Assembly (NCBI GenBank): GCA_030248295.1 | Contig: JASANH010000686.1 | Coordinates: forward strand, 26,641 to 90,640 | Source: Mesodorylaimus sp. YZB2_4 | Lineage: Eukaryota > Nematoda > Enoplea > Dorylaimida > Dorylaimidae | Reading direction: 5' to 3' | Length of the DNA stretch: 64,000 nucleotides | Shown: positions 1-64,000 of the stretch, in pieces | Position numbering within the stretch: the stretch's first letter is position 1 | How the letters are laid out: every line of letters starts with the position of its first letter | Notes under the pieces: generated by a model | Database searches by the model: none | What the model was told of the DNA's origin: nothing | Seen by the model: only the letters and a program-made list of their open reading frames with translations | Made by a program: the position numbers and the translations under genes

Positions 1-111
1 ACCTCACACTGTACTTCTTGAAGCTAGAATTATGGCGTGACGCGCATGCGGTGAACCATTTTGCCAGCATGCCCTCCTCAAATGAACGACTCCACTAACT
101 CTTTGAAGACC

Positions 112-117
112 TTTATT
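112..117 (-). promoter_or_regulatory. poly(A) signal of the TMEM272-like gene
   Basis: A canonical AATAAA on the minus strand lies about 31 nt past the stop codon of the TMEM272-like reading frame. The spacing supports this as the 3' end of that transcript. Nothing else is seen in bases 1-147. Confidence 0.55.
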
Positions 118-147
118 TTCTACTAGCAGCGTAGAAAGGCACAGTCA

Positions 148-778
148 TTAGTCGTATCGATCAGTGGAGAAACAAGCCACGCAACACAATGCGGCCAGCA
201 TAAGCAGGATAAGCAGCGCTATCAGTGAGTGCACCATGCAAATCTGAACCAACGCAAACACGTACATCCTCTGATCGCACCACAAATTCGGGGTTGGCGA
301 TCGATCGCCTTGATAGAAAGGTGGCTTATATATGGAAAAGACCCAATAGTTGCCCGCTGCGAACCAGCCAGTCAGAAAGAGCGCCAATAGGATTTCGGCC
401 ACCCGCATCGAGGCCGATGTGTAAGTAGTGTCTGCATCATGCATATCGCCCACCATCGCGTCGGCTTGCTCATCGCCGTCCTCGCCTTCGTCTTCTTGCC
501 GAATTCGGCGGTGTTTGAGAAAGAGCATAAGCACCATAAGCAGACCACTGCTGCCGCCCACCAACAGGTAGACTGGTATCTCTTTGCGTATAGGACAATC
601 GTCCAGGTATTTGATTCCTGCACGGCGAACGCTGATAGCTTATCACACACTGGTGATAAGAATACCGAATTACTTACCGAAATAGCTCATCACAAGTGTG
701 ACGATGAAGAGTACGCCTAGAACGACGCTGACCCATGCTATAAGAGTGCCAGATATGCAACAGCCAGACACACCAGGT
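148..778 (-). CDS. TMEM272-like four-pass membrane protein, 3' exons
   Basis: Two exons are resolved, 678-778 and 148-617, joined in phase 1 across a 60-nt intron. The first encodes a membrane segment (GTLIAWVSVVLGVLFIVTLV). The second continues with GIKYLDDCPIRKEIPVYLLV, the signature of the TMEM272 family, where a short segment with a DCP motif precedes the second helix. An acidic loop (EDEGEDGDEQ) follows, then two helices separated by a loop with a CDQRMYVFA motif and a cysteine-rich end. The N-terminal exon was not found: the open frame at 781-1062 is not in phase and lacks membrane character. The family is known as small uncharacterised membrane proteins. The cellular role is unknown. 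Confidence 0.75.
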
Positions 779-3183
779 CTTCAAGACCTACCTCCGCTCG
801 CCAATATTTTCATCACCTGCCATAGCAGGTCGGGTAATGAGGCGGCCTCTTCGGTGGCTTCTCGCAGCTGATAGGTCAATGAGCCGTACAGACCACCGCC
901 TTCGTCCGTCCATCCTCCTTCGTCCACCATCCATGATCGCTGTTGTTTAGAATCCAAGATTTGACTTTTCTGCGTGGACAAGGTAACAAGGTACAGGCTG
1001 CCTGCGACAATGGCGTCCATCTTCTTGATGGATGAACGCAAGAAAGGGGTTGCTGAAGGCACTCCAATTAGGACAAGGAAGGGAAAGGATGTTATTGGAT
1101 GTTTCTTACTGCACTCATCTCTGCGAAATCATAACGAATAATTCAATCTCGGCTAGTGGCAAGTCCGATTAGTTGCATCGGAGATCAGCAATGCTTACGG
1201 CCGAGTAAGAGGCTTTTCCAGCTGGCTCATAGCGTGTCCGAGAGAGAAAGTAGCTACTTGCTGATTTATCAGAAAGAAAAACAAGGTCTCTTCATCTCAT
1301 CTGCTGGACTATGATCGTGATGAGCCGCGATGAGGCAGTGACGTGTTCGAGCCCCTTAGCGTTACCATGGGCAGCGGTCGTTGCCGTCTTTGCTACGGAA
1401 TGATGTCCGGTTGGCAATATTAGGTCGAATCTTTTACGATCGAGCGCGCAAATGAGCTCTCTGCGCTTTATTAGATGGTGCACGCTCGCTGGGACACATT
1501 TCCCATGTTACCCTCCTTGCCCATCCTAGACTATAGAGAAACCTGTCAAATCGAAAACACGCATTAGTTGCGCCCGGCCTCATGAACAATTCACTTGGAC
1601 ATCTTCCTTTACCCCAGCCGTCAAAACTACACTGATTGGGATTCGGGGCCCGTAGCGGCCATTTCGAACCAAGCTCACGATCGGAGTGGGGACTGAGCAA
1701 GGAAATTACTCTCGGGAGGCCGTAAGACCCTGCCGTCTAGTCTGCCATTTGTTTCCTATCTCCACTTCATTATCTCGAATATACTTTATGACGAACCGTG
1801 CCGGAAACACTTTCCAATAAGTCGCCTTTCAAATACCCGAATGCGGTCATTTTGAGAATTGCGATGGAAGCAAAGCGCTAGGGACGAACTCGTCAAGAAT
1901 TATGAGCCTTCCCAAGTACAATTACACAATCGATGCGTCTAAGCACGTGGAAAAGGCAAGCAAAAAGTATGCACTACCCAATCCAACCAAGCGTGTCAAA
2001 TAAGGCGATGAAATTTGCTTTTATCAATAGCTGTGATCAGGGGTGGATGCGGGCCGGAAGAGTGCTGGTCGTGATGTAATGAAACAGCAGCTAAATCTGT
2101 CGACTACAAGGAAGCAAAAACAAGGAAATGCTTGGAATCTGCTAACGAGGCAGAAAGCAGATGTGCTTTGATCGAACGTGACTCGTTCTCGACGGACTCG
2201 TGATCTCGTTGACTCGAAGTGCTTTGCATGCTGTGCACGTGTAATTTCATGGAGACAACTACCAAGTGTGCCATACAAATGATACACAATAAGTAGGCGG
2301 TGTCAGGTGGTCACTTTATGACCCCTGGATGAGGGGGCTGCTTTGGATTCTGGAAAATTGTAGAAAAGATTGTTCAAAAAGTGAAAAGCTATGATTTAAG
2401 TTGAAAACGGAAATGGAATGAGAAAACGAATGACGTGCACACTAGCTAAGAATAGCAGACAGTCCGCTTGGCATAGGTGAATGCCGAATTAGGTCGTGTG
2501 ATTTATCTTGCTACTCAGACAGTGAGGTAGACCATAATGGACATATACAGCATGTCCCCGCGTTAAGTCGACTCGATGAATACAAAGCACTGTTTGCGAC
2601 CCAGGCTGATCAAAAGTCAAGTAATTCAGTCTCTTGTTTCAGTCATTCAGCAACCATTCATTCTGTTCGACTTAAGTCTCGTAGGACTACCGAGTCAAAC
2701 CTCTTTTGCACACTGCTCTGCGTCAATGGGGAAGGGGAAAAACACAGAAATTATGGCTTTTAAACGAGCTCTGTAGCGACAGGTCTTCGATTTGTATGTG
2801 TCAAGAGCATAGGTACATTAACTGAAAGCAAATTATGCAAAGATGCAGTCAACTGCCAACAATATTCGAGCTTGATCCTTCTGCTATATCCTGCTTTCAT
2901 ACAGATCCCGCGGGATAGCTTCGTGAGACTGGCGCCTTGGATTGCCTTCGGCAAGCATAAGCACTCGGCCTATATCGCAGATGACACATGACTGATTGAA
3001 TTTAAGTTCGTGATTAAAAGCTGTCCTGACCTGGCTGCGCCGTCGTGCCTTAGGCAGCACTTGGGTCAGATTTCAGCTAAGTCTGACATTTGGGCGTGAA
3101 ATAATGGAGTCTCCTTTCAAACAGAAATGCTCCCAAGGCCAAAAAATAGAGTCTGACTTATAATCCAGGATCTACTAAATTAA
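779..3183. other. stretch without a recognised gene
   Basis: Open frames here are short, overlap on both strands and match no family I know. I see no tRNA, no clear repeat unit and no splice-bounded exon series. The missing N-terminal exon of the TMEM272-like gene may lie in the first few hundred bases. Confidence 0.5.
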
Positions 3184-3400
3184 TCAGTCTAGAGGACTCC
3201 TTGGGGTCTTCCTGAACATCCAGCCAAGATATCCAAGCTTGACCCCATAGGTTTTCTGGTTAGCTATCTGTAAGCTAATATGGATGCAGAAAGAGAGCAC
3301 GGTACTTACCATCTTGAACGAAGAGAACACACCACCACCGCCCAGCTTCACTTGATAAGCAGGTGCCTCGAAACACATGCGACCTTTATCCTAGACGGAA
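3182..3400 (-). CDS. possible two-exon 3' end of an unknown gene
   Basis: On the minus strand a segment starting after a TAG acceptor near 3392 encodes DKGRMCFEAPAYQVKLGGGG and continues to FSSFKM, then meets a consensus GTAAGT donor near 3310. A second segment begins after a TTACAG acceptor near 3272, is in the same phase, and runs from IANQKTYGVKLGYLGWMF to a stop near 3184. Matching phases and consensus splice sites are the only support. The family is not recognised and upstream exons were not found, so chance is a real alternative. Confidence 0.25.
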
Positions 3401-4056
3401 TGTGATGTTTAGCACACCTCCTTTGAGGAAAAGCATCTCCATTAGTGGCCGACTGCCACTGGTCACAAGGTTTTAACTAGATGTTTGGGCATCTTTTTTG
3501 CCAACATTAGCAATTAGGTGCGTGACTAACAGGAGAACGCAACCCAAATATGGTCATTCCTATCTTGTATGGCACAACTTACGATGATCAAGGAAGCGCC
3601 AGCTACATCCTATCACATGCTAGTCACACTACCCTTCGCCCGTGGTGTTGTCGCATGACTACTGCAAACTAGGGTACCGTAAATCCTCGTTTGCATACCC
3701 TTCGCTACTGTATAACACTCAGGTCGGACCCCTTTGACAATGCAACCTCTCCCCCTAACTTGCATTGGGGGGGGGGGGGGGGATACTTCCTGATTACTTC
3801 GAATGGCTGAAAGGCATCTCTAGAAGTAGCTATTGCTAAGTTCTGACACAATGACACTGCCGACTTGCTTTGACTACAGTACTCCGTAAAATCCTCGCTT
3901 GCCATGGGCTATAGCATCTCAAATGGGTCCGACCTCGCTGTGAGAGGCAGAACTTTACAATAACTACTACAGATATTGGGAGATGCCTTCCACTCCATCT
4001 TCTCCAATGAGCCGTATCGCTGAACTATCGCAACCGGTCCCGCACCGTCAGTCAAC
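3401..4056. other. non-coding stretch with a poly-G tract
   Basis: A run of about 16 G lies near 3767-3782. The 3705-3905 minus-strand open frame is interrupted by proline/glycine codons derived from this tract and looks spurious. The stop codon in frame with the ATG at 4057 supports that ATG as the start of the next gene. Confidence 0.5.
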
Positions 4057-5947
4057 ATGATCACAAATTTCACCCTGATCAACGATATCGATTCTTTGTG
4101 TAATCAATACGAGCGTATCGACGGCCTTGTCGACCCGGCGACGGAGGAACTCGAATATATGCACCATGAGTTGGAACAGAAAACTTCGTCACTTATCGAT
4201 CGCACTGGTCGCATTGTCGATCAATGCAATAATGAAATGGTATGGTAACGATTTTGAAGCGTGCGACTTACTGTTTCTTACATTATTTCAGGGTGAATTC
4301 CTCGAAAACTTGGCCGAAACTGTGTCCAAATTGCACGAACATAGCATTGCTCAGTTTCCGTCTTCAACGCTTTCGAACAGATTGAAATCAATCCAAGATA
4401 AAATTGAGAACAAAATCAAGGCAAAGCGTGAAAACTCCGAGTAAACATTTTGCTTTATTTTTGGATTAGCTTTCAGGGAACATTGCATTTTTTAGCAAAA
4501 ACGGTCGATTACACACTTCTGTCAATGTGAATGTATCAATCGACCGTCTTCTGCTGTCCGAATTGAACGTTCGCAAAAAAGAAGCGAAGCGAGCTGAGTC
4601 GAAAAAGCCGGGCCCTCGAGTAGCTCTAATGCCGACAAGCGATTTCAATGCGGGCGATAAGCGCAGATCGCACTCGTCGCAACGCTCTCGAATCGTCATC
4701 GGAGAAAGTTCACCTGGGTCGCCGAACGTTTGGACGGATGTGCCGTCCGTCAGTTCCACCACCTTGACGTCGCCTTCGTACAGCAGCCAAATGAAGGCTG
4801 AGAGGACACCGACTCCTTTTGACCCTACCCGCGCTCCGGTCAATACGGACGAACGGACACAGCGTGTTTGGATGAAAGGCAATAATGAAAGCGAAGGTGC
4901 TGTCGAACCCGCCCTGGACTCGCCTCCTGTTGTCGATGCTGGCAGGATGAACGCAATGTCCAGCAAGGCCATTGCAGCAGAGAGCCAGCTTCAGTCGACG
5001 ACATCTCGGAGGGGCGTGTGGTTATCGTCCGAACCTGCAGAACAGGTACGAATTTTTTATGTGCACCTTGTAATGCGACCGGTGGAGCTTTTGCACCACG
5101 CCAAAAACCCATGCCAGCCTACCGCCTAATTCTTCCGACCTAGTGGCTTAAACGTCACCCTCAGCTGCCGGCTCCGTGCAGAGTATCGATTGCCAGTCGA
5201 GCCTCTACAACCTGTCATCTCGGCGATACGAGTGCAGCGGTGCAAGCTCACCGGGTGTATCCGGCTCGTGAGCTTGTGGGCAGGCATACAGTACCTCTCA
5301 CGCTGGTCGGGCACTGACTGGTGAGTGTTCGACTCGCAGCCAGGTAACGTGCCCAATCACCCTCAAGTGGACGGACATACCTGAGTGATGTGGTAGCATG
5401 AAGGGCTGCAGTAAAGTTCTCCCAGCGCCGTGCTCGCCTGGCAGTGGTTACTCACGTCCGTTGGTCCCATCGTGCGAGACTTTCTCCAAAAGGAACCGTG
5501 CCCTTGGTTGGGTGTGGCCTCAAGTAGTGACCCGACATTGAAGGGTTGGCAGACACACTCTAAAACCCTGCATGCTGTCATTGGATGGAAAGATGAGCTA
5601 TGCTAAGAGTCAAGGCCGCCAGACAAAACAGGATTCATTTATCAGAGCGATCGGAATGGGTAAAACTTTGCTGCCTTTTTCAGATATGGTACTTGAGCGG
5701 GCCCCGTATATGCTCTGACGTCAGCCTGTGGATCGCCGCCTTCATCACAGTAGCCACCTTGATCATCATCTGGGGTTTCAAAACCAGTGCCACCGCTTGG
5801 GTGACAGCCACCAACCATTTGTCTACACTACTTGCCGAATTATGGTGCAACTTGTCCAACGGGATGTGCGAACAAAACGGCTTCTGGTGCAGTGACTACT
5901 GCGCTTCGACGGTGCAAAGGGCAGTTTGGGAACGTCATCGACTGTAG
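4057..5947 (+). CDS. unrecognised coiled-coil protein with a C-terminal membrane segment
   Basis: Four exons (4057-4239, 4292-4440, 4496-5045, 5684-5947) have matching phases (0, 2, 0) and sum to 381 codons. Introns 1 and 2 are 52 and 55 nt, the minimal class seen across the window. An in-frame stop lies upstream of the ATG. Residues 1-110 are hydrophilic and predicted helical (heptad-like, e.g. ELEYMHHELEQKTSSLIDRT). Residues 110-290 are rich in Ser, Pro and Arg and look disordered. Exon 4 adds a hydrophobic helix (SLWIAAFITVATLIIIWGF) followed by a cysteine-rich tail of about 60 residues. This resembles a tail-anchored or single-pass adaptor. I do not recognise the family. Exon 4 is assigned by phase and acceptor only and is less certain than exons 1-3. 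Confidence 0.6.
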
Positions 5948-6233
5948 CAATATTTAGATTCGAATTCAAATGTTTTATATCCGATTTAGAATTACTCGTC
6001 ATCGAATCACAGGCACTGTTTCTAGTGTTTTCTGTTCACCATTATAAACAAATCCAGTGGCTTTTCATCAATGTTTTTTGTAGGTCGTGCCATTTTTCTA
6101 CAGGCAGCTAATCAAAAATATATCCTATGGCTGTGCATATGTCTCTGTGCGATCCTGCATCGGTCACACTGGAGTGAGATAAGCTTGTATAATTCTCAGG
6201 AATATCCTGAAGTGCCCATGAGCCATTCACAAA

Positions 6234-9011
6234 CTAGCCAGAACAGGTAAGCAGCAAAAACGAAATGAATCCTGTCCAAGTTATCAACCAGGCCAAGGCA
6301 GTGCTTGCACTGCTGCAGGCGATAGTGTCCCTGTAGATACCCACAAAATCTTCGCCCATAACGTGTTCGAGTTTATCTTCTGGCCACACGGGCGTCAATT
6401 CAGTTGTTGATGGAGTGAACACAGTTGAAGGATCGTTGGGTGTGTAGAATATGGAGAAGGCCTCCCCTTGGCCACCCCCGTAATACAGTTGTGCATCCAT
6501 AAACATCTGAGTCCATCGTCTGTGCTCTTCTTCATCGTGGTACCTCTTGGATATGACGGCCACCTTAGCCGGTATCTTCAACCAGTGGCATTTTATATAG
6601 TCATCAATCTCTCGTCTCGTCCCGTCCAGACATAACAGCTCAAATGTGGCTCGCGCCGTGGGTTGATCGAGTGTGGCAAAAGTTTCATTGACCACGAAAG
6701 CGATGTCGCCAGCGTTCGAATTCGGTTGTGTCAAACATTTCAAGGCACCTAGGCGATCTTTAAATGGACTGCGCTCTCCGCAATGCTCGATATCACTGCC
6801 TCCACATAAGGCGCATAAACTTTGAGGGTCGTCAGTTGGGCGTTTCATTGCGGTCGAAATTTCTGGCACGCAACTCTCCCAGAAAAAACCACCAGCGCTG
6901 CGAGGATAATCACAGTTGATGATCTTCAAAAACCCGTGTCGCTCGAGCATTGTCAGTGGAGCGTTCCATCCTGATAAAAAATGTACATAAGTCTAGTGAT
7001 CCGAACCCCTTTCAAAAGTTGGGGTACCTGGATCCAACAATGCAATGAGTTAAGATCATCTACTGGCCCCCATCACGACCTCTCACCCTTCAGAACTATT
7101 TCACATCCCATGCGAATCCATACGGAAACTACGGCTCTTTCGCGTCCCTCCCCAGGCCCGTTTGTTTCGACCGTGTGTTCCATCTCACGCGTAGCCCACT
7201 GCGGAAGTGAAAAGACTTGCGCATTTCATAGCGTGATCGTGGAAGAATAAGGCCCAAAATTTAGTATAGTCAAAGCTTGGGTAGGACCATATGATGCCTG
7301 TAACCAAGCCCGGCATGCGTAGAAGGGAGGTTCAAAAACTCACGATGGGACTGGAGCAAGGCAAGTCTTGCGACTATAACTACAGCACAGCAGACGGGTT
7401 GAGGTTTCACAGCCAGGAGAGATCGATTATTCCCTCCAATTCCCCGTTGCCTGCAAGGCACGAGGGTTACATGCCCTAAGATTCAGAATACGCCTTAGTT
7501 AACTGTGGGGCCCACTAGGCCACAACCCGTCACATCTCTCAGAGATTCACCCGACTAGTCGTTTCTGTCAATTACTCACCCAAAATGTCATTGGCTCCAG
7601 GATGGCACGATCTGGAACCGATCAAATTATGCAATGAAAAATTGGAGCTTTTCTTTACCACGGCCACCGCGTATAATGTCGCATCCGTGTGATCAGAATA
7701 CTTCTCAGCGAAAATAGGTGTCAAACTGCTTTTGGTGTAAGCAGTATAGGCTTCATCGGGTCTAAGAATAGTCAGATCGGCCGCTCCTTCGCTCACCCAC
7801 CGAGCGCACTCATCTGTCGATCTGGCGCTCAGGCATTTTAACTGCGGTTTCAGCCGTTTGGCTAGGAAAGCGTACATCATCTGCTCGCACTTGTCCACAT
7901 GCATGGGCAAGACTACGCACCACCGAAGTGACAGGGGTTGGCCACAGACCAAAGGCGGCAGGGGGCTTGTAAAGGTGCGTAAGAAGACCAGGCCCAAGTA
8001 GCGTTCGTAAGTGTCCTGGTAGTAGACTTCGCCCACGCCACTCATGTCCGGCCGAGAGAATACGACCTTGTAAAGCCACGGTGGAGCTTCTTGGGTTCCA
8101 TTGTTAGTGTACACTTCAAATATCTTCGTGATAGCTTTCCTCCATTTCGTTTGTGTACCAAGGGCGGTCTTGTCACTCACGGCCACCACGTTCCTTTTAC
8201 TCGCCAACCACGCGCATGGCTTGTTCAATGGACGCCTGGCTCCTTGGATACAAAGTAGGTGATACCGTTCCGGATCCAGATTCGCTTCGATCAAGGCCTC
8301 AGAGCTTGTGATGGCCACGTCGGCATCGTTGTTGAGTAAACAGCGGATAGCGCCTGCGGGTCCCGCGTAGTAGTCCTGTTCCGTACACACTGTACGACAC
8401 AACGAGCACATTTTGCCCCCATATCTCTTCTTCATATCCGGTGATAGTGACCAACGCCCAGGCGCACAACTTTGACCGAAGTATCTGAACAGGCTGGGTA
8501 TGGTGGTAGTACACTCCCCCTCATTGATCGATATGAACCCCAAAGGGTACAGGACATTGACCAGGGCTTGGTACTGTATGTTATTCTCATCCGCTCCGGC
8601 CAAACATAACTTCTTGCCAGCCAAGTCGGCCAGTCCTTCCGTGTACTGCACAGTCTTCTTGACCACCACCACAGCATCGGTCAGCACATCGCTGTCCCCC
8701 ACTCGCTCACTCAGCAAGGGTTTCAGCTGAAAATACTTGCCCGCCACGAATAACTGTTCCGCATCCAAGTTGACGGCATCGGCCAAATTATCATGGATCA
8801 GTTTCATACAATGGAAAGCATGGCGGGCTTCCACGCACATGACTTGCATTAGATGAGCTTGCTGCAATTCGGTGGCCATTTTCTGACATAATTCCTTGCC
8901 CGCACGTCCGATCACGCACCATCGCATCAATGGCACAGTCGAGGTGGTCACAGGAAATAGGGTCCATATGAAGATGGTGCCACTAAAGACCAACATTGAC
9001 AGCGAATTCAT
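6234..9011 (-). CDS. two-lobed transferrin / melanotransferrin-like protein, probably GPI-anchored
   Basis: Two exons (7580-9011 and 6234-6970) join in phase 1 to give 722 residues, the usual length of the family. Residues 1-25 are a signal peptide. The N-lobe carries LDAEQLFVAGKYFQLKP and the cysteine pattern of transferrins. The C-lobe carries RPDEAYTAYT, LYAVAVVKK, SRSCHPG, and across the splice GWNAPL with FFWESCVP. The last 23 residues are hydrophobic with no charged tail, as in GPI-anchored melanotransferrin. Family members bind ferric iron with Asp, two Tyr, His and an Arg/Thr-held carbonate in each lobe. Here the N-lobe keeps the Asp but has Val/Ala where the first Tyr should be and PAG where the second should be, and the C-lobe keeps one Asp and one Tyr. 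The Arg after the SCH motif and both His are replaced. Canonical iron binding is therefore doubtful. Confidence 0.88.
7380..7475. repeat. dispersed repeat family C, fragment in the transferrin intron
   Basis: The segment contains the family-C hallmarks: a GAGATCGAT core followed by CTCC, and CACGAGGGTTAC at the end. The same words recur at about 22.12, 43.92, 44.46, 48.70 and 61.32 kb. It lies within the 609-nt transferrin intron. Confidence 0.5.
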
Positions 9012-10006
9012 ATCGGATAGTGCGATCGATAAACTTGGTCTGCTATACGGTCATTTGCGGGCACGAGTTCGTATACGTGTCAAACGGGTGACGAGCCACG
9101 GTCCAAGCCAGCTGTACTGAAAGCCCTATTGACTTTACGGGCGTCATGACCTGACGGAGGGCGGACAAACCGTTCGGCGTACCTGTCATGGCTACGCTTT
9201 TTGAGTGTGGGGGGGGGGGGGGGCGAGCGAAGGAGCTGCGGTTACGCATTCCATGCCTTTCTACAGACGATGAGACCTGGAAAGCTTCTTTATGCATTTT
9301 GACAGCTGACGTCTTGGCACCTTTTTTCAGATTAAAGAAAATTTTGGCACTCCTGCTTGAACGGAGCTTATTTTTTGTATATCCAGAAGCCGGTTAACGG
9401 TCAACCTCAAGCCAAAGGCGCGTGAGCTGCCAGCATGCCAGGCCCTTTCACCCCGCGCGGGGCACTTCGACGGTCTTTGAGTCATCCAGGACGGGCATGC
9501 GAGGCGCGAGCGTTCCCGGTTTTTCCGGCCGCTTCCGGGGCAAGCCAGCCGCTCGCTATCCCGCGCCACTAGCTCGCGGGTGATGAACTCTGATCCTGGA
9601 CCGCTCGATGCAGGTCTGCTGACCAATACAGCTCAGAACAGAGCAGTGCTGGACAGTGAATTTTACTCTCCAAGAAATAAATGGCCATCGGTCAACCAGG
9701 GGATCTGCACGTCAGAGTTACATGTACTATTCCTGAAATGCACAAAAACTGACCTTGCCCTAGTAAGATTTACTTGAACAAAATACTACAGTACCCTCAG
9801 AAAATACGTGGATCACCTGCGTACACATGACACAATTTGATCTGACTGACTGCACCATAGATAGATCAAGAAAGGCGCGAGATATTAGACACCGGGGAGA
9901 AGCACAGGAAGCACATTCAACGTATAAATTACATAAACTATGGAAACTCGTTAAAACCCAACAAGTGAGTAATATGGGAGCAAATTGTACTGCGAGCATT
10001 CGTAGT
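9012..10006. other. intergenic region between transferrin and GGT
   Basis: This holds a poly-G tract near 9208-9223 and a GC-rich patch at 9400-9570. No exon was recognised. It should contain the promoter of the transferrin gene (right side of that gene) and the 3'UTR of the GGT gene. Confidence 0.5.
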
Positions 10007-13000
10007 TCAGTACCCGGATGGATAGCCACCAGCTTTTCTATAATCACTATTGGCGTATATCCGACCATTCTCGCTTCGAAATATGGCTGTGGCAGCTGTA
10101 GAAAATGTACCCAAAACTGTAAAATTTTGCCCCTTTGCAGTCAACTTCTGAAGGTAAGCCTGCAACGAAGGAATGAATAGCATAATTCATCGAGAACAGT
10201 GCCCGTTTTGACTCACTTTTGGGAACCCGGGCTCGAACTCAGATTGGAATGGTGTCAGCTGATTGTGCAATCGAGGCGATTCTATAGCCTCCCTGGCATT
10301 TTGTCCAAACCATAGCAATCGCATGATTAATTGCGCTGTCGCAGTGATAATACGCGAGCCACCAGCGGAACCCGCAACCACACGTACATCACCCGATGTG
10401 CTATTGAAGACGATGATGGGCGACATCGAGGACAAAGGCCGTTTCCGAGGTTCGATAAAGTTGGCCGTTGATGGGGCGAAACCGAAATAGTTTGGTGCTG
10501 ATGGATTGGAGAAGTCGTCCATTTCATCATTCCATATAATACCAGTCGAAGTAGAGCGAACGCGGGCACCAAAGCTAGGCGGTTAAACGTACAGTAGTAC
10601 AGTGTTGGCGGGACAGGGAAAAGGACAGGAGAGGACAGAACCTCGGTTACCAGCTGAGTGCACACACATAAGCACGCTCATGTCAGTCAGTAAACCGAGG
10701 CCCATGGTTTTGGGGGATTCCAAGGTGATTTTTGTGAGCTTTGACGCCCCTCGAATTCATGTCGCTCCCCACGACCACTCCTACTTTAGGGATAAGCATG
10801 AAGTTTCAGTGCCTTCGAGATACTTTGTGTCGATGGATGCCCCGAGAGCACTTTCGATCACGACAAGGGCCTTCCTGTGCAAAACTTGCTTACTACAAAT
10901 TGATCGTAGTGGTTATGGAAACCGCGTTGCCCTCCTCGTCCAGAACAGAAATGTGAGACGTGCCGTGATCTTCGGGCACTGAGAAAACAGAATTTTGCAG
11001 ATAGTACTTCATATCGGGATAAGCCTCCTTCATTATCTTGCTTCTAACAAACGAGCCGTATTCTGGCGTAGTGATATTCAGGGCAATGCTCAGTGCTTCC
11101 TTCACGAAGTCTATGTCACCGAGTCGTGTCCTCGAAGCGTACACGAATTTCATAGCTTCTAGAAGCCTGTGGTAGGTCTCGACTTGGTAGTCCACATCTT
11201 GCAGTTTCTCTTTTGTAATATTATAGCCTGAAAAAGTTTTTAAACCTTTTCTATGTTAGCTCTTCGAGGTGGCGAATTCCATCCAAGCATTCTCGGAGCA
11301 AGGAGCACAACATCCGGCTCGAGTAGGGCAAACACGCGATGGCTGTCCACTCACAATAGCGTTAAACTAACTTTTCTCGTGTAAACAGTGCCCACGGGTG
11401 GCGGCAGGGACTGTTCGTGCTTATTATAGAACTGGATTTACACCCACTCGAGAAGAAATAATGACGTTTCAGTACAGGGCCTCCTATGGACGCCGGCGCC
11501 TTATACCTACCCTGCATTACATTCAGAAGTGCTAACGTGACCGAAGCTGATGAGGGAGGAGGAGGACCACACGCGCTCAAATCGGCACCGAGTCTTGCGG
11601 ACATTACTGGCCTCTCGTCACCAAATTTGGCTCGATATTCTTGGAAATCTTCAGCTGTTATGATTCCGCCTGAAAAAAGAGCCATAGGGCTATTTAAAAC
11701 AATCAAGCAGGGCGGAAACGAGTACCGTTTTTCTTGAATTCATCCGCCATCATTTTAGTGAAGTTGCTATTGTAAAACCAATCAATCGGGTCTTTAGCAT
11801 TGGCCAAATCATAGAGTGTCAGTGCTAGTGCTGGTCTTCGCATCACTTCGCCTTCCTCGAATAATTTGCCCGTCTGCTTGTTTATAAAGATACTGAAAAC
11901 CTGGGTGTTTGTGCACTTATTGATCATACACGACAGCCCCTATGTGCCTGCTCTCCACAATGGCAATCCACCCTTACCTTCTCAGCGATTCTTCCCTCAT
12001 GATAGCATCTTTCTGGTTCTGAATAGCTTTCGCCAAGGCCCCCGATACAGGGTACCCGAACTGACACAAATCGGCTGCGGGTGTTACCAGCTCACGCCAC
12101 GCGATCCTTCCACTACTCCCAAGTTGATATGCTTTATACAAACCATAGATTTCGCCTGGAACTCCAACAGCTAGCCAGCCTGAAATGGATGACACCGCTG
12201 GTTGATCATGATCGTTCGTGTTTTACGGACTGGCCTTTGGACCCCCCTCCCCCCTCATGTTTTATCTCCTTGCGCAGAGTAATAAATAAAATTACAAACC
12301 CAGTTGTGACGCCTTGCTGTTGTTGCCATACATGTCCTTCGCGGCGGCCAGAGGTGCCTGTTCCCGTGCGTCAATTATTAAACAAGACTTGGTCGTTCTG
12401 AAAAATGTGCAAAACTTGTCTCTTTTCAATGAAAACGTATCATCACATGTGCAAATATTGGCCGAACGGTCTACGAACTGGATGTGTCTGCTAGCACATT
12501 TTCTCCTTGCATTGTCGCCCGTGACGAATAGGACTGTACAGGCAGTATATGTACATCATACGAGGACTATACACCGGCATATACATTATACTGCCATGCA
12601 CGACCTACGAAATTGGACTGACGGTCAACCGTGCCCAAGTGAAGACAAGTGACACGACTTGGCTTCGTGTCAAAACAGCAGAGTAGAGACCTTGTCTCCC
12701 TGTACTGTACAGAAAGCCTGAATGATGCAAGAAGTTGGCCCCGAAGTCAAGCATAGTGAACAAATTGACACAAGTTAGCAAACGAGACAAGCCTTCCGCA
12801 AGACAAGACCAGCTTTGATCTTTGCTTTCTTCAAAAGCTGGTTGCCGAGACTCGTCAACAGCTCAAGGGGTAGGTGAACACGGAAGCGAAAAGAGAGTCT
12901 GATGCCATTCACTCGTGTGTTACAACTCACCGGTTATAAATGGTCATCAAGTGTCCACCTCCGACACCAGTACTGTGCGAATCCATGATCCCGATGCAGA

Positions 13001-15075
13001 AAACGGCTAGAACATAATCGGTCATGAATTTACACACTAAAGCAGCGCGGTGGTAGCCCTACTAGCAATCATAGAATCGACGGCATTTCCACCCCTGATC
13101 AGAATATTCCTGCCGATTTCTGAACAAATTCCATTATCAGCCGCCACTGCTGCACGAGAAAAGTTGCCCAAATAACCTTCGGCTGGTGTTGGCCATTGCG
13201 GGAGCTGCGGAGTGGTTTTACAGATTAGAGTGCAATCAGTGGGAGCACAGAGTAGAGGGCTTGTTTCTAGGAATGCTAGTGAGACTATGAGAAGGGGCCT
13301 AGCCATTTGGCATCTAAGACAGTATTCGATTGCGAAACCCATCTTGGGCAACCTGCTCTTCGACCATTAGGCGGCTGTTCTGCCTGCAAATGCCAGTTTA
13401 AAAGCATTTTTCAAGAAAACACCAAGGCCTTCTGTTCCGCATCAATTATGTGCTGACAGCTGGATGGACATTCGCTGCTAGGGTGAAAAAACGAAATGTG
13501 GGAAAACATAATCGCCTTGTCACTGGCCACTATCCCACTGGCTTGGCTGAAACCATGGTCCTTGATAAGACAACAGAACGGGACCAAACTAACTGATTAG
13601 TAATTAATTTTGTTATTTTGCTGGAAATAATTGAATAGAATTTCGACTATTTACCTGCCCGCTGAGACTGTTTTCTAAGTCATGACCTCGGGTGACGTAG
13701 TTGGCGAGTAGAACGGCCAAAATAATGCTGGCTATCATGAAGACGACGCACAGTGTGAGGGCGATTTGAAATAACCATCTCTTTTGCCTAAAACGCGGCA
13801 CGTAAGTACCAATTGCAGATGTAGTCTGAGGGGTGTGGTCCGTATTTTAGTTGGTGTTACACCAGCTGTAAATATATTTGGTCAACTGCCACGCGACCTC
13901 CTTTTCCAAATCGACGCACTTGACTACTGCCGATTAGGCGTACGTACTTGGAAACTTTTTCCAACACTAACTCGCCCACGTTTCGTCCGTTCTCCACACG
14001 CGCCATGGCTGATTGTGGAAGAGTGCCTGAGCAGTGAGTCCGGTACAGCCAATACTTGGTCAGCCAGCCAAACTGGTACGTTGCCGGACGACGATGGTGT
14101 TTGAGCCTCTCGACGACAGGCGACAACCGCCCGCTTGTGACGAGATCAGTCGCTACTAGCTGCTCCTGGCCCGCCTAGCCCTGCCCACCTCCTCTCAAGC
14201 TTTTGGCGGTCCCATTTGCAGGCGGCAATGTTTGAGAAGCAACATCGTAACAGGCGTGCAGTATTCGAGTACACAAAATTCCTGCACGACTATACATGGT
14301 CTACAGAAAGGTCTGCTACCTCGAACGCAGTGGCAGTTACTGCACAGGACATGTGCTATAAAAGGCACTGCACTTTTTGTACTATGTACCTCTAATCGAT
14401 ATTTACTCAACCTTGTACTCGTATGAGGCACGTGAATGTCTGCCTGAAAAATCTAGATCAACTAACTCGGGTGTGCGATGCCTTTAATGAGCACAGTTAA
14501 ACTTAATAACCCCATTTGCTCATGGCTATCTTTTTAGGACAAGGAGCTGCTTTGGCTTCCTTAAGCCCAAAGTATAGTTCGATGCGATGCGTCAAATAAG
14601 CGTGCGATACGGCAATTTGGGGTGACCTGACAATGTAAAAAGATGCCTAAACCGTCGCATCGCAAGCTTATTTGACGCATCGCATCGAACTATACTTCCA
14701 GCTTTAGTGCCCATGTTATCTTATACGAGTACGACCTACGCGGCCACTCAACAGAAGCCTGTGCTAGCATCACATGACAACAACTAATTGTTTTTCTCCG
14801 TCCAAAGAAACAAAATCTTTGAAACTTAAACCGAGCTAAGACACCGTATCGCACGCCGCCGTACAGACCATGTCTTACAGTCGTGTCTGAAAGTTTGAGG
14901 TTTTGTGACGTGTTTTCAGAAATTGACTTACCTGAAGCCGTTGGCTGATGTTTACGGTCTCTCCGGATCTGCGGCGAAGAAAATCACAATAGGCTATAAG
15001 ATAAAGATTGTAGAGGTTTGGCCTGGGGGGAGCAGGACACTTGACGTCATTGTGTTGTAGGTGTATAGATGGCAT
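10007..15075 (-). CDS. gamma-glutamyltransferase (gamma-glutamyltranspeptidase), type II membrane enzyme
   Basis: Eleven exons were resolved: 14932-15075, 13655-13825, 13063-13204, 12931-13006, 12300-12397, 11978-12179, 11726-11892, 11511-11669, 10894-11227, 10217-10574 and 10007-10147. They give 663 codons with consistent phases. After a 65-residue cytosolic stretch comes a signal anchor (ALTLCVVFMIASIILAVLLA). The family blocks follow: RAAVAADNGICSEIG, HSTGVGGGHLMTIYN, INDAREQAPLAA-like, VGVPGEIYGLY, GGIITAEDFQEY, then DHGTSHISV with the conserved Thr that becomes the N-terminal nucleophile of the small subunit, NDEMDDFSNPSAPNYFG, and AGSAGGSRIITAT. The protein ends in DYRKAGGYPSGY. The enzyme splits gamma-glutamyl bonds of glutathione outside the cell. 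Intron 3 is only 56 nt. The first exon is joined by phase and splice sites alone. The unusually long N-terminus makes that exon less sure than the rest. Confidence 0.93.
14571..14696. repeat. short inverted-repeat (MITE-like) element
   Basis: The left arm begins AGTATAGTTCGATGCGATGC and continues into CAAATAAGC. The right arm is its near-perfect reverse complement ending at 14696. Arms are about 38 nt around a 50-nt centre, inside GGT intron 1. No protein is encoded. Confidence 0.75.
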
Positions 15076-16190
15076 GCCTGTGACGTGATTCTACGTAGAG
15101 AATGGCGCTGCCTGCAGTGATGCTCGCTGCGAAGTAGGTTGCACACTACTGTATCATCGTTCATCGTATACTTACACGTGCAGCCGAGCTGATGTGTGGA
15201 AGTAAAGACGTCATGATGCCCTGTGCTTCTCCCGCCTCAGTACGGCTACTCCTTACGAGTTAAGCGTGTGAGAGCAAGAAGGTGTTCAAAATGGACCCAT
15301 CTCTCGCAATGGACTCATGTGTCTTAGTCGATGTCATGGATTTCCCTACTAACTCGTGACGATATAATAAAAAACAGTGTTCAAAATGGGATGACTTCAG
15401 GCCATTTTAGGCACGGAGGCATGCTTGCAAATACCATCGGTGAACTCCACTCGTACAACGCGATGGCTGGGAGCCCTTTTTTGCCTCATTCAATTTACCA
15501 CAAGAAAGCATAGACGGCAACGGATCGTGATCGTGTCACGCTCATATGCTTCCTTGAAGTACTTTAGTCTGATCACACCTGGTTCACTGATTTGTGACGT
15601 AAACGAAGTGATAGATAGGGTTTTTACTTCAAAACGCTTTGTTACGCGAAGCGCCATCAGACATACCTTTGGTATTTGCTTTCGATCAGAGCATTAGCGT
15701 CCTCGCCCCTTGCGCCATCTTATCACAGGGAGTGAGCAAAGGGCGTTCCTGGGTGTTGTCTTCCTGACTATAGGGCGGACGGTGCCAAGAGCAGCATAGA
15801 CTGATAACGGCGCGGCCCTGATAAAACTTACCCTTACTATGCCCGCCATCTTTTTCCAGACGCTCATTAGGGTCGAACTCACGTAACAGCAATCCGGATC
15901 GCAGCAACTTCTGGCTAACAGCAAAGGTTTGCCCCAAACCGTTTTTTTCAGCCATGTTTTGTATAGTTGCGCTTTGAATGACATCAACACTCTGATGACA
16001 GCGACCGTTTTTGCCGCCACAAGTCCATTCTGCATTTGACGCTAAAGGAGGAACTGGCAGATCAGGTTCAGGAGCATTTTTTTGCATGGGGCTCATTTAC
16101 GTAACATTTCCTTATCCTATTCTTAGCTTTAGTTAGGGCCAGTTGGAAAAGTAGAAAGCGAAAAAGATGCTGACAAAGTGTAAGAAGAGA
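15076..16190. other. stretch without a recognised gene
   Basis: A minus-strand open frame at about 15.84-16.10 kb (containing EFDPNERLEKDGG) has fair amino-acid composition but no recognisable family or exon chain. No repeat boundaries were seen. Confidence 0.4.
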
Positions 16191-16806
16191 AAGATCCCTG
16201 ACCTCTTTTGGGAATGAATAACACTGTACATGTGTGTTGGTATGTTGCAAACCGAAAGTCAAAAATGCGAGATTGACATAAATACCAAGTGGAATGCATG
16301 TTCTTGCGTTGCTCTCCGTATTGCTTGGCAGCGAGTGGCTGGACTCGTCCCGGGTTCGATCCCCGGTGATGGAGGTCGGTTTGCGAACCATAAATTCTCG
16401 CTGACCATGCACGCCAGGCCGTGGGTGACTCACCCGGTACCGTCGAGGTGCTCCACGTGGAGAGACGGATGCCAAACGAGGAGACAGTATCGGCTGTCAA
16501 ACACCGACAGGGTTTTAACGCCCGCCCGCCATCGTCCGCGGAAGTCGGTGTTCTGTTCAGGATGCCCTCGCGGGGAGGTGCTCCGCAGAGGGCCGCTGCT
16601 GTGTGTGGTGGCCCCCCGCACAGCCCTGCTTATAAGGTTTGACTGCTGGCCGGCTATAGGCAAACCGGGCTCCGGCCAACAAAAAAAGATCCCTGACCTC
16701 TTTGGGGAATGAATAACACTGTACATGTGAGTTGGTATGTTGCAAACCGAATATCAAAAATGCGAGATTGACATAAAGACCAAGTGGACTGCATGTTCTT
16801 GTGTTG
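16191..16806. repeat. composite repeat: 121-bp direct repeats flanking a family-B element
   Basis: Bases 16191-16311 and 16686-16806 are about 93% identical direct repeats beginning AAGATCCCTGACC. Between them lies a family-B unit with GGGTTCGATCCCCGG (a tRNA B-box-like word), TGGAGGTCGGTTTGCGAACC, GTGGGTGACTCACCCGGTAC and GGAGAGACGGATGCCAAACG. The same words recur near 41.9, 42.5, 43.0 and 43.8 kb. The layout suggests a dimeric SINE or a unit-tail-unit array. Confidence 0.65.
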
Positions 16807-19800
16807 TAGTGATGCAATAGGATACTGTTTTGGCCAACTTCGGATAGCAGCGACCAACAACTTTTTTGGCGGTCCAGAGCGATTAGAGTCAAGTTAGTTC
16901 GAGTGTACACAATGGGAACACACACTCACAGCTCGCTATAGGGCGTGTGCCATAGGCGTCACAGGTTGCTGGGTATGGGCGTTGGGCGTGCTAGGCTTAG
17001 GCTATCAGGCAGACGGTCGTATAAGCGTGCTTAGTCTATATATGTACATACGTATCAGTTATTGCCATGCCTTTGTGCCCCACCCGTAGGCAAGATCCTT
17101 GGAGTCTTGTAAAGCCAGTCAAGGAAGCGGTGGGGCCTTCGCTTCGCTCTCGCGAGCCGTAATAGATACTGTTCACAACACATGTAGTGGGTCCACAGTT
17201 CGTTTCCACCTCATTTTCCTTCTGTCAATTCGATTATCACGTGACATTGCCTCGTGTCCTTTCCCTTCCGGTGTCCTATCATCTTGCACTCATTGCACTC
17301 GGAACGATTTACCACGCCGCGAGTCGAACTCCTGCGGGTTGGTACCCGTTCTGTATATTAACCGTACTCTAATTATTTTTGGGAACCCCCAGTGACTAGT
17401 CCGAATCTTGCAACCAAGATTTCCGCCCCGTATCAAGGGGTGCTACTACACAGTCGTTGGGTTTTAACGAAAGTACATCAGATGGCTTATCAACAGGTTA
17501 CAATAGGTACTGAAAGGAAAAGAAATTATAGACCGCTAGTCTGGGGAGGATAGCACTTCACCCAGAAGCATCACCTTTTCAGCCATGGACTAGTCGGAAG
17601 ACATGGTTGCCTGGGGTTTTCCGGCCGATCTCTTCCTCCAGTAATACAGACCCAGACGTACTACAGTGCATTCAAGGAACGAAACATAAATCCCCCCCCC
17701 CCCCCCCCTATTCACACGCACCCATAGTCGCACCATTATTTTATGACAAATTTACTGCTATGCATCATTTCTCACCCAACCTGTACCACACCCAGCGGGG
17801 ATAGGTGGGTATAGATGCTGCAACCTGAAGATGCGTCAGAGCCTCCTCCTTAGCCTCGCTATCTACAATCTGTCGAATATTGTCAGTCGGTGTGGATCTG
17901 GCTTTGAGCATGGTGTGACTTATTGCGCATGCTTTTTCATAACTTTATCGTGCGTTTATAAGCAGACCGTGCGGGCTTTTGATGCCGCATGAAATAAAGC
18001 GTGCTTGGCGTCGTTGTCAAAATCGACATGGGCTATTCTATTGCGCATCCTCCATCTGGGCCAATACGTGTACCTTGGGTCCATGGTTCTGCGGGGAAGG
18101 ATACTCTCGAATTGGTCTCCACTGCCAGTGTCCCAGACTATTGATGGTTTTGCTGTATATACTTCCTATGAATTTGCCCACTTCCAAAGCAACGGTCAAA
18201 GTCACTCAAACCAGCGAGCTACTGTGACCAAGAGCACCCCAGCCGTCCTAGCCAGCACGGATATCAAATCTGCCGGCAGATGTGATACCCGTTGCTTCAC
18301 TGCGCGCAACAGGATTCTTGCAAATCGCAGCATCGCTTGTGAAAGTGCAATTGCATCTGGCTGTGCACAATCGATCTGATTTAACAGCAAGAGGTAACTG
18401 AGACCCCTGCGGATAGGCCATATCAAACGACGACAGGTCTGTCAAGTCAATCGGACTTAAATGATAGGTAGTCACGGTGACCATTGGACTGGAATCGTGT
18501 AGCCTACACATGGCTGGATAGGTGCGCCCCAAAGTCGTAAGGTTATGCATGTGATGACATAGGAGACATACTTTTGTACTGTCAGGCCTGCTATCCCTTT
18601 CACCACACGGCTTTGTGTTTCTGTGATGCGGCGGAGCACCAGAATTCGGTACTTCCCTGTTCATTCACTAAGCAGCAATCATATCACACTCTAAGCCCCT
18701 TTAGACCACCCCCGGTACTCCACCAGCCAGGCATGCAAATGCACTCTGGTGCCCATCCCAGTTGCGCTTCGGCTGCTTTTGGTCGGAGTAAAACATGAAC
18801 ATGAACATGGCGCAGACACGGAGTCGTCTCTGTCACAAATCACGCAACTTTCCCATGACCCGAGTTGGTCCCACGGCCGTTGCGAAGCACTCAATGATGA
18901 AGGCGAAAGTGCGAAACGATCGAGAGTCGTGCATTGCCTCGACGAGAAAAGGCTAATTCTTGCAAACAACAATGGTCTTGGTCCGTTACTCGGGATTAAG
19001 GCGTTTTTATGCATTCATTCGGGCAAAACTTTTACTCCGCCTTATGCCTTGTTCGCCTCGGGCCAAGGATTATTGTTGAGCATATTTACGGCCAGTCGAA
19101 CATAGCACTTATTGTGGAATGGTGAAACGGTCAATTGTTACGTGTCGTCGACGCGTTCACACAAATTATGAGCCGAACAATCTCAGCCACCATTACGTAC
19201 CCTTTGCAAATACTAAAATGCTCCGTTATGCGCAAAAATGCGCAACTCTCTCCTCGCTCGCGCCTCCCCCCACCAGTCGAACGCGTCCTCATTCGCACCT
19301 GAGATGAACAAAACTCGTTGAATAGGCCAAATACAAAACATGAACTTTCTTCCTCGGACCTTACTGTAGATACGGACTGGTGCGTGTGCACCCCGCTGTC
19401 AACGACTCACAGTCGATTTCGCTCCCCCCCCCCCCCCCCGGCCAACAATAGGCCTAAAACGCCAGAAGTTCACAATCGGTAATAGTCATAATAACGAACA
19501 TTCTATTACCTCGATTATTCACGATGAATAAGGAAAAATGTCTCCCGCAGCCGTGCACGCAATAAGCCAATCTAGTAACAATTTTTCGCCTCATTGAACA
19601 ACCTAAGAAGAAGGCCAATGCGCAACCTATACTTGGCAAAATGATCAGTAATGAGCCGTGACCAAGTCCTACATTGACCAGGCCACATACTGTACTCTTC
19701 TGCTCCTATTATCACTGATTGCATGCGAAACCAGGAGACTGCACCGAACGGGCGCGTGTGTAGATTACCGACTTACAGGTATTTTGTAACTGAAGCTTGC

Positions 19801-21018
19801 GAAGCATGTCGTGCCGCCTTCCATGCAGACACTGCTGAAGTGCACGTGCCTGCTATACTGTAGAGGCACTCTTGCTAGATAGGCACCCCAATCAGCTCAC
19901 GGTCAGGATAGGCTCTAATGAGAGTGCACTTCATTAGACCGCTTAGAGAATGAGCAAATTTGCGACCATCTGTAGCAGGCATTGAAAAATAGAGCATTTG
20001 CTAGAATAAACATTTTTGGGTGGTGAGAGGAATTGGCTTCGATTTGGGTCAGTCGAGTATCGATAGCCACCTCGGCCTGGCAACTGTAGAGAACACACTC
20101 GTCAACCATTGACTCAATTGTGCAGGCGTGGGGTAATCAGAGAACAATGGCCACTGCTCCTCCTTCTACCATCGTTTAACATAATCGCGCTGAACGCGAA
20201 TACAATGGGCGCCTAATACGGACGGAGCCAGCTCGGGCCACACCGTCGCCACGCCACACGACGACGATTAAAGAAATAAGCTCGAGACAAGAGTTCAGGC
20301 CTCCTGGCACCGCAACGCAAACTCGACCCATTCAAAGGTGTCAACTAATTAGTACTCGCGTGTGGTGCCATTCGGGTTATCGGCCACGGGTGGGCCTACT
20401 GCCATTACGGGGTTGAGATGACTGGCGCCGGCCGCGGGCCATCGCGCATTAGCGAGGCGCCAAATCGTACACGCAATTGCTTGTTTACGTCCCTGTATGA
20501 CCGACCACCACGCCATATGCCCACTGTACTCTAGAGTGATGGTTATGCACTTCAAAACACAGCTCAATCGCGCAGACTGACTTGAGGCATTTTTAAGAGT
20601 TATACTGTTCATGAAGAGACACCAGAAAGACTACACACTCATGAAATTATCATCTGTTTTTCATTTGAAAAGGGCATGAATTCTGAGGAAATACATTATC
20701 TATCTGTCATCCATCTCGCCAAACTCGCCTTGGCTGGCCGGCCGCGGAGGGCGGGGTCGAAGGGGAGGATTGGCCACGTCGCTGCCGCCAATCGACGCTC
20801 GTTTTGGCCAACTAGACTCGCTCGATCGACGGAAATAACGGAATTACGAGCCAATTGAGGAAGGGCGCTAATGCGGCTACTGTACCCGTCCTTCCTCCTC
20901 TTTCTCTCCCCTTCATTCGCCTGTTTCTGAGTCCAGTGCGAACAGTCGTCTCGTCCGTTTCCCTCTCTCCACCCAATTTTCGCATTATCGCTCGGCTCTG
21001 CCACTTTCACACTCGGCC
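16807..21018. other. long non-coding region upstream of the Vsx-type homeobox gene
   Basis: No exon series is seen. Poly-C tracts lie near 17695-17709 and 19427-19440. A CTAATTAG palindrome at 20345-20352 is a typical homeodomain site. A pyrimidine-rich stretch at 20885-20985 precedes the start codon. Developmental homeobox genes usually carry large upstream control regions, so this is the likely place for enhancers, but no element can be named from sequence alone. Confidence 0.45.
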
Positions 21019-23483
21019 ATGTTGAGCGGATTGCATCCGAGTCATCAGTCTCAAGCTGCTTCATACGCACCGGGCGTGGGTTCGGCATCGGCGGCCCGTA
21101 TGCCTTTTGCTATCCACGAACTACTCGGACTGAGTACCCAAACATCGACCAATTACCAAAGAACCGATGGAGCCGCCAATCTGGCCTCCCAATACGCAGT
21201 TTATGCTTCGGGAAATGGAAACGGTTTCCAAAATAATACCGATACAGTCCCGGTCACAACGGCGGCTACCACGGCTTTTCCGTGTAACTTCGACGCGGCC
21301 CAAATGGCAGCTCGGCAACATTTTTTGGCCGCCGCCGCTGCCAATAGCACATTGGAGAATATGGTGGGCGGGTTCCGGTCTCATCATCACCATCAAATGC
21401 TGGACTTCAACAATGGTAAGTAGGCAAGGTCCAAAAAATGGGCACACGTATTGAGCAAAGTGTTGCTGCACAACATCCCCATTTAGTTCAAGAGGCCATT
21501 ATTGGCTGTCCGAGAGGCTTGATCAAATTCGAGCCAAGTACTCGAACGAGCTAGAGAAGGCCTCTTAGCTGAGAATCAAGGAGGGATTAAACTTTTATCC
21601 AATAAATCTAATTTTCTCGTCCCGTCAAGAATCTCCCCTAATTTGTCAACGCTGTGTAAGCAGACAACGGTCTGATTTGATTTTCACCCTCCTCGGCGCC
21701 AGGGCAGTACTCGGCCGAACGTGTCCATACAAGGCCACAACGAAAATTCGCTTATTCTTGTAATTCTATTAGATAGCTCGAGTGTGCTCGCCCTCTCCCA
21801 AAGCCCAAATGAATGTTTGATTCAGTGCTCATTATGTCTGGTATTTCGGTGATTGATGACAGAAAAAATGTATCCTTACGGAAGCCATTTTTACAGGACC
21901 TCTAAAAATGGCTGACTTCCAAGATAAGGCTGCCGCTTACGGAAATGCCAATGCTGCTGCAGCGGCTGCGTTCGGCCTGCAGACTCAACAGTTGCATCAA
22001 CAGCAGCACCAGCAGCAGCAACAACCTCAACAGGGTCAGCAGGAACAACTGTCGCCGAATACGACTAGCGGAAAGAAGAGGAAGAAGCGACGACACAGGT
22101 GAGCCAGACAGAGGGACTGAACTGAAAGTTTTGCAACCCTCTGCCGGTGGGTTTTGGCGAGTCGGAGGGAGAAATCGATACCCCTCTGGCTGGGAGACGT
22201 ACTGGACAGAAGTCACAGTTTGGGTGACAATGGCTGCTTGGGGTAGACAACGGAGCTGGGATGTGGGAGCCGTTCATGTGACGAGTGTCTGTGGCGGCGA
22301 GTACGTAGTGTAGTTTCGGATACGCCATTCAAGCATTCTGGTCAGAGTGATCCAGTGATCTTGAAGAGTTAGCATCAGAAGAAAGCAAGGATCGGCTGGA
22401 TTGGAGTAGCCGCCAAAGAGTCTTTCTCAAGTCTGCAGCTCTGGCACACTTGAATTTTTTATGTGTTTCATATTGCTAGACAGGCAAAGGCAAGACACTT
22501 GGTCGGAGTGACACCTCTAGGTGGAAGGAATCGGTGGTAATCTGGGTGAGAACCCTGGTCCTCCTCTTTTTGAATGAGGATCGGGAGTGTCCTCTGCAAA
22601 CGGGTCCACCTTGGCCTCCACCAGAGTCATCTATTTACGCGTCTTACCTTCTCGGCTGGACCCTACCTACAATGCCCCCTCATCTTCTAGAACCATCTTC
22701 ACTCAGTACCAATTAGAAGAACTGGAGAAAGCTTTCCAAGACGCCCACTACCCGGACGTGTACGCGCGTGAGATGCTGGCTCTGAAGACGGATCTACCGG
22801 AGGATCGAATCCAAGTCTGGGTAAGCACCGGCCTGCACTAGCGCCTGCTGTAACAGCACTATTGTGTACTTTTATTCCAGTTCCAAAATCGTCGTGCCAA
22901 ATGGCGCAAAACTGAGAAATGTTGGGGCAAGAGTACAATCATGGCCGAGTACGGTCTGTACGGGGCCATGGTCCGTCACTCGTTGCCCCTGCCAGACACC
23001 ATCGTCAGATCACTGAAAAATGGCAATCCGGAGGAGTCGTGCGCACCTTGGCTATTAGGTAAGGCAGCATCAAGTCGACCCGACCACCTGTCCTACCTTT
23101 CGTAACCGACTAAAGCCTGCGCTCCAGGAATGCACAAGAAATCATTGGAGGCGGCTGCTCATTTACAGTCGGGGGATGGCATGGGCAGTCCGAGCGGTGC
23201 AGAGGACAGTCGTTGCGATGAGGACGATGAGGACGAGGATGGCATGGACGACACGAGACTCGATCGGGGCGCAATGGCCAACGGCAATAGGAAGAACTGT
23301 GACGACTCCAGGGCCAACAGCATCGCCTCGTTGCGTGCCAAGGCCCAGGAGCACGCGGACAAACTGCACCAGGAGCTGGTGACTAAGGACGCCCTCGGTC
23401 ACCACCACCACACCCAAAGGACTGTCGCAGCCAGCAACGCCGTCTTCGACTTTCGCAATGCTATGGGCAATATGGTAATGTAG
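21019..23483 (+). CDS. Vsx/Chx10 (CEH-10) class paired-like homeobox transcription factor with CVC domain
   Basis: Five exons (21019-21415, 21897-22098, 22691-22820, 22881-23058, 23128-23483) give 420 residues. An octapeptide-like repressor motif (FAIHELLGL) lies near residue 36. A poly-Gln segment is at about 165-185. The basic KRKKRRHR leads into the homeodomain. Helix 3 is [11 protein letters not shown], with Gln at position 50, split by an intron between Trp48 and Phe49 as in paired-like genes. The CVC domain follows directly ([20 protein letters not shown] and ESCAPWLLG), which is diagnostic of the Vsx group. A C-terminal acidic run ([12 protein letters not shown]) and a His tract close the protein. 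Family members specify retinal and interneuron fates. The intron between exons 2 and 3 holds a family-C repeat. Confidence 0.95.
22115..22205. repeat. family-C repeat fragment in the homeobox gene intron
   Basis: It contains GCGAGTCGGAGGGAGAAATC and GGCTGGGAGACGT, words shared with copies at 43.9 and 48.7 kb. It starts within about 20 nt of the exon 2 donor. Confidence 0.45.
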
Positions 23484-23657
23484 TCGATGCCGCTTACTGT
23501 AGAATACTATGTGCAAGGGTTGGGAGGACCCGAGATACCTCGTGCTATCTTTTGTGTTGTACATGATTTTCGCTTGGATCTCCGACCATAGCCAATGGCT
23601 CGTTTTCACAGAGCTGTGTTACCAGCCGGTTTGCATTTTTAGATTGTGTCATTTCGC

Positions 23658-23663
23658 AATAAA
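23658..23663 (+). promoter_or_regulatory. poly(A) signal of the homeobox gene
   Basis: A canonical AATAAA lies 175 nt after the stop codon on the same strand, giving a short 3'UTR. Confidence 0.5.
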
Positions 23664-25269
23664 CCTTTCTCGGCAAGATGGTGTCGTAAATAAGGGCACG
23701 ATTTTGATAAGCCGCGTATTAGGAGCAGCTGCGCGGGCCTAGTTTATGTGTTCAATTTGGTCGGTGACAGCATCTCGAAAAGAAGTTTTACGATTCCTTG
23801 TAGAATAATTAATTTTAGCAAAGATTATTTGCCGAGGCTGGCAGCAGGCTATTTAATTCGAGCAGTCGAGTCTCGAAAATGGGATGAGGAAATGAGAGAA
23901 GCTCGGGCAGCACTTAGCCGTATTAAAATACTTGCCCCCTCCCCTGCCAAACAGACCAGTGTAATCGGAGAGGCGACGACACACGACCGCCCTTCACTTT
24001 CTAAAAATTAGGACCGATGGAGGCCGAATTAGTAATTTTCTCATTTTCTTCCCTATGATACAACAAACAGCAGCCATCGATCGCAATAGGCCACCTCGCG
24101 TAACACGATCTGTCACGGCTGGTATACAGTACCACCAACCACCTCCTCACGTTCCCCTAAATCGCATCAATTAGTGTAAATTAAGCGGAAAACCAATCGC
24201 TCGCCCCTTTTTACTTGAACATTCGTTAGCCATTAGCAGATGGAAACATAACTCGGCCCAGTCGCCCGCCAGTTACCCAAGCTTATCCGATGTCGAAAAA
24301 CGCCTACGAACTGAATAAACTATCGTAATCCGCACGTGCTCATCCCCCGACCCCCCGAACGTGCCCCGGACAGCTGGCCGAAGGACGCCCTCACGGCCCG
24401 ATGACCACTCGACCCTGTGAACATATTTCGCGAGAAATCAAGCAATTCTCCGCGGCTACAGTAGGACACAGGCTCATTATAGGCCACTCAGGCTCTCAAG
24501 TGGGCGCCTACCTGGCCGCACGACGAAGCACTTAAGAAAAGAATGGAACGTTCGTTTATGGAAAACTGGCTCCTTAATCGTCCTAACGACCTATCATGCG
24601 TATGGAAAACGCTTAATCAAGAAAGCAGTTTTTAGGTATAAAGAACTCGACCTTTCTTGTCTCCCGGCGAGTCTTCTAAAGGCCGCTATTTTGCAATTAG
24701 TTAAATTAACAATTCAAAGCCGAAACGACAACCGGCTCCTCTTTCGCTCGGCCACTTGTGCACACGGCATATTTTCTCTTTCACCGTCGTCGAGTCTGTA
24801 ATGGGCGAATGAAATATCGTAAATTGGGTCCCGGCCGCCCTAATCAACTGCCGACCACTGTGCTCGGGCGGATCGACTGCTGCGTTTAGGATTCGACTAG
24901 CTACCCTCTTCTCCCCTAATAAACCAAACCGGCCATTAACGTCACCAACGGAATTGAAAAACAAGCGCGACAAAATGAGCTCAACTCGCAGTGAAAACAA
25001 GCGAGGACCAATCGCGTGCATGGACCAGCAAAAACGAGGATCTAGGGCTCTTATTCTGCGCCTAATTCTTGCATCAAGATTGCATCGATCGAAAAACCTT
25101 ACTGTATCCACCAAATACATGTTAAACGAAAGCAAAAACGATTACCAAACGCAATCAGACACGTCCAACCGATCACATCCACACCACGTCATGCTCATAT
25201 CCCAGCACCATCGCCGGCACCAGCGTGCAGGTTTTTCGTCAGCTACAAAAACAAAAGTCCACATTAGCA
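23664..25269. other. non-coding region 3' of the homeobox gene with TAATTA-type sites
   Basis: No gene is recognised. Homeodomain-type ATTA/TAAT words are frequent near 23807, 24031, 24172 and 24695. Vsx-group proteins bind TAATTA cores and many autoregulate, so this may be a 3' enhancer. That is inference only. Confidence 0.35.
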
Positions 25270-27811
25270 CTAGCTTATGCGACAAAGGCAACTCACTTTA
25301 TCGATTTCCCAATTCACGTATTCCGGAGTCGTAGCGGCAACATATTCCTGGATCAGTTCGTGTACCACCCGTCGACTGTCGTCCAATTCGCCTTCCAATC
25401 TGCCAGCGAACGATGCCTCCTTGCGCAACTGGTCCAAGAAGGCCCCTTTGTTCCGTAATCGATCGTACTGACTTAACGTGCGCTCGAAGAGCTGAAAACA
25501 GACAGTTCCTAGCGCTACCTCTAAGTCTGCAGTAAGACTGCCATCTACTGCAGCCAGCGCCCAGGTAGTGGAAGACCCGAAACTTCAAAGGACTGGAAAG
25601 ACGGCTGGAAACATCAAAGTGATTGATCTGTCTCCCTGCTGGCTGGTGGACAGTATCGATTGCCTACAGGAATGCTCGTGATACTGCTCATGTCACGTCA
25701 TGTCATTTTTTATCCATAGCCAAGCACACAGTACAAAGCGCACTCGAGGGCTAAGGAACACATATTTGACAATTTTGACCCAGGCGGGAGTCAAAACCTC
25801 CCCTCCAAGTGTGAGAGGCAGCCGCCCTAACCGCCAGACCACGACTGAGACAAAGTCGCAGTTAAACAAGCACTTGCTAAACCCCCAGTACTTACACTGC
25901 TGATTTCAGTGCTATTGGCCAGCATCAAACCCGACACGCGGTGACCAGTGGTAACATAAGGCGACTTTCGTGACAAAGCCACTTGAATACTGGCTGGACC
26001 CCACGGAATAAACTGGATTAATTTGCGTTCACGAATACGTTGCAAACTTTGATGCACCTGAAAATAGGAAAACTATATCCTTGCCCCCCCCAACCACGAT
26101 TGCTCAACTGACTTGAATGGGATCAACCTCGCCTTGTATAATGTTCAAGACGGAGATATAACAATGCTGAATCGATTTGTTCTTGTGCGGACCCGTCGAC
26201 ACCATCATATTCTTAGGTTGTAACAGGCGTCGCATCACATCCAACACGGTGGTCTTCCGAATATTGGCAGTCTGAAACATCAAAATTATCCACTCCCTAG
26301 GTTAATAGCAGTCGTCCCTTCCTTTCCATGCCCTTATGCACACCCTAACTAAACACAGAAGCTACAGCACAGTCCATGCGCTCACTGTCAATCCCGTCCG
26401 GCCAAAGATGCAAAAGCTTAACGTACCTGATGCTCCGCAGTCAAAGGCGTATAGCCAGTCATCAGAAAATGTAAACGCCGTGTGGGAATCAAGGAAGCGA
26501 TCAAACTGATCAGATCATTGTTCATATAACCCGGATAACGTAACGTGGCTGTGCTGGCCGACATTATAGTCGATACGAGAGAATTGATTTGAGCGAACGT
26601 AGGATTCGAAATACGCAGTCGTTCAGCCGCGATACGATTCAAGGCCGTATTGTCCAAAACAACCTATAACGATTGAGAAATGCATCAAAAATACGAAATC
26701 TTCATCAGACTTACCACGCAATCGGCATTTTCAGTCAATCGCTTCAAAGTCAAGATGGAATTGTATGGTTGAACGACAACGTCGCTGACGTCTTCTTGAT
26801 TCGGGAACACCGAATAAGTTTGGATCAGTTTCTTAGGGAATCTAAAAAACGTGTAATCAGTATGTGCACACCCTAGACAGAGGGGTAATGAAAGAACTGC
26901 GAGAAAGATGGGGGAAATGTCATAACTTATCAGCTAATTATGTCGAAAAAATTATCTTGATTCGTTGCCAGTTGCAAAAACTCCTTTGGAACATTCCCCG
27001 TACCTGTCATTCAAACGTTCCAAAATGAATGAACCCAAACCCGAACCCGTTCCACCAGCGATCGAATGACACAACACAAAGCCCTGAAATCGGATTCCAA
27101 TAGTCCTGTTTCAAATTATGCAGATTCCACTCACCTCCAAACTGTCGCTGTTATCCGCCTCTCGTTCCAGAATATCGAAAATTTCTTCATGCACTTTCTC
27201 ACCCTAGAAAACTTCTTTCAGACCACAACAAATGCTTAACAGACAGTCTCACCTGGGAATATCCGGATGCCCAATTATTGCCAGCACCACCGCCATCTTT
27301 GGACAAGTAAATGTTTTCTTGATTGTACAATTTGGCGTAGGGCGAGTTCAGAATACTGTTGATAACCCTCGGTTCGAGATCAATCAATACTGCTCGAGGT
27401 ATGTAATGTTCGTCGTCGGCCTAAAAACATGTCATACTCTCCAATTTTTAGAAACAAACTAGCAGCTTACTTGATAAAAGTACACGTCCTTTCGATCATT
27501 GCCTTCCGTAGCGAACGATTCCAATGAGCCTTCTGAAACAGAGAGCAGTCTGGATGGCCAGTCCTCTGTAATCGATCTCCCCTGGCTGGTGCATGTCTTC
27601 GTCGTGCAGATACGAAGACATGCAATTTCGCATGTCTTCGCCACAAGCAGATATAGTCGCACGGCCTGCCAGCTCCAGTCGGAGTTCTTGCTCCAATACT
27701 CCCATACTTACCAGGCGTAATTCCATGTTCGGCGCACAGCGTTTTCCAAAATTCCATGCCAATTTGGTTTCCGCATTGGCCCAATTGCAACGTAATCATT
27801 TCACGCGGCAT
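25270..27811 (-). CDS. gamma-tubulin
   Basis: Ten exons (27712-27811, 27471-27532, 27253-27420, 27135-27203, 27004-27083, 26715-26841, 26427-26663, 26113-26271, 25896-26057, 25270-25491) encode 461 residues. The start is [33 protein letters not shown] and [10 protein letters not shown] are gamma-specific. The nucleotide-binding T4 loop is [17 protein letters not shown] and [20 protein letters not shown] follow near the C-terminus. Gamma-tubulin nucleates microtubules as part of the gamma-tubulin complex at centrosomes. Introns 2, 3 and 4 are 50, 49 and 51 nt. The C-terminal tail after WEIDK either reads through eleven more codons to a stop at 25270 or is spliced at a GTGAGT at 25294. The read-through is annotated. 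A TTTCAG acceptor lies 17 nt before the ATG. Confidence 0.95.
25682..25862 (-). repeat. tRNA-Glu-derived SINE, minus-strand copy
   Basis: Read on the minus strand it begins with a tRNA-like head: an A-box-like GTGGTCTGGCGG, an anticodon loop CTCTCAC (anticodon CTC, Glu), and a B-box-like GGTTTTGACTCCC. A tail follows with TTCCTTAGCCCTCGA and CTTGGCTATGG and ends in degenerate ATGAC repeats. The same head and tail occur at 47.82-47.98 kb. It sits in the gamma-tubulin intron between exons 9 and 10. Confidence 0.8.
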
Positions 27812-28122
27812 CTTGCTCCCACTTGCACCTGAAATACACCCGCTGCACACACCCTAACCACATCCAATTCCAAAACACATAGTCTCGACTTTCGAGAAGA
27901 AACTAAAATCCACAATCAAAAACTGAACGATTTTACTGAATATACTGAATGAAGAAGCAGCTAGCTGCAGACGCAGAAATAAAATGTCTCCCTGCGCAAG
28001 GCATACTGTACTATGTAAGCATGAAGAGATAAAACCTGATGAAAGAATAACGTTCTACAACCCGCGAGTCAACGGCACTACTTCCTCATCAGTGTCCAGG
28101 GCACTGCCAACCCTAAATCCCA
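27812..28122. other. short intergenic region between gamma-tubulin and the N4BP2-like gene
   Basis: Both flanking genes are on the minus strand. The 311 bp between them must hold the 3'UTR of the N4BP2-like gene and the promoter, or trans-splice acceptor, of gamma-tubulin. Confidence 0.5.
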
Positions 28123-31100
28123 TCATTTTATGATTACGACGAGAACGCCCGGCGTCATTTCAGAAAAACTGAAAATAAGTAAAATCTTAGTTTCCAAAAC
28201 CTATAAAAAGACCACCTTACTTATAACCACGCTGTCGCAGGTAATTCACAACAGCCGGTTTAATTTTGGGTCCTTTCGCTGAATGTACTCCCCGACCAGT
28301 GATGATCTTCAGTTCTTTCCCCGGCCCTATAAGCGAAACATTTAAAATCGCTATCAGAGTCCATCAATTCTATTCCTTACTATTCTCATATTCGCGCAGC
28401 ATATCCACCAATGCATGAATCGCTTCTGCCACATGCAAGCCGTGCAAATCCAGAACACCAGCTGGATTCGCAGCTTTTCTACAAACAAAAGCAAATATTA
28501 ATAAGTCATCGGATCAATTTTCCTCTCAATTTTTAGAAGTTTTTTTATGGGTTGGCCCCGTGCCACCCCAGTTCCCCACGGGACGTCCAACCTGTTTTGC
28601 CTATGTCAGCATAAGCGAGGCCGCGAGCTGACCAGCTCTCACGGCGGGTGCCCTCTGTAGACCTCCACACGAAGGCAGCCTGTGCCAGCACCAGCATCCC
28701 AGGATGATACTAGGCGAGAAGGGCGGGACCTTCCCGACTGCTGTTCGAGAACCAATTTCCTGATTCTCAACTCGTTCAGCATCGACTTGACGGTACCGGG
28801 TCTTAGAGCCAGGTGTGCAAGGCCAGCGACGGACTACTACACTGCCAGAACAGAACTGCGGTCTCCTGGTCAGGGTTGCTGGCCCAAGCACTGCGGGGCC
28901 AACGCCTACTAACTGAGCCACCTTGGCTCTAGTTTCCTCTCACTTACCTCTGCTGCAATATCTTCTTCGCCGCTCTCTCATTTGCCTCTTTGAACTTCAC
29001 GTTATGAAGGTGACCCTAGAAAAAGAGCATCTCACTTGCTGAAGAACCAAAAAATTTGTACTTACTCTCTGCGCATAATAATAGGCAACAGTGGCCATGC
29101 CTTTCCTATAATAATCTTGCGCTTTCTGAAAGTTCGCCTTCCGCTCTTCAAAATGCAAAACGGCCTCCTGTCGTAGTTCTTCATACGATAATTCTTCCGA
29201 CTCCATTGAATCATTGACTTCCTCCCGATTAACCTTAAAAATACCATCCTGGATTTCGATTGTAAGACGTCCCCCCCCCCCCAAGTGGTCGTTTCCTGCA
29301 CTAAGGTGACCAGGGAGTCGACTCAGTGGCCGACGATTCCCCCATCCCCTCCACAAAAACACCACCTTCGATTTTGACTGTGAGAAGTCCCCCCACTTGG
29401 TCGATACCCCGGTCGACTCATCGCCAGTGGAGGAATCGACTCACTGATCGTGATACATGCGACAATTTCCCCACCATAATTTCTCGCCTGATGTGCAGGT
29501 ACGACTGGGTTGCAAAAGGCAGTATTTGAGGACTATTTGACACGCGGCCACTACAGTGCATATAATTGATTTCCAATGTCAGGTACAGTAGATCTGCATT
29601 TGGGACTTGAACCATGCCCTGATTAGCAGAGAATCTGGTCTGGTCAATTACATACACTCGTATTGGCAGCGTGTCAAATATTCCTCAAATACTTCCTTTG
29701 GCAACCCAAGCCGTACTTCAACATCAGACGAAAAATTATGGTGGGGGAAACTGCACGGGACCTCGATTTCTGCCCAAAGAAAACTCAGTCATACCATAGG
29801 TTTCTGTGCAGCACGTGCAGCATAGCCTCTGCCTTGAGACCCCGTTCTCTCTTTCTTCACATCGTATGTTTCACTAAGCATGTCAATAGTTCGATCGAGG
29901 TGGCAGCTGAAAAAAAGATTGCTAAACAAGTTTATCAAACCAAACCTGGAAATTCTTACTTGTTGGTCTTGAACAAACTTTCCAACAAGCTACGATCAAC
30001 AGATGGGAACAACTGAAATCAAAACTAGCATGTCAGATATTTAAGATACGATAAAGTGCCCTATCATGTCCAAAAGTTTAAAATCTGTTCTTCCATTTTG
30101 AACTCATAAAAACCCGAAATCCCCACATTCGACTCACTTCAAACAGCCGTTTAAGCTTAAGTTGAGAGGCCATCAACGACGTCGAGCCGCCTCTCATGTG
30201 AGTTGTCCCGTCGTCAAATTCCTAAAACGACATTCGGTTGTAGGATGCTAACATGCGCCAAGGGTGCAGACTTGTAGGGGCATGTAAGGAATGCAAATGA
30301 GAGTGGTGACTGAGTGTTGGTAGGAAGCGTATCTATCGGCAGTGTGTAAATAAAGGTAATAAAGGACGGTTGCACTCTAGTTGGCTTCCGCCTCTTACAG
30401 ACCCCAGAAACTTACACCACGCCTCTCATCTTCGGCCGCCAACTGACGAGCAAACTGTTCATCCATCAGAATTTGCCGTTCAATCATCAGCGCATCTTCC
30501 TCTCGGTAACCAGAAGAATTAAATTTAGCGTACGCATCAAATCCGGCACTTTGGCCGGCACTGTCGTCAGAAAATGCTAAAGCGACCCAAATGCGTTCTG
30601 AAGCCCAAATTTCATTCAAATTCACTTACATCCTTCGCTGCATAAATCGCTGTCACCTTCCGACAGGACGCCGCTTGCTTGCGTAGCAACAAAATAGCGA
30701 TAAATCATTTCAGCGAGGCTGTGAGGTAGACGCACTTTTAGCTGTGACGGATTAAGAAGATCTAAACGAGAAGATTGCAGTGCATTACCAAATGAGCCAC
30801 TCAAACATGGCTTACCAGGTGGTATATCCGGATAAACAGGCGGGAACATGTTTTGTAGTTGCTTTACCATATCAACACTGAATTCCATCGAATACCACGG
30901 CTCTCCTTCCATCGACGCCTCATCGAAGTCTGCTTTCAGTTCACGTGAAAATGGCGGATCTTTCGAAAGCTTGGCTTGAGTCGTACGATTGTCAACGGCA
31001 GGCTATAAATGACCATAAAATCAAGGAAACTACAAAAGAAGCAAAGAATGAAGTCTTACCAAAGTGTCAAATGTCTCATCAGCTAACTCTCGTCCAACAG

Positions 31101-34100
31101 ATTTCAACTCGAGCGTCCCCTCCTTCTCGACACTTGCTGCTCTAGTTGACCAATCCAAGTCGTATCCCGAATCCAATAACACATTGACCGCCCACTCCAA
31201 CTGACCACCACAACCGGTCAGAATTTCTTCAATATCTTCTACGTTGACTTGCGGGAAACAACTTCGAAGTGTCGACATGGCCTTGGCATACGAATCTTCT
31301 TCCGCCGACGTAACTACACTGCCATCGTGTTCACACTGAACGCTTCGATCGCAATTGATCACGCTAGGATTCATGGATTTCTTGATCGTACGTTCTTCCA
31401 ACTCCATTTCGCCTCCATCGATGCTATGACGACTAAGACGACGATGTTGTAAAGAAGCCAAGGCCAAATGTTTTTCGGTGACTTGAACGCATCCATCGCG
31501 GACACAAATTTCCCTAATCGATTCCAAGGCTATCGATTTTTCTGCGATATGTTCGATTTTGATCTCAGCTGCAGCCAAACCGCCGACCAAATCGTTCGGT
31601 AATTGCCACGCTTTGTCCAAACCAAACGAAAGACCACCATAGCCATCGGGTCGTTTCCTTCTGGTTGGTAGGCCCGATTTTTTCCCATCTTGCGCTGTTG
31701 GTGAATTTTCCAAAGTCGCAGCCGACTGAGCTGATGAATGCGTCCTTTGCTCCTTCGGGCTAGATGAAGATGATTTTTGAAGATTGGACGATAAAGAAGG
31801 ATCAGGTTTCAATCGTTCGTCATTGGTCCACGACGATGAATCGGACGATCCCCAGTCGTCAGCTGGTGATTGAGAATTACTTGGATTCTGATTTTTTATT
31901 TCTATCACGTACGAGGATGATGACGAGCGCGAAACCTCTCCAGTTGATATAATGGCTTGTTTCAAACTTGAACTTGACCCAGTGGCTGATTTAACCATTC
32001 TAAAAAATATAACATTTCAAAAAAAAGAAAAAAGTTCAAAGGTCACTTACGGAGCACGAATGACACCCGATTCAAAAAAGGATCGTATGTTGGTAATTTG
32101 TTCAAATTGTAGTATCATCCGTTGAATAGTATCGTACGAGACGCGATGTTTGTTCCGTCTGCAAAGAATATAAATTCTCCATTAGTTTAGCACAAGCAGT
32201 ATCTGAGTAAGGGTATCACACCGTCACCTGACCCCCTTTATGGCTGGGGAGGAGGATTTTCAATGTGAGCAACTGCACATTTCAGGCAACAGCCAGTTTT
32301 TTTTGACTGGAAAAGGCTTAGGCTTGGCAGGAAAAAAATCCTTTTAACGTGAACTCTCACAATCATATTACCTCCCTGCAGCATCCGAAACCTAGCCCCT
32401 GGCCAAGAAGTGAGGGGTATGAAATTTTTGAAAGCTTGAAAGCGCTCCAGGAAGCACAAAAAAGTTTTCCTGTTTTCCCAGGAAGCAAAATACAGTTTTC
32501 CCTGATTCTAACTCCAAATTCCTATTTTCCCAGGATTTCCAGACAGTTCTCCTCGGATTTCCTGACTTCCTGCTTTTCCAGACTAGAACGAGTCCTGCTT
32601 TGCCTGAGCCTTGTCTTCGAAGCGCATGCCCTTGCTTGGAGGCAGCAATATACATTAGACAGGAGGCCTCACGTGGGTCATGGCGTCCTGTTCAAGTCTA
32701 GCATTGGAGGCCAGTCCTGAGATAGAGTTAAATTTTTCTGGCGGCGTCTTGGACTTGGCTCGCTCCGTGACCTGGGTATTGGACTTATATCAGCTCGATT
32801 CCTACCGAGGGCCAAGACTTAGCCGAAGTCCAAGAGGGTTTGGTCAAAAACTAGCCTTTTTTTGCCTAAAATGAGCAGGTAGGACATTGTACAAGACTCC
32901 ATAGGCAACCCCACCATAGGGAGGGCTCCATAGGCAACCCCAAGTTTCGGATTCTGCTCCTGGCCGAGGGGTTGTCTTCGTGTCCTAGGCACAAGGAAAT
33001 ACTAAAATAGCACGATATCCCTACCGTTCGCATTCAGTTGCGTCACATTTCCAAGTCGTATTTGGCTCTAAGAAATACACGTCATAGTAATTACGCACGG
33101 CCTGAAAAAACTTTTATTACTCCTCTGAACTGGTGAACAAACAAACAGTGCACTTACCATCTTCACATATTTTCCCATTTCCCACAGCCGCACGTTAGTA
33201 TTATCGATTATAACAGGACTGTCCCCTCGTGAAACAGCTTGCATGGCTAAAAACGGTTAGATGGAAGTTAAAAGCTTGCCTACGACTCGATTTGCTCCTT
33301 GTCTGCTAAACCAACAGACACTATCCTACAGAAAATGGAAGTTAGCATCTTTTGCAGTGCTTATAATTCGATGGCCTACAGCAGAACCCACTAACACAGG
33401 TGTACCGCACAAAAGGCTGAATATTGTCAAAACTGTCAAACCAAAACCAAAACAATTTAAGTGCCACTGGTGATTTGAAGATTTTGAAAGTACATTTGAC
33501 AGATTCTCAAACAAAGATCCTTACAAAAGAAAACCCAGCATACCTCTTTGCAAACACCAAGAGTGGGCGTCCTCGAGCCTTGTTGGATCAAATTGATAAT
33601 TATTCTCTCCTCCGAAAAAATAATCATCGGCACTACAAATTATACCTTTTCCTTGAAACGATCTAAAAAACAGACACTAAAAACCGTTTTATTTTTTAAA
33701 GCGACATAGTCTTACTTGGCCAAAGTTGATTTCCCACTTCCTGGCACGCCTCGCAATATAATCAGGGCTGGTCGCCCTTGAGCTAGAGCCCGACAAGCAA
33801 CTTCCATATCCGTACTCCAAACTACAAATCGACGAAAATTATCGATTGTGAGAGACTCGCCAGGCCATTGTTCATTGTCCGGGACACGATTTCGTTGCCG
33901 ATTCTCAGGCGCTTTCCGTTGTCCAGTATTCTTTTGTGGACGACGTTGACGAGTCGGCATTTGCCATCCTCCGCTCGCCATGGCTGATTCGTCAAGGTCT
34001 TGAATACTCTTTTGTTCAATTAATTCCTTAATTACTAATTCGCCCGGCTCTTCATTTTGTTCCAAATTTATTTTTGAATTAGGTTTATTCTTACAAGGCG

Positions 34101-34272
34101 ACAACGTTCGTAACTCATTTGAAGAATCCGAAACAATAACTGATTCAGACGGCAGTTGAAATGATGGTGGTGAAAATTTTTTACTAGGAATGAATTCCGT
34201 GGCATCAGCTGATAGGCTAGAAATTAGTACATGATGCATTTTAGTCATCGCTTGGCCGGCCTCGTTACACAT
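28123..34272 (-). CDS. N4BP2-like protein: polynucleotide-kinase-type P-loop, CUE, DUF1771 and Smr domains
   Basis: Seventeen exons (33716-34272, 33544-33662, 33158-33246, 33025-33101, 32051-32158, 31060-31999, 30816-31002, 30630-30761, 30416-30576, 30138-30221, 29960-30012, 29795-29906, 29066-29248, 28948-29015, 28381-28478, 28221-28326, 28123-28168) total 1039 codons in phase. Order: kinase domain with Walker A (LRGVPGSGKSTLAK), ADDYFF and PVIIDNTN; a Ser-rich linker; a CUE domain (CFPQVNVEDIEEIL); a second CUE-like motif (LFPSVDRSLLESLF); DUF1771 (AQDYYRKGMATVAYYYAQR); and a C-terminal Smr domain with LDLHGLHV and TGRGVHS. Human N4BP2 has the same order, and the Smr part has nicking endonuclease activity. 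The related NONU-1/Cue2 group cleaves mRNA at stalled or collided ribosomes, a plausible role here. The start is the first ATG of the open exon. Confidence 0.93.
28535..28930 (-). repeat. dispersed repeat family A (tRNA-like head) in the N4BP2-like gene intron
   Basis: On the minus strand it begins GGTGGCTCAGTTAGTAGGCG, a Pol III A-box-like word with flanking D-arm bases. Related heads occur at about 40.78 kb (-) and 60.85 kb (+). The body is GC-rich and about 400 bp long with no coding capacity. Confidence 0.55.
29466..29750. repeat. MITE with about 80-bp terminal inverted repeats
   Basis: The left arm (TTCCCCACCATAATTTCTCG, continuing to TATTTGACACG near 29543) is repeated inverted from about 29670 to 29750. 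The arms flank about 125 bp. The element lies in intron 12 of the N4BP2-like gene, just downstream of exon 12. It encodes nothing. A poly-C tract near 29270 sits at the other end of the same intron. Confidence 0.8.
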
Positions 34273-34643
34273 CTTGTGGGATTTTGTCAAAATAAATTTG
34301 TATCAATTAACATTTTTGAGCGAATCGGAAATTCTGATTACTAACAATTTCTAAATCAATTAGTATAGTTTACCAAAACTTTTGTAAAATTTGCAAAAAG
34401 TACCTAAACTGTTTGAAACTTTTCGCGCCACGCGTACCGTAACTTTTGGCTACCAGTCAAAAATTGCGGGCCATTTCATCAGAGCACACTTGCTACAACT
34501 GCTTTAAAAAAGCGCGAAATTCAAATCCGGCAGGCAGAAAAACGGACTATAGCGCGATTGCACAATAAGATAAATACCTCGCCAAAAAGAGATATCACAG
34601 CAAACTGATGCTTCTAATCAAAATGAAAGAAAAACTTCAAGAT
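34273..34643. other. AT-rich intergenic stretch
   Basis: This lies between the start of the N4BP2-like gene and the 3' end of the MITD1 fragments. It is AT-rich and holds no open frame of note. It probably contains the N4BP2-like promoter. Confidence 0.45.
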
Positions 34644-34649
34644 TTTATT
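34644..34649 (-). promoter_or_regulatory. poly(A) signal of the MITD1-like locus
   Basis: A minus-strand AATAAA lies 16 nt past the stop codon of the MITD1-like terminal exon, indicating an intact transcript end. Confidence 0.5.
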
Positions 34650-34664
34650 TCTAAAATTTTACTT

Positions 34665-35940
34665 TTAGCGTACAACGTCGAAGATTTGCAAAGATAAAAT
34701 GAGAATACTGATTATTATCAAAACCACGAACATAATTGCAGCGTTCAGTGGTCTTTTTCTGGTGGACAACGATGGCGTAGAAGTGATAGGTGATGGGTGG
34801 TTAGCGGGCAAGTCACCAGACTCGCATTGGGAGAAGGCATCTCGAGTCCTCGTCCCTGTGACATTGGCCACTGTTTTGACTTCGTGCTCTTGAGAACAAC
34901 TGTTTTCCATGTTTGACGTGGATGCAAAAGCACTAGTAAGTGGTCGCATCAAGGGATTGATGACCATTTTGTAAATTTCCAATGAATCCTGATCGAGATT
35001 CAATTTCATTGGTTTCCCACTCTCACTGCGATAATGCAAGTCCACTGTGGTCTCGTGGCACGATCGCAAATTCATTTCAAAATGGACACATCAGTGTCAA
35101 TTTTTAATTCTGAAATTTGAAAAAGGAAGATACCAGTGACTCATTTTGAACAGCTCACTACACGCCAGCCACGCAGCTAACAAGGCTCATCGCACCAACG
35201 AACTGACTGCAGCAGGCAGGCTATGCAGGCCTGCTATAACCTTGCACCTAGCAGGTTCACTCAAAACTACTGCAAGTACTCGTTGAGTCCCCCCTCAGTA
35301 GCTCCTTCGGGGTACTGGCAATCCATACTCTGCACGAAGCCAGCAACTGGGACCGCCACCCGTCTGAGTCATGTTTCAACCATGAGTTGACCTGTGCAAC
35401 CATGAATGGCAGGTCAGGGCCGACAACGACTCCGACTGGAGCAGACTACATTTGCGGTTGAAACATCACCCCAGCCACCCCCTGGGTGTTTAGCTCCACC
35501 AGTCACTCCCTCCACTAATAGGGTCCCAGACGTGTCATAACTGCCAGAGTGCTATGTCCAATGTTGGGTGACAAAATCATCAGCTATCTTGCCAAAACAT
35601 GTTTTAACTTTCAGTCCCAAGGGGTTACCTCATATATCCCCCCCCCAGGTCAGTCCACTCACCTCATAGCCAGTCGTCAATTTGATCAACCTCAAATTCG
35701 GGGCAAATCGAGTAACCAGCTCACAAAATCGAAGGAAATTGAGAATCTGGGGAGAGCACAGACCATCATATCACCCGGCCCCTTCACCCTGGCCTCGCAC
35801 TACCTGATGGCGTCGCCGAATATACGGATCGAAGACATCGACTCGGCTAATCTGTTCATCGAGAATGGGCTTGAGCAGTCGGTCATACCCGAAACCCTGC
35901 TCGCCGCTGCCGATGCGTAGTTGCTTGTAAATGGACAAGG
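34665..35940 (-). pseudogene. MITD1-like gene fragments (PLD-like C-terminal domain) with an added membrane tail
   Basis: Exon 35804-35940 encodes GFGYDRLLKPILDEQ and VDVFDPYIRRRHQ. Exon 35663-35746 continues in phase with ILNFLRFCELVTRFAP. A terminal exon at 34665 to about 35090 carries LRSCHETTVDLHYR. All three match MITD1, an ESCRT-III-binding protein acting in cell abscission. The stretch that should lie between the last two (about 60 residues with the DNGW-I-IGRGLDYFK core) is not found; 35.10-35.66 kb looks repetitive. No AG acceptor gives an open frame into the terminal exon, because a TGA lies six codons before LRSCHETT. The N-terminal MIT domain is also absent. The terminal exon extends beyond normal MITD1 with about 110 residues ending in a hydrophobic helix (AAIMFVVLIIISILILSLQI). 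It could be a decayed gene, or a real gene with an unresolved exon or an assembly error. Confidence 0.65.
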
Positions 35941-36816
35941 CTGAAATGGGGCACTCGAACCACGGAATCAAGGCTCCTTCACACTTCGTCTGGCCTGCCT
36001 TGCCCTGCTACTGGGTCTGGGGTGGCCAGACGAAGTATGTGGGAACCTTAAAGACCACAGCACGAACGCACCTTTCCTCTACCCTTCTCTCACTACTTCC
36101 GAACTACTCGATTGAGGCCGTACTGCCACGATGTTCTCGCGCATCTGGCTAGCTCGCTACGTTCTATTTACCTATAACCAGTCATATCTTTTATGCCCGT
36201 GTGCACAAGGCGAGCAGGGAACTGTGCCAAAAATGGCTATTGCGCTTATTTCACACCGACTTTCTTAAAGAACTTTCAACTTGTAATAATTTTTACGTTT
36301 TTTTTCTCAATAAAAGTAACGATAATACTTTATTCTTCCGATTTATAATTATCGATCCAACCTCTTTGCCACAGCGGGATTTTCGAAATTGTCATAAGCA
36401 GTCAATTAATGTCTGCTAGCCCCGGGACTAATGGCCGGTGACCTGAGCATCAATTGTTGGGCGGACCATAATTTCCATGGATACTATACCTACTGTACGA
36501 TGGAGGTATTCTCGTCGATAAACTGAAAAATTCGGCCGAAAATGGGAAGCATAAAGGAACAGTAAGTGGGGAATGGATTGAGGGAAAAACAAGCACGGAA
36601 TCTGATAAGTTTTGGGAGAAAAAAAGGCTTTTGGCAAATTTGTTTTCCAAAACGGTTTTTTTCACATTTTATGTAAAACTGTTAGCAATGGCCTCTTCAC
36701 TTTCTCTTCTTGCCCTGCAACAGTTCCCGCGCACTCTACGCGAGTACACTGGCAGCTAGGCTCAATTCCTCACGAGCGAGTTGGCCACATTTGACCTTAC
36801 GATTTCGCATTTTCAG
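35941..36816. other. intergenic region between MITD1 fragments and SDS3
   Basis: It contains a hairpin near 35985-36035, with CTTCGTCTGGCC inverted about 28 nt later. The N-terminal exons of both flanking genes would be expected here but none could be identified. An ATG at about 36688 opens a frame that ends after 23 codons. Confidence 0.4.
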
Positions 36817-39800
36817 AGTTTACCTCGAAAAGCTAAATCAATTAAAACATCAACTTCAAATGTTGGTCGTCGGAACTCACGCCGATTATGTTCGCCAATT
36901 GGAGAAACTTCGAGCTGAACACGTTGAAGACGTTGATTTCAATAAATTATGCCGACAACTGGAAGTAAGCGATTGGGGATTATAAAATCGCAAAGAGCTA
37001 GCTCCGTTTTTCAAACTAAGCTTTGGTTCTTCAGAAAATTCTTTCAAGGAACATAAATTTTTGAAGTTAAGATCAAATTATTGTCTCTTTCAATTTATAC
37101 CGACGTTTTTAAATTATGCACCATAAATACTTTTGAAATTTCGAAAAAAGGATTTTCACTTTTGTATGCGCCAGAATGTCGGGTTTTTTGAGGTATAGTA
37201 ATATTTGAATTTTCATTATTCTGATAGCAAAAAATTCAAAAAACTACCTTTCCGGGACTGAATTTTACCCGTGAAAGCTCTATGCGACTGAGCTCGAACC
37301 ACTTTCGAATTGGTAAGGTGTGTAATCCGTTAGTGCATGCCGCATCAACTTTTCATTTCATATTTGACATGGTAATAGCATTGAAAAGGGGCAGTCAATG
37401 TTCGGTTGCCAAGTGACATCCCTCGTCAACTGACCTCTCGGGGTGCCACGCTCTAGGCCTTGGTGTCCTTATCGATTGCGCGAGACTTGTCTGGGCCAAA
37501 AAATTTTTTTCTTTTCCAGGTGGAACGCGTTGAACGAGATTGTGAAAATGAAAAGACAGCGGCATTGCGAGAGTTCGAGGTAATTTCTTTAATTTCCATA
37601 GCGTGCCTGAAACCAATTTTTTATGGCTTTTAGGAGAAAAGAGCGGAATTACGAGAAAGTTTGATTACAGAACTCGAAGAGCGACGAAGGCAAATCGAGC
37701 ATGAATATCAAACTATGGAATTGACCAGTGGTAAGTGAATTTACGAAGGACAGACTTCCTGTAAGGGTCGATCTGTCCTGATCTTAACTTGCCGAGTGAA
37801 AATTTTGACCTCATGAGCTTATGGTGACGCAGAAGTCAAACATTTTTCACCCCTGCCCATGGAAATACTTACAAAAACGTGTTGCTAGGGCACTATCGGC
37901 CACATGTCCCCAGCAATTGGTCCTTTTATGATCTAGAATATATCAAAATGATAAGCTATCGAACGCTTTTTAAAGCCTTTTCCTAGGTCTTTCCGTTCGT
38001 GAGATATTCCCGCCAAAAGTCAAAGTTCAAACTTTTCTACGCATACTTGTGCGAATAACTCGCAACAGAAAAACAAAACCCACTCAAAGTCTTACCATAT
38101 GTGCCCCTTGGTACCCGCTTTCAAAAAATATAGGTACTTGTTAGGGTCAAAATCGCAAAAGCCTTTAAACTTCCTTACTATGGTTTTGTTTCACGATTTC
38201 TCGACTTCGATCGCGGGCGGCTATAGAAACCGTACATAGCCTGTCTTGTAGAGTAGAAAAAATGCAGTTATCTGAGTCGTTCCGCATGTTCAAAAGACAC
38301 ACAGAACCGTGTGCAGGGTGCGTATTTCTCAAGTGTATCCTGGCGGCTCGCGACGCGTCTGCGACCGACAGTTTCGTTGCAGTCGCAAATAGTCGTAGAC
38401 GCGTCGCAGGCTCCCGCAGTCCTTGTCAGGGTGGAGTTAAGAAAAACGCGTGAGGGCGGTAACCGTGAGACGCATCTGCGATTATTTGCGACTGCAACGA
38501 AAGCTTGTGCGCCGTTGCAGGCCCTTCAAAAACAGTCGCGAACGTGTCGTGAGCCGCAAAGGAACACTTCAGAAATACGCTCCCCGTACGCGGTTTTTTT
38601 CTGACTTCTGAATATGGGAAAGGGCTACTCTTGTAGCATTTTTCTGCTCTACAAGATAGGCCTTGTCTGGTATCGACAAATAGCCCGCGATCGAAGTCGA
38701 GAGATTAAAAATTCAAACTGTAGCTGGCAATTTTAGAAGTTTTTTGCGATTTTGACCCCAACATGTAAAGACAATGGAAATAACATACTGTACGTATATT
38801 TTCTGAAAGCGGGTACCAAAGGGCACATATGGTAAAAATTTTGAGGGATTTTGTTTTTCTTTTTGAGTTATTCGCGCAAATATGTGCAGGAAAATTTGAA
38901 TTTTGACTTTTGGCGGGAATATCTCACGAATGGTGAGGCGTCGGAGAAATTTTAAAAAAGGCATTCGATAGCTTGTCATCTTGCGGTCATTGTGATACAT
39001 TCTAGATCATTGCAGGACCAAGGGTTGGGGAGATACGAGTGATATCGCCCAAGGGGACGGGATAAAAATATTTTGACCTTTGCGTCACCCCATACACTCA
39101 AGGGGTACTAAGCGCAAATAAATCATAGAGTCAAGATTTTTTTCTTGGCAAGGTCTTGGTCGACCCTTACAGAAACCCTGTCTTTAAACTTACCTGTTAC
39201 ATAACGAAATTTCGAGTATCAGTGAATTTTACTTTACTTCGTTTCAGATAGCGTGGAAGTAAAACCAATGAAAACTCGTAATTTACGTCGTCGTTACAAT
39301 GACCCGACACCAGTAAATGATGGCAAACGTGCACGAAAAGCATCGCCGACCCTAAATTTAATGTTGCCAAGTTCAGAAATTGCCGAAGATTTGAAATTGA
39401 TCTCAGCTGCAACGGCCAATTTACCTTCGTCGACGAATTCGGACTGTCTAGGATCCACTTCGAGGACGAGTCCAACTTTTAGACGTGATAAGAATTCTCC
39501 AGACGAAGGATCGGGCGACAACCATGGGTCGGGCGGGGGATCGGACGGCGGACTCGGCGATGAGTACGATGCAACGGCAGAAGTGGTCATCGAGGATGGA
39601 AAATTGATTTATCAGAAAAAATGGTAGATTTAGCGTCCCTCGAGGCTTATTTCTTTAAAATTAATACCCTTCGTTTTAGTTATACCAGAGGGCAGTCAGT
39701 CTACGTTGAAACATCCGATTCGACTCGATCGACCGCAGTTGTTCAAACGATTGGAACTCGCGATGTAAGATTATTAATTCATGCGGGTCCTTCCCATCTT

Positions 39801-39907
39801 AGCTTTTTTTGTAGCTTACACTTCGTCTGAGCAATGGAAAACGAATGCACGTCACGTTAGCGCAATTACAACAAGGAAAATGCGTCCTGTGGCGCCGTCC
39901 AACATGA
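36817..39907 (+). CDS. SDS3/BRMS1 family protein of the Sin3-HDAC corepressor complex, 5' end unresolved
   Basis: Six exons (36817-36964, 37520-37579, 37634-37730, 39248-39623, 39680-39764, 39815-39907) encode the last 286 residues. The first starts with a partial codon, so at least one upstream exon is missing. A long coiled coil covers the first 100 residues (YLEKLNQLKHQLQMLV to ELEERRRQIEHEYQTMEL). SVEVKPMKTRNLRRRYNDP matches the SDS3 linker that follows the Sin3-binding helix. The C-terminal domain includes EDGKLIYQKK and ends LTLRLSNGKRMHVTLAQLQQ. In human SUDS3 the expected Trp after EDGKLYYDKR is retained; here the splice at 39623/39680 gives Cys. Introns 2, 4 and 5 are 54, 56 and 50 nt, while the third resolved intron is 1,517 nt because it carries a foldback element. 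Confidence 0.88.
37747..39186. repeat. 1.4-kb foldback element (long inverted repeat)
   Basis: The element starts near AAGGACAGACTTCCTGTAAG and ends in the reverse complement at 39186. The arms extend inwards for about 500 nt each with matched landmarks: TTTTGGCGGGAATATCTCAC, GGGTACCAAAGGGCACATAT, ATCGAAGTCGAGA and TCTACAAGA each face an inverted partner. The centre (38300-38590) is itself palindromic, with CGTATTTCT at both ends and GTCGCAAATA facing TATTTGCGAC. It has no coding capacity and fills most of an SDS3 intron. Confidence 0.85.
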
Positions 39908-39925
39908 AATTGTACAAAAGGTATT

Positions 39926-42900
39926 CTAATGCAGCCACTCGTTCATATACGACTTGCACGCTTCTTTCGCTACGTACGTCTTGATTGTATTAATATCTAT
40001 TTGTAACTTGATGGGTTGGAACTGGCGCAGAATGAATTGAGATTTAGTAACCTTAGTCGGAACGAATAGACCCAGATCGCATAGCTTGTCAAATACCTGA
40101 AAATGAGGCCAGGCATAGCAGTGGACAGGATAAGCCAGAGGTACTGACCTGTAACATGACTTGTTTTGGATAAACGGGTGCGTCCGCGATGCTTCGATTT
40201 TCTCGTTGAATAACTGAAAAGTACTCTGAAATGGAAAATTATCGATTAATCAAGTGATCAAAGCCAATCAATATTAGCCTACCTCTATAAATCAGCTCGA
40301 AATTGAGACCATCGTCGGTATGGTAACGTTGACAGCATTGGGCTGCCGCTAACAGAATACTCAGTTCCAGCGAAGACAGGCCTGAAATATCAACTGTCGT
40401 ATTGAAAACTTAGAGCTATCGCTATAACTACTGTAGTTTCGCATTTGTCAAGGTTACACGAGGCTACGAGGTTACGCAAGACCACTCAAACCAATTTTTA
40501 AGGAAAGCAGATTGCTAGAGGAGGTAGAACAGGGCACGGCTCAACCAATCAGTTTTTGCTATTGCTATATTTCGGTGCTCCAAGGGCACCGCACACGACT
40601 GTAGGGTGCCCTTGGAGTGCTTGGGGATCACATCGGGGTCAACCCCTGGCAGGCTGGGAGGTGCCTGAATGCTCGGGTACGCCCTGACCATTGCCGCTCA
40701 TGCTCCTAAGCTTACATATGGGTTTCTTTAAGTCACTCAGGGGCTGATCCCGAACTCCTACTGACTGAGCCACTTGATAAGACTGACCTTTTAAGACCAT
40801 CATCCGTGAATCGATATCGAATAACTGATCGATTGCATGTCGGAATAATTCCGGTTCCAATCGTGCTTCTTCGTCCCATAACGCGATAACTGCAGTCTGA
40901 AAAGAGATCGATAATCGTTCAGTAGCGATCGACTGGTCAGAATCAGCTTTGACCAATCTATCGACAGCCGGATCTATCAGCCTGGCGGGCCACGATAGCT
41001 CAGCCGCCAGAATTGATTCATCAGTCAACATAAACTATGAATCAATATTGATCAGTCAGCGATGATCAATCGATGCTGCTCAGTCAGCCATCATCAATCC
41101 CTACTCAGTCGATACAGATCAGTCAGGACATCGATCACCACTGCCATTCCAGTGCACTGTCCACAGGATTCCAGCATTGCTAGCTGTCAGGATAAGCCCA
41201 TCGCCCCGTTCCGCTCCCCGCGCCCACCACCCCCTTACCAGATACTGCTTCAAACTTTGCAACGATCGATTCTTGTCATAGACACGTTTCAAGCAATCGT
41301 TGACCTCCACGTTCGCAAATGCTTCCTGGAACAGAGTCCGTGACACGCCTGACCAGATGTTGTTGCACCCCTCACCTCGACCAACTTATTCCAGGCCGCG
41401 GCATCCCGACCACCATCGTCCAGCCGAATCCACTCCCTCGCATAATCCACATACTTCTCCAATCCCCAATCATTGAGCAACAAGATAGATTTCTTCGAAA
41501 TTCGCGACTGCACCCGTTTCTCCAACAATTCCATCGCCTCCTTAAAAGGCAACAATGCCAAAGGGGGAAGTTTTCTAAAAAATTCAATAATTACCAAATT
41601 AGAACTAATTCCGATCACCAATAACGGTCGGATGGCATTGTGGGTAGCATCGAGTAAACTGTACAAAAAGTTTTGTTTCTCCGCCGATCGATCACTTGCG
41701 AAACGATCGAATTCATCCACCAATATGATCAGTGGTTTACGACGTCCTGCAAGAAAGAAGAGAGATCAAAAGAAGAACAGTTTGTGCCTTCGGGGACTTA
41801 CCACTTCTCAACAGATCTCCAACAGCACCCACCACTGACAGCTAGAAAAGCAGGACACGGGTGTAGGGCAACGCACAGTGTGGTCGAGTCCTGCAAGGTG
41901 GCAGTAGTGCCGGCTGCCCGCCCACCCTGGTAGCGAGTGGACGGGCTTGTACAGTTGATTCAGTCCCCGACGATGGAGGTCGGTTAGGAAAACCGGAAAC
42001 CAGGGATCCATCTACCATTATCCAGCTACCTAGCCAGACCTGATCCCGCATGACCTAAGCAGCCAGACTGGGTGACTCCGAGTGGAGAGACGGAAGCCCA
42101 ACCAGCAGGCAGCCCTTGCCAAGCACCACAGCTGAGGAAGGCGGTGCCCAGCGCAGGATGTGGACACAGATGGACAGTGCCCACGCCTCGTTATGACGTT
42201 CGACCAGGTACAGGCAAAACATTCTGAAAAGGGACGAGTGACCATCGCCCAGCAAGTTAGCCATGGGACTAACGATAAGCCCGAGCCTGTCCAGCACGCT
42301 ATTCTCACTCGAGCGCCCTCCTCTGGCTCTGCTGGACGGATGACATACCAGCAACGTGCTTTGGAGACACAAGAGGGCATCCAGGACTGGACATCACATC
42401 AGTTCCACAGACAATGGCTCTGAATCCTCGCCTCGCTCGACTCGTCTGGCTTCCAACTCTCCACTCAAAGCATCCGTGCCAGACCAGGCTTCTCCTAACC
42501 AACCTCCATCGACGAGAATTGAACCCAGGACGACCCCAGCCCTCGCCACCAGCCCGGGTGTAGGCCAATTACGCCGTTCCCAGCTGCGCTTTTCCCAATT
42601 GCGCTGTTTCAATTGCACCGATCCCAATTGCGCCATTTCCCGACTGCGCCATCACCCAGTACCGCTGTTCTCACTTGCGCCGTTTGCACTTCCGCTGTGC
42701 CTTAGTTGCGCCGTTTGCAGCGCTACTTCCATTAGCGCCATTTCGGCGAGCCTGTTTTAACCTGGATTGACACGTGATAACCCTGATATCAGCGAGGCAA
42801 GGGCATCCTAGACGGGACACCGACTTCCTCGCACGATCGAGGGTTTGAACCCTGCCAGTGCTGGATAGCTGAGATTGTCCCCTCGTTTGGCTTCCATCTC

Positions 42901-45299
42901 TCTATCGGAGCACCTCTAGGGTACCGGGTGAGTCACCCACAGCCTGGCGTGCAAGGTCAGCGAGGTTATCTACGAGTTAGCTAGGTCGCAAACTGAGCTC
43001 CTTCGGTAGGAATTGAACCCAGGACGACTCCAGCCTCCTAAGCAACATGAAGGGAGCGAATGCCGAACCACCTTCATTGTTGCACATAAAATCGGACAGG
43101 GTTTCTCTTGGCCGGCTCAGGCTATCCAATTCAAAATTCTGACCCTTCAGAATGAGGGCCTCAGCTCAATCAGGATGTTATTGCGGACATAAATAAAAAT
43201 TTGACGTTGCAAAACAAATTTGATAACCGTGAAATCGATGGATATCAATACATTCGTGGGGCTTCCTACAACCTGGCAAGTCCCATGTCTTTCTAGTTGC
43301 AGTTGCATCTGGGGTTTTTGGTTGACACTTTTTGCAAGCTTGTTCAAAGACAAGTTTCAATTTTATAATAACAAAGACCAAGTGCCTATGGTAGAACTAG
43401 GCCCAAATGGGAATGGCGCATGCGGGATCCGGCGCCTTTGAGCAATGTCGCAATTGGGAACAGCACAAATGGGACACAGCGCGATTGGGAATGGTGCAAT
43501 AGAAACGGCGCAATTGGGAATGGCGCAACTGAAAGTGGCGCAACTGGCTACATCCCGACACTCACCTCCTCGCCTTCCCCCTCATCCACTTCGACCACTT
43601 CGTCAAGCTGTCTGGCCATTTCCTTCACCGCCGCTGTGTCCGTAGTTTGCAGAAGACCTAAAAATCTTCACCTCTGTCAGTATTTGGGAGCAGCAGGCTC
43701 AGGCCAGCAGCCCTAACTGCGAGGCCGCGGTTCCAAAGTGACAGAGTCTGCAATTCGATCACTGTCCTTCCACGCCAGGCAGTGGATGACTCACGATCAG
43801 CCAGTAGATTAGAAGGCGGACGCCAAACAACCAGTCGACAGACCCCTCCTCGCCCTGCCATCCTGTGACACTGGTGATCCCAGTGAAGAGGTCAGACCAA
43901 GCTGCCCTGAGCTGATTATCACACCTGGTTTGGCTACTGCAACCCTCGTGCCTGGCGGGCCTTGCCGAGTCGGAGAGAATGATCGATAGTCTCCCCTTGG
44001 CCAAGCATGGTCGGGAGACTTGCCTAGCCCCAGTCAGAGTTTATGTCCCGCCGGCTTCAGTCGGGCACGTTCTCTCTTGCGCCTGCCCGACTTGGTTGCA
44101 CTCGTCCAGACAGGGGGGATCATTCTCTCCCACCAGGCGCCAGGGCTGCACAGACAGACTCATCGTAAAAAGGAAAACTGGAGCAGCCCCAATTACAGAC
44201 CACCAGTTCCATGCAAATCACAAACAGGACTCACCGTTCACAGTCACACTATCGACAGGATACTTGAGATTCGCGATGCATGTCTGCACGAGCTGAAGAG
44301 GGGTACATTCAAAGATTGACCACAAAGCCACAGCCGCAGGAAACAGATGCTAGCAAGGATCCCCTGCGTCCTCAGACCATCCTGTCCCACCTGTGTCACT
44401 GAATGAACTGCAACTCATGACCGAGAAGACAAAACCCCTGACTGCATCAAAGCTAGACTCCCGACCGTCTGCGGCTGAAACATCAACCCGACAGGTTGAT
44501 GTCTCCCAGCCAGGGGAGATCGATATCTCTCCCACTCGCCATGGCTAGCTGCGGGTTGCAGGACCTTCCTCTCTAGGACTGCCCATGGGCAATTGGCCAC
44601 TGCGCTGCTTTGCAACCTGCTCCACATGTGCACCCGCAGCACTGATCGTGCGACAGGAACTGTAGAGCAGCGGCCAGAGCAACCCCAGGTCGATTTTACA
44701 CGTCAGTGCTGATGATCTATACATCGATTTGTTGATTGATCGATCGATCGACTGATCCAGCAATCGCTGGACTGCTGGCATCCATGAACTGGCAGATAAC
44801 GCATAACAAATCAATGTCTGATCAAGCCATATTTCGATCGATCGACGGATCGAAATTTAATCGTCTTGTTGGTTGATCGATCCACCGATCAAAATTTTTG
44901 ATTGATCGAGAATCGATTCCTGTGCAAGCCAAATCAACCGGTCGATTTGTTGCTTGATCAATCAATCAATCGACTTATCCAGCAATACTCGCATGGCAGA
45001 TAATGCATCACAAATCGATTCCTGATCGAGCCAACTAATCAACCACAAATCGATAAATCGATCGATCCCCACTCAACTCACCACCGTCTTGCCAACACCT
45101 CTCGCTCCCAACACCAACATCGACCCGCTCTTCTTCTCCGCCGCCAATCTCGTCATAGAACTCATCAACTCCCTGAAACACACGCCATGTCATCACCCCT
45201 CAACCCCCCCCAGATCCCCACTTACCTTCTCTGCTGGTAGAAACAATTCAATTTCCGTTCATCCATCATTCCAAGCACCAGTCCTCGAATTGACCCCAT
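39926..45299 (-). CDS. ORC4: origin recognition complex subunit 4
   Basis: Twelve exons (45226-45299, 45082-45172, 44235-44292, 43566-43657, 41802-41841, 41595-41746, 41376-41540, 41239-41325, 40788-40896, 40283-40381, 40149-40225, 39926-40096) give 404 residues, against 436 in human. The AAA+ core has Walker A (LGARGVGKT) and Walker B (LIILVDEFDRF). GLLQTTDTAAVKEMARQL, ELLEKRVQSRIS (sensor region) and GLSSLELSILLAAAQCC of the winged-helix domain match ORC4. ORC4 is part of the six-subunit complex that marks replication origins. Intron 6 is 54 nt, has no stop and keeps the frame. Introns 2 to 4 are long and repeat-filled. A TATTTCAG lies one base before the ATG. Confidence 0.93.
40560..40785 (-). 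repeat. family-A repeat in an ORC4 intron
   Basis: On the minus strand it begins AAGTGGCTCAGTCAGTAGGA, matching the A-box-like head of the 28.5-kb copy. At the far end lies an internal inverted repeat (CTCCAAGGGCACC facing GGTGCCCTTGGAG, 40578-40619). Confidence 0.5.
41900..43055. repeat. nested family-B repeats in ORC4 intron 4
   Basis: At least three family-B pieces lie here. A forward piece is at about 41905-42110 (GATGGAGGTCGGTTAGG, GAGTGGAGAGACGGA). A reverse piece is at about 42440-42560 (GAATTGAACCCAGGACGACC). A second reverse piece is at about 42830-43045 (GGTACCGGGTGAGTCACCCA and GAATTGAACCCAGGACGACT). A further forward piece is at 43745-43835 (CCACGCCAGGCAGTGGATGA). They share the words of the 16.3-kb unit. 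Confidence 0.6.
42565..42760. repeat. minisatellite, CCCAATTGCGCCATT-like units
   Basis: About a dozen degenerate 11-16-nt units occur, with consensus near CCCAATTGCGCC. The same unit in reverse complement forms a second array at 43400-43555. Confidence 0.7.
43400..43555. repeat. minisatellite, inverse orientation of the 42.6-kb array
   Basis: Degenerate units near GGCGCAATTGGGAATG occur about eight times, the reverse complement of the array at 42565-42760. The array lies only 11 bp from the donor side of an ORC4 exon (43566). Confidence 0.7.
43915..44115. repeat. family-C repeat in ORC4 intron 3
   Basis: It contains AACCCTCGTGCCTGG, GAGTCGGAGAGAATGATCGA, CGGGAGACTTGCCTAGCC and CGCCTGCCCGACTTGGTT. 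The same order of words is found at 48.70-48.89 kb. Another fragment lies at 44455-44580 (GTTGATGTCTCCCAGCCAGG). Confidence 0.55.
44720..45068. repeat. degenerate (GATC)n / ATCGAT-rich block in ORC4 intron 2
   Basis: Runs such as GATTGATCGATCGATCGACT recur throughout, interleaved with a longer unit containing GGCAGATAA and AATCGATT. It ends 13 bp before the donor side of exon 2. Confidence 0.65.
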
Positions 45300-47558
45300 C
45301 CTGAAATACTGTCTTCTCATCCTGCCCTCAACCATCCCCCATCACAGTAGCAGTCACACCAACCACGACAATCACAAGTCAACCCTTTGAACTAACTTTT
45401 TATTTATATCCCATGAATAATTGAAAAAAAGAAACTCGTTTTTCATCAAAAAATCAAAGCTGTAAAATGTGAAAGAATTTTTTTAAAAATACCATCGAAA
45501 GACAAAAAATTCAATGAAATGTTTCTTTCAATTTTAAAAAATACAGCACATAATCAATAATCCCAAATAATCCAATACGCTAAGAAGCTAATATACTGAA
45601 ATGGGTAAACCGTATTTTTTTAATGCGTACAAGAAAAAAATTAAACGAAACCACCTGGATTATACACTGTGTAATCGAAGGCCATCAAAGCTGCCGATAT
45701 ACGCGCATAAAATCACAAAAATAAGAAAAAAATACGCGCATATTTTTTCGTAGCGGAATAGAATATATCAAGAGAAAAAAACCGTTGCATTCAAATAAGG
45801 TATGTTTCTCCTTCCACCAAAAAACAAATCCAGCACACGCTCGTAAATCATTGCTCAAAAATTCAATCATCCTAAACTTTTTTTAGGTTTTCTCTTTTTA
45901 ATTTTTTTTGATTTTTTAAAAATCTAAACAATGTGAAAAATGGCCAAAAAAATTGGCCAACCACCGCTACTATGTAAAATATGAGAACAGAAAACATAAA
46001 ACGCGCTTTGGTGAATCCTCGTAATATAGCACAGCGGGGTCAACAACCCAGCAGCATTCAAAAATAACATTTATTTATTCGGAATCCAAAAAAATTTAAT
46101 TTCGATTCCAAATAAATAAATTTCAAAATTATTTTCATCTCATAAAAAAGGGAAAAAATTAAACCACCACCCCCTTCTTTCAATTAATTTCAGAGACCAC
46201 AAAAAATGCAAATATTTTGTCTCATGAAAAAAATTGCAATTTTTTTCAAATCTTTCTTTCACAAGACTTACACCCGACATGATCAACATCGCATTTGAGC
46301 ACGTACGGCACGTGTCCAAAAAAAAGGTAAATCACACGTCAAAAGAACAAATTTTTCTCACTTCAAAATCAAATATTGCTGCATTTCTCAAATTCTACTT
46401 ACCTTAATGATCAAATCCAAATTTTTTCCATTTCCAAAATCGTACAAAACTTACGACAGCACGCTTTTTTCATACAGCATTCTTACGGTAGACCAAAAAA
46501 AATTATAATAAATGTGTAAACGCAGACAAAAAATTTCATTAGCACCGTTAAAAGAAAAACCAAATTCGCCGTTCACGTCTCCTCCGACTAATTAACGCCA
46601 AAAATACAAAAAAAAACTTGAAAACAAACCACACCGTGTGTACTTTCAATGAAAAAACTTGCCCGTTCTAAAAAAACTTCGAACGGCCAGTTTCAATCGA
46701 TAGACACACGCAAAAAGCGATAAGGCCAAAATAGTAAGGTTATACGCATCGAATAGAGTAGTACGCTTCTTTAGTGAACTGTATTTGGGCCATATTTATA
46801 AAGATACTAAAAAGATGTAATCACTTAACGAAAAAGAATTCTACACTTTTAAGACCTACGAAAGGGCAAAAAACCTTCGCATATTTTCTTTAGAGCGCAC
46901 AAGCTTTCTCGGGAAGACACTTCACAAAGGTCGATCGCTCACATCTTTGCCTTAAAAAATCAAAAGAAAAACCAAATACCGAAGCACACTTTCATAATCA
47001 CCTATCTTACAGCCGTCCATCAAAAAAATTACCTTTTCTTTTTTTGGGATTTTCAATGAAAACAACTGACATAGCTATTAAATGTATCTAAGTTCACCAA
47101 AAAACCTGCAAAACTCCTCACAACGAACCTGACAGGTGACTAGCGCGAAAAAATAAAACCAGGCCATTATCATTTACGGTACGCGAAAAAATCTCATTTT
47201 TTCAAAGCCATTCACTTTTGAAAATCTATTCCCAATCACCCCTTCGCCCACCCCAAGTTAGGCCTTGATTTTCAAATTACATGCCTTTCATATCAAAATT
47301 TGGGAACTGAAAAATGAAAAAATTTTTTCCTCACTGGAATACTGTACCGCAAAAACACCAACCACAAGAGCTTTGGGCGATTCGATTTAAAAGTGCACAA
47401 AAAAATGACAAAATAAACACGAAAAAGCTGTTGAAAACGAGAGAAAAATTGAAAAAGCGACATTGTAAAAACCTGAAAACTCCTCCCCGTCGATCGAATG
47501 AAAATATACGAAAAATCCCACCTCGAACCAAATAATTCCATTCACCGTACCAATCCAT
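45300..47558 (-). other. AT-rich region, probable long 3'UTR of the TRIM-NHL gene plus ORC4 5' flank
   Basis: No exon is seen in 2.26 kb. The base composition is much more AT-rich than the neighbours, and the plus strand is A-rich, so the minus strand is U-rich. A minus-strand AATAAATAAATG near 46073 and another AATAAA near 45405 are candidate poly(A) sites. Brat/LIN-41-type genes often have long regulated 3'UTRs. I saw no exact let-7 seed complement. Confidence 0.4.
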
Positions 47559-50500
47559 TTATGTGACGAACAATGTGTTCAGCACCAACACGTTGTGGTT
47601 GTTCTTGGCCATCGTCACAATGAACCCATCACGTGTTATGCGAAGGCCGCAACACCGCGATACCTGAAACCAAACCATTCTCGAAGTCCAGACACGCAGG
47701 ACAGATAGACAGTAACACAACCTATTTTGCTCCCCCTGCATTCCATACATTCTAGGCCGGTCCAACCAGGATCACAACATGCGCTCTGCAACCTGACCAT
47801 CACATCAGCCCTCTGTTTCACCGACCCAGGTCTGTGGCCTACTGGTAAGGCGTCTGCCTCTCACGCTGGGTGGGTTCGACTCCCGCCTCGGTGAAAAATG
47901 ACTATCAAATATGCGTTCCTTAGCCCTCGATTGCGCTGTATGGCGCTTGGCTATAGATAAAGTATGACGACATGACTCTTTCTAGGCTGGGTCCTATAAG
48001 GATCACATGTGCTCTGCAACCCAATCATCAGTCCTCTGTGTTTGGCCAAGGTTCACACAAGGAGCGGAAAATGACTTTCCCAGGTTTTCCAAACAAAAAT
48101 TTGAATTTTCCTCGATTCTTTTCACACTGCCCCTGCACTACTAAATTCACTGACTTTCAGCATGATCAACAGACACACCGCAAAGGCAGGTGACTCGAAC
48201 TGCAACTGCTCAGTTTACCCTGGTTTCGGCTCAAAAATTCCCATTTTCTAGAATTCCATGACTTTTCCAAGTTTTCCAGCCTTGTATGAACCCTGTTCAC
48301 CATTCCCATGGCCAAACATGCATTCCTACTGACACTACTTCTCACCCATCTAAACTGGGGTTTCCATCCAAACTTGCAGTGGTAGACCACCCGACACAGC
48401 CCCAATCAGCACGACCATAAAATCACTAGCCTACCTTTGCGTAAGGACAATCGAATTCGCACGTCAGTTCACCACTCTTACGATAAACAGCCACGTGGAA
48501 ACGATTTCCATGCGAATCTCCAATGAGCACGTCTCCTGCATCCGATATGTCAATTCCGTTCGGAAAATTTGTTATTCCCTCGCATCCCACGCGTCTCAAA
48601 AATGTTCCTGCAAGAGCAATACAATGATCAACCAGCGAAGAGCGTACGTGTCAAAAGGTGGCCTTCCTCTTTCCCTGAATGGTCATGCTTGAGAAGACTC
48701 CCAATCCTACAGCGCCCGATGTAACCCTCGTGCCATGGCGAGTGGGAGAGTAATCTATCTCACTTGGCTGGGAAACGTCAACCCCTCGGGTAGATGTTTC
48801 AACCGTAGCTAGTCTCAAAACTTGCCTGCTCCAGTCGCGCCGACCACACTCCCCCCTCCTGCGCCTGCCAGGCTTGGTTACACCGAGGTCACAGTACCCC
48901 ATAACTGGCCCATTATACTGATTTTACCTGTTTCGGCAAAAACGCAAACGCAATGTCCCTTGAAATCGCAAATATAATATTCGTGACCCGAGACAGCGAT
49001 GTCGGACGGTTCTCTCATGTACTCGGCACAATCGAACCAACGTACCAATTCTCCGCTCTCGTGAATACAAAACACAGTCGGCGTCACACTATCCACAGCC
49101 ACGATACGACCTTCCGGATCAATAGCCAATCCCGCCACTATATCGATGTATCTTATGGCGATCTTTTTTATAAAATGACCAGTACGAGAAAATATTTGCA
49201 TTCGAGAACGCTCGCTTCCACGATCACACACGATGTAGCGACCAGGCGAAACGCCGTTGCCTCGTAAATACGCCACCTAGTAGAAACAGAACCCAGTCTA
49301 GGGTAACCCGGTTCAAAGAAATGATACTTCTAAACTCAATAAAAGTTATCAGTCACAAAATTCTTGGTGGTTGATTTTCTCCTCATAATATTTCAAGAGT
49401 AGCAAATAATGTCATCATTCAACACACACAAAGGAGCCTCCAACCCACACCAACATCCGCTCACCTTTCTCGGATACCACAGTTGACCTTCGTCCTTGCC
49501 AGCTACTCCAAACTGACATCGAAAATCGCCGTTCAAAGAGAACACTTGAACCCGATGATTATTGGTATCGGCAACAGCGATCTCTTCCACTTCGTTCAAA
49601 CAAAATCCATGCGGAGAACTAAACTGGCCTTGACCCGGGCCTAATACTCCGAAACGTGCCCTATAAAACCAGTCTTACTATCAAGAACGCGCGATCAACG
49701 GAGCCAGCTTACTTGGTTTGCATTTGAGTCATTTGCGCAGTCCGTATGGGAGGTGTCAAACCTGACGCCATCGACGAGGCCGGCGTGCCCATCATGCCAG
49801 TTTGCACCGTCACGCCACCAACGCCTCCGAACATCGACGGCAAGCCCATCAACGGGCCCGACGTTCCATCATAGCCACCAACCGGCGATGCACGACGTTG
49901 ACTGCCAGGGGCACCAGCGAATACACTCATCGATACGGGAGGCGGCATCGAGAAATTCGGCATTCCTCCCGCCGAAACGTTCGACCCGCGATAAATCGAA
50001 TTACCAATTCCAACATTACCATTAGCCATGCCACCGAATCCACCATCGACTGGACTAGATTGACTGGTCGAACGGTTCGCCATCTGCAACACAAACTGAC
50101 GATAGGATAGCCCATTCGCACACTCAACACGACTTACCGATAATTGTACACAACTCGTTGGTCTCATACCAGTCACTTGGGACGTTGGCGAAATGCTCGC
50201 ACTACTGCTTGATTGATTCGACATTCCCAAAGCGCCCATTCCGCCATTAGCTACAAGAAAACAAAATCAATACCCCGCCACCACACTCCCCTCCAGTGAC
50301 ACCCCGCGTATGCTTAACTCAGATAAAAAGCAGCCAAGGAATTCGTTTTCATTATTTATCAAACGGTAATTCCTGCTCATCACAGTCCCCGACGCACTGT
50401 CCTACAACACCCAATCAAACTATACTACCTTGCCCGTAATAGTCTGTACCGCCAGTCACTGCATTGGCCATTATGCGCGAGAAGGTATTGTAAGCCGCCG

Positions 50501-53500
50501 ATTCATCGCCGAACTGTTGTTGCATGACATTCTGGCCCGATCTGCCGCCGCTGACCGATACAAAGGCCCCACCACCCACACCACTGGATCCAAAGGAGTG
50601 CATGCCCGGAGGAGGCCCACCAATCGATAAATGAGGCGCCGTCTCAGTTTGAGGACTGCTAATATTAGCGCAATTAATCTTCTTCAACAATTCGTCCACA
50701 TTCACGCGTTCGATAGGCACGGGTTCGATTTCAGCTTAAACAGGAAAAAACACGTCAGCAAGCCCCACTAGCAACATGGTACAACAAAAACTCTTGAATA
50801 AATTCAGATAAAAAGCAGCCATGAAAAGTTTTTTCACTCGTTTCAAACGGTAATTCCGTGATTTCATCATTTTCAGCTAAAATTCAATAAAGGAACACGA
50901 CAAATAACCCGCTTACTTCGAACGACGCCAAAGTTTTCCTTCACAGCTCGCTCGAATTGTTGAGCATCCGCAATAAAACGAAGATTTATGGCCACATTTG
51001 TCGATGGGATACCTCGGATCAAGCACGTCAACTGATCACGTACCGTCTTCCTCGTCTGCAAAATCTCCATGGCGTTGCCACAACGAAGCAATCGTTCCGT
51101 AAAGCTGAAATCGGACCACATTTTAGATGGCGATAGGTCGGGATCGGGATGTTCCCTTTTTCTGCGTTTTTTCATCACTAAGGCACACTTTTGAGTCATA
51201 AATTTCCTAAAATTTCTCTTTTCGATCATCATTTATTATTTAGACTGAAATTGAGCCCTAAAGACGCAGTCTCGATACAGGCTTGAATACGCCCTAGCAC
51301 ATCCGCCATGCCAGCTCTCCTTCTTCCCACCCCACACACACTGCTCAAAGAGCTGCTCCAGACTAGACAGCACTTACCAGCCTAACGTGCTTTTGCCTAT
51401 CACTTGTGCAGAATCCTGATGCCTAAATGTTGGGATCAGGACCCGGACCTACCGCTATTTTTAGATACAGTACTCGCCCCAGTCCACGCTAACGATGACC
51501 CCATACACCATCAACATCACGTACCTCAAAGCATCGTTAATTTTCTCCGACATACTTCCAATTCGCGTATGCGTGTTCATGATTTCGTCTTCTACACGTT
51601 GATGCTCTTGATTGATTTCCTGCAATAATTCATCGCGACGTCGAGCCAACACTTCCAAATAGTTATTGTAGCATTCCTCCACCGCCTGCGCAGCCCCTTC
51701 GGCTCTTTCTTGAACAGTGCTCAACTTTTTAGTCAAATCATTGCTGGCACCTTCGCAAGCTTGCACCTGAAAAATTACATTTTTAAAAATGCTTTCAAAA
51801 ACCTTAATTTTGCGCTTCCACCACAGCATCGACCACTGAATCTGCTTTTCGAGGAACCGGCGAGTCAGTCTGATCCGAATTTTGAGCTCCCGCCAGAATA
51901 TCTCAGCTCCTCCCCTCCTAACTGGGTGTCCTTTATTAAAGAAAGAAAGTCCATCACGCCAGAAAATAAATGATCCAGAGTTGGTGGACTGGTCGATGCT
52001 GGCTTCCACCCCTTGACTTACTTTGTGCTTCCCTTCTTGTACCAATTGATCCAAATCATCGCGCAATTTTCTTTCCATATCAAATCCAACTTCTTCGTGC
52101 AAATGATCCGGAGCTTTGTGATTCGTTTGCATGCACTTAGCGCATGTTGGTATCTAAAAAAGCCAACTTTACAATCAAAACTCTCGACAGCCCACACGGC
52201 TCTTACCTTGCAAGTTAAACAAAAATATCGAACATGTTCGCCAGGATGTTCTTGGCATAAAATCGGTTTATGGACCATTAAACCATCGCCCGATTCTTTA
52301 ATTTGATCAAAAGTCAACACCTAAAAACAAACACTTGTTAGGTCAAAAACAGAAATCACACCAAATTCTTCCACCCACCTTGTGGTTCTCGAAACAACGC
52401 ATATATTGATGCGCCTTGACACAATTCGGGCACAAGAAACTCGAACAATCGAAGCAATGAGCAACGGCTTGCTCTTTTGCTTTGCACGATTCGCACGACA
52501 ATTGCGCTTGTTCCATCGCATTCGCATCTTGCATATTTATCGTCACGTAATCCATGGTTAACAATTGAACAAAACGCAAGTCATTTCCAACGTTGCTATC
52601 CTGAACAAATACAAAAAATCTCAAACCAACTTATATTATTCAAAATATTATATCATACCTGCTTACAAACCGGGCAACGAACGACGCCAGGCGGCGGCTT
52701 GGCCGCAACCGTATTCGCCGGTTCCAATTCCACTTCCAACTCATTACGTGGCCCATCGTCGGGGCGACCTTCCAACATGGCAACAATGCAATCCTCGCAA
52801 AACGAATGCAAACAATACAGAAGACGAGGCTACAAAATGGATCATTTGCGATTGTATTTTGTAAAAATAAAAAGAAAACATACCTGGCGATAGGGACGAC
52901 GACAATATTGGCAATCCATACCGCTCGCCCCGCTCCACAAATTATCTTCATTCTCTGAATTGCGACCAGTTTCATCACTCGCCTCGTATCCTCGAAAATC
53001 GCCCAGCGGAGACGATGGCGTTATTATGCGATTAAGAAATTTATTGCTATCCGATTTACCACTTGCTGCCGTTGCTGCAATTTGCGGCGCATCGACGTTC
53101 GATTTCGACGAAGCTCGACTATGATGCGGCGATTCGGCCTCCGACGATGGGATCGATGGCGACGACGAGGCGCCAGCGTTCTTCGTCGTCGTTCCAGCCG
53201 AAGGAACAGTCGTAGTTTGTAAATTAAATTGATGAAAACCAAACGAATTTACGCCGGGCGAAGCCGAAACCGAACTTCGCTCCGAAGAAGAGGAATGGTT
53301 ACGAAAATCACAACCAATGTCATGGCCAAGAAGACCGATCGCCGAAGAACCGATACCAACATTTTGATGCATATCATCATTCAACATTTGTTCGTCCGTT
53401 TGACCTGTTCCAATCGACGGCGACGAAGAAACGGCCGTCGATGATGGAAACGAGTCCAAAAGATCCATCAGCATATTAGACCCTGACTCGGGCGTAGAAA

Positions 53501-53516
53501 AATCCAACGCCGACAT
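47559..53516 (-). CDS. Brat/NCL-1-type TRIM-NHL protein (RING, two B-boxes, coiled coil, NHL)
   Basis: Thirteen exons (52884-53516, 52659-52829, 52379-52600, 52207-52320, 52022-52153, 51525-51766, 50917-51104, 50429-50734, 49713-50250, 49465-49660, 48928-49276, 48435-48607, 47559-47663) give 1122 residues in phase. After a 200-residue Ser-rich N-terminus comes a RING ([17 protein letters not shown]). B-box 1 has [12 protein letters not shown] and [11 protein letters not shown], the Brat/NCL-1 signature. B-box 2 is [13 protein letters not shown] to [10 protein letters not shown] coiled coil follows, then [15 protein letters not shown] typical of this group. A Gly/Met/Ser-rich linker of about 250 residues precedes the NHL propeller ([26 protein letters not shown]). 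Such proteins repress mRNAs through NHL-RNA contacts and restrain ribosome biogenesis and cell growth. Drosophila Brat lacks the RING that is kept here. Confidence 0.93.
47824..47976 (+). repeat. tRNA-Glu-derived SINE, plus-strand copy
   Basis: The head folds as a tRNA: acceptor ACCCAGG pairs with CCTCGGT (one mismatch), D arm GCC/GGC, anticodon loop CTCTCAC (anticodon CTC), T arm GTGGG-TTCGACT-CCCGC. It has no variable loop, so it is not a functional tRNA gene. The tail (TTCCTTAGCCCTCGATTGCG, CTTGGCTATAG) matches the 25.7-kb copy. It lies in the last intron of the TRIM-NHL gene. Confidence 0.8.
48695..48895. repeat. family-C repeat in a TRIM-NHL intron
   Basis: It shares AACCCTCGTGCC, GAGTGGGAGAGTAAT, TGGCTGGGAAACGTCAACCC and GCGCCTGCCAGGCTTGGTTA with copies at 43.9 and 44.5 kb. 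It lies next to exon 48928-49276. Confidence 0.55.
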
Positions 53517-53884
53517 TATTTCAAAAAACTTTAGCGATCGTCAAATTTAATATCGCTAAATATTTTCTATTTCACGCGCGTCAAAAAGTCGATCGGATAA
53601 ACGCGCGCAGAAAAAGATATTTCCTAAAAAAAAGAAAAAGTTCTGAGAATTTTCCAAGCCAAGCCATTTTTCAGGAGAAAAGTCGGGGAAAATTCCGCAC
53701 AAAACCATCAAACCTGCGCATCACCAACCAGACACGTACTCGCGCCAAATTTAAATTCAGAACCCCCCAATCTCCACACAGTCCAAAATCGAGCGCAAAT
53801 ACAAACCGTAAAAACGGATTTTCGCATCATCGACCTTTTTAACAATTTTTGTCAAACTTTTACTACAAATATCACAACTAAATG

Positions 53885-55252
53885 TTATCTTAATTCGCAA
53901 AACCCCGCCGGCGGTCGCAATGCCAAATAAGGCTTGAGTACTTTCGGAAATATGGCCAAAACTTTGAATTTCGATCCCATTTGTTCATCATTGACTAACA
54001 TTTCGTACGATTTACGTAAATATTCTCGTTCATCATCCGATTTTGCACTTTTCAGAAGAGTTTTCAGACGAACTTCGATACCTAAATTTCGTAAAAAATC
54101 TCCTTGAGTCATCGGCCCGAAACAACACGCGTTTTCTTGCGCGATGCGTTTCAATTGTTCAAAATTAACATCGGCCGTAATATCGTACGAACCTAAATCT
54201 TCATTCAAAAAATTTTCCATTAATTTATGTTTTCGAAATGCTCGCAGCGTATCTCCACATTTTTCTTCTTTATCATAGCCGTAATCAATAATTAAAATAG
54301 CACCGCCATTCTCAGTTATTCGATCGATCGATTGACGCAGGACGTACCAACTTTGAGGACTAATTTCGATATGATCTACATTCGATGGCAATCGTTGTAA
54401 AATGTCTTTCGTTAAATATGTCCGCTGAGCGACGCTTTCGCCGCGCGCCAACGCAAATTTCAAACGTTTTTGTTCAAAATCGGCATCCACAAAAATTTCT
54501 CGCCATTTTCCATCAGTAGATCGTTGAAATTTATGCACTGGCAAGGCATCAAAGAATTCATGCGCGAGGATGAACGAGAATCGCCGAGGAACATCGTCGA
54601 GATCTTTGTACCAAAAAGCTGGCGAACCAAAACTGGTGACGTTCTTTTTAAAATAATGATCATTTTCTTCGACTTCGCTATTTTGTGTCGGTTCTTGATC
54701 AGCCATAGATGTCGACACAGCTGGCGTACACAACAAACGTTCTTGTTTGGCCGCTAAAGCTTCGCTCGTTTCGACCAAACGTACGGAGAGTTGATGATGG
54801 CGATCGTCGTCGCGTGTGATTCGTACTTGTCGAAATGTGTTGAGACAATCCAACATCAGCGACCCGTTTCCTGGACCAAGTTCCACCACTTGCCACGGTC
54901 CATTATGGCCCATCTTCCAACTTTCATACGCGCACCAAACGCCGATTAATTCGCCGAACATTTGACTAATTTCAGGCGAAGTTACAAAATCGCCTCCAAT
55001 GCCATACGTTGAATCGTTGGTCGCTGCAGCATTCGTCGAATAATAAGTTGACGCAGCCAATTTCATGTATTCTGCTACTGTAATCGGACCACTAACTCGA
55101 ATCTTATCGAAAATTATATTCTTCACAGCCGAAGAACTCGATTCCGCGTCTTTCGCCGATCTTACAGTAAACGATCTCGACAATATCCGAAACACTGATC
55201 TTCGCTGCCTCGGAGTGTCGAAACCTTTCGTTCTCGCTAGTCTTCGCCACAT
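53885..55252 (-). CDS. NDUFAF7: NDUFAF7-like mitochondrial protein-arginine methyltransferase (complex I assembly), intronless
   Basis: A single open frame of 455 codons. Residues 1-35 are rich in Arg and Ser with no acidic residue before position 35, a mitochondrial presequence. GDFVTSPEISQMFGELIG (88-105) is the family hallmark and VELGPGNGS (123-131) is the SAM-binding loop. SFILAHEFFDALPVHKF and GAILIIDYGYD follow, and the C-terminal part has GPMTQGDFLRNLGIEVR. NDUFAF7 dimethylates an Arg of NDUFS2 early in complex I assembly. The lack of introns stands out because most neighbours have several. A TTTTTTCAG lies four bases before the ATG, so the 5'UTR may be spliced. The gene is on the same strand as, and 369 bp upstream of, the TRIM-NHL gene. 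Confidence 0.95.
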   Translation of the reverse strand: MWRRLARTKGFDTPRQRRSVFRILSRSFTVRSAKDAESSSSAVKNIIFDKIRVSGPITVAEYMKLAASTYYSTNAAATNDSTYGIGGDFVTSPEISQMFGELIGVWCAYESWKMGHNGPWQVVELGPGNGSLMLDCLNTFRQVRITRDDDRHHQLSVRLVETSEALAAKQERLLCTPAVSTSMADQEPTQNSEVEENDHYFKKNVTSFGSPAFWYKDLDDVPRRFSFILAHEFFDALPVHKFQRSTDGKWREIFVDADFEQKRLKFALARGESVAQRTYLTKDILQRLPSNVDHIEISPQSWYVLRQSIDRITENGGAILIIDYGYDKEEKCGDTLRAFRKHKLMENFLNEDLGSYDITADVNFEQLKRIAQENACCFGPMTQGDFLRNLGIEVRLKTLLKSAKSDDEREYLRKSYEMLVNDEQMGSKFKVLAIFPKVLKPYLALRPPAGFCELR

Positions 55253-56241
55253 TCCCTGAAAAAATATTAGTACTAGATTCGAAAAAAACCCAACAGCTGC
55301 GTGTTGTAGTCACTTCTTTTTGGCAGCTGTCCAGCGTTTATAATTTCAACATCATTTATAAGTCAGCAAGGAACACATTGCGCAAAGCAAACACATTTCT
55401 CACCAACGTAATGGAAAAGGATTTGACAGGACTTTTGCATAACCTATATAAGCTGGGATGACGATATCCTTTTGATGCAACTCGACGCGTAACATTTCTC
55501 CGATGACTGTCACGGGCTGGTTGCAACACTCAAGCCGCAGTATAAAAAAATACGCGGCGCGAAAGAAATCTGTATTAAACTTTTTAGTATTTGTTAAATT
55601 AAAAACCTTTTCTGTAGAAACATTGACAAGTTTATGATTCAGTACAGATGCACAATACTGAAACAGCGGACCTACCCTAGTCGTGAGATAAGTTCTACCG
55701 CCCTGAAGCACAAGAACAATCGCGATTGCAAGTCAATTTGTAAAGTGGCCCAGCATTGCTGTCTCTGCGAAAAAAACCTTATCGAAAACAAAGACCCTAT
55801 GGTTCCACGAAACAGAAAACACACTTAGAAAAAAACAAGAACCACGCACCCCCAGGCTCAAGAAATAATAAGATTTTTATAACGATGCAAAATATGAGGG
55901 AAAATAGGCAAGAAACCTGCAAAAAATTCTTTTATATTACGACGTTACAATAACTTACAGAATCGCCAGCTGGCACCAACCCCGATTTCGCTTGTAAAAT
56001 GTTGCGACAGCCGGCGAGCAGCCTAACACATCGTATCGCTTCTTCGAATCATTTGCTATGCTTTGACTCTTATTTCAATTTGCAAAATATTCATGTAAAA
56101 AATTCTGTCAGGAACTTTTGAAAAAACTCTTCGACACAAAACGAGCCAAGCCAGCAGGATTTATTTTAGTATATTTTTTGTCTTGGAGCCACACTTTATT
56201 ACGAGCCTCATATAATCCTGATATAAGCAGTCAATTTGCAA

Positions 56242-56272
56242 CCAATCAAAATGCACGGGTCACGTTGATTGG
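56242..56272. promoter_or_regulatory. paired inverted CCAAT boxes in the NDUFAF7/PPME1 divergent promoter
   Basis: ACCAATCAAA at 56241-56250 faces TTGATTGG at 56265-56272 on the other strand, two CCAAT boxes in opposite orientation 21 bp apart. They lie 142 bp before the PPME1 start and about 1 kb before NDUFAF7. NF-Y-type sites are common in bidirectional housekeeping promoters. Confidence 0.45.
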
Positions 56273-56413
56273 ATAATATACTGTCTGCTAGTAGCGCGCT
56301 AGTGTGCAAATTTCCGTTACGTGAATTTGAGCGATGTCGAAAATCATCTCAAAATTTTTTTAATATAATTAATTGAAGCAAATTTATAAAAATTGATAAT
56401 AGCATAGACTAAA

Positions 56414-59057
56414 ATGAGTTTATCCGAGCTTCAAAAACAAATTTTATCCAAAAAATTTCCTCCATTACCCTCGAAACCATTGGGGTAAGTGAAACTTGAT
56501 TTCTGGGCTGCCCAGGTTTTGAGCCAGGGAGGGTCGGATAATTATGATGAGGATCTGCGCTAATTTAAATTACACAAACCATCTTAGCTACAAAACCTTT
56601 AATTAAGCATAATGAAATCTGCTCGTCGCGATTGTTTGTCCGTTTTTATGTGATTTCTGATTGCACTTCTCTTCTTTTCAGTGGCATAGCCCCTGGTGTT
56701 AAATCAAAAGGCGGCAGGGGGAATACGCGTCGAGATTACACGCCTTTATCCTGGGACTGTTTTTTCGATAAAAAAGAACAAATCCGCGTGGACGATGCCA
56801 ATATTTTCAACGTATATTTCAAAGGGGACAGCGGGCCTGTCTTGTTCTTGTTACACGGAGGTGGTTATTCTGGACTGACCTGGTCCTGCTTTGCAGTAAG
56901 TATGAATCCAATTTGCGTTTTTGTCTTCGCTTGAAACCCGATGTTTTTTAGAAACGAATCATTAGCACCATCGAATGTCGAGTGGTCGCCCCAGATTTAC
57001 GAGGTCATGGTAAGTGCTGGTTTCAAAATAATCTAGACAAACCATAGTCTGAGATTTGATTAGTTGGTGTAGAAGTGAAGTTAAAACTTGGTTTATCGAT
57101 TTAATGTCAGTTATATCATCTGTTTCCCAAGGTAGTCCCCATCCCCGTGTGCAGCGGGTCGTGTTTTACCCTTTACTGGTCTCACGTGGCCTGCTCCGAA
57201 GGGCCAGGCGAGCATGATACAAGGAGCGGGACTATCACATCGCCATTGCTGTCCTGCAGTGCCAGCAACACCAACTAATAAGTGCTGTTGCGTTCCAAGT
57301 CTTACAGACATTGTGTCGAACGCGCCATGTAGGGACCATTTAAGAAATACGAAACTTTGAAGGAACCCTTTTCTTTCCAGGGGATACCATCACTAGCGAC
57401 GATTACGATCTATCAGCTGAAAGGCAATCACAGTAAGTTTTCGGTTTTTCTCCCGTTTTTTTCCACCCAATCTATAAGTTTATTACTTTTAGGGACATCG
57501 CTGCAATCGCGTCAGCCCTGTTTGGCCAAGACCCACCGCCCGTATTTCTGATTGGACACAGGTACGTGTGGTTGTCAGAATTTGGGGGAGTACTAGGGCC
57601 TTGGCGAAGGAAAGCATCATTCTGACGAATGGCTTGGACCCTAGTCAGTGGTTTAGGGTGCCATGGGTATGGTAGTGTTCTGAAATGATGGGAATCATGT
57701 CTCTACCATCAGTGATATGTAGGTCTGCTGAAAAGTAAGATACTCAGGCCATACCACAGAACGTGGGTAAGGCATACCAAATGGTACGGTCTGATCGTGG
57801 GTATCTTAAACTTTTCAGGAGGCCTACCTATCTAAGGGGGTCAACTGTCCCTCTATGGGCAGATGGTCTGATTAGGGCATAGCATTACGATCAGCTGCGC
57901 AGACTAAGCTTCATCTAATTTTTACAGCATGGGCGGTGCCCTGGCAGTGCACGCAGCATCTCGCAATGTGTTCCCTAGTCTTATCGGACTGACGGTCATC
58001 GATGTGGTCGAAGGTGATGGGGTGTTCTATGCGACCTGTGTTTACTTCTTTTCAATAACATTATTTCTAGGCTCGGCCATGGAAGCATTGCAGAGTATGC
58101 AAAACGTCTTGCGGTCTCGTCCCAATAAATTCCAGTCTCAAGAACAAGCGATTGAGTGGTGGTGAGTGGCTCAGCGTGTCTTATCGATTGATTTTATGGA
58201 CCTAGTGTTTCAGTGTTCGGAGCGGCCAAGTACGAAATCTGGAATCTGCTCGAGTCTCAATGCCAGCTCAGATTCGGAAGTAAGTGTTATTTTATAGTGG
58301 CACGGGCCAAAGGGACGCCTGCCGTAAATTAGAGACAGTGGCTTCACTGGTGGTTGAAGAAATTTTCCCGCCATTTTGAAATTTGAATTTTTGATAGGAA
58401 AAATGTATTCAAAAGACAACTCGTTTACGTACCAAAGGCAGCAGACACTGCCACCTGTTAAACCTTAATTTTTTTTCTGAATCCATGATAATTATGAAAA
58501 CCTTCCATCTTGCCTAATCCAAGGTTGTCCATATTGGGCGAGTTACTCCCTTGCACTTTACTTTTATTGACAAGTCACGTGATCGTGCGCTAGTGAATGG
58601 CACGACCTGTTTTTTCAGGACATTAGCGAATGATCCTGCCGACTTCTCGTCGATGATGGCCGAGGAGGCGGAGCATGGTGTGGAGGAGGGCGAATCGAAG
58701 GAGAGCCCCGAAGCGTCATCCGAGCAGTCGACTACGAAAGAATGTTTTGTGTGGCGAATCGATCTATCTCGATCAGAACCATATTGGGACGGCTGGTTCC
58801 GGGGGCTGTCGTCCATGTTCTTGAGTATCGCAGTGCCCAAGTTGTTATTATTGGCGGGCGTGGATCGATTGGACAAGGACCTGACGGTGGGGCAGATGAG
58901 GGGTCAGTTCCAAATGATGGTGTTGCCCAAAGTTGGCCACGCGGTGCACGAAGACTCGCCGGAACGAGTGGCCGACGACGTGGCCACTTTTATGATCCGC
59001 AATAAGTTCAGTGTCGCCAAATCGGATGATATCGAGCAGGTGTTTCCGTGCTGTTGA
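56414..59057 (+). CDS. PPME1: protein phosphatase methylesterase 1 (PP2A demethylase)
   Basis: Nine exons (56414-56484, 56682-56895, 56952-57009, 57381-57432, 57493-57561, 57928-58013, 58071-58161, 58214-58279, 58619-59057) give 381 residues, close to the 386 of human. The alpha/beta-hydrolase fold shows VLFLLHGGGYSGLTW (oxyanion loop), APDLRGHG, and the nucleophile elbow GHSMGG with the catalytic Ser, split by intron 5 at that Ser. VIDVVEGSAMEALQSMQ, WRIDLSRSEPYWDGWFRGLS and LLLAGVDRLDKDLTVGQM (catalytic Asp region) follow, then VGHAVHEDSP with the catalytic His. The enzyme removes the C-terminal methyl ester of the PP2A catalytic subunit. A 40-residue acidic Ser-rich insert lies between RNLESARVSMPAQIRK and WRIDLS. 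Four introns are 52-60 nt. Confidence 0.95.
57720..57826. repeat. short inverted-repeat element in PPME1 intron 5
   Basis: TAGGTCTGCTGAAAAGTAAG and following GATAC face the inverted GTATCTTAAACTTTTCAGGA GGCCTA. Arms are about 25 nt, and a second inner pair (GGCCATACC facing GGTACGGTC) lengthens the stem. Confidence 0.6.
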
Positions 59058-59269
59058 TGCTGCAACTGGTATTTGTGCAGTGCAGTGTGTGATGTTGATG
59101 TGTACAGCCACGACGGACAGGTTTAGCAAACTGCTAGTCGCCTTAGAGTGCTCACATTTTGTGGTGTCCTCGTAATGTAACCAGCATTACTGGGAGATCG
59201 GCAGCTGCGAAACGTCAGCCCTTTTGGTTGATGTCTCATCGGTGAGTCAGCGTAGCAAGTTTACACTGC

Positions 59270-59371
59270 GCTTAAGCAGCCGTGCACAACTTTACAGCAC
59301 ATCACTGCGCGGGATGGTGGTCAGTGTCAGCGAGCAGAATCGTGCAAATCAGTCGTCATCTCGAATCGAAA
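59270..59371 (+). promoter_or_regulatory. 5' flank shared with the paralogue at 63.8 kb
   Basis: AGCCGTGCACAACTTTACA at about 59278-59296 and the following 70 bp, including CAGCGAGCAGAATCGT and AGTCGTC, are also present upstream of the minus-strand paralogue (63.75-63.86 kb). The duplication therefore included the promoter or 5'UTR. Confidence 0.6.
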
Positions 59372-60632
59372 ATGGAATCATCGTTGTGGTTGTTCGTGTG
59401 CTTGGCTGCCGTCTCGACGTTCATTGGCCAGCCGCAGTCCGAATGGAAAATCAACACGCGCGTGTTCGACCTGGCCATCGGCATCCACTTCAACAGCTCC
59501 GTCACGAACCCGGTCAACGAAGAAAACGTAAAACTCCTGACGGTCCTAATCGAAGATCTGGCGCTGACCTTCTCTCTGGCACCAAATAAAACAAGGATGG
59601 CCATCGCTGAATTCGGATCCAATGAGAACCTCCTGTTGTTGATCGAGACGGCGACAGCGCTGACAAGGCGATCGAAGCGACTGGAAAGATCGGCAAAGGC
59701 GCGTACACACCGCCTTTCACATTCACTGCCGCTGATGTCGGAATGAGGACCCGCGAGATGGCGTTTAGGAAGAACGACTGATCGTGAGTCCACGTCCAAA
59801 AGCTGGTCTATTTCTTCACGGCGTTTGCTGAAAATATGTGCGACTACAGTACAGAAGAAGCAATGAGGATATTGACGGCACTCACCCCCTTCGAATTACT
59901 TGGCGTCGTCTTACCCACCTTCGCCATGCCGAGTGAGGGTAAATTCCAGGTGCGGTTGTCATTCAGGATTGTTCTCTCAGACGATGGCACCGCTTACAAG
60001 TGGCAGGGCGCCTGCTACCGAGATTATTCGACAGACGATCTCACAAACGAGATGTGGGATTGGATAGAAGAGAGTATCTCCCACTGCAAAATCAAGAAGC
60101 TGCAGACCCGTGCACGACCATCGGGCCAAAGAACTGCGTCGCTACTGAGTACTATGAAACCGAACTTCGCCCGGGAGCAATCGACTTGTACTGCATGAAA
60201 AATGATTCGATCGTGCCAGTGCCTTGCACAGACAGCTGCCAAGCTCCCAGCACCTCATCTCGAACCACGATTCATGTCAGCGACACGCCAACCCCCAGCC
60301 CCAGCAACACGCCCACTTCGAGTGCTCCTGACGACGATGACGAGGAAGACGAAGGAGAACCAGGCGATGGCCTGTACTGGAACGACGACCCGTACATCGT
60401 CAACCTGCAGCGCACTCTGATCGGCCTGAGCATCGGCTGTGTCATCGCCATCCCGATCGCTGTCGCCGTCGTGCTCTACGACATCCGCCTGGTGAGGGAA
60501 CAGAATGCCCAGAAGAAGATGATGGCTTCGACTGCCCTGGGGTCGTCAACAGCCGAATGGAGTGTTTCGGCCCCGCCTGAACTGTCGCTGACGCCAGTCG
60601 ATGACTTGGTCAGGAAGTACGCCTCCAAGTAG
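59372..60632 (+). pseudogene. decayed copy of a VWA-like secreted/membrane protein
   Basis: The frame opens with a signal peptide (MESSLWLFVCLAAVSTFIGQ) and VFDLAIGIHFNSS, and tracks the minus-strand paralogue at 62.6-63.7 kb to about 59640. There the homologous frame shifts (GDSADKAIEATGKIGKGAY and on). Two in-frame TGA codons follow near 59780. A second shift near 60100 precedes PCTTIGPKNC and IDLYCMKNDSIVPVPCTDSC. The last part has a Ser/Thr/Pro stalk, an acidic run, YWNDDPYIVNLQRTLIGL, a membrane helix (IGCVIAIPIAVAVVLYDIRL) and a cytosolic tail. The distal part is unbroken, so sequencing errors cannot be excluded, but three lesions make a pseudogene likely. The family is not known to me beyond the VWA resemblance. 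Confidence 0.7.
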
Positions 60633-60774
60633 GCTGTGCCATGACGATCGTGATGAACGAATGATCCTGCAGCTTGTTCTCTATGCTGCGTTTTTTCTGT
60701 GATGATGATTCTTTTGTATCAGAAGGCTACTAATCATGAAAAGAACCACTTCAATGAGGATAACTGAATGCAGC

Positions 60775-61430
60775 ACACATGAAACACAGCCCACTCTTGT
60801 TGTGATCATTGCGCCTGGAATTCTTGGGGGTGTGGCTAGTGCAGTTGGCTCAGTAGGGAGGAACCAAGGCAGTATAAGCAGACCTCCGGCAGAGATCAGG
60901 GCTTTCCTTGCTCGTTTTAGTTCGCAACTGATTGATCGCAATTTGTAAGGAGCCTCTTTACATTTGATCAGCCCATTTGGCAGAATGGTGGTCCAGTCAG
61001 GGACTCCAGGTACCACTTTCAACCTGACTGTGATCGTCGTTTTTCTTTGGTTCGTAGGGGGAAGAGTCCAGGAGTTGACTCCAGGGCAGCATTTGGTTTG
61101 TCTGTGGGGAAGATCTGGGACTGCTGAGACATCGTCGCGCATCGTGCTCGTAAAGGATCCTCAGGTCGTGACAGCGCCGTCAACAATAAGACTGTTCGCC
61201 AGCGCGGGTGTCTTAGGACTGTGTGCATCCGTCCTGTAGCCAGGCTAGTGTCAAGCTAGTTGCAGGCAGATAGAGGCGCGGCATATACGCCTGAGGCGTT
61301 AAAACACCCTCAGCGTGTATGGCATACACGCTTAGGGTAGGAATCGGGACCTTAGAGATCGATACTCCCTTCTACCAGGCCATGGCTATAGAAGACCTTG
61401 TAAGATCAACCCAAACCCATCATCACGTGA
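60775..61430. repeat. family-A and family-C repeat remnants
   Basis: GTTGGCTCAGTAGGGAGGAA near 60845 resembles the A-box-like head of family A. AGAGATCGATACTCCC and CAGGCCATGGCTATAG near 61349-61395 resemble family C. The region lies between the two VWA-like copies. Confidence 0.4.
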
Positions 61431-62165
61431 GCCCAGAAGATCAGTCTCGCACGCTCACACAACACTCTGTGCTTGCCATAGTACGGTAAGCAGATCTCGC
61501 AGGACCAGAGTAAAGGCTAGGCGGATCCATGAAATCCCACAGCTCATGTGCCTCGAATTGAATGGTGTGTTCTTTGCGAGCTCTTTGCTGCATTCGATGA
61601 CTTCATGACGCTTTGTTGTACGCACTTTATTCGTCAATGCAACCGCGTCAATGCAGGTAATGAAAAAGGCAACACATGGCCCCCTTTTAGAATGCATGAC
61701 CTCGCTTGATCGCGGTGCAGGTTTGGGAATGTTATCTGCAGAATGCGAATCGATTAATTTGCCATGATGTCCTTGCAAGCTGATTGCTAGAATTTCGTTG
61801 CGTAGTCTAAACTCTGGAGCCTATTCCCTCACAATCAGTCTCAGGCGCATCCTTGTTCTCGTCACATCCTTACGATCAGGCCGCACAACCATTTAACACA
61901 TCCTGCTAGCTCTAAGGCCCAGTTTTTCTATTATCTTGAAAAGGCTCTGACTTCTTCCTGAGTGTCGTTTTAAACACTCACCACCTCCGCGCGAGGTGAG
62001 CGCGTTAGGGTGGCTACCGAGCCCTGAGCAGTTTGCGAAAGCTGTGTGTCGGGGCGGTAGTCTATTGTACTCACCAACATCGTCTCACACATCACACAAC
62101 ACTGGAGGCGAGGAGATGCTCCATGGAGAACATTGTTCGCTGGCTTCCCAATTACCCTTTTCTTG
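61431..62165. other. stretch without a recognised gene
   Basis: Short overlapping open frames only. No splice-bounded exon, RNA gene or repeat unit was recognised. Confidence 0.4.
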
Positions 62166-62169
62166 GACG

Positions 62170-62300
62170 GCGGCTTCATGAGCTTCTCTAGTATTTTTCC
62201 CCTTCCTCAGGCAGATGTCGTCGATCAGAGTGCGCTCCAGGTTAACGATGTATGGATCGTCATTCCAGTACAGACAGTCGTCTTTCTCATGGACGAAGTG
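62170..62300 (-). pseudogene. detached C-terminal remnant of the VWA-like paralogue
   Basis: On the minus strand, CLYWNDDPYIVNLERTLIDD is encoded, matching GLYWNDDPYIVNLQRTLIGL of the plus-strand copy. It then runs into DICLRKGK, equivalent to DIRLVREQ after the membrane helix. The helix itself is deleted. The remnant lies about 340 bp beyond the present stop codon of the minus-strand gene, where that gene's original 3' end should be. Confidence 0.7.
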
Positions 62301-62624
62301 GAATTAGTGGCACGACATGAGCAAAGTTGTAGCTGGGAAAATGATAGTCAACAACGTGGAGTGTGTGTATGGCACAAAACAGGTTTCTTTTCCTTTTTAG
62401 CTTAAACAAAGGCGTTTTTATTAATGCTTTTGCTGTGTGACTTGTTACTTGAGTGCGCATGATATGTGTTTTAAGAAGTAAAACTAGAACTAGAACTCGA
62501 ACTTCACACACGCAGACCACAAAAGCAAGAAACAACCCTACCATACTGTATAAACCAGATTATCCTGCCCTGTTTGAGTGCAGAGGAAAACTAGATACGA
62601 AAAAAGACAGCTAAACTTCCAGGA

Positions 62625-63722
62625 CTATTTGGAAAGCATACCATGCAAATACGAATAACTCAAAAAGCCCACCAGGATAACCACGATCAAATCTTCCGGA
62701 CGGTCTTTCCCTTCCTTCTCATTCCCATCATCGTCGGCAGAAGCGCTCGAAGTGCGCGTATTGTGGCGGCTGGGGGCGGGCGTGATACTATCTGTGGTTT
62801 GAGATGGGGTGCTAGGACTTTGGCAGCTGTCGGTGCAAGGCACTGACACAGTCGAACCGTTTTTCATGCAGTAAATGTCGATTTCGTTATCAGGTGGGCG
62901 CTCTTGAACCGTCCCATTCTTGATAACTGCAGTTTGATAGTGCTCAGCAGCGACGCAGCTGTCCGGTTCTATTTTCGTGCATGGCCCCTGCCACTCCTTG
63001 AAAGGGCAGGAGGAGAGAGTGCTGTTTATCCATGCGCCCAAATCGATGGTAAGAACGTTCAAAGATCCAGTCCCGAAGCAATTTCCATTCCATGCGTAGC
63101 TGACGCCACCGTCTTCCTTGCGAGTCAAATTGAACGCCCCCACCACAAGCGCTTGGAATCTATCACCGGCTGGCCAGGCAAAGGTAGGAAAAAAGACGGC
63201 ATGGGCGTCAGTTTTGATGATTTCTTGGACTCTTCGCTCTCGTTCGGCTTCACTGACTTCGCACACTTTCTCAGCAAAAGTCGTGAAGACATAGACCAGC
63301 TTGGGGACATTGACTCGGTCGTTCTTCGCAAACGCTATTTCACGGGTCCTTTTGCCGACATCAGCAGCAGTGAATGGGAAAGGCGGTGTGTAAGTCCCGT
63401 TGCCGATCTTTTCCGCCGCTTTGGTCACGTTCCTATAGCTGCTTCCATTCTCGATCGACAACAGCAGCGTCTCATGGGATCCGAATTCGACGATGGCCAT
63501 CCTTGTTCTATTTTGAGCCGGATAGAACATCTCCGCCAGCACCAAGATCACTTCCTTCAAGAGATTGACACTTTTTTTGTTGACTACATTCGTGATGGAA
63601 CTGTTGTAGTGGATGCCGAAGGCCAGGTCGAATACGTGCGTGTTGTAGTTCCATTCGGATTTTGGTTGACCATCGATCGAGAAGACAGCCAAGCACACGA
63701 GCAAACACAGCGATGATTTCAT
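62625..63722 (-). CDS. VWA-like secreted or membrane protein, intact paralogue
   Basis: One open frame of 365 codons. Residues 1-18 are a signal peptide (MKSSLCLLVCLAVFSIDG). Residues 25-190 resemble a VWA fold: VFDLAFGIHYNSS at the first strand, TRMAIVEFGS for the second and VPKLVYVFTT for the fourth. The MIDAS DxSxS motif is absent. N-glycosylation sequons are frequent. A cysteine-bearing module (CFGTGSLN, CPFKEW, PCTKIEPDSC, IDIYCMKNGSTVSVPCTDSC) follows, then a Ser/Thr/Pro stalk. The end is a weakly hydrophobic segment (LIVVILVGFLSYSYLHGML) unrelated to the membrane helix of the plus-strand paralogue. It could act as a membrane or GPI-type tail. Function unknown; possibly an adhesion or matrix protein. 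Confidence 0.75.
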   Translation of the reverse strand: MKSSLCLLVCLAVFSIDGQPKSEWNYNTHVFDLAFGIHYNSSITNVVNKKSVNLLKEVILVLAEMFYPAQNRTRMAIVEFGSHETLLLSIENGSSYRNVTKAAEKIGNGTYTPPFPFTAADVGKRTREIAFAKNDRVNVPKLVYVFTTFAEKVCEVSEAERERRVQEIIKTDAHAVFFPTFAWPAGDRFQALVVGAFNLTRKEDGGVSYAWNGNCFGTGSLNVLTIDLGAWINSTLSSCPFKEWQGPCTKIEPDSCVAAEHYQTAVIKNGTVQERPPDNEIDIYCMKNGSTVSVPCTDSCQSPSTPSQTTDSITPAPSRHNTRTSSASADDDGNEKEGKDRPEDLIVVILVGFLSYSYLHGMLSK

Positions 63723-64000
63723 TTTTGATTGGTGAGACGACGATGAGGGTGAATTTGATAAGAGATTTTTGTGAGACGACTAATTTCTACGATTCTGTTC
63801 GCTGAAGTGCCGACCACCGCCAGGCGTGCTGATGTAAAGTTGTGCACGGCTTCTTTAGCTTACAAGGGAGCATGGCCAAACCTAGTCAAGCTTTGCAATT
63901 TTCGGTTTTGGTTGGCCATGCTCCTTTGTGAGTGTAAAGATGACAGCGCGCGCACATTGGGAGTGGAATTTTTAAATTCCTCGTTGGATTTCGCATGATT
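63723..64000 (-). promoter_or_regulatory. 5' flank of the VWA-like gene
   Basis: Read on the minus strand, this contains AGCCGTGCACAACTTTACA at about 63837-63855 and CAGCGAACAGAATCGTAG, homologous in order to the flank at 59.28-59.35 kb. The window ends before the outer edge of the duplication can be seen. Two inverted words, AGGAGCATGGCCAA and GGGAGCATGGCCAA, lie near 63865-63925. Confidence 0.5.

Follow-up and report, generated by a model that had tools for sequence, protein, structure and literature searches.

Work by Caras in 1987 is said to have found that an Alu-derived alternative C-terminus, produced through alternative splicing in one gene, changes the membrane attachment of decay-accelerating factor. 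Transposon-supplied C-terminal residues (22 in human, 23 in bat, and 5 in mouse) also characterize IL18R1-Short of mammals. This isoform arises via an intronic polyadenylation signal, loses the intracellular signalling domain but keeps its own membrane helix, and was tested for decoy action (PMC13232192). Membrane anchorage also differs among members of the CEACAM family, whose genes are tandem and gene-converting; GPI-type CEACAMs are attributed to stop codons together with additional mutations of the transmembrane exon (PMC2832619). The locus described here, in a 64,000-nucleotide stretch of DNA from the nematode Mesodorylaimus sp. (the window), offers what appears to be a genome-level case, in which a transposon replaces both the anchor and the inner tail of a surface protein.

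The initial annotation treated the gene as one of a pair. Instead it is one member of a family with at least 18 loci, nine of them with intact frames, in a 145-Mb animal genome. A COX1 copy in which TGA reads as Trp and AGR reads best as Ser points, in the author's reading, to a protostome; PF00379 matched nothing, but it matched no control genome either, so this negative carries no weight. A protein search with B187 gave at least 41 matches, a lower bound because only the best candidates were scored, and all fell at family loci and a C62 fragment. The family is best described as clustered genes with uninterrupted frames, whose products read as putative type I membrane proteins; in seven of the nine intact proteins the C-terminal end is formed by a conserved helix with a cytoplasmic tail after it.

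The suggested resemblance to VWA domains held up in outline. All nine intact members resemble VWA (integrin I-like) proteins in matching Pfam VWA (PF00092) at E values up to 1, some weakly and the best at 1.2e-6, and a profile of the nine ranks integrin alpha-1 first among solved chains (E 0.0057). They differ in that the match spans about the first half of the domain, the second half being hypervariable, and in that the DxSxS metal motif at the first strand, absent from many VWA domains, was not seen in residues 29-46 of the nine proteins. Among the seven helix-bearing genes, pN and pS are 0.48 and 0.54 in the middle segment versus 0.11 and 0.23 in the N-terminal part. For that middle segment, positive selection was not shown: pooled dN/dS is 0.80, and synonymous divergence is also high. 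Mosaic members point to gene conversion, and the family is notable for conserved ends that flank a hypervariable middle, apparently shuffled by such conversion, as in recognition receptors.

Two convergent inverted family copies lie near the end of the window, a broken one on the forward strand (W+) and an open one on the reverse strand (W-). The forward copy and its surroundings include the following features.

59270..59349, + strand: 5' flank of W+, matching the W- 5' flank (63784-63860) on the opposite strand
59372..60632, + strand: W+, a broken family member and apparent mosaic of other members, with frame changes, stops, and a shifting nearest neighbour
59943..60632, + strand: 3' open part of W+, an open frame covering the end of the cysteine module, acidic stalk, membrane helix, and cytoplasmic tail
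61974..62165, no strand: junction between the W+ and W- 3' flanks, at a break in the match to C312

The inverted homology proposed from the letters was confirmed by comparing 59000-61999 with 62000-64000, which gave an opposite-strand alignment of 1,053 columns (68.9% identity, E 3e-114). The family was also thought to be young, and this finds no support: identity between W+ and W- is about 69% over the whole alignment and 54% in the middle segment of the ectodomain. The shared 5' flank is real (an 81-column opposite-strand match at 79%), but a similar stretch is found in most of the 15 family copies aligned. By blastn, C312 matches the window over 59352-61973 at 86% and over 62166-64000 at 99%.

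W+ is decayed, as had been noted. Its frame changes near 59,648 and 60,105 (relative to D561 and A68), the latter change also occurring in B66; near 59,779 there is a 6-bp insertion, which two in-frame stops adjoin. The helix and cytoplasmic part are of the helix-bearing type, 99% identical to A95/A72, and the nearest neighbour shifts along the copy. W+ looks like a gene-conversion mosaic. Different stretches of it are nearest to four different members of the family, so it is not the sister or counterpart of W-.

The reverse copy was rightly described as open, with a foreign hydrophobic C-terminus. Its parts and those of the sequence behind it are listed in the order in which the gene is read.

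63669..63722, - strand: putative signal peptide of W-, codons 1-18, read from the sequence
63279..63581, - strand: stretch matched by Pfam VWA, residues 48-148 (E 0.0074); for W- alone the 17 bits fall below the Pfam cut-off of 23.8 bits
63018..63281, - strand: hypervariable middle segment, codons 148-235, defined by pN/pS among the seven helix-bearing genes
62823..63017, - strand: cysteine module, codons 236-300, from alignment A1 and cysteine positions
62703..62822, - strand: acidic stalk, codons 301-340, from alignment A1
62628..62702, - strand: last 25 codons, an element-encoded hydrophobic tail; reading the element in this phase yields a peptide resembling it
62625..63722, - strand: W- as a whole, a tail-replaced family member with an open frame of 365 codons, near-identical to A91
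62703..62707, - strand: gene-side copy of the target-site duplication AAGAC, flanking the element
62285..62702, - strand: MITE-like element of 418 bp inserted in the gene, recognized by homology to dispersed copies and matching ends
62415..62501, - strand: second dispersed repeat nested in the element, present at 19 other genomic places
62280..62284, - strand: far copy of the target-site duplication AAGAC, flanking the element
62097..62279, - strand: what is left of the ancestral C-terminus, lying beyond the insertion with the helix codons deleted, from tblastn and three-frame reading

W- and A91 are 99% identical. In alignment A1 both keep the ectodomain but have neither the helix nor the cytoplasmic tail seen in the seven other intact members. 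Five nonsynonymous and two synonymous changes separate them (P 0.66 for departure from neutrality). A near-identical copy of W- in C643 has a stop at codon 93.

At 62703, homology to the helix-bearing genes ends and dispersed-element sequence begins, homologous to copies L041, L042, and L049-L055. Apart from the query and four family copies, the element occurs at 18 further places; six delimited copies have the same ends, and four of these are 357 bp. The nested repeat is missing from the A75 insert. Perfect 5-bp duplications flank the element in W-, A91, and A75 (all AAGAC) and in L051 and L052; that of A78 has one mismatch (AAGAC/ATGAC), and that of L049 is approximate. Among the six delimited copies, no clear duplication was seen in three (L042, L053, and L055). 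The element is like MITEs in being short and dispersed, with defined ends and a 5-bp duplication in some copies. It is unlike them in that its putative terminal repeats are very short and imperfect (TGTCGCG and, reversed, TGTCGTG, with 6 of 7 bases matching), too short for a firm call, and it is classed without a superfamily or transposase source.

The insertion is common to five loci, so the tail replacement is not peculiar to the pair; it is shared and older than the W+/W- pair. It is almost certainly the cause of the tail replacement: the final 25 residues and the stop codon come from the element, which cuts off the helix and cytoplasmic tail of W-. The proposed turnover of the membrane anchor stands in outline, since W- has lost both parts, but it was brought about by a transposon that left a target-site duplication, and is not due to a rearrangement linked with the inverted duplication.

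The old C-terminus does survive behind the insertion without its membrane helix, as had been claimed. W+ matches this remnant on the opposite strand over 69 bp at 84%, and its C-terminus matches by tblastn at 36% over 77 columns. In A75, the remnant that follows this same insertion retains helix-like coding sequence, although out of frame, so the helix deletion in W- is later than the insertion.

Comparison of W- with A75 gives an ectodomain dN/dS of 0.45 over 290 codons (P 4.1e-6) and a value of 0.30 in the stalk beside the insertion (P 0.009); taken by themselves, N-terminal codons 50-147 do not reach significance (P 0.051). The ectodomain appears to have remained under constraint after the insertion, and gene conversion may contribute to this signal. 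A75 resembles A72 more than W- in the middle and cysteine parts; in the stalk, W- and A75/A88 are mutual nearest neighbours, near-identical duplicates aside. Gene conversion could import a constraint signal from intact paralogs.

For the tail, dN/dS between W- and A75 is 0.92 (P 1), and 50 of 74 columns are identical, versus 77% over 118 in the untranslated part of the element. The tail DNA of W- is 62-68% identical to five element copies. Its hydropathy is 1.95, versus 1.25-1.34 in three open element copies; in a test picked after seeing the data, with indels ignored, 1.2-1.4% of simulated neutral open tails reached 1.86. When neutral divergence was set to 10%, the W- frame was still open in 2.5% of simulations.

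The sequences show that, before the W- and A75/A88 lineages split, a MITE-like element entered the gene after the acidic stalk and ahead of the membrane helix, duplicating AAGAC. The frame now enters the element and ends within it, so that the protein would retain its ectodomain and acquire a 25-residue hydrophobic tail, the former helix and cytoplasmic tail becoming an untranslated remnant. The tail could serve as a short membrane segment at the C-terminus; the resulting form would have no cytoplasmic part and, if the family signals, would be decoy-like. Constraint would have kept the ectodomain after the insertion, and the tail would have had only to stay hydrophobic. The insert-bearing lineage would now be decaying, as the stop in the C643 copy of W- and the broken A75/A88 and A78 loci suggest.

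Three other explanations concern the structure itself. Misjoined or mispolished repeats might have produced the inverted arrangement or the lesions: the contig end coincides with the window end; the window and C643 both stop 278 bp upstream of the W- start; and C312 has a 2-kb inverted repeat (99.6%) reaching its contig end, as well as two near-identical gene blocks. Yet C643, 99.7% identical to the window over 5,683 bp, repeats the order and the W+ frame pattern, and the insertion junctions are found again in A91, A75, and A78, so an assembly artefact is extremely improbable. An error common to C643 and the window is possible if both were built from the same reads. Scarcely more credible is an intron that is spliced to the remnant C-terminus, which would suit a W- remnant open for about 60 codons in a three-frame reading and the TA-rich stretch and AG near the far end of the insert. 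Against it stand the transposon ends and target duplication of the insert; the lack of an intron at that site in seven intact paralogs; and the remnant itself, which has no helix, reads out of frame in A75, and is not the same in W- and A91. In the author's reading of the sequence, a splice at the ends of the element would also fall outside the remnant's frame. The initial annotation's own account, a young inverted duplication in which local rearrangement replaced the tail of one copy, is right about the inverted pair and the remnant; recurrence of the insertion, divergence of the middle segments, and the mosaic make-up of W+ leave it hardly tenable.

Further alternatives concern function. The insertion may have inactivated the gene, with W- a pseudogene whose frame was kept or reopened by paralog conversion and whose hydrophobic tail is an accident of element sequence. 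The broken or truncated state of four of the five insert-bearing loci when W-/A91 count as one lineage (A75, A88, A78, and the C643 copy of W- with its stop), a tail without sequence constraint, element copies already mildly hydrophobic in its phase, and the active conversion evident in mosaic genes all fit this reading; the constrained stalk next to the insertion with its mutual nearest neighbours, the fully open frames of both W- and A91, and a tail hydropathy above that of the element copies do not, and it is considered unlikely, if far from negligible. The W- lineage probably, with modest confidence, encoded a once-functional protein lacking the cytoplasmic part that is now decaying. That its tail is a working membrane anchor is possible but somewhat doubtful. 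A GPI signal or secretion would be less likely; a hydrophobic end is present, and the omega-site context seems poor by the usual rules. The fullest proposal is that a MITE was domesticated as an anchor, its noncoding sequence refined by selection into the hydrophobic C-terminal segment of a decoy-like protein that lacks a cytoplasmic part, within a VWA-like family that is hypervariable, undergoes gene conversion, and perhaps serves recognition or immunity. This is speculative and rather improbable.

Paralogs with and without the insert stand side by side here, and decay has reached several different stages. Should the proteins that carry the insert reach the membrane, they would show that a working anchor can come from element sequence by chance. 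A small search of one open-licence library, covering the listed titles and the openings of abstracts, found no membrane anchor made by a MITE.

Decay-accelerating factor is reportedly alike in its transposon-derived alternative C-terminus and unlike in that W- carries a genomic insertion inherited by several loci. IL18R1-Short likewise has transposon-supplied C-terminal residues, and the inner part is lost in W- too. In W-, however, the element precedes the helix within the genomic frame of paralogs, and any anchor would have to come from the element itself. The CEACAMs offer a gene-converting family with varying anchorage and a hydrophobic C-terminal end without a cytoplasmic tail; there the anchor changed without a transposon, whereas in W- a transposon brought the change about.

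The window closes contig C331. In it, the initial annotation had described an inverted pair of VWA-like genes, and this pair is borne out: the broken W+ and the open W- (365 codons) match each other on opposite strands. DNA and protein queries against the genome (145 Mb, 1,067 contigs) place both in a family of at least 18 loci:

Window, 59372-60632, plus strand: W+
Window, 62625-63722, minus strand: W-
Contig C312, nine loci named by kilobase: A68, A72, A75, A78, A81, A85, A88, A91 and A95
Contig C147: B66, B69 and B187
Contig C36: D303, D414 and D561
Contig C62, 104770-105024: a C-terminal fragment

Other frames in the window have protein matches, from which the genome is taken to be an animal's:

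6237-9050, minus strand: transferrin
53888-55309, minus strand: NDUFAF7 homologue
58551-59054, plus strand: C-terminal part of PPME1

The window also holds a SNORD36-like match (49344-49423, minus strand; scoring 32.6 bits where the threshold is 30, at E 0.25) and, antisense to W-, a long open frame (62847-63716, plus strand; 289 codons stop to stop) that is probably a by-product of codon use. Elsewhere, the genome contains 15 COX1 matches (on C73, C273, C741, C47 and others). Many have several stops, and these are likely nuclear copies of mitochondrial DNA; the C73 copy is open throughout when TGA encodes Trp, and a COX1 copy in which AGR is decoded as Ser points towards a protostome.

Near-identical copies of W+ and W- on contig C643 (99.7% over 5,683 bp) are taken as the other haplotype and left out of the locus count. 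The C62 piece matches at 79% over 84 query residues, with no adjoining ectodomain within the 1.75 kb examined. Nine of the 18 loci have intact frames; each, being uninterrupted, may be read as one exon. A conserved membrane helix and cytoplasmic tail close seven of these nine members; the remaining pair, W- and A91 (98.6% protein identity), ends in another tail. A91 may be another allele of W-, or a recent duplicate. C312 itself carries a block of four family genes in two copies (about 66-79 kb and 79-91 kb; 95-99% identity), and a 2-kb inverted repeat (92467-94525 and 97664-99722; 99.6%) that flanks intact A95 and extends to the contig end.

All nine intact members match Pfam VWA at E ≤ 1 (best 1.2e-6), and when a profile built from them is searched against solved chains, integrin alpha-1 is the top match (E 0.0057). 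The DxSxS metal motif was not seen in residues 29-46 of the nine proteins.

Nearest neighbours switch along W+ in a 15-copy alignment (A78, D414, C62 and both C643 copies left out): A68 for the N-terminal part (91%); B66 for the middle (76%) and Cys module (92%); D303 for the stalk (87%; D561, 86%); and A95/A72 for the helix and cytoplasmic part (99%). These switches suggest gene conversion; W+ and broken B66 also have one lesion in common. Among the seven helix-bearing genes, divergence is far higher in the middle (pN 0.48, pS 0.54) than in the N-terminal (pN 0.11, pS 0.23) or helix and cytoplasmic parts (pN 0.09, pS 0.25). Because pS is also elevated, old segment lineages with homogenised ends would explain the middle better than positive selection alone. 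Hypervariable middle (window 63018-63281, and the loci on C312, C147 and C36), conserved ends and mosaic genes together form the layout of a recognition-receptor family.

W- homology to the helix-bearing genes ends at 62703, and from there on the sequence matches a dispersed, MITE-like element. A search with one element copy locates 23 genomic places, comprising the query, four inserts in family genes and 18 further sites. Element copies begin TGTCGCGAAGGTG and finish GTCCACGACA. Six of eight element loci could be delimited (four of 357 bp, two of 389-390 bp; L041 and L054 undelimited); target duplications of 5 bp are perfect at L051 and L052 and approximate at L049, and a clear one is absent at L042, L053 and L055. 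W-, A91 and A75 have AAGAC at either edge of the insert; in A78 the two flanks read AAGAC/ATGAC. The far side cannot be tested in A88, a near duplicate of A75, because the two part past the insert middle. The simple reading of these flanks is one insertion, in a common ancestor of the insert-bearing loci. The insert is 308 bp in A75 and 418 bp in W-, A91 and A78, longer because a second dispersed repeat (19 other genomic places) is nested inside. After insertion, the old C-terminus behind the element decayed: helix-like codons there are retained out of frame in A75 and deleted in W-.

In gene phase, L051 encodes CREGVHAIILTCISTYSSAHLHGVVSKTV and then a stop; the W- tail is RPEDLIVVILVGFLSYSYLHGMLSK, then a stop. 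From its first codon, tail DNA is 62-68% (W-) or 66-76% (A75) identical to five element copies. The start motif is matched in five of eight element loci, three open for 29-42 codons and two with early stops. For the best 19 residues, hydropathy averages 2.72 in the ancestral helix, 1.95 in W- and 1.86 in A75, where these residues lie past what is homologous to the W- tail; the three element copies with open frames score 1.25-1.34. When five element copies were randomly mutated, 1.2-1.4% of open frames reached 1.86. This hints at selection for tail hydrophobicity, in a test picked after the data were seen and ignoring indels.

Retained function is favoured by dN/dS between W- and A75, which represent two lineages that carry the insert, with P values computed from rebuilt, rounded counts: 0.45 over 290 ectodomain codons (P 4.1e-6; by part, P is 0.018 for the middle, 0.015 for the Cys module and 0.051 for codons 50-147) and 0.30 (P 0.009) over the 40 codons of the stalk, next to the insertion. 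In the stalk, W- and A75/A88 are mutually nearest in the 15-copy alignment, near-identical duplicates aside. Moreover, 2.5% of simulated W- frames were still open at 10% neutral divergence. Against it, the tail has dN/dS 0.92 (P 1) and is conserved in 50 of 74 columns, which is less than in untranslated element sequence (77% over 118); the five nonsynonymous and two synonymous changes between W- and A91 are compatible with neutrality; codon 93 is a stop in the C643 copy of W-, which is probably a broken allele that segregates; A75 and A88 have a common frameshift near codon 50; and the 3' end alone remains of A78. The ectodomain signal could also have been brought in by gene conversion from intact paralogs. 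That W- is a pseudogene, its frame kept open by such conversion, seems less likely; we lean toward a W- lineage that was once functional and is now decaying.

Transposon-made receptor C-termini and anchor switching in converting tandem families are already known. IL18R1-Short, a decoy held at the membrane, takes its terminal residues from LINE2 (PMC13232192), and the CEACAMs, a converting tandem family, switch anchor by stop codons and further transmembrane-exon mutations (PMC2832619). Membrane anchoring and decoy action of the tail-replaced W- form are putative, predicted from sequence. Unlike both systems, the W- family has an element that takes the helix's place in the genomic frame of paralogs.
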